Source: Acidobacteriota bacterium
Lineage (GTDB): Bacteria > Acidobacteriota > Terriglobia > Terriglobales > Acidobacteriaceae
Reading direction: 5' to 3'
NCBI GenBank assembly: GCA_021780315.1
Contig: JAJXYY010000024.1
Coordinates: 124,001-188,000 of the forward strand
DNA length: 64,000 bases
Part shown: piece after piece, positions 1-64,000 of the stretch
How positions within the stretch are numbered: the stretch's first letter is position 1
Layout of the letters: the number at the start of each line of letters is the position of its first letter
The notes under the pieces: model-generated
Told to the model about the DNA's origin: nothing
Databases searched by the model: none
The model's input: the letters and a program-made list of their open reading frames with translations, nothing else
Made by a program: the position numbers and the translations under genes

Positions 1-1272
1 GATGCCCACGATGACGAGGGTGATGACCTCGGGTTCAATCGGCTGACGGTAGTCCATAGAGCTGTGTGTGAGGTAGTAGGGCAGTGGAAAGAGCGCGATG
101 AGGCACATATATGGCAGAACGCCAGCGCGGTCAGTCTGCCACCATCGACGCGCTCCGCGAATCATCAATACGGAGAGTGCGGTGCAGAAGAAGAAGTTGG
201 GGATGTCGAGCGGCTGGGAGTGTAGGTAAGTGGAGGATGCACTCCAGAAACCGGTCCAGAAGCGGACGACGCGGCGGAGTGAGACTTCGACGAAAAAGAA
301 TGGATGCCGGGAGATGAAGGCCATGGCAAGATCATGCTTTTGTGCAAGGTAGTTGATCTCGCCGAGGGACTGGTACTTTTGCATCTCGACGGGGTTGCTT
401 GCGGGGTGTGCCCAGGGGGGATTGGAGTCGGAGGTGTCACCGCTATTGCCAGCCCAGAACTCCAGCCAGAAGCCATCGCGGATGAGGGAGGTCGAGTGCA
501 GGACGCTCTCGTTACGAACGGCCCACGGTGTAGCGATGGCAGCGACTCCGATGGCTACGACCAGCCCGTGGAGTAGCCAACGACCACCGGCTCGACGTAC
601 CTTCCACAGCGCGATGGCCAGCAGGAAAGGGACGGTGGAGAGAACGGACGGATTCGATAGGGCGGTTATGCCGACGAGTGCTCCAAAGCCCAACCAGGCT
701 ATGAGCTTCGAGCGTTGATGCAAGTTCTGAACCGCCCAGAAGCAACAGCAGAAGAGCAGTGCGGTGAGGGCGTAATCCCAAACCCGGTCGGCAGAGAAGT
801 AGACCGAAAAGGGATAGATAACCCACGCCCAGCCTGCGAGGTTGGCCGCTCGCTCGCTAATTGCGTTCCGGGTGCTGAAGTAGACGGGAATACAGGTGAG
901 TGCGGAGAACAGGCTGTTGAGCGACAGGGTAACCAGGGCCGAGGATGCGCTGTATAGCCCAAAGATGCGGAAGATGAGTGCGAGCAGGTACGGATAAAGC
1001 GGTGGAACCAGCGCGGTGGGGCCGGTCCAGGGAAGGAAGGGGGAGCCAAAGCCGTGGCCGAGTGCGATGCTGCGGGCGGTCCAGCCCATCTCCCACCCAA
1101 ACTGTTCGTGATCGATGGTGGGGGCCGCTACGTCACGAAAGACGAGGGAAACGATAACAAGGCGGAGAATGAGCGCCGATAGCACCATGAGCGCGATGCG
1201 TAGACTAAGTCGCCTGCCGGTAACGCGAGGCGGCGAGCTTGCGAGTGAGCGATGGGAACGTGCTGTATGCAC
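1..1272 (-). CDS. Membrane glycosyltransferase, GT39/PMT-like (partial, C-terminus beyond left edge)
   Basis: Reading the minus strand gives one open frame that runs off the left edge with no stop, about 424 codons in view. After a basic N-terminus (RRLSLR) comes a first membrane helix, then a periplasmic loop with EQFGWEMGWTARSIALGHGF and the sequence PLYPYLLALIF. More hydrophobic helices follow, and the visible end contains DYRQPIEPEV near another helix. This pattern is typical of polyprenyl-phosphate-sugar dependent membrane glycosyltransferases of the GT39/ArnT-like superfamily, where an acidic residue in the first loop is catalytic. The sugar and acceptor cannot be told. The start is uncertain: the frame is open back to 1380, and I chose the GTG at 1270-1272 because it precedes the basic stretch. 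No clear ribosome site is visible. Confidence 0.72.
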   Translation of the reverse strand, partial: MHTARSHRSLASSPPRVTGRRLSLRIALMVLSALILRLVIVSLVFRDVAAPTIDHEQFGWEMGWTARSIALGHGFGSPFLPWTGPTALVPPLYPYLLALIFRIFGLYSASSALVTLSLNSLFSALTCIPVYFSTRNAISERAANLAGWAWVIYPFSVYFSADRVWDYALTALLFCCCFWAVQNLHQRSKLIAWLGFGALVGITALSNPSVLSTVPFLLAIALWKVRRAGGRWLLHGLVVAIGVAAIATPWAVRNESVLHSTSLIRDGFWLEFWAGNSGDTSDSNPPWAHPASNPVEMQKYQSLGEINYLAQKHDLAMAFISRHPFFFVEVSLRRVVRFWTGFWSASSTYLHSQPLDIPNFFFCTALSVLMIRGARRWWQTDRAGVLPYMCLIALFPLPYYLTHSSMDYRQPIEPEVITLVIVGI

Positions 1273-1475
1273 TGGGGAAGATAAAGGCCCGGAGAGTTGA
1301 ATAGTCCTGTCCTCAGGAGTGAAGTGTGGGCGTGTTCCATTGGCGACGAACACATGGCCGTGGAAAGATATGCCGAACACTTATATAACCCTATGGGGTC
1401 AATAAAGTTGTCCAGCAAACCTGATTGTAGTGAATTAAGTTGTTAGCAACCGTCATCAGGGCAGGTTCACACGCA

Positions 1476-2354
1476 TCAGCGGAGGTACGCACCGAGCTCG
1501 TTGGCGGCATTGCGCAACGGGGTCAGGAAGCGGGTCTGCATCTCGATGACGGAGAGACGGGGTGCGTTTCCGCTGAGGTTGATGGTAGCGACGACTCTTC
1601 CGGATGGGGCATAGACCGGTACGGCAAGAGAGCGCAGACCGACTTCCAGTTCTTGATCGACCAGCGCGAAGCCGTTGCGGCGGACGTTTCGCAGTGCCAG
1701 ACGAAGGCGATCTACGGTGGTGATGGTACGGGTGGTATTGGGCACGAGATTGACGCGGGAGAGGTACTGCTCCAGTTGCTCGGTGGGTAGATAGGCCAAC
1801 AGGACGCGGCCCATGCTGGTGCAATAGGCCGGAAGCCGACTGCCGATGTGCAGATCCACGGCCATAACCCGGGTGACGGTGGTACGGGCGACGTAGACGA
1901 TGTCCTCGCCGTCGAGCGTTGCGACCGAAAAAGACTCGCGGTGAGCGGCAGACATGCGTTCGAGGATGGGTTGGGCGGCGGTGGAGAGGGTGTTGGACGC
2001 AGTGTAGGTGTGGGAGAGCGTCAACATGCGGGGACGGAGTGAGTAGCGGGAGCCATCCTCGGCTCCGGCGAAGCCCAGCTTGGTGAGGGTATATAGGCAT
2101 CGGCGGACAGCGGCACGCGAGAGACCAGTGCGGATACTCAACTGGGAGATGGTCATCTGGGGGTTCTGCTGGGTGAAGGCCTGAATGACGATGAGACCAC
2201 GTGCAAGCGAGGTCATGAAGTTGGGGTCTCCAGCGTAGATATCCAGAGACGATGCCGGTGTGGCTTTGGCTGGAGGGGGCGCGGGTGCCGGGATGGACGC
2301 AGGTTGGTCAGTGGAGGCAGCGGGTGAATCGGGACGACGAACGGTAAGGCTCAT
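1476..2354 (-). CDS. IclR-family transcriptional regulator (PcaR/PobR-like)
   Basis: 292 aa. After a Pro/Ala-rich N-terminal extension of about 45 residues, DPNFMTSLARGLIVIQAF opens the winged helix-turn-helix (about 48-115; MTISQLSIRTGLSRAAVRR is the recognition region). The rest is the IclR effector domain (about 120-290), with RESFSVATLDGEDIVYVAR and a DQELEVGLRSLAVPVY motif. The opening is typical of the PcaR/PcaU/PobR branch, which in other bacteria controls aromatic catabolism by the beta-ketoadipate route. No aromatic genes are nearby, so the target is unknown. An AGAGGA ribosome site lies 9 nt before the ATG. It is divergent from pgi across 273 bp. Confidence 0.9.
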   Translation of the reverse strand: MSLTVRRPDSPAASTDQPASIPAPAPPPAKATPASSLDIYAGDPNFMTSLARGLIVIQAFTQQNPQMTISQLSIRTGLSRAAVRRCLYTLTKLGFAGAEDGSRYSLRPRMLTLSHTYTASNTLSTAAQPILERMSAAHRESFSVATLDGEDIVYVARTTVTRVMAVDLHIGSRLPAYCTSMGRVLLAYLPTEQLEQYLSRVNLVPNTTRTITTVDRLRLALRNVRRNGFALVDQELEVGLRSLAVPVYAPSGRVVATINLSGNAPRLSVIEMQTRFLTPLRNAANELGAYLR

Positions 2355-2590
2355 TGCAGGAAGTCCTCTGAGGTCGGCTGCCGCAAGGATAGCGAGACGT
2401 GTGCGATAGCCGGACTCTATCTACGGTAAACGCACGATGGCCTTGAGGGCAAGGAATGAGTTGATTTGAATTTGATTGTGAGAGAAATGTCCGGATTGAA
2501 ATTGTTTGCAGTCCTGTTGTGGATAGGCGAATTTAGGCAAAATAACGGGTTGGCTGCCTAGTTCACCGGTCGAGTTCTACACTGGGTAGA

Positions 2591-2603
2591 AGCACTGAGT
2601 GCT
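2591..2603 (+). repeat. Short palindrome in the pgi leader
   Basis: AGCACT-G-AGTGCT is a perfect 6+1+6 palindrome 24 bp before the pgi start. It could be a weak regulator site or chance. The rest of the 273-bp region between the IclR gene and pgi is AT-richer than its surroundings and must hold both promoters, but no convincing -35/-10 pair stands out. Confidence 0.3.
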
Positions 2604-2627
2604 GTATCAAAAAGGAGAAGCAAGCGT

Positions 2628-4268
2628 ATGCAGACGGTAACACCACTGACTCCACTGAACCATCGTCCGTCCTGGAAGGCACTCAAAGCTCATCATGAGC
2701 AGATTGGCACCAAGCATCTGCGGGAGTTCTTTGCTGACGATCCGGCGCGTGGTGAACGTTACACGGCCGAGGCAGAGGGCATCTTTCTGGATTACTCCAA
2801 GAATCGCATCGATGACCAGACGCTGAAGTTGCTGGTGCAGTTGGCGAAAGAGTCCGGGCTGCGTGAACGTACCGAGGCGATGTTCCTTGGGGAGAAAATC
2901 AATATCACCGAAGGTCGCGCGGTACTGCATGTGGCATTGCGTGCGCCGAAGTCCGAGTCGATTGTGGTGGATGGGGAGGATGTTGTTCCTGCGGTACATG
3001 CGGTGCTGGATAAGATGTCCGAGTTTGCAGAGCGGGTACGGTCAGGCGTTTGGACGGGGCATACCGGCAAGCGCATCCGGAACGTAGTGAATATCGGGAT
3101 TGGCGGATCGGACTTGGGACCGGTGATGGCGTATGAAGCCCTGAAACACTATAGCCAGCGCGATCTGACGTTCCGGTTTGTGTCGAACGTGGACGGCTCA
3201 GATTTTGCGGAGGCGGTGCATGATCTGGACGCAGCCGAGACGCTGTTCCTGGTGGCGTCGAAGACGTTTACGACGCAGGAGACCATGACGAATGCGCACT
3301 CGGCGCGCGAGTGGGCGCTGGCGCAGTTTGGTGGCGATGAGAAGGCGATTGCGAAGCACTTCGTGGCCATCTCGACCAATACGAAGGAAGTAGCAAAGTT
3401 CGGAATCGATATCGAGAATATGTTCGGTTTCTGGGACTGGGTTGGCGGGCGCTATTCGATGGATTCAGCGATCGGATTGTCGACGATGGTCGCGATCGGG
3501 CCCGAGAACTTCCGCGCAATGCTGGCTGGATTCCATGCGATGGACGTACACTTCCGCACGGCTCCGCTGGAGCAGAATCTGCCGGTGCTGATGGGGCTTT
3601 TATCGGTGTGGTATACGGACTTTTTCGATGCACAGACGGTGGCGATTCTGCCCTATGAGCAGTATCTGAAACGGTTTCCCGCTTATCTGCAGCAGTTGAC
3701 GATGGAGAGCAATGGCAAACATGTAACTTTGGATGGCACACATGTGGCAACCCAGACCGGGCCTATCTACTGGGGTGAGCCGGGAACCAATGGGCAACAC
3801 TCGTTCTACCAACTGATTCACCAGGGGACACGGCTGATTCCGTGCGACTTTATTGGCTTCTACAAGACACTGAACCCGGTTGGCCGACACCATGACATGC
3901 TGATGGCGAACGTTTTTGCGCAGGCTGAGGCACTGGCGTTCGGAAAGACGGCAGAGGCGGTGAAGGCCGAGGGTGTGGCGGAGGCGCTGATCCCGCACAA
4001 GGTGTTTGAGGGCAACCGTCCATCCAATACGATTTTGGCGGAGTGCGTGAGTCCGGCGATGCTTGGTAAGCTGGTTGCACTGTACGAGCATGTGGTGTTC
4101 ACCCAGGGCGTGATCTGGAGCATCGACTCTTTTGACCAGTGGGGCGTGGAGCTAGGGAAGGTACTGGCTACGCGGATTCTGGGAGAGTTGGAAAGCGGGG
4201 AAGAGCCGGCAGGCGCGCACGACTCATCGACGAATCGTCTGATTCAGCGGTACCGCAAAAACAAGTAG
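2628..4268 (+). CDS. pgi: Glucose-6-phosphate isomerase
   Basis: 546 aa, the usual length for the long bacterial/eukaryotic type. It interconverts glucose-6-P and fructose-6-P in the cytoplasm, linking glycolysis, gluconeogenesis and sugar-nucleotide supply. Both family signatures are present: the region around [19 protein letters not shown] and the [19 protein letters not shown] block with the catalytic Glu. [11 protein letters not shown] forms the phosphate-binding loop. An AAGGAG ribosome site precedes the ATG. The gene stands alone and is followed by its own terminator. Fructose-6-P made here can feed glmU and gmd products elsewhere in the window. Confidence 0.97.
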
Positions 4269-4282
4269 CTTAAGTGCGGCGA

Positions 4283-4316
4283 GGGTGTTCGTCCTTAGGG
4301 GCGAGCACTCTTTTTT
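4283..4316 (+). terminator. Rho-independent terminator of pgi
   Basis: GGGTGTTCG (4283-4291) pairs with CGAGCACTC (4302-4310), using two G-U pairs, and is followed directly by six T. The T-run overlaps the stop codon of the convergent peroxiredoxin-like gene. Confidence 0.8.
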
Positions 4317-5001
4317 ATCTGGCCATGCGCGCAAGTGTGGCGATGACTTCGGTGGGTTCGGGGCGAACGCGAAAGTCGGCGTGGCCCTCGCTGAATTTGA
4401 TGTTGTTGTTTTGATTGATTAGAAAAGTGGCAGGCAGGGGTAGGCGCCAACTGGCTTCGGTAGCGTTGTGATAGCTGAGGCCTGCGTTGTTGAAGGGGAT
4501 GTTGATGAGGATGGACTGGTAATAGGGGCGGTGGGGTGTGGGGATGGTGTAGGCGAGGTGGAACCGGTCGGCGACGGCAGCACCGGGGTCGGAGAGCAGA
4601 GGGAACGGCAATGCGTGCTGTTGGCGGGTGAAGTCGTTCTGGCGCGGTGTCTGGGGGGAGATGGCGACGAAGAGCGCTCCCAGACGGCGGAGTTCGGGTT
4701 GCAGGTCGCGCCAGGCCTCGAGTTCGGTGACGCAGTACGGATCCCAGCGGCCGCGGAAGAAGCTTATGACCAGTGGTCCGAGAGCGAGCAGATCGGTGGA
4801 GCGGACAAGCTTGCCGGTGAGGGCATCCTGCAGGGCGAAGGCTGGGGCGGTTGCACCGACGGGGAGGATGCGGTCTTCGATACCGGTGTTGAAGAGGTCG
4901 GCAGTGGCCTGTTCGGAGATGGCGAGCCGGTCAGCCTGAACGAGTTTGCGGGTGTTGACGGTTATAGCGTCGAGTTGGTCCTGAAGAAGCATCCCTCTCA
5001 T
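4315..5001 (-). CDS. Peroxiredoxin-like (AhpC/TSA, PRX_like2 type) with a single cysteine
   Basis: 228 aa from the chosen ATG. The thioredoxin fold is recognisable: GATAPAFALQDALTGK, then FFRGRWDPYCVTELEAW, then FVAISPQTP and a closing FLINQNNNIKF strand. In this branch the usual motif is WCPYC. Here the first Cys is Asp87 and only Cys90, which aligns with the peroxidatic Cys of AhpC, remains. There is no other Cys in the protein. It is therefore expected to act, if at all, as a one-Cys thiol peroxidase needing an outside reductant. A longer reading back to 5094 would overlap the fucosidase gene, so I start at 5001, about 40 bp after the fucosidase stop. Probably in one transcript with the fucosidase. 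Confidence 0.85.
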   Translation of the reverse strand: MRGMLLQDQLDAITVNTRKLVQADRLAISEQATADLFNTGIEDRILPVGATAPAFALQDALTGKLVRSTDLLALGPLVISFFRGRWDPYCVTELEAWRDLQPELRRLGALFVAISPQTPRQNDFTRQQHALPFPLLSDPGAAVADRFHLAYTIPTPHRPYYQSILINIPFNNAGLSYHNATEASWRLPLPATFLINQNNNIKFSEGHADFRVRPEPTEVIATLARMAR

Positions 5002-5041
5002 TTTCGCAGAGCGCCTGTGGTTTTGCAGCGATGAGCCGTGT

Positions 5042-6616
5042 TCAGACAGTGTTGATCTTGAGGGTGATGCCGCTGTTGGCGGTTGGCGGAGCATTGGTGG
5101 GAAGCGTGACGCGGAGCGCGGCGGGTTCTTGATTGAACTTCAGGTTTTCGCCGTGGCCCAGCATGGTGACGCGTGTGATTTTGGGTGGGATGTGGGGGCT
5201 GGCGGTGCCCAGGGCGTTGATGAGTGGGGGGCCGTCGGGCCAGCCCTGGACGAAGGCGTAGATGGTGTGGGGGCCCTTGGTGGTGAAGCGGATATCGGTG
5301 GCGGTGAGGTCGGGCTTCTTGCCCTCGTTGGGGTCGAACTCCTTGCCGTTTTTGGGGACCACGACCTTGGTGGAGGGGCCTTCGCCGTAGATTGTCCAAG
5401 GCCGGGTGGCGTAGATTCCTTCACTGTTGACGGCCATCCATGCGGTGATACCGTTGAGGGTGACCAGTTCGTCGGCGTCGAGTTCGCCGGAGTTGGGCAG
5501 GGGGAAGTTGAGCAGCAGATTGCCGTTTTTGCTGACGATATCGACGAGCAGATCGATGACTTTCTTTGGGGATTTGTATTTGATGCCGCGCTTGTAGTGC
5601 CACTCGCCGATGCAGGTGTCGGTTTGCCAGGGGGTGGGGGAGATGTCGTCGAGGACGCCGCGCTCGCGGTCGAGGGCGCAGGTGCCGGAGGTGCAGTCGG
5701 TGGCGGTCTTGCTGTTGTAGACGGCCTCGACCTTGCCACCGTGACGGGCGGCGCTGATGTTGTAGAGGTTGGCGACGAGGGAGTATCCGTACTGGTCGAA
5801 GGGGATGCCGCCGTCGGTGTAGAGGAGGTCGGGTTGGTGCTGGTCGACGAGGTCCTTGATGCGGTTGAAGTACTGAAGCTTCCACCAGTCGGGGGCGTTG
5901 CGGCTCATGGCGTCGGTGGTTTTGGCGAAGTCGGCGGGCTGGCGGGAGTAGTCGTGGTAGAGGTCGGCGTAGGCGGGCAGGACGCCGTCGTAGGAGACAC
6001 CGGCGAGGGGGCCGGTGGAGTCGCTGAGGTGGGAAGGGGCGAGCCAGGAGAAAGAGTTGGAGAGGTGCTCGCTGACGCCGAAGCGGAGGCCGCGCTTGCG
6101 TGCGGCCTGCTTCCAGAGGCCGACGATATCCTTCTTGGGGCCGTTGGCGACGGCGTTCCAGCGGGGCTGGTATCGGGAGTTCCACATGTCGAAGTTGTCG
6201 TGGTGGACGCCCATGGAGAAGAAGTATTTTGCCCCGGCGCGGACGTAGAGATCCATGAGGTGTTCGGGGTCCCAGCGATCGCCTTTGAACTGGGGGATGA
6301 GGTCTTTGTAGCCTACTTTGGAGGGGTGGCCGTAGGTTTTGAGGTGGTAGTTGTACTGGGATGAACCCTGGATGTACATGTTGCGGGCGTACCAGTCGCC
6401 GTCCTCGATGGCGGACTGGGGTCCCCAGTGGGACCAGATTCCGAACTTGGCGTCGGCGAACCACTGGGGCGTGCGGTAGGCCTGGAGGGAGGCTTTGGTG
6501 CCGCGGAAGGGGCCTGGCGCGATGGGCAGGGGGGTATCGGCGAAGGCGCGGCGGAGGGCGAGTGCGGGAGCGGCAGTTCCGAGGATGGCGAGGGCCTGGC
6601 GGCGGGTGAGGCGCAT
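5042..6616 (-). CDS. Alpha-L-fucosidase, GH29, Tat-exported
   Basis: 524 aa. A twin-arginine signal (TRRQALAILGTAAPALA) starts at residue 3, so export of the folded enzyme is likely. The GH29 barrel follows: WFADAKFGIWSHWGPQS, FSMGVHHDNFDMWNS and GLRFGVSEHLSNSF. Asp268 in LLYTDGG is the expected nucleophile. The C-terminus is a beta-rich domain. It hydrolyses terminal alpha-L-fucose from glycans by a retaining mechanism. I chose the ATG at 6616, 9 nt after AAAGGA, over an upstream TTG at 6643. Released fucose could be a substrate for the symporter/isomerase operon at 40.7-44.2 kb, but that link is inference. Confidence 0.93.
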   Translation of the reverse strand: MRLTRRQALAILGTAAPALALRRAFADTPLPIAPGPFRGTKASLQAYRTPQWFADAKFGIWSHWGPQSAIEDGDWYARNMYIQGSSQYNYHLKTYGHPSKVGYKDLIPQFKGDRWDPEHLMDLYVRAGAKYFFSMGVHHDNFDMWNSRYQPRWNAVANGPKKDIVGLWKQAARKRGLRFGVSEHLSNSFSWLAPSHLSDSTGPLAGVSYDGVLPAYADLYHDYSRQPADFAKTTDAMSRNAPDWWKLQYFNRIKDLVDQHQPDLLYTDGGIPFDQYGYSLVANLYNISAARHGGKVEAVYNSKTATDCTSGTCALDRERGVLDDISPTPWQTDTCIGEWHYKRGIKYKSPKKVIDLLVDIVSKNGNLLLNFPLPNSGELDADELVTLNGITAWMAVNSEGIYATRPWTIYGEGPSTKVVVPKNGKEFDPNEGKKPDLTATDIRFTTKGPHTIYAFVQGWPDGPPLINALGTASPHIPPKITRVTMLGHGENLKFNQEPAALRVTLPTNAPPTANSGITLKINTV

Positions 6617-6827
6617 GCGGAGGGGTCCTTTCGTACTGGTCAACCATAGTACCCCCTCCCCCCGGTATTTGTGTCAAAGTCTTCGAACGATAGGGTTTAG
6701 GCTTGGACCTGATGTGTGCAATGTGGTTGGAGTGTGGAGCAGGTGTGGCTCCGGCACGGAAGGGTGGCGGGGTTTCGGGGGGGCGATGTGTCAAGTGCGG
6801 ATGCTTCTGGCTGAGACCGATGCTGGG

Positions 6828-7679
6828 TTACCAGAGGCCGACGATGAGCAGGATGGCGACGAGCGAGGAGAGGGTGAGGGCGCGTTGGCCGACGCGCTGC
6901 AGCGGCAACTGGAGGGCGACGGGATCGCGCTGGGTGCGGAGGTCGAACCAGTAGCCGAGTGCGGCCAGCAGCAGGGCGAGTGCGATGGCGGGGTGGCGGA
7001 GGGTAGCGGCGGCGATGGAAGCGGAGGCGAGGACGGCGACGGCGATGTGGGCGGCGCGGCGGTAGCCTCCGGTGGGCGGAGGCAGGGAGCGAGTGGCGGC
7101 GATGCGGGCGTCGAGACGGGCGTGGACGACCAGGATTCCGGTGCCGGCCTGCATGGCGAGCAGGAGCCAGAGCCACCAAGCCCAGACGGGAATCGTACCG
7201 AAGGCGGTGAGGGCGGTGGCGAGCGCTCCGGAGGTGAGGGCCGCGGCGCTGAGGATTTGGAAGAGGGTGGAACGCTGACGGTTTTTGACGTTGACGGTGA
7301 TGGCCAGCGCAGAGAAGGCGCCGACGCCAAGGGCCATCGCGAGGGTCGCTTTGAGTGGCCAGGTGAGGAGCAGGACGACTCCTGCGAGGGCCAGAAGGGT
7401 GAGCCAGCCAGCGAGCCAGCGGGCGGCGGCGGCGGTCTCCGGGTGGGGCTGGCGCCAGATGAAGCGTTGGCGTGCGAGGACAACCAGGGGATCTTTGGCG
7501 GCGAGTGCGGCAAAGGCGGCGATGAGGGTGGCAAGCTCGCTCCAACGCCAGTGGCGAGCGAGGATGGCGACGCAGAGAATCGGGACGATGAGCATGGCGG
7601 TGGCGCCGTGTTCACGCGGCAGGAACCAAGTGCTGCGCTGGGGCTTGGTGGGACGGGTGGCGGGTGCGGCTGCAGGCAC
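6828..7679 (-). CDS. YwiC-like integral membrane protein
   Basis: 283 aa with about eight hydrophobic helices. The N-terminal motif WFLPREHGATAML is the hallmark of the YwiC-like family (PREHGAW in most members), whose function is not known. The loop LARQRFIWRQPHPE between early helices is basic. The gene starts with GTG at 7679, preceded 6 nt upstream by AGAGGT. It lies upstream of the fucosidase on the same strand, with 211 bp between them. Confidence 0.82.
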   Translation of the reverse strand: MPAAAPATRPTKPQRSTWFLPREHGATAMLIVPILCVAILARHWRWSELATLIAAFAALAAKDPLVVLARQRFIWRQPHPETAAAARWLAGWLTLLALAGVVLLLTWPLKATLAMALGVGAFSALAITVNVKNRQRSTLFQILSAAALTSGALATALTAFGTIPVWAWWLWLLLAMQAGTGILVVHARLDARIAATRSLPPPTGGYRRAAHIAVAVLASASIAAATLRHPAIALALLLAALGYWFDLRTQRDPVALQLPLQRVGQRALTLSSLVAILLIVGLW

Positions 7680-7938
7680 GATAGACCTCTGTGTGGATTA
7701 GTCTAAATCGCCGGGTGGGTCTGATCGTGGCGGGGTGGAGTTAAGGCAGGGATGGCAAGGGTGCCCGGCAGACATCGATAGAGTGTCAAGGCTGATCCAC
7801 CGCTGGGTGCTCGTCACAGGCAGGTGAGACATCCGGCACGACCGAGGGTGATTTCTATCACGACAGTGTGGGATTGCAGCGTGCCAGAGTTATCGTGCGT
7901 GTTGCCGAGACGATGCCGGGACACAACGGAGGAAGTAG

Positions 7939-9675
7939 ATGGTCAAGACGAATGTAATCCTGTCCTGCAGCACGTTTCTGGCATTGATGCTGCCGCCCAG
8001 CGCATGTGTGATGGCGCAATCGTTCCACTGGAAGGTTGTGGTGAATAACGCCGTGACAGTTCCGGGCGACAGTCGAACGTTCAATAGTTACAGCCAGCCT
8101 TCGGTGAATGTGAATGAATTCGTGGTGTTCCGAGCTCGCAGCAAGGGTGGAACGACGGGGGAACCTGCGCATGGAGTCTTCACGCGCGACATGGCTCAGA
8201 ATGGGATTGTGCTGACAAGATTTGACCGTACTACCCTGGTGCCGCCACCCAATAACCTGCTGTCGACTTTTGTGGAGCCGCCTGCGTTCCCGCGTATTGA
8301 CATGTTTTCGAATACGATTGCGTCGCGCGGCAATCATCAGCCAGTGTGGAACTACCTGCTGGCGGATGGCACAGAGACGCGTGCTGGCACTACAGGAATC
8401 TACACCGATCCTTTTGGATTTCTGATTACCGGTGCGAGCAACCTGGGAAGTGTGAGCGAGTTTGGGTTCTTTGCGGTGCCGATGCAGAGTACAAGCCTGG
8501 CTGGAACGATGGGTTTTAGATTTGCTGCAGTAAGTCCGACCCCGATCAAGTTCGATGTCTTCCCGGGTGCTCCCGCGGTAACTGATGGTTCGACGATTGT
8601 ATTCAAGGGCAACTACAGCGTGCCCGATCCGAACAACACCGGGGCGCTGCTCAGCAAGACGGGCGTGTACTTTCGCAACCTTACCAACGGGGTGATTCCG
8701 CTGCCTGGCGGCCAGAGTCTGGCCCCGGCTGGCGGGATGAATCCCGTGGTTTTGATAGCAAATTCAGATACCGTGATTCCGGGTACGGATGTGCGATTTG
8801 GCTCTACCGCGCCACCGAGTGCTGCTCGGAATCAGGCGGTGTTTGCGGGGTTCGACAATGAAGACAATCCAACCAAGGGCGGCATCTATCTGGCTGCGTT
8901 GACTGGTTCCAGTCCTCGGCTTACAGGGCTAGTCCAGATTGGGGATGCGGTACCCGGAGAGAGCAAGGGGAGCGTATTCAACAAACTGGGTGAGGGTGTC
9001 TCCTTTGACGGTCAGTTTGTGGCGTTTTGGGGCGCCTGGGGTACGGAGACCATCTCGCTGACCCTGCAGTGCCCGACAGACGGCAACAAGGATGTGATCG
9101 CGTATTGCGCGAGGCAGTACCCGAATGGTTTTCCAGCTACTATTCCCCAGCACCAGGGCATCTTTGTCCATAACAACAAGACGGGTCAGGTGAAAGTGGT
9201 GGCAAAGAGTCCGACGGACTTTTCAGACTTTGTGTACTGGAATTTTTCTGGTTTGGTTCCGGGCACGGGTAACTCTGACGAGACCGGCGAACCGGCACGC
9301 TGGCGGTCGGCTTCTTTCGTCGCCGTCTCCGGCCTGTCGAAGGAAGAGGAGGACTCAACCTATACTGCTGCCTTCAAGGCCAGAACTGGCAGTGTGAGTC
9401 AAGGCGCTTATGTCAGCCCGGTGGATGGGGTGTATCTGCGCAAAGGCCCGGGAAAGTCGCCAATCACAACCGTGGTCAAGACGGGTATGGCTGGGACGAC
9501 ATTTGACCCGGAAGCGATCGATCCACTGACCAAGGTGCAACTGCCGGTGACGGCAATGGGTATCGAACGCGATGGATTGCGGGGCAAGTGGCTAGCCATT
9601 TCGTTGAGCATGGGGACCGAGGAAGCTGGCTGGGCAGGAGTCTATCTGAGTGCAATTCCGGATGATGATGACTAG
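7939..9675 (+). CDS. Secreted protein of unknown function with repeated beta-strand motifs
   Basis: 578 aa. The N-terminal 27 residues look like a Sec signal peptide ending VMAQ. The mature part has loosely repeated units in which a GVYF/GIYL/GIFV/GVYL strand follows a loop and then a segment such as SFDGQFVAFWG, like the blades of a beta-propeller. It ends in an acidic DDDD tail. I do not recognise an enzymatic motif. GGAGGAAGTAG directly upstream is a strong ribosome site. It faces the dienelactone hydrolase gene across a shared terminator. Function is unassigned; binding of a ligand or cell-surface role is only a guess. Confidence 0.82.
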   Translation: MVKTNVILSCSTFLALMLPPSACVMAQSFHWKVVVNNAVTVPGDSRTFNSYSQPSVNVNEFVVFRARSKGGTTGEPAHGVFTRDMAQNGIVLTRFDRTTLVPPPNNLLSTFVEPPAFPRIDMFSNTIASRGNHQPVWNYLLADGTETRAGTTGIYTDPFGFLITGASNLGSVSEFGFFAVPMQSTSLAGTMGFRFAAVSPTPIKFDVFPGAPAVTDGSTIVFKGNYSVPDPNNTGALLSKTGVYFRNLTNGVIPLPGGQSLAPAGGMNPVVLIANSDTVIPGTDVRFGSTAPPSAARNQAVFAGFDNEDNPTKGGIYLAALTGSSPRLTGLVQIGDAVPGESKGSVFNKLGEGVSFDGQFVAFWGAWGTETISLTLQCPTDGNKDVIAYCARQYPNGFPATIPQHQGIFVHNNKTGQVKVVAKSPTDFSDFVYWNFSGLVPGTGNSDETGEPARWRSASFVAVSGLSKEEEDSTYTAAFKARTGSVSQGAYVSPVDGVYLRKGPGKSPITTVVKTGMAGTTFDPEAIDPLTKVQLPVTAMGIERDGLRGKWLAISLSMGTEEAGWAGVYLSAIPDDDD

Positions 9676-9701
9676 AAGCTGCCCGGTTGCGATGCATGGA
9701 G

Positions 9702-9733
9702 TCAGGCCGGTCAAAAGAAAAAGATCGGCCTGA
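9702..9733. terminator. Hairpin terminator between convergent genes
   Basis: TCAGGCCG (9702-9709) pairs with CGGCCTGA (9726-9733) around an A-rich 16-nt loop. T-rich sequence follows on the plus side. It sits between two convergent genes and probably serves both. Confidence 0.6.
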
Positions 9734-9767
9734 TTCCTGTTTGAGATTTCGAGAGTGTTGTGCTCCG

Positions 9768-10691
9768 CTACATGGAGTTGGTTGCGGTCATCTGCATGTT
9801 GGGGTCGTGGCAGGTGATTTGGGGTTTGGTGGTGGTGGTTTTGAGGGTTTGGGGGGTGGTGAGGGTGGCGGTGGTTTTGGCGGAGTTGATCTGCTGGAGG
9901 AGGGTGGTGAGGCGGGTGAAGGCTTGTTCGCGGGCGGATTTGTTGGCGGGGTTGGTGTTGGTGGGGTCTTCGCCGGCGCGCATGAAGCCGTGGCCTGCGC
10001 CTTCGTAGGTGATGGGGTCGAATTTCTTGTTGGCGGCTTTCATGGCGGTGATGGTGCCGGGGACGGTGGCTCCGACGCGGGCGTCGTTGCCGGCGTAGAA
10101 GCCGTAGACGGGGGCTGTGATTTTGCTGAGTTCTGAGTCGGGTGGGGGTGTGCCGTAGAAGACGAAGGCGGCGGCGAGGTCGTGGCGGTGGGTGGCAAAT
10201 GCGAAGGATTTGCTGCCGCCCCAGCAGAAGCCAGCGACGGTGATTTTTCCGTTGGCGGCGGGGATGGTTTTGGCGTAGTCGGCGGCTGCGTCGAGGTCTG
10301 CGTTGACGGTTTCGGGGTCGAGGGCGGAGACGGCTTTGACGGTGGCCTCCTGGTCAGGGAAGGCGCTGGAGCCGCCGTGGTTGGGGCCGAAGCCGGAGAG
10401 TAGATCGGGTGCGATGACGATGTATCCGGCGGCAGCGAGTTCGTCGGCCATCTCGCGGGCCCAGTCGGAGAGGCCGAAGATCTCGTGGATGAGGATGACG
10501 ACGGGGGCTTTGGTTTTGACTTCGGGATAGACGACGTAGGCCTGGAGGGTACGGTTGCCGTGCTGGAGGGAGACCCATTCGCGGTGACGGGGCGAAGCGT
10601 CGAGGCGAGTACGCGCCCAGTCCTGCGCATGGGCGGAGGGGGCAGCGAGAGTCAGGGCAAGCAGCAGAAGAGGAAGGAAGATGCGTCGCAT
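9768..10691 (-). CDS. Dienelactone hydrolase family protein, exported
   Basis: 307 aa. A Sec signal peptide (MRRIFLPLLLLALTLAAPSAHAQ) precedes an alpha/beta hydrolase fold. The DLH triad is visible: Cys156 in GFCWGG, Asp203 in GNDARV and His234 in GAGHGF. The oxyanion region is HEIFGLSDWAREMADELA. Family members hydrolyse dienelactone or other small esters; the export signal suggests a periplasmic esterase. The last 35 residues are a Thr/Lys-rich tail not typical of the family. A TTG at 10727 would add 12 residues, but the ATG at 10691 begins the signal peptide. Divergent from the GNAT gene. Confidence 0.9.
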   Translation of the reverse strand: MRRIFLPLLLLALTLAAPSAHAQDWARTRLDASPRHREWVSLQHGNRTLQAYVVYPEVKTKAPVVILIHEIFGLSDWAREMADELAAAGYIVIAPDLLSGFGPNHGGSSAFPDQEATVKAVSALDPETVNADLDAAADYAKTIPAANGKITVAGFCWGGSKSFAFATHRHDLAAAFVFYGTPPPDSELSKITAPVYGFYAGNDARVGATVPGTITAMKAANKKFDPITYEGAGHGFMRAGEDPTNTNPANKSAREQAFTRLTTLLQQINSAKTTATLTTPQTLKTTTTKPQITCHDPNMQMTATNSM

Positions 10692-10776
10692 GAGTGGGAG
10701 TGTAGTCCTGCGCGTGGGGTGCGGCAAGGTGGATGTTTCGGCGGTTTGATGGAATGAATTTGGATAGACTGCAGGG

Positions 10777-11328
10777 ATGGGATTTCTATTGCGGGTAGCG
10801 AGCGAGGCGGATCGGACGGAGATTGCGGCATTGATTGAGGCGTCGGTGCGGGGGCTACAGGCAGGGGACTATACGGCTGCGCAGATTGAAGGCGCTTTGA
10901 CGACGGTGTTCACGATCGACAGCCAGTTGATCGTGGATGGAACGTACCTGGTGGCGGTGGCGGAGGATGGGTCGCTGGCGGGATGCGGCGGCTGGAGCTA
11001 CCGCAAGACGCTATATGGTGGGGACCATCATAAGCGGAGGACCGCGCCGGAGACTCTGAACCCAGCAGTGGATGCAGCGAAGATTCGGGCGATCTTTGTG
11101 CATCCGGCGTATGCGCGGCAGGGGGTGGGGAGTGCTCTGCTGCGGGCGGCAGAGGAGGCTGCGGCAGCGGCTGGGTTTCGGCGGTTTGAGATGGGCAGTA
11201 CGTTGACCGGGGTGTCGCTGTATGTGCGGAAGGGGTATCGGGAGACTAGCCGGGTGAGTGCTCCGGTGGGTGGGGGTGAGCAGATTGAAGTGGTGCTGAT
11301 GAGCAAGGCTACAGACAGGGTGAGTTAG
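10777..11328 (+). CDS. GNAT-family N-acetyltransferase
   Basis: 183 aa. A single GNAT domain spans nearly the whole chain. The acetyl-CoA pyrophosphate loop is IFVHPAYARQGVGSALLRAA, and the C-terminal strand and helix are FEMGSTLTGVSLYVRKGYRE. It transfers acetyl from acetyl-CoA to an amine; the acceptor cannot be read from sequence. GCAGGG abuts the ATG, so the start is less certain than the domain. It lies next to ssrA but transcribed toward it. Confidence 0.88.
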   Translation: MGFLLRVASEADRTEIAALIEASVRGLQAGDYTAAQIEGALTTVFTIDSQLIVDGTYLVAVAEDGSLAGCGGWSYRKTLYGGDHHKRRTAPETLNPAVDAAKIRAIFVHPAYARQGVGSALLRAAEEAAAAAGFRRFEMGSTLTGVSLYVRKGYRETSRVSAPVGGGEQIEVVLMSKATDRVS

Positions 11329-11477
11329 GAAGATGATGACCCCGACGGGCAGGCTGCCGCGGCGTGCGATCCGTCTCTGGCGCAGGTAGATGGCAGAGAA
11401 CCGGGGGGCGCAGCGGAGTTGACGCCGTGATGACGGATAGGTTGTGGCGTTGAGTTGCTGGTAAATCAGATGAGAAA

Positions 11478-11831
11478 TGGTGGAGGCGGCGGGAGTCGAA
11501 CCCGCGTCCGAAAAAACTTCCAACAGAGAGCGTTCATGCTTTTCCATCGTTCATCTTTGTCTCGTCATCGACGCTTAGAACGGGCGAAGACGCGGCGACG
11601 ACCAGTCTGATTGATCTCGTCCGACCCGCTCAGACGGAGCAGGGAAGACCAGCCTACTGTGCGACGATCGGTACAGGCCCGTAGGCGAAGCTTGAGCGAT
11701 CGGCTACTTAATTATTAAGCAGCAAGAGCGAACTGAGGTTCGGCACTTATGATTTTGGGCGCGATTACGGGTGTACCCACCCCGGCATGCCTCTCTGCCA
11801 CAAGCAATCCCGTCGAAGCCGTGACGCCCCC
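11478..11831 (-). ncRNA. ssrA: Transfer-messenger RNA (tmRNA)
   Basis: Minus strand. The 5' end GGGGGCG (11831-11825) pairs with CGCCTCC near the 3' end, which is followed by A and an encoded CCA (11480-11478). The T-arm GCGGG-TTCGACT-CCCGC and the 5' sequence TCACGGCTTCGACGGG are the standard tRNA-like parts. The tag frame at 11744-11718 reads A-E-P-Q-F-A-L-A-A, followed by tandem TAA TAA stops. It rescues ribosomes stalled on broken mRNAs and marks the products for proteolysis with the help of SmpB, which is not in the window. Length of 354 nt is normal for a one-piece tmRNA. Confidence 0.96.
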
Positions 11832-11920
11832 ATTTGGAGACTGGCACCAACAATGCGTTGGGCACTCAAAGAACTTTAACTATTATAGGCTAAGCGGTCG
11901 TCTCGCGATGCAGCACGGGT

Positions 11921-12340
11921 TTATGCGAAGGCGATGATGATGGCGCCGATGGTGATCAGGGAGGCTCCGCCGATCTTGAGCGGGGTGAGGTGCTCGCCGA
12001 GAAAGAGCCATGCGCCGAGGATGACCAGGACGACGCTGAGCTTATCGACTGGCGCGACGCTGGAGGCAGGACCTAACTGCAATGCACGGAAGTAGCAGAG
12101 CCAGGAGAGTCCGGTACACATGCCGGAGAGGATGAGGAAGAGCCAACTGCGGCGGCCGATCTCCGTGATTGCATTGTGCTTTTCCAGGCTGATGGCGATG
12201 CCCCAGGTAAAGACGAGAATGACGGTAGTACGAATGGCGGTGGCGAGGTTGGAGTCCACGCCGGAGACACCGACCTTGGCCAGGAGAGCGGTGGCGGCGG
12301 CGAAGAGCGCAGAGAGCAGTGCCCAGAATACCCAAGTCAT
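11921..12340 (-). CDS. EamA-family half-size transporter
   Basis: 139 aa with about five hydrophobic helices, corresponding to one EamA domain of the drug/metabolite transporter superfamily. Full members have two such domains, so this one must dimerise if it transports. Recognisable parts are LLAKVGVSGVDSNLATAIRT and the closing LGEHLTPLKIGGASLITIGA. Substrate unknown. It is divergent from the acetylesterase gene by 88 bp. Confidence 0.87.
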   Translation of the reverse strand: MTWVFWALLSALFAAATALLAKVGVSGVDSNLATAIRTTVILVFTWGIAISLEKHNAITEIGRRSWLFLILSGMCTGLSWLCYFRALQLGPASSVAPVDKLSVVLVILGAWLFLGEHLTPLKIGGASLITIGAIIIAFA

Positions 12341-12428
12341 ATGTAGCGAGGATACGCGTCTTGCGGGATTGCCGGGGCAGTGCCGGTTCGGCTTGACCGG
12401 AGCCGCATTTCAGAAGTAAATAGTTTCA

Positions 12429-13343
12429 ATGAAGAAACTAACTGATTGCGGAGTGTTTGCTGTCTTTCTGCGGACGTGGGTACTGATAGCTGGGATTGGT
12501 TCCATGACGATGGTGGCGCAGCAGTTACCTGTGGAGCCGGGTTCACCGACCGATCCGGCGGTGCACGAGAAGCTGGGGCTGCCGCAGCCTGCAAATCCGG
12601 CTCTGCCGACGCTATTTCTGGTCGGGGACTCGACAGTGCGGAATGGTCATGGGGACGGCGCGAACGGACAGTGGGGATGGGGGGAGCCGTTGGTCGACCT
12701 GTTCGACACCAGCAAGATCAACGTGGTGAACCGGGCGATTGGCGGGCGCAGCAGTCGAACCTACATCACGGAGGGCCACTGGGCGGATACGTTGGCGTTG
12801 ATGAAGCCGGGGGATGTGGTGCTGTTTCAATTTGGCCATAACGACTCCGGGCCGCTGGATGATACGGCGCGGGCTCGGGGAACGATTCCCGGGATCGGCG
12901 ATGAGAGCCGCGAGATTGAGAATCCAATCCTGAAGCGGCATGAGACGGTGCATAGCTATGGCTGGTACATGCGGCAGTATATTCGGGATACTCTGGCAAA
13001 AGGTGCGATTCCGGTCGTGCTTTCGCCGATTCCTCGCAAGGCGTGGAAGGATGGAAAAGTAGTCCGCAACCATGACAACTATGGTGGATGGGTGGAGGCG
13101 ATCGCATCAGAGGAGCACGTGCGTTTCGTTGACCTGAATGAGATTATTGCGCACCGTTATGATGCACTGGGCGAGGCCAAGGTGGAGTCGCTGTTTGCCG
13201 ATCCGCACACGCATACCAGCCGGGCGGGTGCGGAGTTGAATGCAGCGTGCGTGGTCGCGGGGCTCAAGGCGCTCACGAATGATCCTTTGGCGAGGGCATT
13301 CTCCGCCAAAGGACAGGCGATCGCGCCGGATACCGGGCGATAA
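12429..13343 (+). CDS. Rhamnogalacturonan acetylesterase-like SGNH hydrolase
   Basis: 304 aa. A hydrophobic N-terminal stretch ending near MVAQQ looks like an export signal. The SGNH blocks are in order: FLVGDSTVRNG with the catalytic Ser, VNRAIGGRSSRTY with the oxyanion Gly, FQFGHNDSG with the Asn, and LFADPHTHTS with the Asp and His. The sequence GANGQWGWGEPL is typical of the RGAE/YesT/YesY group, which removes acetyl groups from pectin side chains. Together with the GH29 fucosidase it suggests use of plant cell-wall polymers. The ribosome site is weak. Confidence 0.88.
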   Translation: MKKLTDCGVFAVFLRTWVLIAGIGSMTMVAQQLPVEPGSPTDPAVHEKLGLPQPANPALPTLFLVGDSTVRNGHGDGANGQWGWGEPLVDLFDTSKINVVNRAIGGRSSRTYITEGHWADTLALMKPGDVVLFQFGHNDSGPLDDTARARGTIPGIGDESREIENPILKRHETVHSYGWYMRQYIRDTLAKGAIPVVLSPIPRKAWKDGKVVRNHDNYGGWVEAIASEEHVRFVDLNEIIAHRYDALGEAKVESLFADPHTHTSRAGAELNAACVVAGLKALTNDPLARAFSAKGQAIAPDTGR

Positions 13344-13364
13344 GGGCGGTCTGGGCGGCAGGGG

Positions 13365-13802
13365 TTAGAGCGCGGCGGATTCGAGGTCGACGTACTGCCA
13401 TTCGCCGCGTTCGATGCCGGCCCGAATCTGGGCGGGGGTTCGACCGAGCCTGGTCTGCTGGTAGGCGTAGACGCCTTCGCGCATGCAGGTGGAGCAGACG
13501 GCGCCATGGGTGCCTTCGAAGCAGCTATGCAGGCTCTTGTGGCCCAGTTCGCGGTCGCAGCGGCAGTAACAGGGCTGCTGATAGATGACGTTGGGGACCT
13601 TGGCGGCCATCTTGTAGGCGGTAACCTGATAGGCGTGGGTGAAATACACTCCGGTCAACTGGTCGCCGCTGAGGAGCTTGGGCAGTTCCTTGGTGGGTGC
13701 GGCGGAGTGGTAGGCAGGGATGTCGTTGGCGGGGTTCGACCATTGTGCCGATGCAGCCATCGTAACCAGGCCGAGCGTGAGGCAACCGAGGATTCGCTTC
13801 AT
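13365..13802 (-). CDS. CYCxC (PCYCGC-type) secreted protein
   Basis: 145 aa. Signal peptide MKRILGCLTLGLVTMAASAQ, then a domain containing PCYCRCDRELGHKSLHSC and GAVCSTCMREG. The PCYC-x-C motif and downstream Cys pair define a small family of mostly secreted proteins of unknown role. The seven mature Cys and His residues suggest metal or heme binding, but no CxxCH is present. It converges with the acetylesterase gene, with 21 bp between stops. Confidence 0.85.
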   Translation of the reverse strand: MKRILGCLTLGLVTMAASAQWSNPANDIPAYHSAAPTKELPKLLSGDQLTGVYFTHAYQVTAYKMAAKVPNVIYQQPCYCRCDRELGHKSLHSCFEGTHGAVCSTCMREGVYAYQQTRLGRTPAQIRAGIERGEWQYVDLESAAL

Positions 13803-13951
13803 GGAATGATCATAATCCCGCGAGGGCGGTGGAGCGCAAGCTGGGTATGTTCCGAAGAATCAGCTTGAATGCTGTAGCCGCGTGCAAGCTGAATCGATAG
13901 GCATGTGGTGATGGTAGAGATCAGGAAATGGGTTGGTTACTGGAGCCAGGC

Positions 13952-13988
13952 AAAAAAAAACGGCACGGACGGTATTTTGTACGTGCCG
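13952..13988 (-). terminator. Strong intrinsic terminator on the minus strand
   Basis: Read on the minus strand, CGGCACG and CGTGCCG (13988-13961) form a 7-bp GC-rich stem with a 14-nt loop, followed at once by nine T (13960-13952). There is no annotated minus-strand gene just upstream of it; the nearest lies beyond a plus-strand gene. It therefore probably ends an unannotated transcript. Confidence 0.75.
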
Positions 13989-14100
13989 GGAGGCCAGTGA
14001 CGCAACTTGCTTCAACCTGCGATCAGCACTAAGTGCGGATCGTTGCGGGTTGAGAAACTTTACGAATGGAAACTTCACACATCCGTACTCAGAACTATAT
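13961..14100 (-). ncRNA. Possible small RNA ending at the 13952-13988 terminator
   Basis: The minus strand holds a 40-nt imperfect hairpin (14052-14013: outer pairs CAACC/GGTTG, inner GCACT/AGTGC), then a single-stranded part, then a complete terminator. This is the architecture of many bacterial small RNAs. No match to a known family such as 6S could be made by eye. The 5' end is unknown; the coordinate given is a guess based on a weak TATAGT-like box near 14096. Confidence 0.35.
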
Positions 14101-14273
14101 CATGAGAAGGCTTACACGTCTGGTCCCGTTTCGTGGAATAGAGGATGACAGTTCCGCTATGGTGCAATCGTCAGGCTTTGTTAGCTGTGGATGATGATTG
14201 ATGCTGTATAAGTGACAGATTCTGCTGGGCTTGAGGGGCGGCGTTTGGCTGGGAGCTTCGAGGCGTTTTCTTT

Positions 14274-14753
14274 GTGAATGAACGAATAATTTTTATTGCG
14301 GCTGCGTTGCTGGCCGAAATGAGTGTCGCGACGTTGTTCTCGGTGATACTTCCGAATAACCCTCTTTGCGCCGCGACGCTGGACCGTGCGAATTATGTGG
14401 GCTGGCATACGACGGCTGCGATCAGCCTGTGGCTGCTGGTGCTGGCTGGTGCGTGGCTGGTGCTGGGCGGACAGTTGTTTCGGAGCCGCCAGCATCAGGG
14501 CACGAAGCTGAAGTTTCTGGCCAGCCTGTGCTTTGCGGGCGTGGTGATCGATCTGGTGGTAAGTCTGTATCAGTACGAAGGATCGCGGGATACGATGCCG
14601 TGGAGTACGTCGACTGGCCAGATACTGGCGGGATTAGCGGTTCAGGCTGCGCTCTATATTGTGTCGTTCGCCGTGGTGGTGGCTGGTTCGTTTCTGTTCC
14701 GCCGGGAGCGGCGGGATGTGATGACGCCCCCTCCGCGCTTTGGACGTCATTGA
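14274..14753 (+). CDS. Four-helix membrane protein, unknown function
   Basis: 159 aa with four predicted membrane helices (about 4-25, 44-66, 81-100, 119-141). Basic residues cluster after helices 2 and 4 (RSRQHQ, RRERRD), which puts both ends inside by the positive-inside rule. Start is GTG at 14274. I do not recognise a family. It converges with phhB. Confidence 0.7.
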   Translation: MNERIIFIAAALLAEMSVATLFSVILPNNPLCAATLDRANYVGWHTTAAISLWLLVLAGAWLVLGGQLFRSRQHQGTKLKFLASLCFAGVVIDLVVSLYQYEGSRDTMPWSTSTGQILAGLAVQAALYIVSFAVVVAGSFLFRRERRDVMTPPPRFGRH

Positions 14754-14795
14754 GTCTGGCATCCGGGTAGCTGGCGTGGGACCAACGGACAATTT

Positions 14796-15077
14796 TTAGA
14801 GGAACATCTGGCTGATTGCGGCGGCCATTTCTGCGTCGCGCTGCGTGATTCCGCCGGCGTCGTGGGTGACGAGGCCGAGCGTGACGCGGTTGTAGCGGAT
14901 GTCGATGTCGGGGTGATGTCCGGCCTGCTCGGCGAGGTCGGCGATGCGGTTGACGAAGGCCATCGCCTGAAGGAAGTCCTGGAAGGTCCAGTTGCGAACC
15001 AGTTTGCCGTCATGGAGCCCCCATTGGGGCTGGGCGTGCAAAAGTTCCAGAAGTTCGGATTCATTCAGGGCAGTCAT
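14796..15077 (-). CDS. phhB: Pterin-4a-carbinolamine dehydratase
   Basis: 93 aa, full length for the family. HHPDIDIRYNRVTLGLVTHDAGG carries the conserved His-His and His/Asp residues. It dehydrates 4a-hydroxytetrahydrobiopterin, normally to recycle the cofactor of phenylalanine hydroxylase; no hydroxylase is in the window. GAGGT lies just before the ATG. The HD-GYP gene ends 23 bp upstream on the same strand, so the two are probably co-transcribed. Confidence 0.93.
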   Translation of the reverse strand: MTALNESELLELLHAQPQWGLHDGKLVRNWTFQDFLQAMAFVNRIADLAEQAGHHPDIDIRYNRVTLGLVTHDAGGITQRDAEMAAAISQMFL

Positions 15078-15100
15078 GGTGAGACCTCACGTGTGCGATG

Positions 15101-16219
15101 CTAGTCTGCGTTTGGCGGTGGCGCAACTGGGGGCCGGCAGAGTCGGGCGCAGAGGTCGGCGGGAGAGAGATGCTGGAGTTCATCGCGGAGGTTGATCCAG
15201 GAGTCGGGGGGCAACTGGAGAAAAACCTTGACGATCTCCGGGTCGAATTGGCCACCGGCGCAGCGTTCGATCTCGGAACAGGCTGCGGCAAAGGAGGTAC
15301 CTTTGCGATAAGGACGGTCGGAGGTCATGGCGTCGAGGGTGTCGGCGATGGCGAAGATACGGGCGCCAAGGGGAATCTGCTCGCCCTGGAGGCCACGTGG
15401 GTAGCCTTTGCCGTCGAAGCGTTCCTGATGGGCATAGACGATCTCGGCGGCTTCACGGAGGAAGGGAATCTTGCGGACGATCTCGTAGCCGCTGGCGCAG
15501 TGTTCGCGCATGATGGCCATCTCTTCGGGGTCGAGCCTTCCGGGTTTGAGCAGGATGCGGTCGGGCGTGGCGATCTTCCCAATGTCGTGGAGGAAGGCTC
15601 CCCGGGCGATGATGCGCAGGTCCTCGGCGTTGAGGCCTATGGCCCGGGCGATGGCGATAGTGTAGGCGGTGACGCGACGGGAGTGCCCCTCGGTCTCTTC
15701 GTCGCGCAGGTCGAGAGCGTCGCCCATGGCCTGGAGGGTGGAGTCGTAACTGCGTTCAAGATCCTGCATGGTGGTGCGGAGGCGGGTAGTTCTTGCGGCG
15801 ATGATGTCTTCGAGATTCTGGCGGTACTCGGCGTTCTGCTTGAGCAGGCGGCCATGCTCGATGGCGCGGGTGACGACGCTATCGAGTTGTACGCGCTCGA
15901 ATGGCTTGATGAGGTAGTCGATGGCGCCGCGCCGGAAGGCGGTGGTGGCGACGTGCACGTCCTGCACGGCAGTGATCATGACAACGGGAGTGCCGGGATG
16001 TTCGATGCCAATGGTGTCGAGCAGGCTGAGACCGTCGGTGCCGGGCATCATGACGTCGGAGACGACGAGATCGAAGGCGGGCCCTTCCTGCATGCGGAGG
16101 AGGGCTTCGTCTGCGCAGTTGGCCAGGGTGGGGCGATAGCCGCTGTGTTCCAGCAGAGCGGCCACAATGCCGCGCACGGCCTCTTCATCATCCACAACAA
16201 GGATTCGTTCGTGCGGCAT
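15101..16219 (-). CDS. Response regulator with HD-GYP phosphodiesterase domain (RpfG type)
   Basis: 372 aa. Receiver domain at about 1-120 (RILVVDDEEAVRG; phospho-acceptor Asp in VVSDVMMPGTDG; Lys in YLIKPF), a coiled-coil linker at about 125-165, then an HD-GYP domain with GHSRRV, FLHDIGKI, AHQERFDGKGYPRGL and FAIADTLDAMTSDRPY. HD-GYP proteins hydrolyse cyclic di-GMP. All metal ligands I can recognise are present, so it is probably active and controlled by phosphorylation. No histidine kinase is adjacent. The ATG at 16219 begins directly at the receiver domain; an upstream TTG would add ten residues. Confidence 0.94.
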   Translation of the reverse strand: MPHERILVVDDEEAVRGIVAALLEHSGYRPTLANCADEALLRMQEGPAFDLVVSDVMMPGTDGLSLLDTIGIEHPGTPVVMITAVQDVHVATTAFRRGAIDYLIKPFERVQLDSVVTRAIEHGRLLKQNAEYRQNLEDIIAARTTRLRTTMQDLERSYDSTLQAMGDALDLRDEETEGHSRRVTAYTIAIARAIGLNAEDLRIIARGAFLHDIGKIATPDRILLKPGRLDPEEMAIMREHCASGYEIVRKIPFLREAAEIVYAHQERFDGKGYPRGLQGEQIPLGARIFAIADTLDAMTSDRPYRKGTSFAAACSEIERCAGGQFDPEIVKVFLQLPPDSWINLRDELQHLSPADLCARLCRPPVAPPPNAD

Positions 16220-16338
16220 GTGCGAACACCCCCGCCCGCGGGCCGCCAATGGTGCAGCGGCCTGGTGGGCGCAACTCTCTCCAGATTATCGGCAGGGAGT
16301 TGCGCTTCCATGAGGGTGGACAGGGGTGGTTGGGAGGG

Positions 16339-17763
16339 TCAGCAGTTCTTTTTGGCGGCGATGGCGGCACGGCGTTCGGCAGCCCATCCGGGCTTGGTAA
16401 CCTGGCGGCTGCGGCCGAGTGCGAGCGCACCTGCGGGGACGTCTTCGGTGATGCAACTGCCGGCCGCGACGTAGGCCCCGGCCTCGAGTGTGACGGGTGC
16501 GACGAGTGTGGAGTCCGAACCGACGAAGACGCCATCGCCGATGATGGTCTGGTGCTTGTGGACGCCATCGTAGTTGCAGGTGATGGCCCCGGCGCCGATG
16601 TTGACGCCTGCGCCGATGACGGCGTCGCCGAGGTAGTTCAGGTGGTTAGCCTTGGAGCCTTTGCCGAGAGTGACTTTCTTGGTTTCGACGAAGTTTCCAA
16701 CGTGTGCGCCGTCGCCAATACGGCTCTCCGGGCGCAGGTGGGCGTAGGGGCCAAGGAGCACACCGTCGCCAACGACAGCACCATCGAGCACGCAGCCGTT
16801 GCGCACCAGCACGCCATCGCCCAGGGTTGAGTTTTGCACCACGGAGTAGGAGCGGATGCGCGACTCTACCCCGATGGTGGTAGCGCCGAGCAACTGGACG
16901 TAGGGCTCAATGACGCTATCGGCACCGACGTGGACTTCGGGATCGATCACACAGGTTTCAGGACGGAAGATGGTGACGCCCTGGGCCATCAACTGCCGGG
17001 TTTTGGCCAGGCGCATGGCGGCGTCGAGGTGCATCATCTCGGCGATGGTGTTGGCGCCGAGCACCTCGTCCACGCTATCGGCCTTGACGGCGACGACGCG
17101 TTCTCCGTCTTCGACGAGCATGGCGGCGACATCGGTGAGGTAGTACTCGCCGTGAGCGTTGTTGGTGGAGAGCAGATCGAGTTTGGCGAACAGCTTGTGG
17201 GTCTCGAAGCAGTAGATGCCGGAGTTGATCTCGGGCGTGCCGAGTTGCTCGGGGCGGAGGGATTTTTGCTCGACGATGGCGGTGACTTCGGGGCCGTCTT
17301 CACGGGCTCGCAGGACCCGGCCGTAGCCGGTAGGGTCCGGAGGCACGGCGGTCAGGATCGTCATAGCGGCGTGCTCTAGCAGGTGCAGGTCGCAGACTGC
17401 CTGGATGGTCTCCGGGCGGATGAGCGGCACGTCGCCGGAGAGGACGAGTAGGTGCTTCGGAATCTCTGCTCCGGACAGAGTGAAGAAGGCTTTGACCATC
17501 TGCAGGGCGTGGCCGGTGCCGCGCTGCTCGGCCTGCAGAACGAAGCGGATGCCGGTGGCTTCGACGGCAGCTTTCACGCGGTCGGCCTCGTGGCCCACGA
17601 TGCAGTAGATGTGGTCTGCCGGAACTACGTGTTTGGCGGCGGTGATGACATGCAGCAGCAGGGCGCGTCCGCCGATCTCGTGCAATACTTTGGGCCGCTT
17701 ACTCTTCAGCCGCGTACCCTTGCCCGCAGCCATGATTGCAATCGCAAAACCTGTTGTATCCAT
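16339..17763 (-). CDS. glmU: Bifunctional GlcN-1-P acetyltransferase / GlcNAc-1-P uridylyltransferase
   Basis: 474 aa, the usual length. The N-terminal uridylyltransferase has AIMAAGKGTRLKSKRPKVLH. The C-terminal left-handed beta-helix shows hexapeptide repeats (IGDGAHVGNFVE, LGKGSKANHLNYLGDAVIGA, VNIGAGAITCNYDG), the last holding the acetyltransferase site. It makes UDP-GlcNAc for peptidoglycan and lipopolysaccharide in the cytoplasm. It lies 97 bp beyond the terminator of the M16 peptidase operon. Confidence 0.97.
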   Translation of the reverse strand: MDTTGFAIAIMAAGKGTRLKSKRPKVLHEIGGRALLLHVITAAKHVVPADHIYCIVGHEADRVKAAVEATGIRFVLQAEQRGTGHALQMVKAFFTLSGAEIPKHLLVLSGDVPLIRPETIQAVCDLHLLEHAAMTILTAVPPDPTGYGRVLRAREDGPEVTAIVEQKSLRPEQLGTPEINSGIYCFETHKLFAKLDLLSTNNAHGEYYLTDVAAMLVEDGERVVAVKADSVDEVLGANTIAEMMHLDAAMRLAKTRQLMAQGVTIFRPETCVIDPEVHVGADSVIEPYVQLLGATTIGVESRIRSYSVVQNSTLGDGVLVRNGCVLDGAVVGDGVLLGPYAHLRPESRIGDGAHVGNFVETKKVTLGKGSKANHLNYLGDAVIGAGVNIGAGAITCNYDGVHKHQTIIGDGVFVGSDSTLVAPVTLEAGAYVAAGSCITEDVPAGALALGRSRQVTKPGWAAERRAAIAAKKNC

Positions 17764-17818
17764 AATGCCGTTATCTTCTCACGTCGGGTAGTAGGGTTTC
17801 GATCCCACCTTGGGCGCA

Positions 17819-17846
17819 GAAAAAGCAGGGACGATCTCTCCCTGCT
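17819..17846 (-). terminator. Rho-independent terminator after the M16 peptidase pair
   Basis: On the minus strand AGCAGGG (17846-17840) and CCCTGCT (17830-17824) form the stem, followed by TTTT. It lies 15 bp beyond the stop of the second M16 gene. Confidence 0.8.
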
Positions 17847-17860
17847 CTCTCCGGGTTGAT

Positions 17861-19381
17861 TTACTTGCTGGCTTTGGCTGGCGGCGGCGGGATGGTGATG
17901 TCGAGTTGCCGGACCGGACCGAGTTCGGATAACGGCGGTTTCAACTCCGACTCGTTGCCCACAACTACGATGGCGAGTTTGGAGACGTCGATATATTTGT
18001 TGGCCACACGGGATACGTCGGCTGCGGTGACGCCTTCGATGCCGGTCTTGTACTTTTCGAGCGTGTCTGGTGGGTAGTTGTAAAAGGCCAGCACAACCTG
18101 CTCGTTGAGGGTTTTGTCGCGTGAGTCATAGTGGAAGACAAAGGAGTTGAGCACCTGCTCCTTGGCCTTGCGCAGCTCCTCGGGGGTGGGGGGATCGGTT
18201 TTGAGGCGCTTGATCTCGTCGAGCATGGCCTTGGTGGCGGCCACGGTGGAGGTGCTCTTGGTGCCGGCGCCTACGCGGAACATGCCGGGGTGATCGTAGG
18301 CGACACCGTAGCTTCCGCCGACGCTGTAGGCCAGGCCGAGTCTGGTGCGGACGTTCTGCACCACGCGCGAGCCGAAGCCGCCGGAGAAGATCTCGTTCAT
18401 CACGCTGAGGGCGTAGTAGTCGGGGTTGCTGCGCTCCGTGCCCAGACCGACGATGTAGACGTTGGACTGGTCGACGTCACTCTTATTGGCGAAGTAGACT
18501 CCGGGCTGGGGGCCGGGGAACTGCTGGCTGACGGTGGCGATGGCTGTGCCGCGCGGCAAGGGCGAGAAGGCCTTGCGCAGCGTCGCTTCCATGTCGGCTG
18601 GGTCGAAGTCTCCAGAGAGCGCGACGATCATGCCATTGGGGACGAGGGTGCGCTCGTGCCACGCCTTCAGGTCATCGACGGTGACGGAGTCCACGGTGGT
18701 GTAGGTGGGGCGGCGGGCATAGGGGCTGGTGTCTCCATAGACGATGGCGGTGGCCTCACGGCTGGCGATGGCGCTGGCGTCGTCGTTCTGGCGTGCGATT
18801 CCGGTCTCGATCTGCCGCTTGGCCAGTTGCAGCTTGTCTTTACTGAAGGCCGGATGCAGCAGCAGGTCCATGGTCTGGGCGAAGACCATGGGGAAGTCAC
18901 CCTTGAGGCTGGACCAGGTGACGGAGGTCGTGGCGATGCCGTTGGAGGTTTCGATGCTGGCAGCCTTGGCCTCCAGGCGGTCGTCCATGACGTCGCCGTT
19001 GACTGCGGCAGAACCGCTGGTCCGCCAGGTCTCGCCGTAGAGGCTGACCAGTCCGATCTTGTCCGCGGGTTCATCTCGACTGCCGCCGCGGATCAGGATG
19101 GTACCGTCGATGAAGGGTAATTCGTGGTCTTCCTGCAGGAAGATGATCAGGCCGTTCGCAAGTTCAATGCGTTTGGGCTGCACGGGTTTGAAGGCGTGCA
19201 GTGGTGGAATGGGAATCTTCTTCCAGGGCTGGGCTGCGGCTGCGGGCGGGGTGGGTGTGGCTGCCGGTTTGGCCGGTGTCTGACCGAAGGCCATCGTGCC
19301 GACCGCAGGAGCGCAGACGATCAGACCCAGGGTGAGGACACAGCGTCCCATTGCTGCCAGCTTGTTTGCAGTACTCTTCAC
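17861..19381 (-). CDS. M16-family peptidase homologue lacking the zinc motif
   Basis: 506 aa with a signal peptide ending near GTMAFGQ. The M16 fold is clear (ILIRGGSRDEPADKIGLVSLY, VTWSSLKGDFPMVFAQTMDLLLHPAF, MNEIFSGGFGSRVVQNVRTRLGLAYSVGG). The place where the HxxEH zinc motif should be reads LVSLYGETWR, with no such motif. It is probably the inactive, substrate-holding partner of the upstream active gene, as in known paired M16B proteins. GTG start overlaps the upstream stop by 4 nt with a GGAGG site, so translation is coupled. Expected in the periplasm. Confidence 0.92.
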   Translation of the reverse strand: MKSTANKLAAMGRCVLTLGLIVCAPAVGTMAFGQTPAKPAATPTPPAAAAQPWKKIPIPPLHAFKPVQPKRIELANGLIIFLQEDHELPFIDGTILIRGGSRDEPADKIGLVSLYGETWRTSGSAAVNGDVMDDRLEAKAASIETSNGIATTSVTWSSLKGDFPMVFAQTMDLLLHPAFSKDKLQLAKRQIETGIARQNDDASAIASREATAIVYGDTSPYARRPTYTTVDSVTVDDLKAWHERTLVPNGMIVALSGDFDPADMEATLRKAFSPLPRGTAIATVSQQFPGPQPGVYFANKSDVDQSNVYIVGLGTERSNPDYYALSVMNEIFSGGFGSRVVQNVRTRLGLAYSVGGSYGVAYDHPGMFRVGAGTKSTSTVAATKAMLDEIKRLKTDPPTPEELRKAKEQVLNSFVFHYDSRDKTLNEQVVLAFYNYPPDTLEKYKTGIEGVTAADVSRVANKYIDVSKLAIVVVGNESELKPPLSELGPVRQLDITIPPPPAKASK

Positions 19382-20907
19382 TTGGAACCTCCAGCGCTCT
19401 TGGCTGCACTTTGCGGAGCGGCAAACTCGATCCGCGCGCTCGTTCGATTGCTCTCGATAAATATCTTGTTGGCGACCCGGCGCACATCCGCCTTGCTGAC
19501 GGCGTCAACCTTCTTCAACTGGTTGAAGAGTTCGCGCCAGTCGCCGTAGCGGGTCTGGTACTCGGCGAGTTGATGGGCGAGGCCTTCGTTATCGGCAAGG
19601 CCACGCAGCAGGTCAGCCTTGGTGCGGGTCTTGTAGCGTTCCAGTTCGGCGTCGGAGATGTCTTCGGTCTTGAGCCGCTCCAGTTCTTTCTGGATGGCGA
19701 CGCGCATCTCGTCGGGGGTGTGTCCGGGCAGGGGGACGGCGTAGACGGAGAATAGGCCGGGGTATTTGTCTCCGGGGAATCCGCTGAATCCTGCAGCGGC
19801 TGCGGCGATGCGCTGGTCACGTACCAGACTGCGATAGAGCCTTGCGGTACGGCCATTGGAGAAGATGTCGCTGATGGCGTCGTAGACGGCATCGTCGGCA
19901 TCGCGGTAGTCGGGCCGGTGGTAGCCCTCGATATAGAAGGGCTGGGTGGCTTCGCGTATGACGACGGACTTCTCTGCAAACTGCTGCGGCTCCACAGTGG
20001 TCATCGGTTCTGGCTGAGGGCCGGCGGGGATGGCACCGAAGTAACGCTCCAGCATGGGCATGGTTTCGCTGGCCTTTACGTCGCCAACCACGGCAATCAC
20101 CATGTTGGCGGGGACGTAGTACTTTTTGTGGAATTCGGCGGCCTCGGTGGCTGAGACCTGGCTGATCTCACTCTCCCAACCGACACCGGGGCGACCGTAA
20201 GGATGGGCGACGTAGGCGGTTGCCAGAAACTGCTCGACCATGCGGCCGGTGGGGGAGGAGTCGATGCGCATGCGACGTTCCTCCTGCACTACGTCACGCT
20301 CCTTGTAGAACTCGCGCTCCACAGGGTGGCCGATGCGGCCGCTCTCCATGTAGGCCCAAAGCTGCAGGCGATTGGAGGGCATGCTCCAGAAGTATTGGGT
20401 GGAGTCTTCGGCGGTGGAGGCATTCAGGTTAACTGCTCCGTTCTGCTCGGCGATCTCGGAGAACTGGTTGGGGATGACGTACTTCTCGGCAGCGGCGGAG
20501 GCATCGTCGAAGGTCTTCTTCAACTGTGCCAGCCGGGTTGGGTTCTGGCCGACGCGCTTGCGGTACTCTGCGTCGTAAGCGGCGTAGGCGGTCTCCACCT
20601 TGGCGAGGGCAAGCTTCTCGGCGGGGTAGTTGGTGGTGCCAATCTCGGTGGTGCCCTTGAAGGCCATGTGTTCGAACATGTGGGCCAGGCCGCTTTCGCC
20701 CTGTGGATCGTCTGCAGAGCCTGCGTTGACCATCGTGTAGTAGCTGAAGACGGGGGCTTCGGGGCGCTCAAAGACGATCAGGGTGAGGCCGTTGGGAAGC
20801 TTCTTGACCGTGGTTCGCTTTTCAAAGCTGGCCAGATCCTGCCCGTACAGACTCATGGCGCCAAAACTGAGCGCCAGCAAACAGGGAACTACGCGTGTAA
20901 GCCGCAA
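19378..20907 (-). CDS. M16-family zinc peptidase, active subunit
   Basis: 509 aa from a TTG start. AGGAGG lies 4-5 nt before this TTG, and it opens directly on a clean signal peptide (RLTRVVPCLLALSFGAMSLYGQ). Longer readings back to 21084 would run into the lysozyme-like gene. The inverted zinc motif is H76-M-F-E79-H80 in SGLAHMFEHMAFKGT. The C-terminal half has FSNGRTARLYRSLVRDQRIAA. Working with the inactive downstream partner, it should degrade peptides in the periplasm. Both genes share a terminator at 17.8 kb. Confidence 0.93.
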   Translation of the reverse strand: MRLTRVVPCLLALSFGAMSLYGQDLASFEKRTTVKKLPNGLTLIVFERPEAPVFSYYTMVNAGSADDPQGESGLAHMFEHMAFKGTTEIGTTNYPAEKLALAKVETAYAAYDAEYRKRVGQNPTRLAQLKKTFDDASAAAEKYVIPNQFSEIAEQNGAVNLNASTAEDSTQYFWSMPSNRLQLWAYMESGRIGHPVEREFYKERDVVQEERRMRIDSSPTGRMVEQFLATAYVAHPYGRPGVGWESEISQVSATEAAEFHKKYYVPANMVIAVVGDVKASETMPMLERYFGAIPAGPQPEPMTTVEPQQFAEKSVVIREATQPFYIEGYHRPDYRDADDAVYDAISDIFSNGRTARLYRSLVRDQRIAAAAAGFSGFPGDKYPGLFSVYAVPLPGHTPDEMRVAIQKELERLKTEDISDAELERYKTRTKADLLRGLADNEGLAHQLAEYQTRYGDWRELFNQLKKVDAVSKADVRRVANKIFIESNRTSARIEFAAPQSAAKSAGGSK

Positions 20908-21016
20908 GAGACCTCCTCTACGAAAGAGCCTTAACCATAACCGATGCGGAAGCAAAGCTAAACCCGCTCCGGGTTGGAGTTGCATGTTGTCAATCTGGGA
21001 AGGAATCCTGGCGTGC

Positions 21017-21643
21017 CTATCCGGGCGACCAGAGGGTGCGTAGTCTGCGCCACAGACGCTTGAGCCAGCCTTCGGCTTCGGCACGGATTACCGGCAGCAC
21101 CGCAGAGAGGAACTGATTGCGAGTCCAGACGTTGCGGGCCTCGCCCGGGCCGTGGCGGAGGCACTGGGCAGCGGCTTGCGCCCACTGGCCTTGCTCGACT
21201 GCGGCCAGCAGGTGAGGATAGCCAGAGAACAACTCGCCCGGGCCAAGGTTATAGATCATGTCGAGCAGGGCAAGTTTCGCCCCGTCGGGGAAGCTGTCGT
21301 AGTGGGGAAGACGTGCCCGCAGGTGCTGCTCGAAGGTCTGCAGCACGATCCGCAGGCGGGCATCTATTGCTTGTGGTGGAAGCTCCGGCGAGATGGTGCT
21401 GCGGTAGAAAGCCGCAGGCTTACCCTCAGGCAGCAGCATCACGCGCTGGAAGTCGGCGTGGATCTGCGCAGGGGTGGCGGAGTGGCCAGCTTGCAGAAAG
21501 GGCAAGGTCTCTGCTGCCGCAGCATCCGGTAACATGAGCCCTACGCCGACCGTGACCTTACCGACGGTGTCGCGGTACATCCACGGGACACAGCCTTCAA
21601 ACTGTTTCAACATGACCAGCGATTGCTCAATATAAGTCGCCAT
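21017..21643 (-). CDS. T4-lysozyme-like muramidase (GH24 type)
   Basis: 208 aa. Glu16 (QFEGC), Asp25 (YRDTVG) and Thr31 (KVTVGVG) have exactly the 9- and 6-residue spacing of the T4 lysozyme triad. ALLDMIYNLGPG matches the conserved second half. It should cleave peptidoglycan. No signal peptide is visible, and there is an Arg/Trp-rich C-terminus (WLKRLWRRLRTLW). No holin or other phage gene is near, so it may be a domesticated endolysin or a cell enzyme. It is the gene before the M16 pair. Confidence 0.85.
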   Translation of the reverse strand: MATYIEQSLVMLKQFEGCVPWMYRDTVGKVTVGVGLMLPDAAAAETLPFLQAGHSATPAQIHADFQRVMLLPEGKPAAFYRSTISPELPPQAIDARLRIVLQTFEQHLRARLPHYDSFPDGAKLALLDMIYNLGPGELFSGYPHLLAAVEQGQWAQAAAQCLRHGPGEARNVWTRNQFLSAVLPVIRAEAEGWLKRLWRRLRTLWSPG

Positions 21644-21689
21644 GGTTTGTAGAACATAGCATGGTTTGTACGAGTAACCTACTGTTCAC

Positions 21690-21719
21690 TTGACGGAATG
21701 AATGGTCATTCAGTATGCT
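21690..21719 (+). promoter_or_regulatory. fad operon promoter with FadR/TetR-type operator in the spacer
   Basis: TTGACG (21690-21695) and TATGCT (21714-21719) form a sigma-70-like pair with an 18-bp spacer. The spacer is almost filled by the perfect palindrome GAATGA-ATGG-TCATTC (21696-21711). This matches the known Bacillus FadR operator pattern TGAATGA-N4-TCATTCA. A repressor bound here would block RNA polymerase until a long-chain acyl-CoA releases it. No TetR gene is in the window. Confidence 0.75.
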
Positions 21720-21757
21720 CCTCGCGTTCGGGATTAATGCCCGCGGGAGCCTGCTCG

Positions 21758-24211
21758 ATGTCGTCCAGCACCACTGCCACCAGACAGATTCGCAAAGTCG
21801 CCGTACTTGGAGCCGGAACGATGGGCTCACGCATTGCAGCCCACATCGCCAACGCCGGGCTGCCGGTGGTGCTGCTGGATATGGTTCCTCCCGGCACGCC
21901 GGCGGACGCCAGCAAGGCCGAACGCGACAAGATCGTGGCGAGCGCGCTGGATGGCTTGAAAAAGTCGAAGCCTGCGGCCTTTTACACGCAGGAGAGTGCG
22001 CGACTGCTGACCTTAGGCAACTTCGACGACGATCTGGCGCTGATCGCCGACTGCGACTGGATCATCGAAGTGGTGGCGGAGAATCTGGAGATCAAGCGTG
22101 CGCTGCTGAGCAAGGCGATGCAGCATCGACGGCCAGGTTCCATCATGACCAGCAATACCAGCGGTCTGCCCATCCACAAAATCGTGGAGGGCATGGACGA
22201 AGAGTTGCGGCGACACTGGTTTGGCACGCACTTCTTCAATCCGCCACGGTATATGCGGCTGCTGGAGATTATTCCTACTCCGGAGACGGATGCAGACGAC
22301 ATCGCCGTGATTGCGCAGTTCTGCGATCGGCGGCTAGGCAAAGCCATCGTCCACTCGCACGATACGCCGAACTTTATTGCCAACCGCATTGGTACCTTCA
22401 GCATGATGAATGCGGTGCGCCTGATGATGGCGCAGGGGCTTTCGGTCGAACAGGTAGATGCGCTGACCGGCTCCGCGCTGGGCTGGCCCAAGACGGGTAC
22501 CTTCCGGCTGGCGGATATGGTGGGCGTCGATATTCTGGCGCATGTTTCGGCGAATTTTTCAGCTCAGGCGGAGACCATCAAGGACGAGCGCGCCGAGGTG
22601 CGGCTGCCTGATTTTATCCGGCAGATGCTGGAGAAGAAGTGGCTGGGCGACAAGTCGAAGCAGGGCTTCTACAAGAAGGAGGGTAAGGACGAGCAGGGCC
22701 GCGACCTGCGCCTGGTGCTCGACTGGCAGACGCTGGAGTACAAGCCTAGCAGCCGACCCAAGTTTCCTGCGCTGGAGATGGCGAAGAATATTGACTCCAC
22801 CGGAGCGCGGGTGGCCCAACTACTGCATGCCGATCCGCGCACCGACCAGGCCGCGGCCTTCTACTGGCCGCTGCTGACGGAGTTGTTTACCTATGCGGCC
22901 AACCGCGTGCCGGAGATTGCGGACAGCATCGTCGAGATCGATACGGCTATGCGAACAGGCTTCAACTGGGAGATGGGGCCGTTTGAGCTGATGGATGCGG
23001 CCGGAGTAAGGGCTACCACGGACAGGATGCGCGCAGCCGGAGCTGCGATATCGGCCAACGTCGAGAAGCTGCTGGCGGTGGGCGAGAGCTGGTACAAGGA
23101 CGACCCCAATACGCCTAGTGGTCGCCAGTACTTCGACCCAATCGCCGGGACGTACAAGGCGGTGCCTGTGGCGGAAGGAATCACTTCTCTGGCGACGATC
23201 AAGAAGTCGCGCGGGGTGGTGAAGAAGAATCCGGGAGCATCGGTGATCGACCTGGGCAACGGGGTTGCGGCGATTGAACTGCACTCCAAGATGAATGCTC
23301 TGGGTGACGACATTGTGAACCTGATCACGCAGACCTTGAAGCCCGGCAGTCAGCAGGTGGCGGACTTTGAGGCGTTCGTGATCACCGGTGACTCGGCGAA
23401 CTTCTCGGTAGGCGCCAACCTGATGCAGCTGCTGCTGGGCATTCAGGAAGAGGAGTGGGACGAGGTGGAGATGGCCATCCACGCATTCCAGAATATGACA
23501 CAGTCGATCAAGTTCTGTCCGCGTCCAGTGGTGGTTGCGCCATATGGGATGTGTCTAGGTGGCGGGGTGGAGATTTCGCTGCATGCCGCGGCGCGCCAAC
23601 CCCATGCGGAGCTGTATATGGGCCTGGTGGAGGCAGGGGTGGGGCTGATTCCCGGTGGCGGCGGTTGCAAGGAGATGGTGCTGCGGTCGATCGAGGCCGG
23701 GACGAGCATTCGTCCGGATGCTCGCGGTGAGGGCGTGGAGATATTTGAGGCGATCAAGAAAAACTTTGAGACCATTGCGAAGGCTGCCGTCTCCACCAGT
23801 GCGGCGGAGGCCCGGTCACTCGGCTTTCTGCGACCTTCCGATGCGATTACGCTGAACCGCGAGCGGCTGGTGATGGACGCGCGGATGAAGGCTCGCAGCC
23901 TGGCCGATGCCGGGTATACCGCACCGCTTCCAAGGACCGATATTCCTGCGCCCGGTGAGTCGGTACTGGCTACGCTAAAGCTGGCGGTGTGGACTATGCG
24001 CGAAGGACAGTACATCTCCGACCACGACGCGAAGGTGGCGAACTGGGTTGCATACGCGCTGGCGGGCGGCAACGTCACCCCCGGCACGCTGGTTAGCGAA
24101 CAGTATCTGCTGGATCTGGAGCGCGAAGCCTTCCTCTCGCTGTGCGGAGAGAAGAAGACGCAGGAGCGCATCGCCTTCACGTTGAAAACCGGCAAGCCGC
24201 TGCGCAATTAG
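21758..24211 (+). CDS. fadN: 3-hydroxyacyl-CoA dehydrogenase / enoyl-CoA hydratase fusion (FadN type)
   Basis: 817 aa. The NAD-binding dehydrogenase comes first (VAVLGAGTMGSRIAAHIANAG at about residues 13-33; GTHFFNPPRYMRLLEIIPT), followed by a second dehydrogenase-fold segment. The crotonase domain is at the C-terminus (about 500-690; YGMCLGGGVEIS and GLVEAGVGLIPGGGG). This order is that of Bacillus FadN rather than E. coli FadB. It carries out hydration and oxidation in fatty-acid beta-oxidation. The ATG at 21758 has GGGAG 10 nt upstream; the earlier ATG at 21698 lies inside the operator. First gene of a four-gene operon. Confidence 0.94.
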   Translation: MSSSTTATRQIRKVAVLGAGTMGSRIAAHIANAGLPVVLLDMVPPGTPADASKAERDKIVASALDGLKKSKPAAFYTQESARLLTLGNFDDDLALIADCDWIIEVVAENLEIKRALLSKAMQHRRPGSIMTSNTSGLPIHKIVEGMDEELRRHWFGTHFFNPPRYMRLLEIIPTPETDADDIAVIAQFCDRRLGKAIVHSHDTPNFIANRIGTFSMMNAVRLMMAQGLSVEQVDALTGSALGWPKTGTFRLADMVGVDILAHVSANFSAQAETIKDERAEVRLPDFIRQMLEKKWLGDKSKQGFYKKEGKDEQGRDLRLVLDWQTLEYKPSSRPKFPALEMAKNIDSTGARVAQLLHADPRTDQAAAFYWPLLTELFTYAANRVPEIADSIVEIDTAMRTGFNWEMGPFELMDAAGVRATTDRMRAAGAAISANVEKLLAVGESWYKDDPNTPSGRQYFDPIAGTYKAVPVAEGITSLATIKKSRGVVKKNPGASVIDLGNGVAAIELHSKMNALGDDIVNLITQTLKPGSQQVADFEAFVITGDSANFSVGANLMQLLLGIQEEEWDEVEMAIHAFQNMTQSIKFCPRPVVVAPYGMCLGGGVEISLHAAARQPHAELYMGLVEAGVGLIPGGGGCKEMVLRSIEAGTSIRPDARGEGVEIFEAIKKNFETIAKAAVSTSAAEARSLGFLRPSDAITLNRERLVMDARMKARSLADAGYTAPLPRTDIPAPGESVLATLKLAVWTMREGQYISDHDAKVANWVAYALAGGNVTPGTLVSEQYLLDLEREAFLSLCGEKKTQERIAFTLKTGKPLRN

Positions 24212-24283
24212 CCGTAGCAAGGCGTCCAACCAAGATACGGAGTTGTCTGCTCCGGCCATTAAACCCGCACCACTGAGGCTCCC

Positions 24284-25462
24284 ATGAACGAAGTCATCAT
24301 CGCATCCGCCGTACGAACTGCAATTGGCAAGGCCCCACGCGGCACGCTTCGCACCACGCGTCCGGACGATCTGGCGGCTACCGCAATCAACGGCGCGCTC
24401 AGCCGCATTCCGCAGTTGGAGAAGGCGGAGATTGAAGATGTGATTCTTGGCTGCGCGATGCCGGAGGGCGAGCAGGGAATGAACGTGGCGCGGGTGGCCA
24501 GCTTTCGCGCTGGACTGCCGGTAACGGCATCGGCCATGACGATCAATCGCTACTGCGCCTCGGGGTTGCAGTCCATCGCGCTCGCTGCGGACCGCATCGC
24601 TGGTGGCGGTGCGGAGGTGATCGTCGCCGGAGGTACGGAGTCGATGTCCTATGTACCGTTTGGCGGGAACAAGATTTCGATGAATCCGTGGCTGGTGGAG
24701 AACTATCCCGGAAGCTATATGTCGATGGGCCTGACCGCGGAGCGGGTGGCGGCGCACTACGGTATTACGCGGGAGGCGATGGACGTGTTCTCCTACCAAT
24801 CGCACCAGAAGGCACTGGCGGCGATTGCTGCGGGCAGGTTCATCGATGAGATTGTACCGGTAACGGTTACAACTACTGTGCCGAACGGCAAGGGACGGCC
24901 GAAGGCGGTGGAGAGCAGCTTTCAGCAGGACGAGGGGCCGCGCGCCGATACCTCACTTGAAGCGCTGGCCAGGCTGAAGCCGGTATTCCATGCCAAGGGC
25001 ACTGTGACGGCAGGCAACTCGTCGCAGACCTCCGACGGTGCGGCGGCTGCCGTGGTCATGTCGGCCAGCCGTGCTGCCGCCCTGGGGATTCCGGCGATGG
25101 CGCGCTTTGTGGCGTTTGCCTATGCTGGCTGCGACCCGGAAGAGATGGGCATCGGCCCGGTATTTGCTATCCCGAAGGTGCTCAAGATGGCTGGCCTGTC
25201 GCTGGACCAGATCGATCTGTTTGAGCTCAACGAAGCATTCGCAGCCCAGTCGTTGGCGGTACTGAAGGTGCTTGGCATCGATCCGGCCAAGGTCAACGTC
25301 AACGGAGGAGCCATCGCGCTGGGCCACCCGCTGGGCTGCACCGGAGCCAAGCTGACCGCAACCCTGCTGCGCGAGATGCCACGCCGCAAGGCAAAGTACG
25401 GCATCGTAACCATGTGTGTCGGCGGAGGCATGGGCGCTGCGGGAATCTTCGAGGCAGTATGA
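24284..25462 (+). CDS. fadA: Acetyl-CoA acyltransferase (thiolase)
   Basis: 392 aa. Active-site Cys in INRYCASGLQS, His in ALGHPLGCTGAK, and the second Cys in TMCVGGGMGAAG. It performs the thiolytic cleavage that ends each beta-oxidation cycle. GAGG precedes the ATG. It lies 72 bp after fadN, in the same order as in Bacillus fadNAE. Confidence 0.95.
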   Translation: MNEVIIASAVRTAIGKAPRGTLRTTRPDDLAATAINGALSRIPQLEKAEIEDVILGCAMPEGEQGMNVARVASFRAGLPVTASAMTINRYCASGLQSIALAADRIAGGGAEVIVAGGTESMSYVPFGGNKISMNPWLVENYPGSYMSMGLTAERVAAHYGITREAMDVFSYQSHQKALAAIAAGRFIDEIVPVTVTTTVPNGKGRPKAVESSFQQDEGPRADTSLEALARLKPVFHAKGTVTAGNSSQTSDGAAAAVVMSASRAAALGIPAMARFVAFAYAGCDPEEMGIGPVFAIPKVLKMAGLSLDQIDLFELNEAFAAQSLAVLKVLGIDPAKVNVNGGAIALGHPLGCTGAKLTATLLREMPRRKAKYGIVTMCVGGGMGAAGIFEAV

Positions 25463-25526
25463 CGCTCGCTGCATGTGTGCGGAACTTTTGCGAGAAGTTA
25501 TCAGTACAGGCAAACATAATCAGCAG

Positions 25527-25961
25527 ATGAATTTACTCATTCAACCCGGTCGGAGCGTCTATGCCATTGTGTTGCTGCTGGCGACGGCAGGTGCTGCCGC
25601 CGTTGTCTACCTCGGCTCGCTGTTTCGCGCAGGTAACTGGATTCTGGGGACCGGTACGGTGTTGGGTGCGGTGGCGGTTGTTGGCTTGCTGGCGGCGACG
25701 GCGTTTTCGTTTACGGATAAGCCTGCTGCCGTGCTGACGGCGACGCGTTCGGCTGCGGTTGTGTTGCTGCTTTGCCTGATGTGCGAGATTGCCATTGTTC
25801 GGCCGTTCTCGCCGCTGAATGCCTTTGTGATCAAGTTTTCCGGCACCTCGATGCCACATCGACTTCCATTCTCCTTCTGGGTGGGCATTCCCACGCTTGC
25901 GAATGCGGCCGCCCTGCTGATCTCGAACCGCAAGCTTCAACAACTACGTTCCGTGAGGTGA
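25527..25961 (+). CDS. Small four-helix membrane protein inside the fad operon
   Basis: 144 aa from the ATG at 25527. Four hydrophobic helices are visible (about 12-33, 38-60, 71-90, 107-125). The loop IVRPFSPLNAFVIKFSG between helices 3 and 4 contains few charges. I do not recognise a family. The gene ends 5 bp before fadE, so co-translation is likely. A role in lipid uptake or electron transfer would be guesswork. A longer frame back to 25416 would overlap fadA and lacks support. Confidence 0.75.
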   Translation: MNLLIQPGRSVYAIVLLLATAGAAAVVYLGSLFRAGNWILGTGTVLGAVAVVGLLAATAFSFTDKPAAVLTATRSAAVVLLLCLMCEIAIVRPFSPLNAFVIKFSGTSMPHRLPFSFWVGIPTLANAAALLISNRKLQQLRSVR

Positions 25962-25966
25962 TTTTG

Positions 25967-27787
25967 ATGGCTACCATGACTCCCGTTCCGCCCGTCCGCA
26001 GTTCCGCCCGCATTGCCGGCGGCAGCTTCCTGATCGCCAACCCTACTGCGGCGGAGTGCTTCTTCCCCGAGGACTTTACCGAAGAGCATAAACAGATTGC
26101 GCAGACGACGGCGGAGTTTGCCACCAACGAGATCATGCCGGTCTCCGATGCCATCGAGGCCAAGGACTTTGCGGTGACACGCCGCTTGATCAAGGAAGCA
26201 GCCGAACTGGGATTGACCTCCGCCGATATTCCCGAGGAGTACGGCGGGCTGGAGATGGACAAGGCCACCTCGGCGATCATTGCCGAGAACATCTCCAAGC
26301 AGGGCAGTTTTTCGGTGGCGTTCTCCGCCCATACCGGCATTGGCACCTTGCCGCTGGTCTGGTACGGCACTCCGGCACAGAAGCAGAAGTATCTTCCCCG
26401 GCTGGCGGATGGCACGTTTGTTGGTGCGTACGCACTGTCGGAGTCGACGAGCGGTTCCGATGCCGTGAATGCCCGCTGCCGGGCCGTGCTCTCCGACGAT
26501 GGCCAGCAGTACATTCTGAACGGTGAAAAGATGTGGATCACCAACGCGGGGTTCGCCGACATCTTTACGGTGTTCGCCAAGTGCGAGGTGAAAGAGGGGA
26601 AAGACGCGGGCAAGGAGAAGCTGACGGCCTTTCTGATTGAAAAGGGGACTCCTGGCTTCACGCCCGGCAAGGAGGAACACAAGCTGGGCATTCGCGGCAG
26701 CAGCACCTGTCCGCTGATCCTGACGGACTGCAGGATTCCTGTGGCCAATCTGCTGGGCGAGGTGGGCAAGGGCCATCATATTGCCTTCAACATTCTGAAC
26801 GTGGGCCGCTACAAGCTGGGCAATGCCGCCGTGGGTGGGGCGCGGATGGCGCTGAACAACGGCATCAAATACTCGAAGGAGCGCAAGGCGTTCGGTAAAT
26901 CGATCAGCGAGTTTGGGTTGATTCAGGAGAAGCTGGCCGATATGGCGACCGGTATCTTCGCCGGTGAAGCCGTCTGCTACCGTACGGTCGGGCTGATCGA
27001 CGATGCACTGCGCGGCGTGGACAAGAACGATACCGCCGAGATCCAGAAGCGCATCGAAGAGTATGCGGTGGAGTGCTCGATTGTGAAAGTATGGGCTTCG
27101 GAGATGCTGGATATGGTCGTCGACCAGAACCTGCAGATCTTTGCTGGCTACGGCTATGTGGAGGAGTATCCGGCTGAGCGTGCCTACCGCGATGCCCGGA
27201 TCAACCGGATCTTCGAAGGGACCAACGAGATCAACCGGCTGATTATCACCGGATGGCTGATGAAGTCGGCGATGTCGGGCAAGCTGGCGTTGATGCCTGC
27301 GATCAAGGCGCTGATGGATGAGGTGATGGCCGGACCATCTCCGCGTGGCGACGAGTCGGATGGGCCGCTGTCGGCGGAGTTGAACCTGCTGGCTCAGGCC
27401 AAGAAGCTGACCCTCTTCGCCGCCGGTGCCGCTACCCAGAAGTACATGGCCAAGCTGGCCGATGAGCAGGAGGTGATGGGCGCCATCGCCGATATGATCA
27501 TCGAGGTCTTTGCGATGGAGTCGACCCTGCTGCGCGCGCTGAAGATTTCCACAGGGAAGAGCAGCAGCGAGATTCCGGTGGCGATGGCCCGTATCTACGC
27601 CTCGGGTGCGTTCGAGAAGATTGAACTGGCGGCGCGCAGGATCATCTCTGCCGTGGCCGAGGGGGATATGCTGCGGACGCAACTGACGATCCTGCGGCGG
27701 CTCTCCAAGCATGACGGCACGGACACGATCAGTCTGCGGCGTCTGGTGGCCCGGCATGTGATACAGGCAGGGAAGTACGCGCTGTAA
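25967..27787 (+). CDS. fadE: Acyl-CoA dehydrogenase (FadE type)
   Basis: 606 aa, longer than the about 380 aa of short-chain enzymes, fitting the VLCAD/FadE branch with an extra C-terminal domain (from about residue 430). FAD and substrate motifs: YALSESTSGSDAVN, WITNAGFADIFTVFA, and the C-terminal active-site region AYRDARINRIFEGTNEINR. It performs the first oxidation of acyl-CoA, passing electrons to ETF; no etf genes are in view. GAGGTG precedes the ATG at 25967. Last gene of the operon, before a strong terminator. Confidence 0.94.
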   Translation: MATMTPVPPVRSSARIAGGSFLIANPTAAECFFPEDFTEEHKQIAQTTAEFATNEIMPVSDAIEAKDFAVTRRLIKEAAELGLTSADIPEEYGGLEMDKATSAIIAENISKQGSFSVAFSAHTGIGTLPLVWYGTPAQKQKYLPRLADGTFVGAYALSESTSGSDAVNARCRAVLSDDGQQYILNGEKMWITNAGFADIFTVFAKCEVKEGKDAGKEKLTAFLIEKGTPGFTPGKEEHKLGIRGSSTCPLILTDCRIPVANLLGEVGKGHHIAFNILNVGRYKLGNAAVGGARMALNNGIKYSKERKAFGKSISEFGLIQEKLADMATGIFAGEAVCYRTVGLIDDALRGVDKNDTAEIQKRIEEYAVECSIVKVWASEMLDMVVDQNLQIFAGYGYVEEYPAERAYRDARINRIFEGTNEINRLIITGWLMKSAMSGKLALMPAIKALMDEVMAGPSPRGDESDGPLSAELNLLAQAKKLTLFAAGAATQKYMAKLADEQEVMGAIADMIIEVFAMESTLLRALKISTGKSSSEIPVAMARIYASGAFEKIELAARRIISAVAEGDMLRTQLTILRRLSKHDGTDTISLRRLVARHVIQAGKYAL

Positions 27788-27830
27788 TTCCGGTGCAGGC
27801 GTACCACGAACGCTACTCCGAATAGCACAA

Positions 27831-27866
27831 AAGGACCAGCTAAAGCACCCCCGGGCTGGTCCTTTT
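27831..27866 (+). terminator. Rho-independent terminator of the fad operon
   Basis: AAGGACCAGC (27831-27840) pairs with GCTGGTCCTT (27855-27864), followed by TT. The flanking A and T runs extend the stem and allow function in either direction. Confidence 0.85.
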
Positions 27867-27909
27867 CCATTGCCTTTTAAGAACCCCAATGTAACCATCG
27901 CGTTAGCAT

Positions 27910-30900
27910 ATGTTCACCACTCCACGTGTACGTCCGGGCCTTCGCCGTTTCGCCTCTTTTGCGATGTCGTCCGCTGTATTGCTTTTGCCGCTGATTTGCC
28001 CAGCCGCTGACGCTCAGACCGGGCGTGCCAATGTTGCCAGCCACGCCTTGAGTATCAGTTCCAGCACGGGCACGGTGGATCTGGGTCCACTGCCTGTGTC
28101 GCAACCACTGACCGTGACCCTGCGTCTGGCCCCTTCGGCTCAGCAGGCGGCAGCGCTCGATCAACTGCTTACGGAGCAGGCGACCCCGAACTCTCCCCAA
28201 TATCATCAGTGGCTGACCCCGCAGGAATACGCCACACAATTTGGCGCCAGCGACGAGCAGATCGCCACCATCAGCAGTTGGGCGCAGTCGCAGGGGTTGA
28301 CGATTGTGCAGATCTCTCCGGCGAAGAACCGCATGGTGGTGACTGGAACCACTGGACAGTTTCAGCGTGCATTTGCGGTAACGCTGCATAGCTACTCGAT
28401 TAGCGGCGGCACGCACTTTGCCAGCAGCACTCAGCCGTCGGTGCCGCTGGAATTGGCTCCGCTGGTGGCCAGCGTTACGGGTCTGGACAACCTTCCTGTA
28501 GCGGAACCGATGTCACTGGCTGCGACGAGTATCGCAGGCCAGACCCGGGCGCTTGCGGCAGCCAGCACCGATGCGCTGACTGCCATTGCGGATGCGGTTG
28601 ACGGCAATACCACTCCGCTGCTGAGCCTGACGACCTCTGCTTGCTCCACGGACTATGCGCCGTCTGACATTGCTGCCTACCGTGCGCTGTTCCGCCAGGC
28701 CAATTCCCAGGGGATGACGGTACTGGCGACCAGTGGTTGCGGCACTCGCGGTACGGGCAGCTTTCCGGGCAGCCTGCCGGAGGTGACCGCGCTGACGATC
28801 AGCCCGACGAGTGTACCGTTTATCGCAATTGCACCGCGTCCTGAGTGGCAGGCTGCGGTGGGTTTGCCAGCCGATGGCAATCGCTACGAGCCTGACCTGA
28901 CCACCAGTTCAGTGGCGGACTTTGCCCGGACGATGGCCTCGATTCTGCAACAGACCGGGACGCGCCAGGGCAACATCAATGCGACGCTGTATCGTCTGGC
29001 CACGACGCCCGATCTTTATACCCAGCCCGACGCTGCACCGGTGGGCACCTGGGAGGCGGCAACCGGACTGGGCACGGTAGACCTGGCGGTGCTTGCGAAA
29101 GTGTTCCCGCGTGCGACCTCCCCCATCTCCACTACCACCTCGCTCACGTCCAATACCTATGCGGTGACCTATGGCCAGCCGTTGACGCTGACCTCTAAAG
29201 TGCTGGCGAGTTCGTACGGCGCTACCAACCCTTCGGGAACAGTCACGTTCGTCTCTACGACGCAGGGCACCCTGGGCAGTTCGTCGATCGACAGTACCGG
29301 CCTGGCCGTACTGAATCTGGCGACTCCGCTAAATGTGGGGTCGTACAGCATTACTGCAAACTACTCCGGGGATGCGAGCTATTCCGCCAGCAGCAGTGCC
29401 CCACCGATTATCGTTACGGTGAGTATTGCCAATGCGACGATAACGGCAAGCATTTCGCCGACGAGCAACGTGCCATACGGTAGCACCGCGACCGTCACGG
29501 CCACGGTCACACTTCCATCGTCAGGTGGCAACCCCAGCGGAACAGTCTCTGCTGCGGTGCAGGGAATCACCGCTGCCGTGTACACCGCCACCCTCAGTCC
29601 AAATCCCGGCGGCAACAGTGCCACGGCCAATATCGTGGTTGCGGCGCCCCCGCCCGGGTCGTATCAGGTCCAGGTGAGTTGTGCTGGAAATACAAATTAT
29701 CTCTGCCAATCGCCAGTGCCGGTCACGCTTGCGACGGCGAAGGGCAACACCCTGACCACGGTGACGACGGTCCCGGTGGCACCACAAGCAGGGCAGCCAG
29801 TCACGATTACGGCGACAATCACCGACAACGGCAACGGTCCCGGGCCGTACAGCTTTACGGGAAACGTAACGTTCTACGACAATGGCAAGATCATCGCCAC
29901 GGCAGCCGTAGGCAGCAATCAAGCTTCGGCCAGTGCCACGCTCTCGGGAAATGTGTCCCACAATATCATTGCCTCGTACAGCGGCGATACCTTCTGGAAT
30001 CCAAGCACGTCGACCCCGCAAGTGGTCAATCCAACCCTGCTGCCTTCCACGCTGTCGCTGACATCGAACTACTCCACGGCCCTGGCGGGCGTCAACATCG
30101 TCTTTACGGCGACGGTATACACCACCGTTGCCAACACGGTGGGGCCGACGGGTACCGTCAGCTTCTACGACACGTTCGGCACCAGCATTGTGCAACTTGG
30201 TGGTCCAGGCAACCTGGTAACGCTCACTCCGAATGGGCCCAACCAGTCCATCGCCCGATTTACCACCACCGGACTGCTTGCCGGAACGCACAGTATCTAC
30301 GCGATCTATAACGGCGATGCCAACTTTGCCACCTCCACCTCGTCACCACTCTCGCTGAACCTGACGGACTATAACGTCTCCATGATTCCGCAGACCTTGA
30401 CGTTGAACGCGGGGCAGACGGGACAGGTGGTGATGTTGGTTGGTCTGGTTGGTGGGTTCACCGGCACAATCAGTTTTGGCTGCACGCCGCCGGCAAGCTC
30501 GGAGATGACCTGCGGCTTCAGCAATCCGACGCTTCAGGGCGGTGGTACAACCACCATGACCATCACGACCACTGCGCCGCACAATAAAACCAACCATCAG
30601 GCCAGTAACCGGCCGCTATGGGGTGGAGCGGCCGGTGCGACTCTGGCGACCTTGTTCTGTTTTGTGCTGCCACGCCGCCGCAGACTGGTTCCGGTACTGC
30701 TGATGTCGCTGTTTGCCGTGTGCTTGTTCCCTGGTCTGGGCTGCGGGCTGAACAATCTGGGCACGCTGCCGACCTCTGGCGGTTCGACCACTTCCACCAC
30801 ACCAACAGCCCCGACCGACCCCGGCAGCCCACTGGGGACGCAGGTCTTCACCATTACGACGGCCGGCAGCGACGGCGTAAGCACCGTTCGGCACACGTAT

Positions 30901-30924
30901 CAGTACCAGGTGACGATCCAGTAA
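27910..30924 (+). CDS. Secreted sedolisin-like protein with degraded catalytic domain and Ig-like repeats
   Basis: 1004 aa. Signal peptide (ends near AADAQ), then a full Pro-kumamolisin activation domain (about 45-200; NSPQYHQWLTPQEYATQFG). The next 200 residues match only pieces of the S53 domain. The helix with FRQANSQGMTVLATSGCG lacks the oxyanion Asp, TSSVADFARTM stands in place of GTSxAxPxFA, and the stretch bearing the Glu/Asp pair is missing. About four Ig-like repeats follow (YSGDASYSASSS, YSGDTFWNPSTS, YNGDANFATSTS). The C-terminus has helix, PRRRR, helix, GLGCG and a final beta stretch. It is unlikely to be a protease and may be a binding or decoy protein. First of three tandem paralogues. 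Confidence 0.87.
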   Translation: MFTTPRVRPGLRRFASFAMSSAVLLLPLICPAADAQTGRANVASHALSISSSTGTVDLGPLPVSQPLTVTLRLAPSAQQAAALDQLLTEQATPNSPQYHQWLTPQEYATQFGASDEQIATISSWAQSQGLTIVQISPAKNRMVVTGTTGQFQRAFAVTLHSYSISGGTHFASSTQPSVPLELAPLVASVTGLDNLPVAEPMSLAATSIAGQTRALAAASTDALTAIADAVDGNTTPLLSLTTSACSTDYAPSDIAAYRALFRQANSQGMTVLATSGCGTRGTGSFPGSLPEVTALTISPTSVPFIAIAPRPEWQAAVGLPADGNRYEPDLTTSSVADFARTMASILQQTGTRQGNINATLYRLATTPDLYTQPDAAPVGTWEAATGLGTVDLAVLAKVFPRATSPISTTTSLTSNTYAVTYGQPLTLTSKVLASSYGATNPSGTVTFVSTTQGTLGSSSIDSTGLAVLNLATPLNVGSYSITANYSGDASYSASSSAPPIIVTVSIANATITASISPTSNVPYGSTATVTATVTLPSSGGNPSGTVSAAVQGITAAVYTATLSPNPGGNSATANIVVAAPPPGSYQVQVSCAGNTNYLCQSPVPVTLATAKGNTLTTVTTVPVAPQAGQPVTITATITDNGNGPGPYSFTGNVTFYDNGKIIATAAVGSNQASASATLSGNVSHNIIASYSGDTFWNPSTSTPQVVNPTLLPSTLSLTSNYSTALAGVNIVFTATVYTTVANTVGPTGTVSFYDTFGTSIVQLGGPGNLVTLTPNGPNQSIARFTTTGLLAGTHSIYAIYNGDANFATSTSSPLSLNLTDYNVSMIPQTLTLNAGQTGQVVMLVGLVGGFTGTISFGCTPPASSEMTCGFSNPTLQGGGTTTMTITTTAPHNKTNHQASNRPLWGGAAGATLATLFCFVLPRRRRLVPVLLMSLFAVCLFPGLGCGLNNLGTLPTSGGSTTSTTPTAPTDPGSPLGTQVFTITTAGSDGVSTVRHTYQYQVTIQ

Positions 30925-30936
30925 GGCAGCCGGAGA

Positions 30937-30960
30937 GTGCAGCGTGTGGGAGCGCTGCAC
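30937..30960. repeat. Hairpin between the first two sedolisin genes
   Basis: GTGCAGCG and CGCTGCAC form a perfect 8-bp stem 13 bp after the stop. No T-tract follows, so it could slow decay or polymerase but is not a standard terminator. Confidence 0.45.
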
Positions 30961-31145
30961 AATCTCCAGCGCTCCTCTCCATTCCGTGAAATCCCGTTCG
31001 CAACATTTTGTGCCCGGTGAGGTCTAAACTGTATAAGTTCGTTGAGCCTGTCTCGCGACTTGGCAGGCAGATTTCACCGGGGGCGATATCTATTTTGAAC
31101 GTCGGACGTCTCACCACCACAACCTCTTCTTGTCAGGGACACTCC

Positions 31146-33911
31146 ATGCGCAGCCGTCTGCTTTCTCTCTTTGCCTTTTTGGTACTCGCCGCCATCCCCA
31201 GCCACGCTGTCGTCCAAAGCCGAATTGCTGCCATCAATACGTCCAGCCGGGTGGCGCTGCCACACAGTGTTCCGGCGCTGGCCAAGGCTTCCGCCGATCT
31301 GGGCGCAGCCTCAGCGAACCTGAAGCTGGATACTCTGACCATGTTCTTCAACATTACGTCGGCCCAGCAGGCGGCGCTCACCCAGTTGTTGATCGATCAG
31401 CAGAATCCCGGTTCGCCGCGTTACCACCAGTGGCTGACGCCGGAGCAGTTTGGCGCTCAGTTTGGCCTCAGCAGCCAAGATTTGGCTAAGGTCTCGCAGT
31501 GGCTCACCAGCCAGGGTTTTACAGTGACCGGTGTGGCCCGCAGTTCCAACTTCCTCACCTTTACCGGAAGCGTGGCGCAGGTGGAGCAGGCATTTGGCAC
31601 CAGCATCCACAGTGTTTCCTTCAATGGAGAGCAGCACTACTCCAACCTCACCGATCCAGTGCTTCCTGCGTCGATCGCGGCGGTGGTTGGCGATATCACA
31701 GGACTGAACAACTTCAAGCTCCGTGCTCGTGCCCGCACACGCGTGGTGCCGGCCAATCCCTCGCCGGACGCACTGCATCCTCAGTTCACCTCGGCCACCT
31801 CGGGGAATAATTTCGTGGCACCGGGAGACTTCTACAAGATCTACGACATCAATCCCAGCTCCCTGAACGGCACCGGTGTAACCATTGCGGTGATGGGCCA
31901 GACCGACATCAGCTTGACCGATGTCTCGGCCTTTCGCACCTCGTCGGGCTTTACCGGAACGGCGCTCGCGAACCTGCCAACGGTCAAGCTGTACGCGCCC
32001 GATCCGGGAACCGTCACAGCGGATGTGGCTGAGGCGCAGTTGGATGTGGAGTGGTCCGGCGCAGTGGCGCCAATGGCGAAGATTCTCTACGTGCTTTCGA
32101 ACAATGTGATCTCCGGCTCGTTAGCCAATGCTATTGCCAATAATCTTGCGCCGATCATCACCATCAGCTATGGCGATTGCGAGTCGAACTTCGGCCTCTC
32201 CACCATCACCAGTCTGAATGTGATATTGCAACAGGCCAATGCGCAGGGCCAAACGGTGGTTGGCCCGGCTGGTGACTCTGGCGCGACGGACTGCGACTAC
32301 AACACCTATCCTGCGGCCAATGGTCTGGCGGTCGACTATCCGGCCAGCTCTCCCTACGCAACGGCAGCAGGTGGCAGCATGTTCAACGAGGGCTCTGGCA
32401 CCTACTGGCTGACCGCCAACGGGACGGACGTGCTTACCTCCGCAACCGGCTACATTCCGGAGACAGTCTGGAACGAGTCCAGCGCGACCAACGGACTAGG
32501 AGCCGGTGGCGGCGGCGCCAGTGCCTTCTTTACCAAGCCCTACTGGCAGACCGGCACTGGCGTTCCCGCAGACTCAGCCCGCGACGTTCCGGATATCTCG
32601 CTGAACGCCGCCTCCGGCCACGATGGCTACCTGTACTGTGCGTCCGGCTTCTGCACCAACGGCTTTCGAAACTCGTCCGGCAACCTCGATGTCGTCGGTG
32701 GCACGTCAGTCGCAGCCCCAAGCTTCGCCGGTATGCTCGCCCTGGTGGAGCAAAAGCTTGCGACATCGCTCGGCAACGTAAACCCGATGCTGTATGCCTT
32801 GGCGAAAAGCTCGTACAGCGCGAACGTCTTCCACGACATCACCACGGGCAACAACTCCAGCGCCTGTGTTGCCGGTACTCAGGATTGCCCGTCGGGTGGA
32901 ACCATCGGGTACAACGCCGGGGTTGGATACGATCTGGCCACCGGTTGGGGCAGTATTGACGCCACCAACCTCGCTACCTACTGGTCGCAGGTAACGCCAA
33001 TCGTCAACACTACCGGAATTGGTGCCAAGATCTCGACGACCAGCGTCAGTACGTCTAGCCCGCTCTGCGGCGCAGCCAATGGAACCATCGCACTCAGCAT
33101 TGCCGTGGCGGACGCGAGCAGCACCACGTTGATGCCTACCGGCACGGTGCAAATTCTGGTGGATAACGTGCCAAACGGTGCCCCGATAGCCTTGGTCAAC
33201 GGAGTTGCCAGCTACAGCCTGAAGACGGCTGGCCTCTCCTCCGGCGGACATGTCATCGCGGCGATCTACTCCGGCGACGGCACCTACTCAGGTTCGAAGA
33301 ACACAGTCAATTCGGACGTGGTCTCCTCCACCGCGGCCGACTTTGCCTTTACTCCCTGCACCGCTACGACATCGGCTGCCTCCGGGTCCAACGCGGCGGG
33401 CATCACCCTGACGGTTGCGCCGGTGAACGGCTTTACGGGTGCGGTCACCTTTACGGCAACCTCGAACGACTCCACCTTGTCCTCGCAGTACACCTTTACG
33501 CCGACGACGGTGACGACCAGCGGAACCACCACCTTCGTGCTGTCCGCCTACAAGACGAGCGTGAAGGGTACGACGGGCAAATTGAAGGCTGATGCCGGTC
33601 TCGCATCATCCGCCCACACGCCGTTTGGCAAGGCTCCGTGGTATGTGGCGGGTTCCGGTGCGACACTGGCCTGCATGTTGCTGCTGACCGTGCCTCGTCG
33701 CCGCCGCTGGACCGGACTGCTGGTCATGGTTCTGTCCGCCGGTGCCTTGGGTGCGATAGGCTGCAGCGGCAACTCTGCCATTGCACCCTCGTCGGGTGGC
33801 GGCACGACTCCAGTGACCACCAACGCCACGCCGGGAACATACAACGTGCGTGTCACAGCTACCTCGGGAACACTGGTGCACAGCGTCAACGTCACATTTA
33901 CCGTACAGTAG
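31146..33911 (+). CDS. Sedolisin (S53) acid serine-carboxyl protease, secreted
   Basis: 921 aa. Signal peptide MRSRLLSLFAFLVLAAIPSHA, Pro-kumamolisin domain (about 45-190; SPRYHQWLTPEQFGAQFG), then an intact S53 domain. The catalytic set is Glu296 and Asp300 in EAQLDVEW, Asp377 in AGDSGATDCD and Ser521 in GGTSVAAPSFAG. The calcium-site region DLATGWGSIDATNL follows. One Ig-like repeat (YSGDGTYSGSKN) and the helix-PRRRR-helix-GCSG tail close the protein. S53 enzymes self-activate and work at acid pH outside the cell. I chose the ATG at 31146 after CAGGGA; an upstream ATG at 31008 gives no signal peptide. Confidence 0.93.
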   Translation: MRSRLLSLFAFLVLAAIPSHAVVQSRIAAINTSSRVALPHSVPALAKASADLGAASANLKLDTLTMFFNITSAQQAALTQLLIDQQNPGSPRYHQWLTPEQFGAQFGLSSQDLAKVSQWLTSQGFTVTGVARSSNFLTFTGSVAQVEQAFGTSIHSVSFNGEQHYSNLTDPVLPASIAAVVGDITGLNNFKLRARARTRVVPANPSPDALHPQFTSATSGNNFVAPGDFYKIYDINPSSLNGTGVTIAVMGQTDISLTDVSAFRTSSGFTGTALANLPTVKLYAPDPGTVTADVAEAQLDVEWSGAVAPMAKILYVLSNNVISGSLANAIANNLAPIITISYGDCESNFGLSTITSLNVILQQANAQGQTVVGPAGDSGATDCDYNTYPAANGLAVDYPASSPYATAAGGSMFNEGSGTYWLTANGTDVLTSATGYIPETVWNESSATNGLGAGGGGASAFFTKPYWQTGTGVPADSARDVPDISLNAASGHDGYLYCASGFCTNGFRNSSGNLDVVGGTSVAAPSFAGMLALVEQKLATSLGNVNPMLYALAKSSYSANVFHDITTGNNSSACVAGTQDCPSGGTIGYNAGVGYDLATGWGSIDATNLATYWSQVTPIVNTTGIGAKISTTSVSTSSPLCGAANGTIALSIAVADASSTTLMPTGTVQILVDNVPNGAPIALVNGVASYSLKTAGLSSGGHVIAAIYSGDGTYSGSKNTVNSDVVSSTAADFAFTPCTATTSAASGSNAAGITLTVAPVNGFTGAVTFTATSNDSTLSSQYTFTPTTVTTSGTTTFVLSAYKTSVKGTTGKLKADAGLASSAHTPFGKAPWYVAGSGATLACMLLLTVPRRRRWTGLLVMVLSAGALGAIGCSGNSAIAPSSGGGTTPVTTNATPGTYNVRVTATSGTLVHSVNVTFTVQ

Positions 33912-33921
33912 CATTCCGCTG

Positions 33922-33960
33922 GAAGAGAAGGCCGCGCCAACCTGGCGCGGCCTTCTCTTC
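33922..33960. terminator. Perfect 17-bp hairpin after the second sedolisin gene
   Basis: 33922-33938 and 33944-33960 are perfectly complementary over 17 bp with a 5-nt loop (AACCT). The right arm ends TTCTCTTC. It is 10 bp after the stop codon. The GC core with a pyrimidine-rich end suits a bidirectional terminator. Confidence 0.8.
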
Positions 33961-34101
33961 TGACTACCACTTTTGGGGCATCTACTCGGTCAACCTATTG
34001 TCTTGACTGGACTTGTTCCGCCAGCGAGAATCGTCACACTTGGTCTCTGCGCAACAAGGCTGGGCGAGTGATGCCGTCCGCGTACGGCGGGATATGTTCT
34101 G

Positions 34102-37100
34102 ATGTGCTGCCGTTCTTTTTTCTGCCGTGTTCTCACGGGCTTCTTGCTTCTTTTTTCGTTGTCGCTGGCGGCGGCCTCCGCACAGCAAGGACTGATCTCG
34201 CCTCGTTCACGCATCGTTTCCGCAATCGACGATGCGCACGTCACTCCACTTACGGGCAATACCCATCCGCTTGCGCGGCCTGAGTTCGATCAGGGCACGC
34301 TCGATGCGAACACACCGCTGCATCGGGTTGTGCTGGTGCTTCAGCGCAGCGCGGACCAGGAGACCGCACTGCGCCGCCTCCTCGACCAGCAGCAGGACCG
34401 CTCCTCCTCGACCTACCACCAGTGGCTTACGCCAGAGGCCTTTGGTGCCTCATTTGGCCCCTCCGATCGTGATCTGTCGCTGCTGACCGACTGGCTCTCT
34501 GCCCGCGGATTTACCGGAATCCAGATCAACTCCGGACGCACGCTGGTGGAGTTCTCCGGCACCGTCGGCACGGTCAACGCCGCGTTCCATACCAGCATCC
34601 ACCGCTATCTGGTCGACGGCCAAACGCACTACGCCAACGCTACCGATCCACAGATTCCAGCGGCACTGACCCCGGTGCTTGCCGGGCTAGTGTCGCTCAA
34701 TAATTTCCCGCGGCAACCAGCCAGTGTCAAGGCGGGCAACTTCCGTCGTAACACGGTCACCGGGGCCATCACTCAGCTTCCGGACAGTACTATCTCCTCC
34801 AGCACGGGGCCGACCGTTGCCACGGCGGTGCATCCCAGCTTCACGTACGGCCAGCAGACCACGAAGTTCTATGCCGTTACGCCTTACGACTTCGCTGCAA
34901 TCTACAACGTACTGCCGCTCTGGAACGCGACAGCCGCCATCGATGGCACGGGCCAGACGATTGCCATCGTCGGCCAGACCGATATCAATCCGGCGGACTT
35001 CGTCAACTTTCGCAAGCTCTTCAGTCTTCCTTTGGGCAACACGGCCACGCCAACCGGCACCCAGTATCTCAACATCATCTACAACGGCCCCAATCCGGGT
35101 GTACTGGCCGATGAGGGCGAGGCAAACATAGACACTCAGTGGTCCAGCGCAGTCGCTAAAGGCGCCACCATCGACTACGTCGTCTCCGCCAGTACCGAGG
35201 TAACGCAGGGTACCGACCTCTCCGCCGCTTACATCATCAACAACAATCTGGCTCCGGTGATGAGTTACAGCTATGGTCAGTGCGAACTCTTCCTGGGTGC
35301 TTCCGGTAATGTGTTTTATAACAATCTCTGGCAGCAGGCATCGGCCCAGGGCATCACAGTCTTGTTGGCCAGTGGCGACTCCGGTGCGTCAGGCTGCGAC
35401 TCCGGCAATGTGAAGGATGCAACGCACGGACTCGCCGTCAATGGTCTGGGCAGCACGCCCTACAACGTCTCGGTGGGTGGCACGGACTTCAATATGCCCT
35501 CCGGCGGCACAGCGTTTTGGAACGCGACCAACGACCCCGTCACCCAGGCCTCCGCAAAGGGCTACATCCCGGAGACCACCTGGAACGACAGTTGCACCAA
35601 CACCACGCTGCCGCTGCAGTCGCCTTTTCAGGGCCAGTCGGCAGAGCAGATATGTAACAGCACCGCACGTCCAAGCCTGTTGACCGTAAGCGGCGGAGGC
35701 GGCGGCCGCAGTAGCTGCATCAGTGCGACCGGCACCACCTCGGCCAGTTGCAGCAACGGCTATACGAAGCCCGCGTGGCAGACCGGACCGGGCGTACCCT
35801 CCGATGGCGTGCGCGACACCCCAGATGTCTCGTTCTTTGCGAGCAACGGCTTCTATGGCGCGTTCTATCTGGTTTGTCAGCAGAGTGCCAATCCCGATGG
35901 CCAGCCCTGCAGCCTGGCTGCGCCCGCATACGACTTTGTGGGCTATGGTGGTACGTCCGTCGCAACTCCGGCGTTTGCCGGCATCCTCTCACTCGTCAAT
36001 CAGAAGACCGGCAGCCGTCAGGGCAATGCCAACTATGTGCTCTACACGTTGGCCCAGCATCAGGCTGCGGTTGGCCTCGGCTGCAACGCAGCCACCGGTA
36101 CTCCTGCCTCCGGCTGCATCTTCAACGACCTCACCGATAACACTATCTCTATGCCGTGCCTCACTGGGTCGCCCGACTGCCAGACGACCAACTCCAGCGA
36201 TAGCTATGGTGTGCTGACGGGCTGGAAGAGCACGGCGGGCTACGATACCGCGACCGGGCTTGGCAGCGTCAACGCAGCCAATCTGGTCAATGATTGGACC
36301 ACAGCCGGCTTCGTCTCCAGTGCCACGTCGCTGGCGCTCTCCGCGAGCAGCGTCGTACATGGTAGGCCGGTCTCGGCCACCATCAACGTCAGCTCCACCA
36401 GCGGGACGCCCAGTGGCGAAGTCACGGTCAATGCTTCTGCGGTCAACGGCGCGGTAGCCTTCGGCACATTGGCCGCTGGCACCCTGACGACGTCGATCCA
36501 GTCGTTTCCAGGAGGCAGCTACACCGTCAGCGCGCACTACGCCGGCAACGGAACCTATGCCGCTAGCGACTCCAACAATGTGCTGCTCAGCGTGACGCCG
36601 GAGGCCAGCTCCACTTCCTTCCGTCCGCTGCTCTTCAACAGCAGGACGGGAGCGACCACGGTGGTCACGACTCGCACCTATGGCTCTCTCTTCCTGCTGC
36701 GGGCCGATGTTGCAGGTATCTCCGGCCAAGGCATCGCCACTGGAGACATCAAGCTGACCGATCAGGGAGTGCCGCTCGATGGCGGCTCATTCCGGCTCAC
36801 CTCCGGCGGCTATACCGAAGACCAGACCTCGCTCCTGCCGCCCGGAACGCACACGTTGGTCGCAGCCTACTCTGGTGATCCGAGCTTCAATCCCAGTCAG
36901 GCTTCCCCTGCTAGCCTGACGATCACACAGGACCAGACTGCGACGCAGATCTCCGCCCAGACAGCTACTGCCAGCCAGTCCGGTTCGTTCGCACTCACCG
37001 TGAAAGTGTTGCCACAGGGCGATGGCATGGGTCTGTATCCCACCGGCACCATTACGCTGAACATGGGGGGCAAAACACTCGCGACGGCAACCCTCACGCA

Positions 37101-38373
37101 AAGCAACAACGGCAGTATCGGTATCAATCTTCTGGCCAGCCAACTCACGGCCGGCAGCAACGCAATAACCGCTTCCTACTCGGGCGACACCAACTACAGC
37201 ACATCCTCCAGCACCGGGCTCTACCTCACGGTGAATCCGGACGTGCTGGCCAGCAGCTCCTCTGGCCTGTCGCTCTCGGCCAGCAGCGTCGCTCCCGGTG
37301 GCAGCCTCACCGCGACTGCGGTGGTGACACCGAGTAGCCCATCGCCGCAGGGCACGGTCTACTTTGCCATCGACGGTCGGCAGACCTCAACCGGCCTGCT
37401 CACTGCTGCACAGGCCACCGCGCTGATCGCTACCACCGGTCTCGCACCCGGCCAGCACTCGGTTACTGCTACCTTCTCCGGCGATACCAACTATAAAGCG
37501 TCTGTATCTACTCCGGTTACATTTACCATCGTCGGCCCAACCGTGGCTTCTACAACCCTGCTGACACTCTCGCCGTCATCGGCGGTGCAGGGAACCACAA
37601 TTACACTCACAACGTCTGTTATCCCCACGACACCGTCTGCTACCGGCACAGCGCAGTTGCTGCTGGATGGCAACGCGTACGGCCAGCCCACCATACTGGC
37701 TGCCGCCACAGCGACCTTCCAACTGCCAACCACCACACTGCAGCCAGGGCCGCACACGTTGCAGGTGCTTTACTCCGGCGATGTGTTGTACCTGCCCAGC
37801 AGTTCGTCGGTCTCCACGCTGAATCTCGCGGTCCCCACTGGTAGCTTTACGGTCACCAGCACGGCTGCTGCCGTTAGCGTATCTCGTGGAGGCACATCGC
37901 AACCTATCACCCTCGCGGCCAATTCCGTGGATGGCTTCAGCTCCACCATCACATTTTCCTGTTCCGCCGGACTGCCCAGTGGAGCGGCCTGTACCTTCAC
38001 CCCGGCTACCGTGACGCCGACGCCCAAAGCTGCCGCACCCACCACGACCGTAACCATTACCACCACGGCTCCCCCAGTGCAGACGGCACGCTCGCAACGG
38101 AGTGGTCACTTCCAAGCCACCGGCGAGGCGGCGACCCTGGCCGGGCTGCTCTGCTTCTTGTTCCCCCGGCGTCGTCGATACGGTGCCTGGGTCGCAGTTA
38201 TTGCCGCTTTTGTTCTACTCACCAGTGTCAGCGGTTGCGGCACCGGAACCTACAACCCCGGCACACTGAGCGCAATTGGTGGAACCCCCGCAGGGATCTA
38301 CGTCGTGACTGTGTCCGCAACCAGCATCTCCATCAACCAGACCACCAACATTACGCTTACCGTGCAGCAGTAG
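34102..38373 (+). CDS. Large sedolisin (S53) protease with Ig-like repeats, secreted
   Basis: 1423 aa, the largest protein here. Signal peptide to about residue 28 (LLLFSLSLAAASAQ), Pro-kumamolisin domain (about 55-205; STYHQWLTPEAFGASFG), then an S53 domain with Glu340/Asp344 (EANIDTQW), Asp426 (SGDSGASGCD) and Ser619 (GGTSVATPAFAG). A Cys-rich insertion sits between residues 490 and 560. At least five Ig-like repeats follow (YAGNGTYAASDS, YSGDPSFNPSQA, YSGDTNYSTSSS, FSGDTNYKASVS, YSGDVLYLPSSS). It ends in the same helix-PRRRR-helix-SGCG tail as its two neighbours. The last 17 bp overlap the end of ppk1 on the other strand. The start codon is not strongly supported. Confidence 0.92.
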   Translation: MCCRSFFCRVLTGFLLLFSLSLAAASAQQGLISPRSRIVSAIDDAHVTPLTGNTHPLARPEFDQGTLDANTPLHRVVLVLQRSADQETALRRLLDQQQDRSSSTYHQWLTPEAFGASFGPSDRDLSLLTDWLSARGFTGIQINSGRTLVEFSGTVGTVNAAFHTSIHRYLVDGQTHYANATDPQIPAALTPVLAGLVSLNNFPRQPASVKAGNFRRNTVTGAITQLPDSTISSSTGPTVATAVHPSFTYGQQTTKFYAVTPYDFAAIYNVLPLWNATAAIDGTGQTIAIVGQTDINPADFVNFRKLFSLPLGNTATPTGTQYLNIIYNGPNPGVLADEGEANIDTQWSSAVAKGATIDYVVSASTEVTQGTDLSAAYIINNNLAPVMSYSYGQCELFLGASGNVFYNNLWQQASAQGITVLLASGDSGASGCDSGNVKDATHGLAVNGLGSTPYNVSVGGTDFNMPSGGTAFWNATNDPVTQASAKGYIPETTWNDSCTNTTLPLQSPFQGQSAEQICNSTARPSLLTVSGGGGGRSSCISATGTTSASCSNGYTKPAWQTGPGVPSDGVRDTPDVSFFASNGFYGAFYLVCQQSANPDGQPCSLAAPAYDFVGYGGTSVATPAFAGILSLVNQKTGSRQGNANYVLYTLAQHQAAVGLGCNAATGTPASGCIFNDLTDNTISMPCLTGSPDCQTTNSSDSYGVLTGWKSTAGYDTATGLGSVNAANLVNDWTTAGFVSSATSLALSASSVVHGRPVSATINVSSTSGTPSGEVTVNASAVNGAVAFGTLAAGTLTTSIQSFPGGSYTVSAHYAGNGTYAASDSNNVLLSVTPEASSTSFRPLLFNSRTGATTVVTTRTYGSLFLLRADVAGISGQGIATGDIKLTDQGVPLDGGSFRLTSGGYTEDQTSLLPPGTHTLVAAYSGDPSFNPSQASPASLTITQDQTATQISAQTATASQSGSFALTVKVLPQGDGMGLYPTGTITLNMGGKTLATATLTQSNNGSIGINLLASQLTAGSNAITASYSGDTNYSTSSSTGLYLTVNPDVLASSSSGLSLSASSVAPGGSLTATAVVTPSSPSPQGTVYFAIDGRQTSTGLLTAAQATALIATTGLAPGQHSVTATFSGDTNYKASVSTPVTFTIVGPTVASTTLLTLSPSSAVQGTTITLTTSVIPTTPSATGTAQLLLDGNAYGQPTILAAATATFQLPTTTLQPGPHTLQVLYSGDVLYLPSSSSVSTLNLAVPTGSFTVTSTAAAVSVSRGGTSQPITLAANSVDGFSSTITFSCSAGLPSGAACTFTPATVTPTPKAAAPTTTVTITTTAPPVQTARSQRSGHFQATGEAATLAGLLCFLFPRRRRYGAWVAVIAAFVLLTSVSGCGTGTYNPGTLSAIGGTPAGIYVVTVSATSISINQTTNITLTVQQ

Positions 38374-40570
38374 CAGACTTGCCGGTGGACTTGACTGGCG
38401 ATGCGGGAGTTCCCGTTGGCAGCGATTCTTTACTCCCCTGTGCGATCCGAATCAAATACTCCTGTGCGCTGAATCTCGCTCCGTGCTGCGGTGGGCGAAC
38501 GTACTCCCCATCCGCCTGTAGCAAGCGGGCCTTCACGTTGTCTGCCAGATACGCCGCAAGGATCTCCTCACGCAAGCGCTTGGCCAACATGGGGTCGCTA
38601 ACGGGAAAGACTACTTCGCAGCGCTCGCGCAGATTGCGCACCATCCAGTCCGCACTGCCGCAAAACGTCTCCGGCTTGCCGCCATTGGCAAAGCTGAAGA
38701 TGCGGCTGTGCTCCAGATAACGGCCCACAATGGAGCGAACTCGTATGCGCTCACTCAACCCCTTGACGCCCGGACGCAGCGAACAGATGCCCCGGACGAT
38801 CAGGTCGATCTCGACGCCAGCCTGCGAGGCCGCGTACAAGGCCTCCACGGTCGGTCGATCCAACAGGCCGTTCATCTTCGCCACGATGCTCGCCGGTCGC
38901 CCAGCCTTGGCGTGTTCAGCCTCTCGCGCAATCAGTTGAAGCACTCCATCCGCAAGCGTCAATGGAGCGACCAGCAGTGGCAGGTAGGAGGCCGATTCCG
39001 TCTCCGCGGTCAGGTAGGTAAAGACACGATGCACCGCCTCGGTAATCTGCGGTTGCGACGTCAACAGGCTGATGTCGGTGTAGAACCGCGCAGTCACCGG
39101 GTTGTAGTTGCCCGTGCCCAGATGGGCATACCGGCGCAGCACGCCGTCGGGGTCGCGGCGCACCAGAAGTGACAGCTTCGAGTGCGTCTTGTATCCGAAG
39201 ATGCCATGAAACACCCCCACACCCGCGTCTTCCAACTCCCTTGCCCAGCGAATGTTGGAGTCTTCATCGAATCGCGCCATCAACTCAACTACGACCGTAA
39301 CTTCTTTATTGAGTCCTGCTTCGATCAGCGCGCGGAAGATAGGCGAGTCTTTGCTGGTACGGTAGAGCGTCTGCTTCATCGAGATCACAGCGGGGTCCAC
39401 CGCGCCCGCCTCAATAAAGTCTTCGACCGTCTTATAGGAGTCGAACGGATGATGTAGCAACACGTCTCTCTGCCGCAGTTCCTCGAAGATGTCCGTGGAT
39501 TTTCCGGTCAGCTTGTACTCCTTGGCGAGAAAGGGCTCGTACTTCAACTCCGGACGCTTGGCCTCTGAGTAGAGATTCATCAATCGCGATAGGTTCACCG
39601 GACCATCGGTGTGGAAGACCTGCTCTGGCTCCAGTTCGAAGTTTGTGCGCAGCCTCTCCACAATCTCTTCGGTGGCCGAGCTTTCGATCTCAAGTCGCAC
39701 CGCGTCGCCCTTGCGGCGATTGTGCAATTCCGCGCGCACACTCTCCAATACACTGCGCGACTCCTCTTCCTGCATGTACAGATTGCTGTTGCGGGTAACG
39801 CGAAACGCTGAACGCGACAGAATTTCGTAGCCGCGAAACATCCGCTCCACCTGCGATTCGATCAATTCGTGCAGAAAGATGAAGTCGCAGAACCCCGGCT
39901 CCGCAGGAAGGCAGATAAGCCGCGGCAGGGAACGCGGTACTGTCACCACGCCCAGAGCCGTGCCGGATTTGGCGCCGCCGTTGCCGCGCCGCTTGAACCG
40001 AAGCAACAACGCAATGCACAACGCCTTGTTCAGTACACGAGGAAAAGGATGCGACGGGTCGAGCGTAACCGGGGTCAGAATGGGATCAACCTCGTTCTGA
40101 TAAAAGTCCAGCGCGAACGCCCTTGCAGTGTCACTGAGTTCGAGCCATTTCAGGACGCGAATCTTTTCGGCGTGCATGGCCGGCAGCAGTTGCTCATTCC
40201 AGCAGCGGTACTGCTGCTGGACAAAGTCAGCGATGCGTTGGCCGAGCCGCTCCATCTGTTCGGCGGGCCGCAGACCGCCTTCATCTGGAGGCTGGGCCTG
40301 GTCGTAGCCATCCTCGATGCGCTGTAGCAGACTGGCCACACGAATCTCGACAAACTCATCTAGATTGCTGGCCGTAATGGCGAGAAACTTCACTCGCTCC
40401 AGCACCGGATTGCTGGAGTCCTGGGCCTCTTCCAGCACCCGCTGGTTGAAGCGCAGCCACGACTCATCGCGACTGAAAAAGAGACTTTCCTGAGGCTTGG
40501 GCATTGGCCGTCGTGTCAAGGTCTTCCTGGCCGGGGTGCGTGCGGCGGATCTGGACTGTATTGGCGACAT
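38357..40570 (-). CDS. ppk1: Polyphosphate kinase 1
   Basis: 737 aa, usual length. N-terminal domain with FSRDESWLRFNQRVLEEAQ; the catalytic core has the autophosphorylated His in GIFGYKTHSKLSLLVRR and the C-terminal block GKxx-type sequence RGICSLRPGVKGLSERI. It polymerises the gamma-phosphate of ATP into polyphosphate at the membrane. An internal ATG at 40504 (PKPQESLFFSR) is an alternative start; neither has a good ribosome site. Its 3' end overlaps the convergent sedolisin gene by 17 bp. Confidence 0.96.
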   Translation of the reverse strand: MSPIQSRSAARTPARKTLTRRPMPKPQESLFFSRDESWLRFNQRVLEEAQDSSNPVLERVKFLAITASNLDEFVEIRVASLLQRIEDGYDQAQPPDEGGLRPAEQMERLGQRIADFVQQQYRCWNEQLLPAMHAEKIRVLKWLELSDTARAFALDFYQNEVDPILTPVTLDPSHPFPRVLNKALCIALLLRFKRRGNGGAKSGTALGVVTVPRSLPRLICLPAEPGFCDFIFLHELIESQVERMFRGYEILSRSAFRVTRNSNLYMQEEESRSVLESVRAELHNRRKGDAVRLEIESSATEEIVERLRTNFELEPEQVFHTDGPVNLSRLMNLYSEAKRPELKYEPFLAKEYKLTGKSTDIFEELRQRDVLLHHPFDSYKTVEDFIEAGAVDPAVISMKQTLYRTSKDSPIFRALIEAGLNKEVTVVVELMARFDEDSNIRWARELEDAGVGVFHGIFGYKTHSKLSLLVRRDPDGVLRRYAHLGTGNYNPVTARFYTDISLLTSQPQITEAVHRVFTYLTAETESASYLPLLVAPLTLADGVLQLIAREAEHAKAGRPASIVAKMNGLLDRPTVEALYAASQAGVEIDLIVRGICSLRPGVKGLSERIRVRSIVGRYLEHSRIFSFANGGKPETFCGSADWMVRNLRERCEVVFPVSDPMLAKRLREEILAAYLADNVKARLLQADGEYVRPPQHGARFSAQEYLIRIAQGSKESLPTGTPASPVKSTGKSATAAR

Positions 40571-40680
40571 AACTGGATCGAGCTTACTGACACATTATGA
40601 ATATCAGATTTCACGAGCGAGGTCTGCATGGTCCTGCACACACCCGCTCGTGATGCCTGTCACCAACAGCTAGTGGTGCA

Positions 40681-42093
40681 CTACTTATGCCAATGCATCT
40701 TCCAACCCATGTACTTGGTCGCTGCTTCGTAGATAGGTGCGGCGGTATTGGAAAAGTTGGCGGCCACATGGTGTTCAAATCCGTTCTCGCAGATGTAGCG
40801 CAGCAACTCCTGCATCTTCGGAATCTCCACCACGCCTGCTCCGCCGAAGGTGTGCAGCGGGTCGTTGGTGAATGCCCCCTCGCCCACATAGCCGGTGATC
40901 TGGCCGCCGAAGTCGTCGGTAGAGAAGCGGGCAAAGCTCATCGCACCGGCCTTGACCGTGCCATCCAGGGTGCCGTGCGTGTTCTCCTTGCCAACCGTTC
41001 CGGCGATGATCTGCTGAAAGTCCATCTTCACGCCTTCGTTGAAGAAGTGCTTGGGCAGGTTCGAGCAGTGGAAGCAGACTGCCTTATCCGGGTTGTCACC
41101 ATAGTTGTTGTTCCAGTCCAGCAGTGCACTGGGCGTCTCGCTGGCCAGTGTCAGAGCATACATGCTCAGCGTCCCCAGCACATCCACTTCGCAGGCCGAG
41201 GGAATCAGGTTCTCGCTCATCATGCTCATCACGGTGCAGGGAACGATGCCGAGAAACTCTTCGATTGAAGTCCAGCACTGGACAGCACTCACAGTCAGTT
41301 CACTGGCCTTCATCCACTGGTCGATCACCGCCCCCAGCTTGGCCATCTTCAGCAATGCGGCATCAGGTGTTTCGCCGACGGGGATGTACTTGCGAATTGC
41401 GGTCAACTTTTCCTGTGCGGCATCGTCGGAGTCCTTCATGCGGGTGATCCGTCCCATCACCTCGCTCAGGTCCAGCGTCTCCACCGTGATGCCGCTCTTC
41501 TCCAGCAGCTTCTCCGAGTAGCGGACGGTATTGAAGGCCGTGGGGCGTGCGCCAATTGCGCCAAAGCGCACGTTCTTCAGCCCGCGAACCACACGGCACA
41601 CCGCCGTGAACCACTGCAGGTCCGCCTTGAACTCGGCCGAGTCCGGAGCCTCCGTATGCAACTGCGTCAGCGAGTAGGGAATTCCGTACTGCTTCAGGTT
41701 GTTGCAGATCGACATTTTGCCGCAGAAGCTGTCGCGACGGAAGGCGATGCTCATCTTGCCAGCGTGGTCTGGCGTTGCCTGAATCAGCACCGGCACCTGC
41801 AGGTTCGCCAGACGCAGCGCATCGGCCAGACCGCGTTCCTCGCCGAAGTTCGGCAAGGTGATGATGATGCCATCGATCTCGGCTGCGTGTTTTTTGAAGA
41901 GCGCCGCGCACTTCTTCGCGTCGTCATACGTCTCCACCGCGCCATGCGCCGTCTCTTCCGGTGACAGCACAATCGGTTTGATTCCCGCTGCTTCCAGGGC
42001 TGCAATCATCTCCAGCCGTCCGCTGGTCGCCAAATGGCTCGGAAAAAATCCACGGTTGCCAACAATTACACCTAACGTCATCTGCTTTGCCAT
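40681..42093 (-). CDS. L-fucose/L-arabinose isomerase-family protein
   Basis: 470 aa. The fold pattern is that of FucI/AraA-like isomerases: an N-terminal Rossmann-like part (TLGVIVGNRGFFPSHLA, DGIIITLPNFGEERGLADAL), a middle with PVLIQATPDHAGKMSIAFRR, and a C-terminal part with NLIPSACEVDVLGTLSMYAL and a His-rich FHCSNLPKHFF region. The Glu and His residues expected to bind metal are present, but the sugar cannot be assigned. L-fucose is attractive because of the GH29 fucosidase in the window. It is the last gene of an operon with the symporter and a small membrane protein. Confidence 0.87.
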   Translation of the reverse strand: MAKQMTLGVIVGNRGFFPSHLATSGRLEMIAALEAAGIKPIVLSPEETAHGAVETYDDAKKCAALFKKHAAEIDGIIITLPNFGEERGLADALRLANLQVPVLIQATPDHAGKMSIAFRRDSFCGKMSICNNLKQYGIPYSLTQLHTEAPDSAEFKADLQWFTAVCRVVRGLKNVRFGAIGARPTAFNTVRYSEKLLEKSGITVETLDLSEVMGRITRMKDSDDAAQEKLTAIRKYIPVGETPDAALLKMAKLGAVIDQWMKASELTVSAVQCWTSIEEFLGIVPCTVMSMMSENLIPSACEVDVLGTLSMYALTLASETPSALLDWNNNYGDNPDKAVCFHCSNLPKHFFNEGVKMDFQQIIAGTVGKENTHGTLDGTVKAGAMSFARFSTDDFGGQITGYVGEGAFTNDPLHTFGGAGVVEIPKMQELLRYICENGFEHHVAANFSNTAAPIYEAATKYMGWKMHWHK

Positions 42094-42194
42094 AACTCTC
42101 CATCGCCCATAGGGCTCGTCAAAAAAAATGAAACCATCGAACGCGCTGCACTCCCGGGCCGGCAGAGCGCAACACCAATTGAAACGTCCTTACC

Positions 42195-42404
42195 TCAGCC
42201 TTTACCAGGCCGGAATCGAATAGTGTAGAAGCCGCCGAACAGACTGAGCAGCACCCCCCACCACAGCGTCGGTTGCAACTCCGCCAGCACCGTCGGTGGC
42301 GGATGGTGGATCTCCGTTAATCCAGTTGCCACCAGCACTACGCCATAGGCCAACATCAGAATGCCGCAGAAGAACCAGATCGAAATTTCCTGCTGCTCCG
42401 CCAT
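42195..42404 (-). CDS. Small two-helix membrane protein in the sugar operon
   Basis: 69 aa from the ATG at 42404, with GGGAG 8 nt upstream. Two hydrophobic helices (about 8-28 and 47-63) are separated by the loop LTEIHHPPPTVLAELQP. The C-terminus is basic (RFRPGKG). It lies between the symporter and the isomerase genes, so it probably helps the transporter or its assembly. I do not recognise a named family. Confidence 0.72.
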   Translation of the reverse strand: MAEQQEISIWFFCGILMLAYGVVLVATGLTEIHHPPPTVLAELQPTLWWGVLLSLFGGFYTIRFRPGKG

Positions 42405-42434
42405 ACGCTTGTCTCCCACTTGCTCTTCGTCGGT

Positions 42435-44168
42435 CTACCAGAAGATTAGATTCAGCACAAAGAATATCGTTATCACCACGCAGGCCCAGAAGATCGGTTT
42501 CTGCCAGATGGACGTTGCTCCGTCGTCGGGAATCGGCGTCACGCCATACACCAGCCCTGCCAACTCTGCCCGGGGGACCGGCTTGGTCACCAGGCTGACG
42601 ACCACCGTCACCACGACACAGATAACCCAGCTCCACAGTGCGCGATACAGGTTCTCCGCCATGGGCTTGGCATCGGGGCTCATCGCAATGTAGCGCAGCG
42701 CACTGGAGTCGGTCTGCACCCAGAGGAACATGCCGATGGAGGAGGCAGTCCCAGCGAGCAGACCCCAGAATCCGCCTGCGTGGGACGCCCGCTTCCACAT
42801 CATGCCCAGGATCACCGTGCCAAACAGCGGCGCGATAAAGAAGCTGAACAACGCCTGAACATAGTCCATGATGCTGTTCGCATTCATCACCAGGTAGGCC
42901 GTCATGATCGACACCAACATCCCGATGACCGTCGACCAGCGGCCCATCGCCACATAGTGCGAATCGCTGGCGCGCTTGTTGATGAAGGCGCCGTAAATGT
43001 CGTACGTCCACACCGTCGAGAACGCGCTTACATTTCCGGCCATACCGCTCATAAAACCCGCCACCAGCGCCGTGATGCCCAGGCCCAGCAGTCCCGGGCC
43101 ACAGTAGCGGATCAGCATCAGAGGCAACACTTCATCGTAACTGTGCAGCCCCGGGTTTCCCTTGGCGATATTGCTCGCTACCAGGTGCATCGTGCTGCCG
43201 TCGGCGTTCTTCAACACCGCCAGGGCCAGCAGGCCGGGCACAATCACGATGAAGGGAACTGCCATCTTGAACGCCGCACCAATCACCGGAGCCATCTTGG
43301 CCGCGCGCAGATTGTTCGCGCTCAGCACACGCTGCACCACTAGAAAGTCCGTCGTCCAATACCCGAAGCTGATGACGAAGCCCAGCCCAAAGACAATTCC
43401 GGTCCAATGCACGCCCATGGGGTTGGAGCTAAAGTGCCCCAGCGTGGTCCACATATGCGTGTAGTCACTGCTGCCGACGTTCACCGCAATCTGCGCCTTC
43501 AGCTTGGTCCAGCCACCCGCCTCGATCAGCCCCAGAATCGGAATCATCGCTGCACCGGCCCAGATCAGCACAAACTGCAGCACCTCGTTGATGATGGCGG
43601 AGCGCAACCCGCCCAGCATCACATACAGCGCAACTGTACCCGCGCCCACCCAGATGCTGAAGGTGATATTCCAGCCCAGAATCGTCTGCATCACCACGGC
43701 CATGGCATACATATTCACGCCGCTCATCAGGATGGTCATCAACGCAAACGAGACTGCGCTCAGCGCCCGTGCGCCTTCACCAAAGCGCAGATGCAAATAC
43801 CCCGGCACCGAGTGGGTCTTCGAGATGTAGTAGAACGGCATCATCACGATTCCCAGAAACAGCATCGCCGGAATCGCACCGATCCAGTACCAGTGCGCTG
43901 CCAGAATGCCGTACTGGTAGGCCGAGCCAGCCCAGCCCATCAGCTCCAGCGAGCCCAGGTTGGCAGACACGAAGCTGAGCCCGGCGATCCACGCCGTCAT
44001 CTCTCGTCCCGCCAGAAAGAAGTCTTCGCTCGTATTGGCCTTGCCTTTGGCATAGAAGCCGATAAAGACGACCAGCGCGAAGTACAGCACCAGAATCAAC
44101 ACGTCGACCGGTGACAGCTTGGTCAATTGTTGCCCGGAGAACAGGAACATGGCCGCGGGAAATGACAT
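42435..44168 (-). CDS. Sodium:solute symporter (SSS/SGLT family)
   Basis: 577 aa with about 14 membrane helices. Family signatures: GFYAKGKANTSEDFFLAGR after helix 1, FVSANLGSLELMGWAGSAY in helix 2, and ITALVAGFMSGMAGNVSAF for the sodium-site helix. The closest functional class is sodium-driven sugar uptake (vSGLT type), which fits the sugar isomerase downstream. Start is uncertain: ATG at 44168 is chosen because it precedes helix 1 closely; ATGs at 44228 and 44297 would add residues rich in charge. No ribosome site is clear. Driven by the promoter at 44.3 kb. Confidence 0.9.
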   Translation of the reverse strand: MSFPAAMFLFSGQQLTKLSPVDVLILVLYFALVVFIGFYAKGKANTSEDFFLAGREMTAWIAGLSFVSANLGSLELMGWAGSAYQYGILAAHWYWIGAIPAMLFLGIVMMPFYYISKTHSVPGYLHLRFGEGARALSAVSFALMTILMSGVNMYAMAVVMQTILGWNITFSIWVGAGTVALYVMLGGLRSAIINEVLQFVLIWAGAAMIPILGLIEAGGWTKLKAQIAVNVGSSDYTHMWTTLGHFSSNPMGVHWTGIVFGLGFVISFGYWTTDFLVVQRVLSANNLRAAKMAPVIGAAFKMAVPFIVIVPGLLALAVLKNADGSTMHLVASNIAKGNPGLHSYDEVLPLMLIRYCGPGLLGLGITALVAGFMSGMAGNVSAFSTVWTYDIYGAFINKRASDSHYVAMGRWSTVIGMLVSIMTAYLVMNANSIMDYVQALFSFFIAPLFGTVILGMMWKRASHAGGFWGLLAGTASSIGMFLWVQTDSSALRYIAMSPDAKPMAENLYRALWSWVICVVVTVVVSLVTKPVPRAELAGLVYGVTPIPDDGATSIWQKPIFWACVVITIFFVLNLIFW

Positions 44169-44181
44169 ACATCGTTTGACA

Positions 44182-44217
44182 GTTGCAACACCGCTTGCCT
44201 GCAAGCTGCGTTGCAAC
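44182..44217. repeat. 36-bp imperfect palindrome in the symporter leader
   Basis: GTTGCAAC (44182-44189) and GTTGCAAC (44210-44217) are each palindromic and pair with one another; inside them GCTTGC (44193-44198) pairs with GCAAGC (44201-44206). It lies 14 bp upstream of the chosen symporter start and downstream of its promoter, so it will be in the mRNA leader. It could be an operator or an RNA hairpin affecting translation. Confidence 0.5.
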
Positions 44218-44314
44218 ATCCTCTCCATCGAAATCGGTGACGAGCGCTGCCTGGAACCGTCAGCCTGACGCATCTGGGAGCAGCTTCCAGCAGGCATATG
44301 GCTAACGTTGCCAC

Positions 44315-44356
44315 TATATACAGACCGTCGCAGCCCTGTAAAGTAAACCTTTACTT
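44315..44356 (-). promoter_or_regulatory. Promoter and palindromic operator of the symporter operon
   Basis: Minus strand: TTTACA (44342-44337) and TATATA (44320-44315) with a 16-bp spacer form a good sigma-70 pair. The palindrome AAGTAAA-CC-TTTACTT (44341-44356) is perfect over 7+2+7 and overlaps the upstream end of the -35 box. Its form resembles LacI/GntR-type sites. The regulator is not in the window. Confidence 0.65.
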
Positions 44357-44467
44357 AAGCCGCCCCGCCAGCCTTGACCCGTCGATTTCTCTACCCGGAC
44401 ACCGGCCCTGACTGTTCCAGCATCTACACTTGCATAGGCGCATTGCCGCCTATCAAGGAGATAGCCT

Positions 44468-44911
44468 ATGAACGTTCGCATCATGACAGGTCTTGCTTTT
44501 GCAACCGCTCTAACCCTCGCCTCGACCACGCTGGTAGCTCAGACCGCTTCGCAGGATATGAAGAATGCAGGTGCTGCCACCAAGGTTGCCGCTAAAGACA
44601 CCGCACACGCGACCGAGGCTGCTGCTCACGATACCGCGCATGCAACGAAGAAGGTCTATCACAAGACCGCCGCCGCCACGGACCATGCCGCCGATGCCAC
44701 AGCGCACGAAACCAAGGTTGCCGCCAAGGACACCGCGCACGTGACCAAGAAGGCCTATCACAAGACCGCCACCGCCACGGACCATGCCGCAGATGCCACG
44801 GCGCACGACACCAAGGTTGCCGCCAAGGACACCGCGCATGCGACCGACAAGGCATATCACAAGACCGCCGCCGAGACGAAAAAGCTCGGCGAAAAGATAG
44901 ACGGAAAGTAG
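44468..44911 (+). CDS. Secreted LEA-like protein with 11-residue periodicity
   Basis: 147 aa. A signal peptide (ends LVAQ) is followed by a Lys/Ala/Thr/His/Asp-rich helix-forming region without Cys or Pro. Units beginning TKVAAKDTAHAT start at 44579, 44710 and 44810, i.e. 44 and then 33 residues apart, both multiples of 11. The 11-residue period with Ala at fixed sites and alternating charges is the signature of group-3 LEA-like amphipathic helices. Such proteins protect membranes or proteins on drying. AAGGAG is well placed before the ATG. A clean terminator follows. Confidence 0.82.
   Translation: MNVRIMTGLAFATALTLASTTLVAQTASQDMKNAGAATKVAAKDTAHATEAAAHDTAHATKKVYHKTAAATDHAADATAHETKVAAKDTAHVTKKAYHKTATATDHAADATAHDTKVAAKDTAHATDKAYHKTAAETKKLGEKIDGK
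44579..44908 (+). repeat. 33-nt-periodic tandem repeats in the LEA-like gene
   Basis: Sequence ACCAAGGTTGCCGC recurs at 44579, 44710/44711 and 44810. The last two units differ at few bases over 99 nt, mostly in third codon positions, which indicates recent duplication kept under coding constraint. Confidence 0.8.
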
Positions 44912-44927
44912 TCTGCTCCTCGCAACG

Positions 44928-44965
44928 CGGCGCGGTCTCGCAGGAGAGCCGCGCCGTTTTATTTG
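44928..44965 (+). terminator. Rho-independent terminator of the LEA-like gene
   Basis: CGGCGCGG (44928-44935) pairs with CCGCGCCG (44949-44956), followed by TTTTATTTG. Confidence 0.9.
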
Positions 44966-45002
44966 TCTTGAAGCTAGGTTCCGCGTTGTGTTGACTGCAA
45001 TG

Positions 45003-45959
45003 TCAGCGTGTGGATGACGGCATAGAATCCGCGTCCGGCCAAACCACTCTGGCGGCCAACGCAATCAGTGCAATCCAGTAAAGATCCGCCCCCAGCAGAT
45101 GCACAATCTGCATCCACACCGGTGCGAGCAATACCACATCCGCCACACCCAGCGCGGACTGGAACACCAGCAGCGCCAACACCGTGGTAGCAAGTCTGCC
45201 AGCACCAGCCCGCCGGGCCTGCGCCACCAGCCACACCACAAAAAAGGCAGAGACCAGCACGCTGCCCGGATGCACTCCACGCAAGCGCAACAGCCAGGGG
45301 GATCCGGCGGCAAAGTCCTGAGCAAAGGCAGCGCTCAACGTGGACGAAGGAAATAGCGTATCGCCCAGCGCAGCCAGCGATCCGCTGACCCCCACCACCA
45401 TCGTCGCCGTGAGGCCCAGCAGCGCCCACAGTTTGCGTCCACCGCGCACGCCCAGTTCACGCCACATCTGTCCGGTATGCAGCAGGATCGCAGTCATGGT
45501 CAGCGCCGCCATCAGCAGCAAGGTATTACTCAAGTGGATCGAGAGCAGCACCACGCGTCCCATGGACTGGTTGCCGGTCACGTAGCCCAGTTTTACCAGC
45601 AGCGCGCCCAGAAAAGCTTCGTTCAGCAGCAGCAGCATGGAGACCACCGCCATCACGCGTGCGGCCTGTCCCCGGATGGTGGCGCGGAAGCTCCACACTA
45701 GCAGGCCGATCACCACAAACGTCGATCCGCCGGTCATGCAGCGGTGCGTAAATTCGATGATCGTATCGATGCGTGGCGACAGCGGAATCACCTGTCCGTT
45801 GCACAGTGGCCAGTGGTTACCGCAGCCCGCGCCGGACTTGGTGGCCCGCACCAGCGCGCCCCACAGAATCACCAGCACGTTGTACCAGACCACACCCCAT
45901 GCATAGCGCACCAGGGACTTGGGAGCTTGCTTCATCGTTGTGATTGCTGCCGTAGCCAT
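45003..45959 (-). CDS. ctaA: Heme A synthase (CtaA/COX15 family)
   Basis: 318 aa with eight predicted helices in two four-helix halves. Heme-ligand histidines are visible: IEFTHRCMTG and LSIHLSNTL in the first half and RGVHPGSVL in the second. The Cys pair SGAGCGNHWPLC in the first loop is the redox pair known from CtaA. It converts heme O to heme A for aa3-type terminal oxidases in the inner membrane. No ctaB or oxidase genes are adjacent. The next gene upstream is proC. Confidence 0.94.
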   Translation of the reverse strand: MATAAITTMKQAPKSLVRYAWGVVWYNVLVILWGALVRATKSGAGCGNHWPLCNGQVIPLSPRIDTIIEFTHRCMTGGSTFVVIGLLVWSFRATIRGQAARVMAVVSMLLLLNEAFLGALLVKLGYVTGNQSMGRVVLLSIHLSNTLLLMAALTMTAILLHTGQMWRELGVRGGRKLWALLGLTATMVVGVSGSLAALGDTLFPSSTLSAAFAQDFAAGSPWLLRLRGVHPGSVLVSAFFVVWLVAQARRAGAGRLATTVLALLVFQSALGVADVVLLAPVWMQIVHLLGADLYWIALIALAARVVWPDADSMPSSTR

Positions 45960-46005
45960 GGCTTTATTCTACGCGGCCAGCGTGTGCAGCAAAGGCAGCG
46001 CGTCG

Positions 46006-46860
46006 CTATCCGGCCGCCAATTCTCTGGCTCGCTGGGTGGCTCGCTTTACGGCCTTGATCAGGGTGACCCGCAGGCCACCTTCTTCCAACTCCAGAATTC
46101 CATCTACAGTACAGCCTGCCGGAGTCGTCACGGCGTCCTTCAGCAGCGCTGGGTGGTAGCCCGTCTCCAACACCATCCGGGCAGAACCCAGGGTCGTCTG
46201 GGCCGCCAGCAGTGTGGCAACATCTCGTGGCAAACCCACGTTTACGCCAGCTTCCGCCAGTGCCTCGATGATGATGTACAGGAACGCCGGGCCTGATCCT
46301 GACAACCCCGTCACGGCATCCATGTGCTTCTCATCGACCACCACCGTCCGGCCCACTGTCTGGAAGATGCGCTGCGCCACTGCCATCTGCTCCTGAGTCA
46401 CAAAGCGTCCGCCGCATAGCGCCGTTACACCCGCGCCGATCATGGCGGGCGTATTCGGCATCGCGCGAATCACCCCCAGCTCGCAGCCCGCGCAATCCTC
46501 AATGGAGCGCGTCTTCACCGAAGCAGCAAACGACAGCAGCACCTTCCGGGGCGACAGCACCGGCTTGATCTGAGCAATCAGGTCCGGTACCTGGATCGGC
46601 TTCACTCCTAGCAGAATTACGTCCGCCTGGCGGGCTGCCTCCAGGTTATCGGTCGTCACCTCTACACCAAACTGCACGGACAACGCCTGTGCCCGGTCCG
46701 GGTGCTGCACGGTCGCGAACACATTTTCCAGAGCCACCAGGTTGTTCTTCAAAAAACCCTGCAGTAGGATGCCGCCCATCTTGCCAGCGCCAAGAATCGC
46801 CACCTTCAGACCAGGCATGACCGCTGCCGGTACCGGAATCACAATCGTCTCGTCGTTCAT
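46006..46860 (-). CDS. proC: Pyrroline-5-carboxylate reductase
   Basis: 284 aa. NAD(P)-binding LKVAILGAGKMGGILLQGFLKN at the N-terminus and the C-terminal signature in DAVTTPAGCTVDGILELEEGG. It catalyses the last step of proline synthesis. ATG at 46860 is used; a TTG at 46866 and an ATG at 46818 are alternatives. Short 13-bp gap after the DUF885 gene, so likely co-transcribed with it. Confidence 0.95.
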   Translation of the reverse strand: MNDETIVIPVPAAVMPGLKVAILGAGKMGGILLQGFLKNNLVALENVFATVQHPDRAQALSVQFGVEVTTDNLEAARQADVILLGVKPIQVPDLIAQIKPVLSPRKVLLSFAASVKTRSIEDCAGCELGVIRAMPNTPAMIGAGVTALCGGRFVTQEQMAVAQRIFQTVGRTVVVDEKHMDAVTGLSGSGPAFLYIIIEALAEAGVNVGLPRDVATLLAAQTTLGSARMVLETGYHPALLKDAVTTPAGCTVDGILELEEGGLRVTLIKAVKRATQRARELAAG

Positions 46861-46878
46861 ACTCAAAGGCTATCAGAC

Positions 46879-48708
46879 CTACTTCATCGCTGGCACAGCA
46901 GAGTTGGCTACGGCCTTCTGCGCCGCGATCCACTGGTCAATGCGATGGTCCAGCACATCCATCGGCAAGGCGCCTGAGTCCAGCACCTGATCGTGGAAGG
47001 CGCGCAGGTTGAACTTCGGTCCCAGCGCCGTCCGGGCCCGTTCGCGCAGTTCCAGAATCTTTAACTGGCCCATCTTGTAGCCCAGCGCCTGTCCGGGCCA
47101 TGCAATGTAGCGATCCACCTCGGCTTGAATGTTGGTCTCGTCGATCGCGGAGTGCTCGCGAAAGTACTCCACCATCTGCTGGCGCGTCCAGTGTTGCGAG
47201 TGGACGCCGGTATCTACCACCAGCCGGATCGCCCGCCAGATATCCGCTTCCAGCCGCCCGTAATCGCTGTAGGGATCCTGATAGAAGCCGATCTCCTTGC
47301 CCAGACGTTCGCTATAGAGTGCCCAGCCTTCGGTGTACGCGGTGTAGTAGCTCTGGGTGCGGAACGTCGGCAGTCCAGTTAACTCCTGCGCGATCGAGAT
47401 CTGCAGATGGTGCCCGGGAATCCCCTCGTGATAGGAGACCGCCTCCACCGGAGCCAGCGACCGCTCCGCAAAGTTATACGTGTTCACGTCCACACGCCCC
47501 GGCCGACTGCCATCCGGCGTGCCCTGGTCGTAGAACGCTGCGGCCTGGTCCTTCGCGATAAACGACGGCATCTCCACTACCTCCAGTGGAGCTTTGGGCA
47601 ACCGGCCAAACAACTCCGGCAGCTTCGGCTTCATCTGGTCAATATAGCCACGGTAGGCCGTCAGCAGTTGCGCCGAAGAGGTCGGATGCTCCTTCGGATT
47701 CGTCTTCAGCGCAGCGCTGAAGCTCTTCAAATCCGCAAACCCCAGCTTGTGGACGATCACCAGCATCTCGGCCTCGTCGCGCTTCACCTCGTCCAGACCG
47801 ATCTGGTGAATCTCCGCGGCGGACTTGTTCAGGGTCGTGCTCTGCCGTACGCGAAACGCATAGTAGGCATCACCATCCGGCAGCGCCCACGCCCCCGGAT
47901 CTTTGCGGCCTCTGGGGATATATTGAATCCGCATAAACTTCACAAAGCGCTGGTACGCAGGCAGCACGTCGGTGTCGATGGCAGCCAGCAGGTCGGTGGT
48001 AATCCGCTTCTGGTCGGCGGCGCTGATGGTCTTGGGAAACTTCTTTAACGGCAGCGCAAACGGGCTGTCAACAGCCTTCTGGTCGGCCAGAGTCTGCGCC
48101 TGTACGGCCACTTTCTCCAGCAGATACGCAGGTGGCATCCGTCCGTCGTCCATGCCGAACTCCATGTTGGTTCGAATCTGCGAGAACGCCGTCGGAATCT
48201 TCTTCAGCCGTGCGATGTAGTCGTCGTAGTCCTTCACGGTGTCGAACTGCAGTTGATTGGCCAGTTGCGGCAGGGAAGTGTGCAGCCCGTTGAACTGGTT
48301 CACCGGCATCTCCCACTCTTTGAAGCGCGCACCCTCCTGGTCGTCGATCAGGCTGCGCAGCATCAACTCCGCCGACAACTTCTCCTGGTCCGGCAGGCCA
48401 GTGGTGTCGATCGCGCTCAGCCGCTGTATGTACCCCAGTCCCCGCTCCAGAGAAGCATTGACCTCCTTGGCCGAGTAGTCCGACAGTTGGTCGTTGTACC
48501 GTTTGTCGCCCAGTTGTGAGGCAAACTCCGGCGAGTGCTTCAGGTTGTCTTCCCATATCTCCGCGAACAGGGCCGAAAGCTGCTTGCTGCGCTCCGCCAC
48601 GGAGGCCGTCTCCGTCTTCGTAGCCGCCGTCTGTGCAAGGCCGGATACCGCAGAACCCACACCTGCCAACGCCAAAACCCCTGCCAACACCACAACCGCT
48701 TGTCTCAT
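46879..48708 (-). CDS. DUF885 family secreted metallopeptidase-like protein
   Basis: 609 aa. Signal peptide (MRQAVVVLAGVLALAGVGSAVSG) followed by a single DUF885 domain. The zincin-like motif HEGIPGHHLQ is present, and YTEGWALYSERL supplies a further acidic ligand. Family members are thought to be zinc-dependent carboxypeptidase-like enzymes, but few are tested. The second ATG (48708) is 6 nt after AGAGG and is preferred over one at 48714, which abuts it. It is upstream of proC. Confidence 0.92.
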   Translation of the reverse strand: MRQAVVVLAGVLALAGVGSAVSGLAQTAATKTETASVAERSKQLSALFAEIWEDNLKHSPEFASQLGDKRYNDQLSDYSAKEVNASLERGLGYIQRLSAIDTTGLPDQEKLSAELMLRSLIDDQEGARFKEWEMPVNQFNGLHTSLPQLANQLQFDTVKDYDDYIARLKKIPTAFSQIRTNMEFGMDDGRMPPAYLLEKVAVQAQTLADQKAVDSPFALPLKKFPKTISAADQKRITTDLLAAIDTDVLPAYQRFVKFMRIQYIPRGRKDPGAWALPDGDAYYAFRVRQSTTLNKSAAEIHQIGLDEVKRDEAEMLVIVHKLGFADLKSFSAALKTNPKEHPTSSAQLLTAYRGYIDQMKPKLPELFGRLPKAPLEVVEMPSFIAKDQAAAFYDQGTPDGSRPGRVDVNTYNFAERSLAPVEAVSYHEGIPGHHLQISIAQELTGLPTFRTQSYYTAYTEGWALYSERLGKEIGFYQDPYSDYGRLEADIWRAIRLVVDTGVHSQHWTRQQMVEYFREHSAIDETNIQAEVDRYIAWPGQALGYKMGQLKILELRERARTALGPKFNLRAFHDQVLDSGALPMDVLDHRIDQWIAAQKAVANSAVPAMK

Positions 48709-48791
48709 GTGCATCCTCTAGCTTCGCCTGCCAGTGTATCGTGCAGCAGCCTCAGCAAGACACCAGCACGCCCAGATGTGGACGATCGAAC

Positions 48792-49832
48792 TTAAATCTT
48801 CACGCTGCTCATCAGTCCGCCCTCCAGCATCCGGTACAGGGTGGAGCGGCTGATGCCAAGCATCTCGGCCGTCTTGACCTTGTTGCCCTCGCACCGTCGC
48901 AACACCAGCAGCACATGCCGCTCCATCACCTCCTGCAGGGTTATGGCCTGCATCTCCTCGTCTTTCGCATCGCGAGGCTGATCGGGTATCCGCAAGCCAT
49001 GCAGCGCGAGCACGTCTTCGTCAGTCTCCAGCACCGCCCGACGGATCACGCCGTCCAGTTCGCGTACATTGCCGGGCCAGCCGTAGCCATGCAACCGCTG
49101 TAGCGTCTCCGACTCCAGCGGCGCAGCCTGCCTGCCTGCGAGTGCTGCGTACCGCTGCATCAGGTACTCCGCCAGCGCCGCAAGATCCTCCTTCCGCTCA
49201 CGCAGCGGAGGCACTTCAATCTCCACCATGGCGATCCGGTAGTACAGGTCCTCACGAAAGCGTGACACGCTGGCCAACTGCCGCAGGTCCCGGCTGGTCG
49301 AAGCGATGATGCGTGTCTCCAAACGCTCTGTCGCCGGTCCCGCTCTGCCTCTACCTGCCTTGCTTCCGACACGTTCCAAACGCCGCAGCACCTGGACCAA
49401 CTGTCCCTGCATCTCCAGCGGCATCTCGGCGATCTCGTCGAAGTACAGCGTCCCGCGATGTGCGGCCAGCAGCAGGCTCTCCATATCGCCCGGCGCCGAG
49501 GGTAGGTCGCTACCCGCGCCCGTCCACTCCATCACCGTCTCGCTCATGCTCCCCGGGTCGAAGCACACAAAAGGCCCATCGGCATGGGGACTCATGCGAT
49601 GCAGCACGCGCGCGGCGCACTCTTTGCCGCAACCAATCTCACCCCGCAGCAGCACCGTCCGGTAGTGCGGCCCCAGTCGCTGCAACTGCGTCCGCAGCCG
49701 CCGCATCGCCGCACTCTCGCCCACCAGCACCGCCTCGGCAAAGCGCTCGCCGCTCGCCAATCCTGCCCCCGATGACGCGGCAGACCGTCCACGGGGCACG
49801 GCATACTCAACGGAATAGGGAGATGTCGACAT
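48792..49832 (-). CDS. AAA+/Fis-type transcriptional regulator lacking the GAFTGA loop
   Basis: 346 aa. AAA+ domain of the NtrC family with Walker A GEIGCGKE, Walker B GTLYFDEIAEM, arginine finger region FREDLYYRIA and sensor 2 YGWPGNVRELD. A Fis-type helix-turn-helix closes it (VKTAEMLGISRSTLYRML). There is no N-terminal receiver, and where GAFTGA should be the sequence reads MEWTGAGSDLPSAPGD. Proteins without that loop cannot normally activate sigma-54 polymerase, so it may act like TyrR as a sigma-70 regulator or repressor. GGGAG lies before the ATG. Confidence 0.87.
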   Translation of the reverse strand: MSTSPYSVEYAVPRGRSAASSGAGLASGERFAEAVLVGESAAMRRLRTQLQRLGPHYRTVLLRGEIGCGKECAARVLHRMSPHADGPFVCFDPGSMSETVMEWTGAGSDLPSAPGDMESLLLAAHRGTLYFDEIAEMPLEMQGQLVQVLRRLERVGSKAGRGRAGPATERLETRIIASTSRDLRQLASVSRFREDLYYRIAMVEIEVPPLRERKEDLAALAEYLMQRYAALAGRQAAPLESETLQRLHGYGWPGNVRELDGVIRRAVLETDEDVLALHGLRIPDQPRDAKDEEMQAITLQEVMERHVLLVLRRCEGNKVKTAEMLGISRSTLYRMLEGGLMSSVKI

Positions 49833-49880
49833 GACTACTCCCTACATCGGCGTAACTCGATATCAGGTGAGCCTCAATTG

Positions 49881-49927
49881 AAAAAAGCCGGACATAGCAC
49901 TGAGCTTACTCAGCACCATCTCCGGCT
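49881..49927 (-). terminator. Rho-independent terminator after the bacilliredoxin gene
   Basis: On the minus strand AGCCGGA (49927-49921) pairs with TCCGGCT (49892-49886), with an inner GCTGAG/CTCAG stem, followed by TTTTTT. Confidence 0.85.
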
Positions 49928-49951
49928 CAAACTCTGTCCCTTGCGAGACTC

Positions 49952-50377
49952 TTACGCAGTCGTCAGGGCGCAGTAGGTATCGAATGCCCGCGCCAACTCT
50001 GCTGCAATCGCCGGTGCGGTCGAGGTCTCGATCGCCGAGCGCTGCATCAGGTACACCAACTGGCCGTCGCGCAGAATCGCAATCGCCGGCGAGGTCGGCG
50101 GATGTCCACCAAAGTAGCCGCGAGCACGCTCCGTGGCCTCGCGATCCTGTCCGGCAAACACCGTCACCGCGTGGTCCGGCTTGGCCGTATGCTGCATCGC
50201 CAACCGCACGCCCGGACGCATCTTGCCTGCGGCGCATCCGCAGATCGAGTTCACGACCACCATCGTCGTTCCCGGCTGCGCTACCGCTGCATCCACTTCG
50301 GCTGCACTACGAACTTCGCTTAGCCCGGCGCGAGTCAACTCTTCGCGCATCGGTATCACCATAATCTCTGGATACAT
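49952..50377 (-). CDS. Bacilliredoxin, BrxA/BrxB family
   Basis: 141 aa, family length. The CGC active-site motif is Cys46-Gly-Cys48 in VNSICGCAAGKMRPG, and GQDREATERARGYF and PPTSPAIAIL match the YphP/YqiW family. These enzymes remove bacillithiol from proteins after oxidative stress. Bacillithiol genes are not in the window, but acidobacteria can carry them. GAGGAG lies 6 nt before the ATG at 50377. It is followed by a strong terminator. Confidence 0.9.
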   Translation of the reverse strand: MYPEIMVIPMREELTRAGLSEVRSAAEVDAAVAQPGTTMVVVNSICGCAAGKMRPGVRLAMQHTAKPDHAVTVFAGQDREATERARGYFGGHPPTSPAIAILRDGQLVYLMQRSAIETSTAPAIAAELARAFDTYCALTTA

Positions 50378-50464
50378 ATTCATCTCCTCGGTCGCGGGTG
50401 AAAGCCGCACCTTCTACGATTGTACGGTCTACCCCGCCGCCACGCCACCCAGCACCCACGTCCG

Positions 50465-51577
50465 ATGTTGTACTCTCTACCCGTGCCGCTTGCTTCCATT
50501 TCCGTCCAACAACACGTCCCGCTTGCCCCCTACACCACCTTCGGGATCGGCGGTCCAGCTCGTTTTTTCTGCTCCATCACGTCGGAGGATCAACTGCTGG
50601 AAGCCGTCCGCTTCGCCCGCCACCAGCAACTCGAACTCTTCACGCTGGGCGGCGGCAGCAACCTGCTGGTCAGCGACTCCGGCTTCAACGGACTGGTTCT
50701 CCGCATCGCCATTGGTTCCGTCGAAACCGCGAGCCTGACACCCGTCCCCAGCGGCAGCCACATAGACTTCCACGTCCCGGCCGGAATGGACTGGAACGAC
50801 TTCGTCGAGCACATCTGCCAGCAGGGCATCAGCGGCATCGAGTGCCTCGCCGGCATCCCCGGCTCCGTCGGCGGAACCCCCGTCCAGAACGTCGGTGCCT
50901 ACGGCCAGGAGGTCGCCCAGACCATCCACGCCGTGCGTGCTCTCGATCTCGAAACCCTCGCCTTCGTCACGCTACCCCGTGCGGCCTGCGGCTTCAGCTA
51001 TCGCCACAGCATCTTCAACTCTACCCACCGTAACCGCTACATCGTCACCCAGGTCACCTTCCGCTTCAACCAGAACGCCGCGCCGCACCTCGCCTACGCC
51101 GACCTTATCCGTCACTTCGCCACGCAGATCGCCGCAGGCCACCCTCCCGCGCCCATCGATATCTACCACGCCGTTCGCGAGATCCGCCACAGCAAAGGCA
51201 TGTTGCTCGTTCCCGGCGAGCAGCACTGCCGCAGCGCCGGATCATTCTTCAAAAATCCCGTCGTCCCAGCCTCTGCCCTCGATCACATCGCCGCCGCCCT
51301 CAGCATCGATCCCGCCGCCATCCCCCACTGGCCTGCCGGGCACGAAAGCATCAAGCTGCCCGCAGCCTGGCTGCTCGAACACGCTGGCTTCCCCAAGGGC
51401 TTCACCCTACAGCCAGACAGTCAGGCCGGCATCTCCTCTCGCCACACCCTTGCCCTCATCAACCGTGGCCACGCCACCGCAGCCGACATCGTTCACCTCC
51501 GCGATCACATCCTCGCCGCAGTCCAGCAGCGCTTCGGCATCACCCTGCAGCAGGAGCCAGTCCAACTCGGCTCCTAG
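50465..51577 (+). CDS. murB: UDP-N-acetylenolpyruvoylglucosamine reductase
   Basis: 370 aa, type I MurB length. FAD-binding and active-site blocks: APYTTFGIGGPA, FTLGGGSNLLVSD, ECLAGIPGSVGGTPVQNVGAYG with substrate-contact residues, and the catalytic Ser in SAGSFFKNPVV. It reduces the enolpyruvyl group in peptidoglycan precursor synthesis. ATG 50465 is used; an ATG at 50420 lacks support. Its TAG stop overlaps the TAG of modC on the other strand in the palindrome CTAG. Confidence 0.95.
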   Translation: MLYSLPVPLASISVQQHVPLAPYTTFGIGGPARFFCSITSEDQLLEAVRFARHQQLELFTLGGGSNLLVSDSGFNGLVLRIAIGSVETASLTPVPSGSHIDFHVPAGMDWNDFVEHICQQGISGIECLAGIPGSVGGTPVQNVGAYGQEVAQTIHAVRALDLETLAFVTLPRAACGFSYRHSIFNSTHRNRYIVTQVTFRFNQNAAPHLAYADLIRHFATQIAAGHPPAPIDIYHAVREIRHSKGMLLVPGEQHCRSAGSFFKNPVVPASALDHIAAALSIDPAAIPHWPAGHESIKLPAAWLLEHAGFPKGFTLQPDSQAGISSRHTLALINRGHATAADIVHLRDHILAAVQQRFGITLQQEPVQLGS

Positions 51578-52308
51578 TCGTGGGCGTGCAGCCTTGCCAG
51601 CAGCCGTGCCCGTTCGCTCTCCAGCACTGCCTCCACCGGCCCCTGCTCCATCACTTGCCCATCGGCCATCCGCACCACCGCCGCCCCCAGCAGATAGCAC
51701 TCCCCCACATCGTGCGAGACCGACAACACCGGAACCTTCCACTGCGCCAGCCAGTCCCGCAGTCCCACCGCCAGTTCATCCCGCAGTCTGCCATCCAGTC
51801 CCGCGAACGGCTCATCCAGCAGCAGCAGCGCCTTGTCTTCCCGGTCGCCGACGCTATCGAACGTCACCGCCGCAGCCACCGCCCGCGCCACCGCTGCCCG
51901 CTGCTGCTCCCCGCCGCTAAGTTCCTTCGGTCTGCGCCCGGACAGCGTCGTCAGCCGCATCAGCTCCATCACCTCCGCCAGCACCTGCTGCTCGTCTGCC
52001 GGGTGCGACCCCAAACCCATCCCGTACGCCACATTCTCCTTTACCGTCATCTGCGGAAACAGCCTGGCCGCCTGTGCCGCACTTCGCACCGGCCTCAGGT
52101 GTGCTGGCACAAAGATGCTCACTTCGGTGTTCACCAGTGTCCGCTCCTGCGGGCCATACACAATCCTGCCCGCATCCGGTCGCACAAACCCCGCAATCGC
52201 CCGCAGCACCGTCGTCTTGCCGCTGCCCGATGGCCCGAACAGCACCGTCCACGGCTGGGTCAGCGCAAACTCCACCCGCAGCGACAACGCACCCACCCGG
52301 TGCGCCAT
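51574..52308 (-). CDS. modC: Molybdate ABC transporter, ATP-binding protein
   Basis: 244 aa from the ATG at 52308, which has a strong GGAGGTG site 4-5 nt upstream. Walker A GPSGSGKT (25-32), signature LSGGEQQR, Walker B ALLLLDEPFAGLD and the switch His in VSVSHD-type LSVSHDVGE. The chain ends soon after the ATPase domain, so the C-terminal TOBE/Mop domain of E. coli ModC is missing. It powers molybdate uptake with ModB and ModA encoded just upstream. Longer starts up to 52461 would overlap modB. Confidence 0.9.
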   Translation of the reverse strand: MAHRVGALSLRVEFALTQPWTVLFGPSGSGKTTVLRAIAGFVRPDAGRIVYGPQERTLVNTEVSIFVPAHLRPVRSAAQAARLFPQMTVKENVAYGMGLGSHPADEQQVLAEVMELMRLTTLSGRRPKELSGGEQQRAAVARAVAAAVTFDSVGDREDKALLLLDEPFAGLDGRLRDELAVGLRDWLAQWKVPVLSVSHDVGECYLLGAAVVRMADGQVMEQGPVEAVLESERARLLARLHAHD

Positions 52309-52339
52309 CTTCACCTCCAGCAGCTTGCCAGTCTGCGCC

Positions 52340-53035
52340 TTAGCGGACAACGTCGGCCTGCCTTCCATTCGTCTTCCGCAGCCCCGGCAGCAGGTAGATC
52401 GCCGCCAGCGCCACCAGCGACATCCCCAGCAGCACCAGCGCCGTCCGGTTGGCCGCCCCATAGTTGAAGTCCTGTACCTGGTCGTACAACGAGATGGACA
52501 GCGTCCGCGTAGCGCCCGGAATATTGCCGCCCAGCATCAGCACCACGCCAAACTCGCCCACCGTATGGGTAAACGCCAGCACCGCGCTCGTCAGCAGGGA
52601 AGCGCGCGTCAGCGGTAGCACCACGCTCCGAAACGTCCTCCACGGTGAAGCGCCCAGACCGGCAGCCGCCTCCACATAGCTCGCATCCACCCCGCCAAAG
52701 CCCGCCACCAGCGGCTGCACCGCAAACGGCAGGCTGTAGATCACCGATCCGATCAGCAAGCCCGTAAAGCTGAACGCCAGCGGATGGCCAAACACTCGCA
52801 GCAGCAGTCGTCCCGGTGCCGTCAGGGGCCCCATCGCCACCAGCAGGTAGTACCCCAGCACCGTCGGCGGCAACACCAGCGGCAGCGCCACCAACGCCTG
52901 CACCAACACTCGGCCCAGCCCCCGTCCCGAGGCAATCCACCACGCCAGCGGCAATGCCACTACCAGCAGCAGAGCCGTCGTGCTCAGCGCCAGCCGCAAC
53001 GTCAACCAGAGTGCCTGTAAATCAATCAGTTGCAT
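52340..53035 (-). CDS. modB: Molybdate ABC transporter, permease
   Basis: 231 aa, five to six helices. The loop that docks to the ATPase is YVEAAAGLGASPWRTFRSVVLPLTR. The ends VGEFGVVLMLGGNIPGATRTLSI match ModB closely. It lies 45 bp after modA and 31 bp before modC. Confidence 0.94.
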   Translation of the reverse strand: MQLIDLQALWLTLRLALSTTALLLVVALPLAWWIASGRGLGRVLVQALVALPLVLPPTVLGYYLLVAMGPLTAPGRLLLRVFGHPLAFSFTGLLIGSVIYSLPFAVQPLVAGFGGVDASYVEAAAGLGASPWRTFRSVVLPLTRASLLTSAVLAFTHTVGEFGVVLMLGGNIPGATRTLSISLYDQVQDFNYGAANRTALVLLGMSLVALAAIYLLPGLRKTNGRQADVVR

Positions 53036-53080
53036 TCTCCCGTAAGTCTAACGGGTATCAAGGCGATGCGGCAGGCGGAG

Positions 53081-53938
53081 TTAGTGGACTGAAACCAGCC
53101 CGAACGCCGGCAACTGGTTCTGCACCTTCTCCGTCAGCAGCCAGTCCAGAAAAGCATGCGCCGCCGTCCGCCGGTCCGACCGGCTCAGCACCACCGCACA
53201 CTGCCGTATCTCCGGATAAGCCTGCGTCGGCACCAGCACGTAGCTGCCAACCGCTTTGAAGTGGGCCGTACTCGCCAGCGTCAGCGAGATCAGTCCCAAC
53301 TGCGCGTTGCCCGACTCCACATACTGTCCCGCCTGCGCGATATTCTCTGCCGTCACCAGGTGCGGCTGCGCCCGATCGTACAGCTTCAGAAATCGCAACG
53401 CGCTTACCGCTGCTCGCCCGTACGGTGCGTGTAGCTCGTCGGCAATCGCAATCGTCTTCACCCGCGGATCCAACAACGACTCCAAGCTGAGCGGGTGGAA
53501 GGGGGTATCGTTCCGCGTCCACAACACCAGTCGTCCCCGCGCATACGGCACCGGACTGGACGTATCCGCCAGCCCTGCTGCCACCAGCTTCTCAGGAAAC
53601 ACAAAGTCCGCCCCCAGAAACAGATCCACCGGCGCACCATTCAGAATCTGCGCCGTCAAATTTCCAGACGAGCCAAAGCTGGCCAGCACCTTCACACCCG
53701 TAGCCTTTTCGTACGCGTCCGCCAGCGCTGGCAGAACCGGCTGCAAATCCGCTGCTGCCGCCACCAGCAGCACTGTCTGGGCAGTTGTCGGCGCAGGCTT
53801 CTGGATGCCCTGAGCCACAGCCAATACCGGACCAAAACATCCGCACAACAGCGTCACCAAAGCCACGATCGCGAAGGACCACTTGGGACTACGCCACGCT
53901 TTACGGTAGGCTATAGGGACGAATGAGCGAAGAGACAC
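53081..53938 (-). CDS. modA: Molybdate ABC transporter, substrate-binding protein
   Basis: 285 aa. Signal peptide after a basic start (KAWRSPKW then a hydrophobic run to LAVAQG). The mature binding domain has VAAAADLQPVLPALADAYEKATG, FGSSGNLTAQILNGAPVDLFLGAD and PYARGRLVLW, all typical of ModA. The GTG at 53938 overlaps the start of the divergent thrC gene by 16 bp; a later start is possible but would trim the signal peptide. Captures molybdate in the periplasm for the ModBC complex. Confidence 0.92.
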   Translation of the reverse strand: MSLRSFVPIAYRKAWRSPKWSFAIVALVTLLCGCFGPVLAVAQGIQKPAPTTAQTVLLVAAAADLQPVLPALADAYEKATGVKVLASFGSSGNLTAQILNGAPVDLFLGADFVFPEKLVAAGLADTSSPVPYARGRLVLWTRNDTPFHPLSLESLLDPRVKTIAIADELHAPYGRAAVSALRFLKLYDRAQPHLVTAENIAQAGQYVESGNAQLGLISLTLASTAHFKAVGSYVLVPTQAYPEIRQCAVVLSRSDRRTAAHAFLDWLLTEKVQNQLPAFGLVSVH

Positions 53939-55329
53939 ATCAACTCCGATGCACAGAATGTGGCGCCAGGATAGCTGGGACTGCCGTTAATAGTATCTTC
54001 CGCTGCCCCGATTGCAACGGTTTGTACGACGTCATCTATCCCTGGTCACCCCTGGCCACCTCCGCCGATGTTGCCTCCGGCAGCAACCTGCCCAATCCCA
54101 GTGCCCTGCGCTGGCTCTGGCAGGAGCGCCGTACCTCCACCCTGCCCATCGACCAGTCCGGCGTCTGGCGCTTTCGCGATCTCTTCCCCATCGTCAAGAA
54201 CGAGAGCATCGTAACCCTGCGCGAGGGCAACACCCCGCTCTACGACTTGCCCCGCTGTGCCAAAATCGCCGGAATCGACTGGCTCCTCGCCAAACATCAG
54301 GGCATGAACCCCACCGGATCATTCAAGGACACTGGCATGACCGCCGCCCTCTCCGTCGCCGCCCAGCGCGGCTTCGAGTGGGTCGCCTGCGCCTCCACCG
54401 GCAATACCTCCGCCGCCATGGCCGCCTACGCCGCCCGCGGCGGCCTGCGCAGCATCGTCTTCATCCCCGAGGGCAAGATCGCCTGGGGCAAACTCTCCCA
54501 GTCCATGGACTACGGAGCCCTGACCATCCAGCTCAAAACCGACTTCGACGGCTGCGTCCGCGTCCTCACCGACCTCGTCACCCGCTTTCCTATCTTCCTG
54601 CTCAACTCCGTCAACCCCTACCGCCTCGAAGGCCAGAAGACCCCCGCCTTCGAGATGCTGGAGCAACTTGAGTGGCAGGTCCCCGAGCACGTCATCGTCC
54701 CCGGCGGCAACCTCGCCAACGGCGCCGCGCTCGGCAAAGGCTTCAGCGAGATGCATCACCTCGGCCTCATCCCCCGCGTCCCCAAAATCAGCATCATTCA
54801 GGCCGAAGGTGCCAACCCCCTCTACCGCTCCCTGCAGGAGAATGGCGGCAAGCAACTGATCCCCGTCAAGGCCAACACCCGCGCCACCGCCATCCGCATC
54901 GGCAACCCCGCCTCCTGGCGCAAGGCCCTACGCACCCTCAACGCCACCGGCGGTTGGTGCGAGCAGGTCACCGAGCAGGAGATCGCCCTCGCCAAGGCCG
55001 AGATCGGCGCCGAAGGCGTTGGCTGTGAGCCCGCCTCCGCCGTCACCTTCGCCGGACTAAAAAAGCTGGTAGCCCAGGGCAAGATCACCCGTGAAGAGCG
55101 CGTCGTCCTCGTCCTCACCGGCCACACCCTCAAGGACTCCCAGTACACCATTGACTACCACCGCAACGAACTACTCACCGAGGTCGAAGCGGCCGGTGCC
55201 TCTCCGCTCCAGCAGGCCCAGCACGCCATCCTGCGCAAACCGCCCGTGGTTCTCGAAGCCGACTCCGACATCGTCCTCCGCACCCTGGAGACCCACATGA
55301 AGATCAGCAGCTCCGTCCTCCCCGCATGA
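53923..55329 (+). CDS. thrC: Threonine synthase
   Basis: 468 aa. An N-terminal zinc ribbon (Cys10, 13, 28, 31) precedes the PLP fold. The PLP Lys is Lys135 in NPTGSFKDTGM, and the phosphate loop is ACASTGNTSAAMAAYAA. This is the ribbon-bearing type of threonine synthase, converting O-phosphohomoserine to threonine. thrB overlaps its stop by 4 nt (ATGA). Its start overlaps the start of modA on the other strand. Confidence 0.95.
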   Translation: MSEETHQLRCTECGARIAGTAVNSIFRCPDCNGLYDVIYPWSPLATSADVASGSNLPNPSALRWLWQERRTSTLPIDQSGVWRFRDLFPIVKNESIVTLREGNTPLYDLPRCAKIAGIDWLLAKHQGMNPTGSFKDTGMTAALSVAAQRGFEWVACASTGNTSAAMAAYAARGGLRSIVFIPEGKIAWGKLSQSMDYGALTIQLKTDFDGCVRVLTDLVTRFPIFLLNSVNPYRLEGQKTPAFEMLEQLEWQVPEHVIVPGGNLANGAALGKGFSEMHHLGLIPRVPKISIIQAEGANPLYRSLQENGGKQLIPVKANTRATAIRIGNPASWRKALRTLNATGGWCEQVTEQEIALAKAEIGAEGVGCEPASAVTFAGLKKLVAQGKITREERVVLVLTGHTLKDSQYTIDYHRNELLTEVEAAGASPLQQAQHAILRKPPVVLEADSDIVLRTLETHMKISSSVLPA

Positions 55330-56243
55330 GTACCTTTGCGCCGCTGAACCTCAGCCTGCCAGCCACCTCCGCCAACCTCGGCCCGGGGTTCGACACTCTC
55401 GGCCTCGCCATGGCTCTCTACCTCACTATCGACGCCGAGGCCGCCCCGGAGTTTTCCATCCAGGCCACCGGACGCAACGCCGACCTCTGCGCCAGGCTCG
55501 ACCGCAACCTCGTCTTCTCCACTTACCGCAACATTCTCCAGCAATCTAACCAGCCTATCCAGCCAATTCGCCTCATCCTGCACAACGAAATTCCCCTGGG
55601 AATGGGCTGCGGCTCCAGCGCATCGGCCCTGTTGGCAGGTGTTCTGCTCGCCAATCACTTTGGCAATCTGGGCTGGTCCGCCGAGCAGATTCTCACCGAA
55701 GCCTGCCGCCGCGAAGGCCATCCGGACAACGTCGCAGCCTGCTGGCGGGGTGGAATGACGATCTCATCCATGACCGGAAGCCGTGTCGCAACAGCTACCT
55801 GCGGGACAAATCTCAACTGGAACCTGATGCTTGCGCTGCCTTCCGCCAGCCTGGCCACCGCCAAGGCCCGCGCCCTCCTGCCCCCCACCTACACCCGCGC
55901 CGACGCCGTCACCAACATCCAGAACGCCGCCCTGCTGGTCGCAGCCTTCGCCCAGAATCGTCCCGAACTCCTCCACACCGCCATGGCCGACCGCCTCCAC
56001 CAGCCGTACCGAAAACAGGCATGTCCGCTGCTGCCACGTCTGCTGCCACTGGTTGACCACCCCGGCGTCTACGGAGTCGCCCTGAGTGGAGCAGGGCCAT
56101 CCATATTGTTGATTACGGATTCCACGGCCGATAAGCAAAGTCTGGTCAATGCAATACGCCACGCCGCCAGCGACCCACTGCTGGAGATTCTGCAAACGAC
56201 CATCGCTCATGGAGTTACCGTCAATGGTGCTGTAGCTGGTTGA
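55326..56243 (+). CDS. thrB: Homoserine kinase (GHMP family)
   Basis: 305 aa. LPATSANLGPGFDTLG near the N-terminus and IPLGMGCGSSASALLAG as the ATP loop; ALSGAGPSILLIT near the end. It phosphorylates homoserine for the ThrC reaction. Start overlaps the thrC stop, so translation is coupled. A long hairpin lies beyond the stop. Confidence 0.95.
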   Translation: MSTFAPLNLSLPATSANLGPGFDTLGLAMALYLTIDAEAAPEFSIQATGRNADLCARLDRNLVFSTYRNILQQSNQPIQPIRLILHNEIPLGMGCGSSASALLAGVLLANHFGNLGWSAEQILTEACRREGHPDNVAACWRGGMTISSMTGSRVATATCGTNLNWNLMLALPSASLATAKARALLPPTYTRADAVTNIQNAALLVAAFAQNRPELLHTAMADRLHQPYRKQACPLLPRLLPLVDHPGVYGVALSGAGPSILLITDSTADKQSLVNAIRHAASDPLLEILQTTIAHGVTVNGAVAG

Positions 56244-56346
56244 GAAATTCGGTAACAGAGATACGTGTTACTGAAGATTTCTTTACCTTTGCTCCAAGTC
56301 TTCGTAATTTAGGCGTTGTAAGCAGTTCTGGGGAGGGCTGCTACGC

Positions 56347-56378
56347 CGCCCGTTGACCTCTGTACAGAGGTCCGGGCG
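56347..56378 (+). terminator. Likely terminator after thrB
   Basis: CGCCCG (56347-56352) with CGGGCG (56373-56378), and inside them GACCTCT with AGAGGTC around GTAC. The stem is long and stable, but only TTTGC follows, so termination may be incomplete. Confidence 0.6.
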
Positions 56379-56505
56379 TTTGCTATTTGCGCCATAGCGA
56401 GATTCGTGCCAACTCTTGAAACTACTGCAGCGACTTAGCATCTATGATGGGGAAGTCAGTGTTGCACCACGCCAGACTTAGGGCAACACAACTGGAGGGA
56501 AGTAC

Positions 56506-56838
56506 ATGGCAGGTCAGTTCGTCACCGAAGTCAATGACGCGTCCTTTGAAAAAGAGGTACTGCAGTCCGATCAACCCGTTCTCGTAGATTTCTGGGCCGC
56601 CTGGTGTGGTCCCTGCCGTGCGCTCGCGCCGGTTGTCGATGAAGTCGCTACCGCCTACAACGGCAAACTGAAGGTGATGAAGATGGACGTTGACTCCAAC
56701 ACCGCTACGCCGATGCGTTACGGCATCCGCGGTATTCCCGCGCTGTTGATCTTCAAAGATGGCAAGGTTGCGGACCAGATTGTGGGTTTCGTCCCCAAGG
56801 ACACCATCGACAAGTCCGTGCTCAAAGTGATCGCGTAA
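56506..56838 (+). CDS. trxA: Thioredoxin
   Basis: 110 aa. WCGPC with Cys34 and Cys37 in VDFWAAWCGPCRALAPV, cis-Pro in GIRGIPALLIF. Cytoplasmic disulfide reductase. GGAGG site 7 nt before the ATG. Could reduce the one-Cys peroxiredoxin-like protein or the bacilliredoxin, but nothing in the sequence shows that. Confidence 0.97.
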   Translation: MAGQFVTEVNDASFEKEVLQSDQPVLVDFWAAWCGPCRALAPVVDEVATAYNGKLKVMKMDVDSNTATPMRYGIRGIPALLIFKDGKVADQIVGFVPKDTIDKSVLKVIA

Positions 56839-56868
56839 CTTTACTCCGTAAGCTGCCATCCAATCTGC

Positions 56869-56906
56869 AATGCCCGACGCTCGTCTGTGTCGGGCATTCG
56901 TCTTTT
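56869..56906 (+). terminator. Rho-independent terminator of trxA
   Basis: AATGCCCGAC (56869-56878) pairs over 10 bp with GTCGGGCATT (56889-56898), followed by CGTCTTTTTG. Confidence 0.9.
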
Positions 56907-57088
56907 TGCAGACGTCTTGCGTGGCTGAACCGTTGACAACGCAGCAGAGAGCTTGCCTTGGACCTGCGGCATCTTCCTTGCTCGGCCCGACCAATTGCAT
57001 CCCCTTGCAGTCGCTACTGGACTGACCACGCATCTGATTGGCCCGCTTCCGGGTGTCCTTACGCCGCGGTCTGCACTACACTGCGTAA

Positions 57089-58558
57089 ATGCTTGAGTGG
57101 ATGCTCTTTCGCGTGTTGATGGTGGCCTTTTTCATCCTGGCCACCAGCTTCTTCGTCGCAGCGGAGTTTGCGCTGGTCAGCGTCCGCGAAACCCGCATAC
57201 AGCAACTGATCGCGCTTGGCCGGCCCGGAGCACGCACGGCGCTGCAGTTGAAGCACTCCATCGACGAGTTCCTGCCTGCCGTACAGTTTGGCGTTACCCT
57301 GGCCAGCCTGGCGCTGGGTTGGGTGGGTGAGCCAGCTATCGCCGACATTCTGCTGCATCTGGCCGCGGGCTGGTTTCCGATCATGCCTATCCATGCGGTG
57401 CTCTACGCCCACACTGCAGCCGTAGTGCTGGCCTTTGCGCTTATCACCTATTTTGAGGTGCTGCTGGGTGAACTGGTTCCCAAATCTCTGGCGCTACAAC
57501 GTGCGGAGCGCATCGCCCTAGCCGTCGCCGGACCCATGGACGTCTTTATCCGCATCACTCGTCCAGCCGTCAAGGTGATGAACGGCTCCGCGACGTTGGT
57601 TCTGCGGGCCTTCCGCGCACCCCTGCGCGGGGAAGGCGCCGTGCACTCCCCGGAGGAACTCAAACTGATCGCTACGGCCACTCGCCGTATGGGGCTGCTG
57701 CCCGTCTTCCAGGAAGAGATCATTCATCGCGCCATTGAACTCAACCACGTCACTGTCCGCGAGATCCTCACCCCCCGGGCGCGAATCTTCTCGCTGCCGG
57801 CCGACATGCCGATCGAACGCGCCAGCGCTCGCATCGTCGAAGAGCAGCACTCCCGCATCCCGGTCTACGATCCCGCTGGCGGCGCGGAAAACATCATCGG
57901 CGTCGTCTACTCCAAGGACATCTCGCGCCTCATGCACTTCCGCAGCGTCGCCCTCGCCCTCGGCGGCAAAGGCGAGTCCGGCCTCACCCTCCGCCAGGTC
58001 ATGCGCGACCTCATCGTCGTTCCCGAGACCAAACTCGCCGTCGAACTCCTGCAGGAGTTTCAGGAGCGCCGCCGCCAGATCGCCATCGTCGTCGATGAGT
58101 TCGGTTCCACCGTCGGCATCGTCACTGCTGAAGATGCCCTCGAGCAGATCGTCGGTGAACTCGAAGACGAGTTTGACGTTGCCAGCAAGTCCACGATGGT
58201 GTCCACCGCCGGTGTCATGTCGCTGGACGGAACCACCTCGCTGCGCGACCTGACCACACAGCTCCAATGGACCTTCCCTCGCGAGGTTGGTGTAGAAACG
58301 CTGGCTGGATTCCTGCTGCTTTCGCTCGGACATATTCCGCACATCGGTGAGGTGGTCGATCACGATAGCCGTCGCTTTACCATCGCAGAGATGGCTGGCC
58401 ACCGCATCAGCCGGGTCAACGTCGCCACCGTTGTCCCTGCTGCAAAGGCTGCCGGGTCCACCACAACCGCACCGGACAAGAGCCCGCAGCCAGCAAGCCG
58501 CATAGCCAGCCATCCAGCTACGGTCGACACAAACGGCAATCGGGAACCAAGCGCATGA
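57089..58558 (+). CDS. CNNM/CBS/CorC-domain membrane protein (hemolysin C family)
   Basis: 489 aa. Domain order: CNNM (DUF21) membrane domain with four helices (1-180; SFFVAAEFALVSVRETRI, GELVPKSLALQRAERIA), CBS pair (about 200-340; VREILTPRARIFSLPADM, EEQHSRIPVYD, IVVDEFGSTVGIVTAEDAL) and a C-terminal CorC/HlyC domain. Family members handle Mg2+ or Co2+ export or sensing. No clear ribosome site. The next gene begins 4 nt before its stop (ATGA), an unusual partner for this family. Confidence 0.94.
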   Translation: MLEWMLFRVLMVAFFILATSFFVAAEFALVSVRETRIQQLIALGRPGARTALQLKHSIDEFLPAVQFGVTLASLALGWVGEPAIADILLHLAAGWFPIMPIHAVLYAHTAAVVLAFALITYFEVLLGELVPKSLALQRAERIALAVAGPMDVFIRITRPAVKVMNGSATLVLRAFRAPLRGEGAVHSPEELKLIATATRRMGLLPVFQEEIIHRAIELNHVTVREILTPRARIFSLPADMPIERASARIVEEQHSRIPVYDPAGGAENIIGVVYSKDISRLMHFRSVALALGGKGESGLTLRQVMRDLIVVPETKLAVELLQEFQERRRQIAIVVDEFGSTVGIVTAEDALEQIVGELEDEFDVASKSTMVSTAGVMSLDGTTSLRDLTTQLQWTFPREVGVETLAGFLLLSLGHIPHIGEVVDHDSRRFTIAEMAGHRISRVNVATVVPAAKAAGSTTTAPDKSPQPASRIASHPATVDTNGNREPSA

Positions 58559-59502
58559 CGCCTCGTGTCTTCTGGAGACCTCTACGACGCATTCTGCTCA
58601 CACTGCCGGTTCTGGCCGTGGTGGTCTCGGTCGTCTTTCTGCTCATTCATCTCGTGCCTGGCGATCCCGTTGTGCAGATGCTGGGCGAAGGTGCCACCAC
58701 CGCCGATGTCGATGCTCTGCGCCATGCCTATGGACTGGATGCGCCACTGAGCCAGCAGTTTGGCCGCTACCTCCAGGGCCTCCTCCGCGCGGACCTTGGC
58801 CAGTCGTTGCGCATGCACGACTCGGTGCTTCATCTGGTCGTCCAGCGCTATCCCTACACGCTCGCCCTCACGCTGGCTGCGCTGCTTATCGGTATCGCTG
58901 CAGCAGTCCCGGCTGGCGTGCTTTCTGCACTGCATCGCGATCGCTGGCCTGACCGCGCTCTGGGAACTGTTTCCCTGCTTGGCCTTTCCTTTCCCAACTT
59001 CGCGCTTGGCCCTATCCTGATCCTCCTCTTTTCCATCCAGTTGGGTTGGCTACCCGTCTCTACGGCTGGCAACGGAGGCACGCTGGACTTCCTGCGTCAC
59101 CTCATCCTGCCGGCTGCAACCCTCGGCCTCTCGCTGGCGGCCATTCTCACGCGCATGGTGCGCACCGCGATGCTGGAGGAACTCAGCCAGGACTACATCC
59201 GCACGGCACGTGCCAAGGGCCTCACCGAGAACCAGGTCGTCTACCGCCACGCTCTGCGTAACGCCCTGATTCCCGTGCTCACCGTCGTCGGCCTGCAGTT
59301 TGGTTCGCTGCTGGCCGGAGCCATCGTCACCGAGACCATCTTCAGTTGGCCGGGCATAGGACGTCTCACGTTATCGGCTATCTCCAATCGCGACTATGCC
59401 CTGGTTCAGGGCTGCATCCTGGCCGTCGGCCTCACGTATGTCGCCGTCAACCTGCTCACCGACATCGCGTATACGATTGCCAATCCACGCTTGCGGCTCT
59501 GA
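58555..59502 (+). CDS. Dipeptide/nickel-type ABC transporter permease (DppB-like)
   Basis: 315 aa, six helices. First-helix signature LVPGDPVVQMLGEGAT, ATPase-docking loop EELSQDYIRTARAKGLTENQVVYRH, C-terminal FSWPGIGRLTLSAISNRDY. It is translationally coupled to the upstream CNNM gene, but no binding protein or ATPase is beside it. The likely second permease lies 1.8 kb away on the other strand. Substrate could be di- or oligopeptides. Confidence 0.93.
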   Translation: MTPRVFWRPLRRILLTLPVLAVVVSVVFLLIHLVPGDPVVQMLGEGATTADVDALRHAYGLDAPLSQQFGRYLQGLLRADLGQSLRMHDSVLHLVVQRYPYTLALTLAALLIGIAAAVPAGVLSALHRDRWPDRALGTVSLLGLSFPNFALGPILILLFSIQLGWLPVSTAGNGGTLDFLRHLILPAATLGLSLAAILTRMVRTAMLEELSQDYIRTARAKGLTENQVVYRHALRNALIPVLTVVGLQFGSLLAGAIVTETIFSWPGIGRLTLSAISNRDYALVQGCILAVGLTYVAVNLLTDIAYTIANPRLRL

Positions 59503-59560
59503 CCTCCATCAGTTCATCACCTCGCATGAACTTGGCTAAACTGAACAAAGGAATATGTGC

Positions 59561-60196
59561 ATGACTTTTGATACCCGTCTTTTCGCCACACTGGTTTTGC
59601 TTGGTTTAGCCGCGACCACGCTCCCCGGACAGACGCAGGCCAACGCACCCACCAGTCCCCGCCCGCCGGCCGCCAGCAGCTTCCACGATTCCCGTCTGGG
59701 CATCTCCTTCCAGGTCCCGGCTGGTTGGAATCTCAATCGCAAGGACGGTGAAGTCAGTACCTTCTCGCTGGATGCCCGTACCGCGCCCCGCTCCTCCCAG
59801 ATGCGTGCCCTTGCCAGCATCGCCTTCAATCCATTTCCAGAGACCACCTTCAGCGGCGCGTTTTTCTACTTCAGCCAGACGCCCCATTCTCTGCCCGCCG
59901 ACTGCAACCGCGAGGCAACTCTCCATTCACCCGAGGCCATCCCGCCCAGCACTATCGATGGTGTCCCGTTCACCCACGGTTACGACGAGCACGGCGGAGT
60001 CTGCACCGAAGCCCGCGACGACATCTACACCACCCAGCGCAACGGCGCCTGCTACCGCTTCGACCTCATCATCAATACCTTCTGTGGGGGCGACGCTGGT
60101 GCAGGCGCTCGCGATATCTCGACGCAGCAACTCGACAGCGTGCATCGCCGCCTGCAGGCGATCCTGGCCACCGTTCATTTTGACAAGAAGCAGTGA
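59561..60196 (+). CDS. Secreted protein of unknown function
   Basis: 211 aa from the second ATG, 8 nt after AAAGGA. Signal peptide to about residue 25 (LLGLAATTLPGQ). The mature part starts with FHDSRLGISFQVPAGWNL, typical of small secreted beta proteins in which a conserved Trp follows a VPxGW motif. Four mature Cys (DCNREA, GVCTEA, GACYRF, TFCGGD) could make two disulfides. No function assigned. Confidence 0.78.
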   Translation: MTFDTRLFATLVLLGLAATTLPGQTQANAPTSPRPPAASSFHDSRLGISFQVPAGWNLNRKDGEVSTFSLDARTAPRSSQMRALASIAFNPFPETTFSGAFFYFSQTPHSLPADCNREATLHSPEAIPPSTIDGVPFTHGYDEHGGVCTEARDDIYTTQRNGACYRFDLIINTFCGGDAGAGARDISTQQLDSVHRRLQAILATVHFDKKQ

Positions 60197-60208
60197 GTCT
60201 CGTGGATG

Positions 60209-60667
60209 CTAGTCCAGCAGCGGGACGATCTGCGCTGTGATCGTGCCGTCCATCACCTCAACCATCGCCACGGTTACCGGCAGCTTGAAGCGTCGCGGCC
60301 CAGCACTGCCGGGATTCAGATACAGCACACCACCCCGCGTCTCCAACCCCGCCTGGTGCGAGTGGCCACTCACCACCATCGCAATCCCCGCCGCCTCCGG
60401 CTTAATGTCCAGCCAGTCGGCGGAATGTACCAGGTAGAACAAACGTCCAGCCAGTTCAACCACGTCAGTCTTCGGAAGCTCCGAACAGGGGCCCCAGTCG
60501 TCGACGTTGCCACGAATGGCCGTTACCGGTGCAATCGCACGAAGAGCGTCCAGAATGTCAGCGTCTCCAACATCGCCTGCATGCAGAATATGGTCCACAC
60601 CCGCCAGTGCCGACAAAGCCTCCGGGCGCAGCAAGCCGTGCGTATCCGAGATCACTCCAATCTTCAT
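60209..60667 (-). CDS. Metallophosphoesterase, YfcE/MJ0936 family
   Basis: 152 aa, full length. All metal motifs are present: ISDTHGLL, HAGDVGD, RGNVDDWG, VVSGHSHQAG and YLNPGSAG. Members hydrolyse phosphodiesters in vitro with Mn2+ or Ni2+; natural substrate unknown. It ends 12 bp from the convergent secreted-protein gene. The next gene upstream on the same strand is 25 bp away. Confidence 0.93.
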   Translation of the reverse strand: MKIGVISDTHGLLRPEALSALAGVDHILHAGDVGDADILDALRAIAPVTAIRGNVDDWGPCSELPKTDVVELAGRLFYLVHSADWLDIKPEAAGIAMVVSGHSHQAGLETRGGVLYLNPGSAGPRRFKLPVTVAMVEVMDGTITAQIVPLLD

Positions 60668-60692
60668 CGCGGTCAGCCCTGAGTCCTCTGCC

Positions 60693-61172
60693 TTATGCCA
60701 GCTTCAAGCTCTGTAACGAAGCATAGTGCTGGCTCTGTTTGGGATCGTGGCTGCGGTCGGGATCGATCCTCAACTCCAGCGTTGTCACGCCGTTCAGGTC
60801 CACCGTGTAGTCTTCCATCTCCTCGGTGGTCCCGTTGGGGCTGAAGTTCCACTGCTGCCTGACCACCTCGCGCAGTTCCTGGCCGTTACCGGCAAACAGG
60901 GCGAACTCCTGGGCGCGTTCGGCTCCGCGTTCCACAAAGTGCAGCACAATCCGACGAAAGCTCTGCGGCTCGTCGAAGTGCAGGCGAATCACTTGTGGCC
61001 CGGTAGAAGCGGCTCGCCAGCCAGTCGTGTCTGCCTTGCCCAGGGCGTGTTCTATCGGAAACGCAGCGTCTTCCGAGGTAATCTCGACCCGGGCAATCCG
61101 CTCCAGGTCGCGCCAGTTGCCTTCTATCGGAGCTGCCGCTACAGCAGTCGGTGAAACAATACTCTTACGCAT
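60693..61172 (-). CDS. Discoidin-like beta-domain protein, unknown function
   Basis: 159 aa, no signal peptide. The middle (about 50-155) reads like a discoidin/XRCC1-N type jelly-roll: IRLHFDEPQSFRRIVLHFVE, FALFAGNGQELREVVRQQWNF and VDLNGVTTLELRIDPD. Such domains bind sugars or proteins. Likely co-transcribed with the phosphoesterase gene. Assignment is by pattern only. Confidence 0.78.
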   Translation of the reverse strand: MRKSIVSPTAVAAAPIEGNWRDLERIARVEITSEDAAFPIEHALGKADTTGWRAASTGPQVIRLHFDEPQSFRRIVLHFVERGAERAQEFALFAGNGQELREVVRQQWNFSPNGTTEEMEDYTVDLNGVTTLELRIDPDRSHDPKQSQHYASLQSLKLA

Positions 61173-61298
61173 TCAAATTGCCCTCGTGTTGCACGCCCAA
61201 GCATATCCGATAACAACATCTTCCGTAGCCTTGCATGGCTGGCCGATGAATATGCAGGGAAGCGGCCACAGCTCTTCTGAATGCTGATAGCTCACCCG

Positions 61299-62165
61299 TC
61301 AAAGCCCGACCGAAGTCCTGGTCTCCACACTCAACCTGGGATCCATGTAGTCGCGGAAAGCATCCCCCAGAAAATTGAAAGACAGCACACACAGCATCAC
61401 CGCCATCGCCGGAAAGAACACCAGATGCGGCGAGTCGAACAGGTGCGACCGCGCATCGTTCAGCATCGACCCCCAGCTAGCCGCCGGCGCCGGAATCCCC
61501 AGCCCCAGAAAGCTCAGCGTAGCCTCTGCCAGCACCGCCCCGGCCATCCCAATCGCCGCCTGCACAATCAGCGGCTGCAGAATATTCGGCAAAATATGCC
61601 GCCAGATCACGCGAAGATCGCTCGCCCCCAGCGCCCGCGCCGCCTCCACAAACTCCCGTTCCTTCACAGCCATCACCTGCGCCCGCACCAGCCGCGCATA
61701 CCCCACCCAGCCTGAGATTGCCAGCGCTACTATCAAATTACCCAGCCCCGGCCCCAGAAACGCTACAAATGCAATCGCCAGCAGAATCCCCGGCAGCGCC
61801 AGAAACGCATTCGTCACATACACGTTCAGCACCGTATCGATCCACCCGCCATAGAACCCCGACGCACACCCCGCCACCAGCCCCACCGCCAGCGACAACC
61901 CCACCACACTCACCGCCACCACCAGCGAGATCCTCGCCCCATACAACGTCCGCGAAAGAATGTCCCGCCCCAACTCATCGGTCCCAAACCAGTGCGCCCC
62001 GCTCGGCCCCGCCAGCCGGCCGGTCAAATCCAACTGCGCCGGATCCTGCGGAGCCAGCCACGGCGCAAACACAGCACACACCACAAACAGCCCCAGCAGC
62101 ATCACCCCCACCGCCGCCAACGGCTGTCGCTTGATTTGCTCCACCAACCTCACACCCTCACTCAT
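61299..62165 (-). CDS. Dipeptide/nickel-type ABC transporter permease (DppC-like)
   Basis: 288 aa. N-terminal WLAPQDPAQLDLTGRLAGPS and FGTDELGRDILSRTLYGAR are DppC hallmarks; docking loop EFVEAARALGASDLRVIWRH; end LGDAFRDYMDPRL. It is the expected partner of the DppB-like permease at 58.6 kb, which lies on the other strand. No ATPase or binding protein nearby. Confidence 0.93.
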   Translation of the reverse strand: MSEGVRLVEQIKRQPLAAVGVMLLGLFVVCAVFAPWLAPQDPAQLDLTGRLAGPSGAHWFGTDELGRDILSRTLYGARISLVVAVSVVGLSLAVGLVAGCASGFYGGWIDTVLNVYVTNAFLALPGILLAIAFVAFLGPGLGNLIVALAISGWVGYARLVRAQVMAVKEREFVEAARALGASDLRVIWRHILPNILQPLIVQAAIGMAGAVLAEATLSFLGLGIPAPAASWGSMLNDARSHLFDSPHLVFFPAMAVMLCVLSFNFLGDAFRDYMDPRLSVETRTSVGL

Positions 62166-62295
62166 CGTCTCAGAATGCAGTCAAGCAGCAGGGAAGCGCA
62201 AGCCTGATCGCGCTGTTTCGTCTTTTATCCATGAACTTCCGCCACATCCGTGGTCGCTCGCACCCGTCTGGGTATCATTGAGCTAGAGGAACAGT

Positions 62296-63591
62296 TTGCG
62301 AATCCTGATCTACGGCATCAACTACGCACCCGAGCTAACCGGCATCGGCAAATACACCGGCGAGATGTCCTCCTGGCTCGCCGCTCGCGGCCACGATGTC
62401 CGCGTCGTCACCGCCCCCCCGTACTACCCCGCCTGGAGCATCCGCGAGGACTACCGCGGCAAGCTCTACCGTACCGAAAACGCCGCCCGACAAAACCCCG
62501 CCGAACCTGTCGTCTACCGCACGCCCCTCTACGTCCCCGCCGTCCCCACCGGTCTCAAGCGCATGGCGCACCTCTTCTCCTTCATGCTCGGCAGCCTCCC
62601 CGTAATGCTCCGCCAGGCCGCATGGCAGCCAGAGATCGTCTTCACCGTCGAGCCCACCTTCTTCTGCGCCCCACTCGCACTCCTCGTCGCTCAAGCCTCC
62701 GGCGCAGCCTCATGGCTCCACGTGCAGGACTTCGAAGTCGACGCCGCCTTCGACCTCGGCCTCCTCCCCGCCGAAGGCCCCATCCACGCCCTCGCTCTCG
62801 GCCTCGAAAAGTTCTTCACCCGCGCCTTCACCCGCGTCTCCAGCATCTCCACCAAGATGCTCGAACGCGCCCTCACCAAAGGCATCCCCGCCCACCACGC
62901 CATCTTCTTCCCCAACTGGGTCGATATCGACGCTGTCCACCCCCAAGACCCCACCCAGACCAACTCCTTCCGCACCGAACTAGGCCTCGAAGACAAAATC
63001 ATCCTCCTCTACTCCGGCAACATGGGCGCCAAGCAAGGCCTCGAACTCCTCGCCCCCCTCGCCGAAGCCTTCGCCCCCGGCGGCGCCTACGCCAACCCCC
63101 GCGTCCACTTCCTCTTCTGCGGCGACGGAGCCTTCCGCCCCCAACTCGAAGCACTCGTAGCCCACTACCCCAACGTAACCCTTTTGCCGCTCCAGCCACT
63201 CGCCCGCCTCAACGACCTGCTCAACGCCGCCGACATCCACCTGCTCCCGCAACGTGCCGGTGCTGCCGATCTCGTCATGCCATCGAAGCTCACAGGCATG
63301 CTCTCCAGCGGACGCCCCGTCATCGCCACCGCCGATCCCGGCACGCAGGTTGCTCAAGTCGTCGCCGGAGACGGCCTCGTACCCCACCTCCCCTGCGGAC
63401 TCGTCGTACCAGCAGAAGATGCTTCCGCGCTCCACGCCGCCACCGCCCGTCTGATCGCCGACGCCCCCCTTCGCGCAACTCTGGGCAACGCCGCACGCCA
63501 ATATGCCATACAACATCTAGGCAAGCAGCAGGTGCTGGAGGCGCTGGAGCGCAACCTGCTGGATCTCTGCCGTCCAGTCACGCATCCCTGA
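62296..63591 (+). CDS. WcaI-family glycosyltransferase (GT4-like)
   Basis: 431 aa. Two Rossmann halves: ILIYGINYAPELTGIGKYTGEM at the start and LLYSGNMGAKQGLEL in the second. PSKLTGMLSSGRPVIATAD near the C-terminus binds the nucleotide sugar. It resembles WcaI of colanic-acid clusters, which adds fucose or a related sugar in exopolysaccharide synthesis. TTG start at 62296 with GAGGAA upstream. gmd begins 63 bp after its stop, which supports a role with GDP-sugars. Confidence 0.92.
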   Translation: MRILIYGINYAPELTGIGKYTGEMSSWLAARGHDVRVVTAPPYYPAWSIREDYRGKLYRTENAARQNPAEPVVYRTPLYVPAVPTGLKRMAHLFSFMLGSLPVMLRQAAWQPEIVFTVEPTFFCAPLALLVAQASGAASWLHVQDFEVDAAFDLGLLPAEGPIHALALGLEKFFTRAFTRVSSISTKMLERALTKGIPAHHAIFFPNWVDIDAVHPQDPTQTNSFRTELGLEDKIILLYSGNMGAKQGLELLAPLAEAFAPGGAYANPRVHFLFCGDGAFRPQLEALVAHYPNVTLLPLQPLARLNDLLNAADIHLLPQRAGAADLVMPSKLTGMLSSGRPVIATADPGTQVAQVVAGDGLVPHLPCGLVVPAEDASALHAATARLIADAPLRATLGNAARQYAIQHLGKQQVLEALERNLLDLCRPVTHP

Positions 63592-63654
63592 CCCCATGCC
63601 GCCTCAAGTAAAATGACCGGAGTTGATCCAGACCACCGAAAGTGAGCCTACGCA

Positions 63655-64000
63655 TTGAAGAAAGCCCTCATCACTGGAGTCACCGGCCAAGACGGTGCCT
63701 ACCTGGCCGAGTTCCTCCTCGCCAAAGGCTATGAAGTCCACGGCATCAAGCGCCGCAGCTCGCTCTTCAATACCGGTCGTATCGACCACATCTACGAGGA
63801 TCCCCACAACCCTCATCCCCGCTTCATCCTGCACTACGGCGACCTGACCGACTCTTCGTCCCTCATCCACATCGTCCAGAAGGTGCAGCCCGACGAGATC
63901 TACAACCTCGGCGCACAGTCTCACGTCCAGGTCTCCTTCGAGCAGCCGGAGTACACTGCCGACACTGATGCGCTTGGCCCACTGCGCCTGCTGGAAGCCA
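63655..64000 (+). CDS. gmd: GDP-mannose 4,6-dehydratase (partial, cut by right edge)
   Basis: 115 codons in view from a TTG start. [20 protein letters not shown] is the NADP-binding loop, and [20 protein letters not shown] and [19 protein letters not shown] are highly conserved in Gmd. It makes GDP-4-keto-6-deoxymannose, precursor of GDP-L-fucose. The catalytic Tyr and Lys lie beyond the window. Confidence 0.95.

Follow-up and report, generated by a model that had tools for sequence, protein, structure and literature searches.

Acidobacterial predicted secreted proteins that end in a predicted Ig-like domain interrupted by a likely membrane hairpin with a putative internal lipoprotein signal

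Introduction

Bacterial lipoproteins, the products of the Lgt/LspA/Lnt pathway, are characterized by a lipobox, given as [LV][ASTVI][GAS]C in PMC8689077. The MYXO-CTERM/myxosortase system (PMC11980579) employs a C-terminal surface-protein tag whose invariant Cys is thought to be lipidated and which is arranged in the order Cys, helix and Arg end, the last being cytoplasmic; its processing protease is of the CPBP type. In PEP-CTERM (exosortase) and GlyGly-CTERM (rhombosortase) tags (PMC3237569), a run of Arg residues comes directly after a helix close to the C-terminal end.

The tail analysed here shares with MYXO-CTERM a C-terminal location, an invariant Cys, a helix and an Arg cluster, and it is likewise multicopy within genomes and restricted to a clade. 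However, its elements are arranged as helix, Arg, helix, Cys and β-strands, and the Cys does not precede the helices. The helix and Arg run are likewise reminiscent of PEP-CTERM and GlyGly-CTERM, yet in the tail they are followed by a second helix and a β-hairpin and thus do not occupy the extreme C-terminus as in PEP-CTERM; moreover, the associated enzymes do not track the tail. The tail itself is already modelled in NCBIfam as NF058595 (invert_tail, 'lipo-invert putative C-terminal anchoring domain'), a name which itself terms the anchoring putative, and the literature searches made here yielded no paper on the tail. What is new here is the (predicted) Ig-like domain that is split around the hairpin.

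Results

Three tandem proteins with a common C-terminal ending

The window, i.e. the whole 64,000-nucleotide stretch of DNA that was analysed, contains three tandem open frames (Table 1), and their sequences and coordinates bore out an earlier note on this DNA in that all three deduced proteins end alike, with a helix, PRRRR, a second helix, GC and a β tail. The triplet following helix 2 is GCG in proteins 1 and 3 and GCS in protein 2, and the β stretch of each protein runs to the final codon or stops one short. The tail Cys is located 44 to 59 residues from the C-terminus, i.e. not in the position of an N-terminal signal. The lipobox-like sequences of proteins 1, 2 and 3 are GLGC, AIGC and VSGC, respectively, and, as previously noted, only the third copy fully conforms to the lipobox rule [LV][ASTVI][GAS]C.

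The start of protein 2 is most likely at 31146 rather than at the first possible start (31008), since three database proteins (P0001-P0003) are 921 residues in length, which fits the former. The sedolisin-family label was originally applied to all three proteins. The catalytic E...D and GTS motifs of sedolisins (S53) were identified in protein 2 (EAQLD and GGTSVAAP) and protein 3 (EANID and GGTSVATP), and protein 2 was shown to match kumamolisin (E 1.1e-36). Conversely, a search of the protein 1 sequence for these motifs returned no match, although a prodomain is present.

Table 1. Positions of the open frames and tail features of the three proteins in the window
Protein	Feature	Position	Strand	Basis
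1	Open frame	27910-30924	+	
1	Final Ig-like domain (predicted), first part (residues 820-889)	30367-30576	+	Alignment with other tails
1	Helix 1 hydrophobic core (GATLATLFCFVL)	30634-30669	+	Sequence
1	PRRRR loop	30670-30684	+	Sequence
1	Helix 2 and lipobox-like GLG-C (Cys945 at 30742-30744)	30685-30744	+	Sequence; NF058595 26.0 bits
1	Ig-like domain (predicted), final two strands	30829-30921	+	Tail alignment
2	Open frame	31146-33911	+	
2	Final Ig-like domain (predicted), first part (residues 732-805 of 921)	33339-33560	+	Tail alignment
2	Helix 1 core (GATLACMLLLTV)	33657-33692	+	Sequence; relatives
2	PRRRR loop	33693-33707	+	Relatives
2	Helix 2 and AIG-C (Cys873 at 33762-33764)	33708-33764	+	Relatives; NF058595 45.3 bits
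2	Ig-like domain (predicted), final two strands	33828-33908	+	Relatives; fold run, moderate confidence
3	Open frame	34102-38373	+	
3	Final Ig-like domain (predicted), first part (residues 1248-1323)	37843-38070	+	AlphaFold
3	Helix 1 core (AATLAGLLCFLF)	38128-38163	+	Model helix 110-119
3	PRRRR loop	38164-38178	+	Sequence
3	Helix 2 and lipobox VSG-C (Cys1379 at 38236-38238)	38179-38238	+	Model helix 128-141; NF058595 62.9 bits
3	Ig-like domain (predicted), final two strands (residues 1395-1422)	38284-38367	+	Model strands 165-175, 178-189

Distribution of the tail

As the earlier note had anticipated, the tail was found in further proteins of the same genome, a profile search of which identified 15 C-terminal copies. 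Thirteen of these scored above the curated cut-off of NF058595 (37 bits), including proteins 2 and 3, while two scored below it, including protein 1 (28.3 bits in the genome search, 26.0 when scored as a protein), in which the order of the parts is unchanged. Among 100 genomes sampled from the source's family, 97 were shown to possess the tail (698 matches). No match above the cut-off was observed in any of 14 control genomes, all 14 of which gave sub-threshold matches at a loose E≤1. The 15 C-terminal copies, together with this lack of above-cut-off matches in the controls, indicate that the tail is not a chance occurrence. The proteins that carry it include acid peptidases, a glycoside hydrolase and kelch, NHL and FG-GAP repeat proteins.

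Judged from the match range in protein 3, the 113 positions of NF058595 represent the same tail, from the strand that immediately precedes helix 1, through the two helices and the Cys, to the β end. However, the model begins within the predicted Ig-like domain and leaves its first part uncovered (in protein 3, the model starts at residue 1314 and the domain at residue 1248).

Conservation of the tail

For comparative analysis, 114 tails were assembled using a model that itself includes the Cys, the tails of relatives being taken from its best-scoring matches, and the apparent invariance of the Cys region is therefore inflated. With this reservation, the Cys was present in all 114 tails, where it follows the last hydrophobic stretch and is invariably preceded by G, A or S, while the tails are ~30% identical to the first tail in the alignment. 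A Gly/Ser-rich tether follows the Cys, and Asp was found directly after it in none of the 114 tails. A strict lipobox ([LVI][ASTVI][GAS]C) was identified in 51 tails and was missing from the other 63. The PRRRR stretch, previously considered a common element, is indeed present in all three window copies, but its exact form occurs in just 8 of the 114 tails (RRR in 53). A cut between the two helices, as formerly suggested, was not borne out: the sole invariant position is the Cys after helix 2, which makes a cut just before this residue more likely. A disulfide role for the Cys was rejected, as four of the 114 proteins lack a partner Cys within their last 190 residues.

Among close relatives of protein 2, PRRRR is nearly invariant. 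Invariant residues in all 120 of the matches listed (window copy counted) are G838 and A842 in helix 1, P850, R852 and R853 in the loop, and G872 and C873 at the end of helix 2. The PWY-AGSGA stretch directly before helix 1 is also strongly conserved in these relatives. Across the 114 tails, however, no universal motif upstream of helix 1 was seen by eye, and helix 1 was of several types. It is also short, with a 12-residue core in protein 3 and 10 helical residues in the model.

A predicted Ig-like domain split by the helices

Structure prediction suggested that an Ig-like domain begins with ~73 residues upstream of the helices and is completed by the final ~28 residues of the tail, which would form its last two strands; this membership of the β tail had not been recognized in the earlier note. 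Given that the β tail would supply the closing strands of a domain that starts before the helices, a likely membrane hairpin of ~74 residues would be inserted within this domain. By comparison, the sialidase of Micromonospora viridifaciens (PDB 2ber, 1eut) has a contiguous Ig-like domain (404-502), whereas that of the tail is split.

The formation of a single sandwich by both flanks of the insert is a matter of prediction, namely the predicted fold, the contiguous PDB match and uninterrupted copies recognized by profile. The AlphaFold model of the protein 3 tail exhibited block means of 92-98 over model residues 11-90 and of 96-97 for the last strands (165-175 and 178-189). In a fold run of the whole of protein 2, block means were 25-38 for the hairpin region and 63-71 for the last strands; the tail was thus modelled poorly in this run, and a well-predicted fold was obtained in one of the two runs. 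A Foldseek comparison with the PDB revealed no match at E≤0.001. A permuted profile also matched the upstream repeats (26 matches, 18 of them spanning; best 73.7 vs 86.4 bits), which is expected for tandem repeats yet does not constitute a clean control.

Likeness to a lipoprotein signal

Helix 1 resembles a stop-transfer segment, while helix 2, the Cys and the Gly/Ser linker resemble an N-terminal lipoprotein signal. Consistent with this, a profile of the helix 2/Cys stretch gave weak but recurrent matches to the N-termini of lipoproteins in the PDB, whereas helix 1 did not. The internal lipoprotein signal proposed in the earlier note was thus supported at the sequence level for the Arg loop, helix 2 and the Cys, by the G/A/S-Cys pair, the tether and the PDB profile matches. 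The tail shares with genuine signals of the Lgt/LspA/Lnt pathway a basic stretch, a hydrophobic helix, G/A/S-Cys and a Gly/Ser tether, but its copy is located near the C-terminus, where it comes after an entire secreted protein plus a further helix and falls within a domain that is predicted to be folded. The literature read offered no example of LspA cleaving an internal signal positioned behind another helix.

A lipoprotein signal at the N-terminus of the tail proteins was also considered and rejected. A crude signal was detected in 100 of 108 complete frames, with none recognized by rule in the other eight, and a lipobox-like match occurred in three, which by eye resemble ordinary signals. 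A crude scan for the genome's own N-terminal lipoproteins returned 28 candidates among 404 gene-like frames, of which ~8 stood up to inspection by eye (these were all of the form L/M-x-[GAS]-C, in one case with a later Cys taken as the site), although a comparison of these with the tail is too crude to count.

Candidate processing enzymes

The dedicated peptidase that was expected to co-occur with the tail was so far not found among exosortases or rhombosortases. The source genome encodes two exosortase-family genes, but exosortase is absent from 41 of the 100 family genomes, 38 of which nevertheless contain tails, and the median tail copy number is similar in exosortase-lacking genomes (7 against 6). 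The three tail-less genomes all lack exosortase (Fisher p 0.066). Exosortase was therefore rejected on co-occurrence and seems dispensable for the tail. Rhombosortase (TIGR03902) was rejected in the same manner, being above its cut-off in one of the 100 genomes compared with tails in 97; at E≤0.001 a match was obtained in 99, presumably representing other rhomboids.

LspA was identified in all 100 family genomes, with one match in 95 and two in five, although in two of these five the matches are partial pieces on separate contigs; a dedicated LspA copy was rejected, since no link with tail number was evident by eye. The source genome contains two Lgt genes, yet a dedicated second Lgt was likewise rejected, as tails are present in all 39 genomes with a single Lgt match and the correlation with tail number is weak (Spearman 0.18, p 0.07). 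One family genome (G423) has four tails and no Lgt match, for which an assembly gap, the sole explanation offered, may account. LolA is present. Among ten frames scanned in seven of eight neighbourhoods, no recurrent enzyme-like neighbour gene was observed, with crude gene calling and possible false frames; an exosortase-like gene lies directly downstream of a tail gene in one genome only (G237).

Discussion

We consider the chances somewhat better than even that the ordinary pathway (Lgt, then LspA) would lipidate the tail Cys and cut before it. The predicted Ig-like domain would thereby be nicked, and its two final strands, now a piece of their own with a lipid anchor, would remain clamped within it. 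Export would begin with the predicted N-terminal signal, after which helix 1 and the Arg-rich loop would stop transfer. Helix 2 would then re-enter the membrane as an internal lipoprotein signal and place the Cys on the outer face, since both halves of the Ig-like domain need the same side of the membrane to fold. Lgt would add diacylglycerol to the Cys and LspA would cut before it, the latter being the weakest step of the scheme. The β-hairpin, with its lipidated N-terminal Cys, would stay in the sandwich and tether the bulky outer portion of the protein to the membrane. Unless a further cut within the variable linker ahead of helix 1 sets it free, the upstream chain would keep the helix hairpin and with it an anchor in the inner membrane. 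Several observations weigh against this scheme: a strict lipobox occurs in fewer than half of the tails and, within the window, in protein 3 alone; helix 1 is short; the manner in which the tails were gathered inflates their invariance; the tail fold was well predicted in one run of two and drew no Foldseek match at E≤0.001; the permuted profile did not give a clean control; the literature read offered no precedent for such a cut by LspA; and G423 has tails but no Lgt match. That LspA severs the last Ig-like domain in this way, and that the lipidated β-hairpin holds the protein purely by strand complementation, with no covalent link between lipid and cargo, we would place a little short of an even chance.

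Alternatively, Lgt may modify the Cys while LspA is inactive on the tail, such that the two helices and the lipid hold the protein in the inner membrane. The hydrophobic helix and basic loop before the Cys are like those of Lgt substrates, the strict lipobox is missing from more than half of the tails, and a helix hairpin may not suit LspA. This alternative is nevertheless unlikely, as the constant G, A or S before the Cys is a better fit to a cleavage site than to lipidation alone, and the tether is typical of cut lipoproteins.

According to the Lol rule, a lipoprotein without Asp after its Cys is destined for the outer membrane. The lack of this residue in the tails and the presence of LolA would agree with a double cut, by LspA before the Cys and by another membrane protease before helix 1, whereby the hairpin is lost and the two-chain domain reaches the outer membrane as a lipoprotein. 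The conserved PWY-AGSGA stretch of the protein 2 relatives could also be accommodated, but the lack, by eye, of a pre-helix-1 motif common to the 114 tails, and of any tracking of the tail by the two protease families tested, makes such an excision quite improbable.

Still less probable is a plain two-helix membrane anchor with neither lipid nor cut, in which Gly-Cys reflects a structural or helix-cap preference. The hairpin alone would anchor the domain and the constancy of the Cys is partly due to how the tails were gathered; against this, the Cys and the small residue before it are retained across divergent tails, and the helix 2/Cys stretch, not helix 1, matches lipoprotein signals. Finally, recognition of helix 1 and the Arg run by exosortase, rhombosortase or a similar enzyme is very improbable, since the exosortase genes of the source genome, the exosortase-like neighbour in G237 and the lack of exosortase in the tail-less genomes are set against the many tails in exosortase-lacking genomes with similar copy number, the near absence of rhombosortase and the lack, by eye, of a common motif before helix 1.

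If lipidation and cutting before the Cys do occur, the lipoprotein pathway, which is taught for N-terminal signals, would also serve a signal that lies internally, close to the C-terminal end. Lipoproteins would then include a large set of proteins exported by Acidobacteria, which predictors designed for N-terminal signals are expected to overlook. Such proteins would furthermore represent natural two-chain proteins whose anchor is kept by β-strand pairing. In many predicted secreted proteins of one Acidobacteria family, the terminal domain is predicted to be antibody-like and is broken up by a likely membrane hairpin. Since this hairpin closes with an apparent lipoprotein signal, of a kind normally confined to protein N-termini, the domain would likely be severed into two parts and the protein retained on the membrane by a lipid on its last piece.

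A C-terminal tail shared by three tandem proteins

All three tandem frames of the window were shown to end in the same order of elements, i.e. a hydrophobic helix (helix 1), PRRRR, a second hydrophobic helix (helix 2), Gly-Cys and a β-stretch, as the earlier note had reported. Pfam scans identified a pro-kumamolisin domain and Ig-like repeats (Big_3_5) in each of them. Their assignment to the sedolisin family held for the prodomain of all three, and failed in protein 1 for the catalytic E...D and GTS motifs, both of which are missing there. The middle part of protein 1 could be aligned with protein 3 in pieces only, and protein 1 is, judging from its sequence, likely a non-catalytic relative adjoining two proteins that keep these motifs.

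Coordinates of the tandem tail-bearing frames in the window
Feature	Position	Strand	C-terminus
Protein 1 frame	27910-30924	+	ends with tail
Protein 2 frame	31146-33911	+	ends with tail
Protein 3 frame	34102-38373	+	ends with tail

The tail is already modelled in NCBIfam (release 20, June 2026) as NF058595, 'lipo-invert putative C-terminal anchoring domain', the cut-off of which was passed by proteins 2 and 3 and failed by protein 1. Literature searches using this name, as well as related and broader phrases, retrieved no paper on the tail.

Copies and spread of the tail

A search of the genome for further such tails, as the earlier note had proposed, identified 15 proteins ending in this module (13 above and 2, including protein 1, below the NF058595 cut-off). 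When 14 of them were scanned with Pfam, the cargo proved to vary: apart from the three sedolisin-like proteins, there were a fragment of a subtilase, GH81, FG-GAP, kelch and NHL proteins, and several kinds of Ig-like repeat protein. Two near-identical tails (loci L172 and L173) are located on short contigs (C44 and C18), which points to recent duplication, or else to a locus split during assembly.

Across a phylum sample of 395 genomes, with at most 11 candidates scored per genome, a tail match at E ≤ 1e-5 was obtained in 79 genomes and a match above the cut-off in 58; counted among the matches listed, 49/50 genomes of the window's family had a match versus 30/345 others, the latter mostly with single matches. 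In a sample of 100 family genomes (up to 40 candidates scored per genome), the corresponding numbers were 97 and 95, with 698 matches overall and a maximum of 29 in one genome. None of 14 control genomes exceeded the cut-off; one, Thermus composti, had a match at E ≤ 1e-5, yet under the cut-off. Named relatives include Edaphobacter and Tunturiibacter. The best segment of a record named Acidobacteriaceae bacterium is 92% identical to protein 2.

Constant positions

In total, 114 tails were collected, 15 from the window's genome and 99 from relatives, the latter from the best matches among those listed in the phylum sample. The cysteine was present in 114/114, none lacking it, in a set retrieved with a search model that includes, and hence favours, this residue; strong matches should nevertheless have survived the lack of a single residue. 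It represents the sole invariant column in an alignment of 112 tails, from which one tail identical over the last 120 residues and one short fragment were omitted. The preceding residue was always G (84), A (22) or S (8), position -2 was frequently S (31) or T (23), and position -3 was L (45), A (17), V (12), M (10), I (8) or T (8) in most tails. A strict lipobox (L, V or I at -3) was found in 51/114. The cysteine was followed by G (70), S (30), A (9) or N (3), never by Asp, and then by a Gly/Ser stretch. Over the stretch counted, the loop contains two to seven Lys/Arg residues, is devoid of Asp/Glu in 96/114 tails and reads exactly PRRRR in 8/114.

Among 120 listed proteins (of 145 found) with the tail of protein 2, the window's own being the first, Gly-Cys as well as P850, R852 and R853 of PRRRR were invariant (120/120). 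Helix 1 of this subfamily (window 33561-33692 and relatives) follows the pattern PWY-AGSGATLAC-LLL--PRRRRW, a conservation beyond the apparent need of a plain membrane helix, which suggests a specific partner.

Resemblance of the two helices to different signals

When the 112-tail profile was compared with the PDB, its parts matched different kinds of protein. Its first part hit an Ig-type domain in BglH (E 4.7e-5) as well as the S-layer protein SbsC; its middle hit N-termini, those of MtrC, OmcA, TraN and LpqE among them (best E 0.013); and its end hit strands in proteins such as BT_4661 and cadherins (best E 0.12). Two part profiles were then built from half of the tails (57/114). The profile of helix 2, cysteine and linker retrieved 42 PDB sequences at E ≤ 10, with weak E-values (best 0.0067), and 37 of these align near the N-terminus of exported proteins, within residues 1-17. 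Many of these proteins are lipoproteins, some by their printed names (LpqE, NosL and others), along with MtrC, OmcA, TraN, YfiB, BamE and PelC; in all five alignments printed, the tail cysteine falls on the lipobox cysteine. These matches, weak as their E-values are, support the earlier proposal of a lipoprotein-like signal inside the protein. None of the 19 matches of the helix 1 profile aligned to an N-terminal lipoprotein signal; the best (E 0.0076) was to a transmembrane segment of Notch that includes the basic stop-transfer end, and seven were LppS/LdtB, matched via the strand ahead of the helix. The comparisons fit a stop-transfer role for helix 1 and the role of an internal lipoprotein signal for helix 2.

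At locus L211, a gene (11950-12858, -) situated upstream of one with a tail, ~2 kb away, appears to encode an ordinary N-terminal lipoprotein. Its signal and linker, LGGCGSTGSNSST, bear a strong resemblance to the corresponding part (helix 2 plus linker) of the neighbouring tail, TVGCGSTSSNTV, a hint as to the origin of the insert.

Putative processing of the tail

The two predicted helices would interrupt a predicted Ig-like fold. Since both sandwich halves must share one side of the membrane, this arrangement fits an out-in-out hairpin with the Arg-rich loop inside. Helix 1 would stop transfer, the Arg loop remaining inside, and helix 2 would act as an internal lipoprotein signal, allowing Lgt to lipidate the cysteine and LspA to cut ahead of it, yielding a two-chain product. 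On balance, processing by Lgt plus LspA is slightly favoured. The hairpin would then remain on the upstream chain, and the protein could reach the outer membrane only if a further cut were made ahead of helix 1. No motif shared by the tails was seen there, although PWY-AGSGA in this stretch is strongly conserved among protein 2's relatives.

The constant cysteine might also carry a lipid with no cut, which we consider improbable. Excision of the hairpin by two cuts appears less probable still.

The window's genome encodes one LspA, two Lgt-family proteins, one LolA and two exosortase-family proteins. The second Lgt-family gene (contig C34:237808-238527, -) is diverged (59.4 bits versus 121.9 for the first). 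Among the 100 family genomes, LspA was detected in 100 and Lgt in 99, with a weak, non-significant link between Lgt and tail numbers; genome G423 (99% complete) has four tails and no Lgt match.

Exosortase was found in 59/100 family genomes and rhombosortase above cut-off in 1/100. The three tail-less genomes all fall among the 41 without exosortase (Fisher p 0.066). In one relative (G237), an exosortase/archaeosortase-family gene (L204:7672-8706, +; TIGR04178, 42.1 bits, cut-off 23) sits downstream of a tail gene (L204:5211-7163), ~500 bases away; no exosortase-like gene was seen in the other nine frames scanned, which came from six other neighbourhoods. Tails occur in 38 of the 41 exosortase-less genomes (median copies 7, versus 6 with exosortase). 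As regards the co-occurring membrane peptidase envisaged earlier, these counts indicate that neither sortase-type enzyme tested is needed in this family, and that its near-universal lipoprotein enzymes could suffice for the tail.
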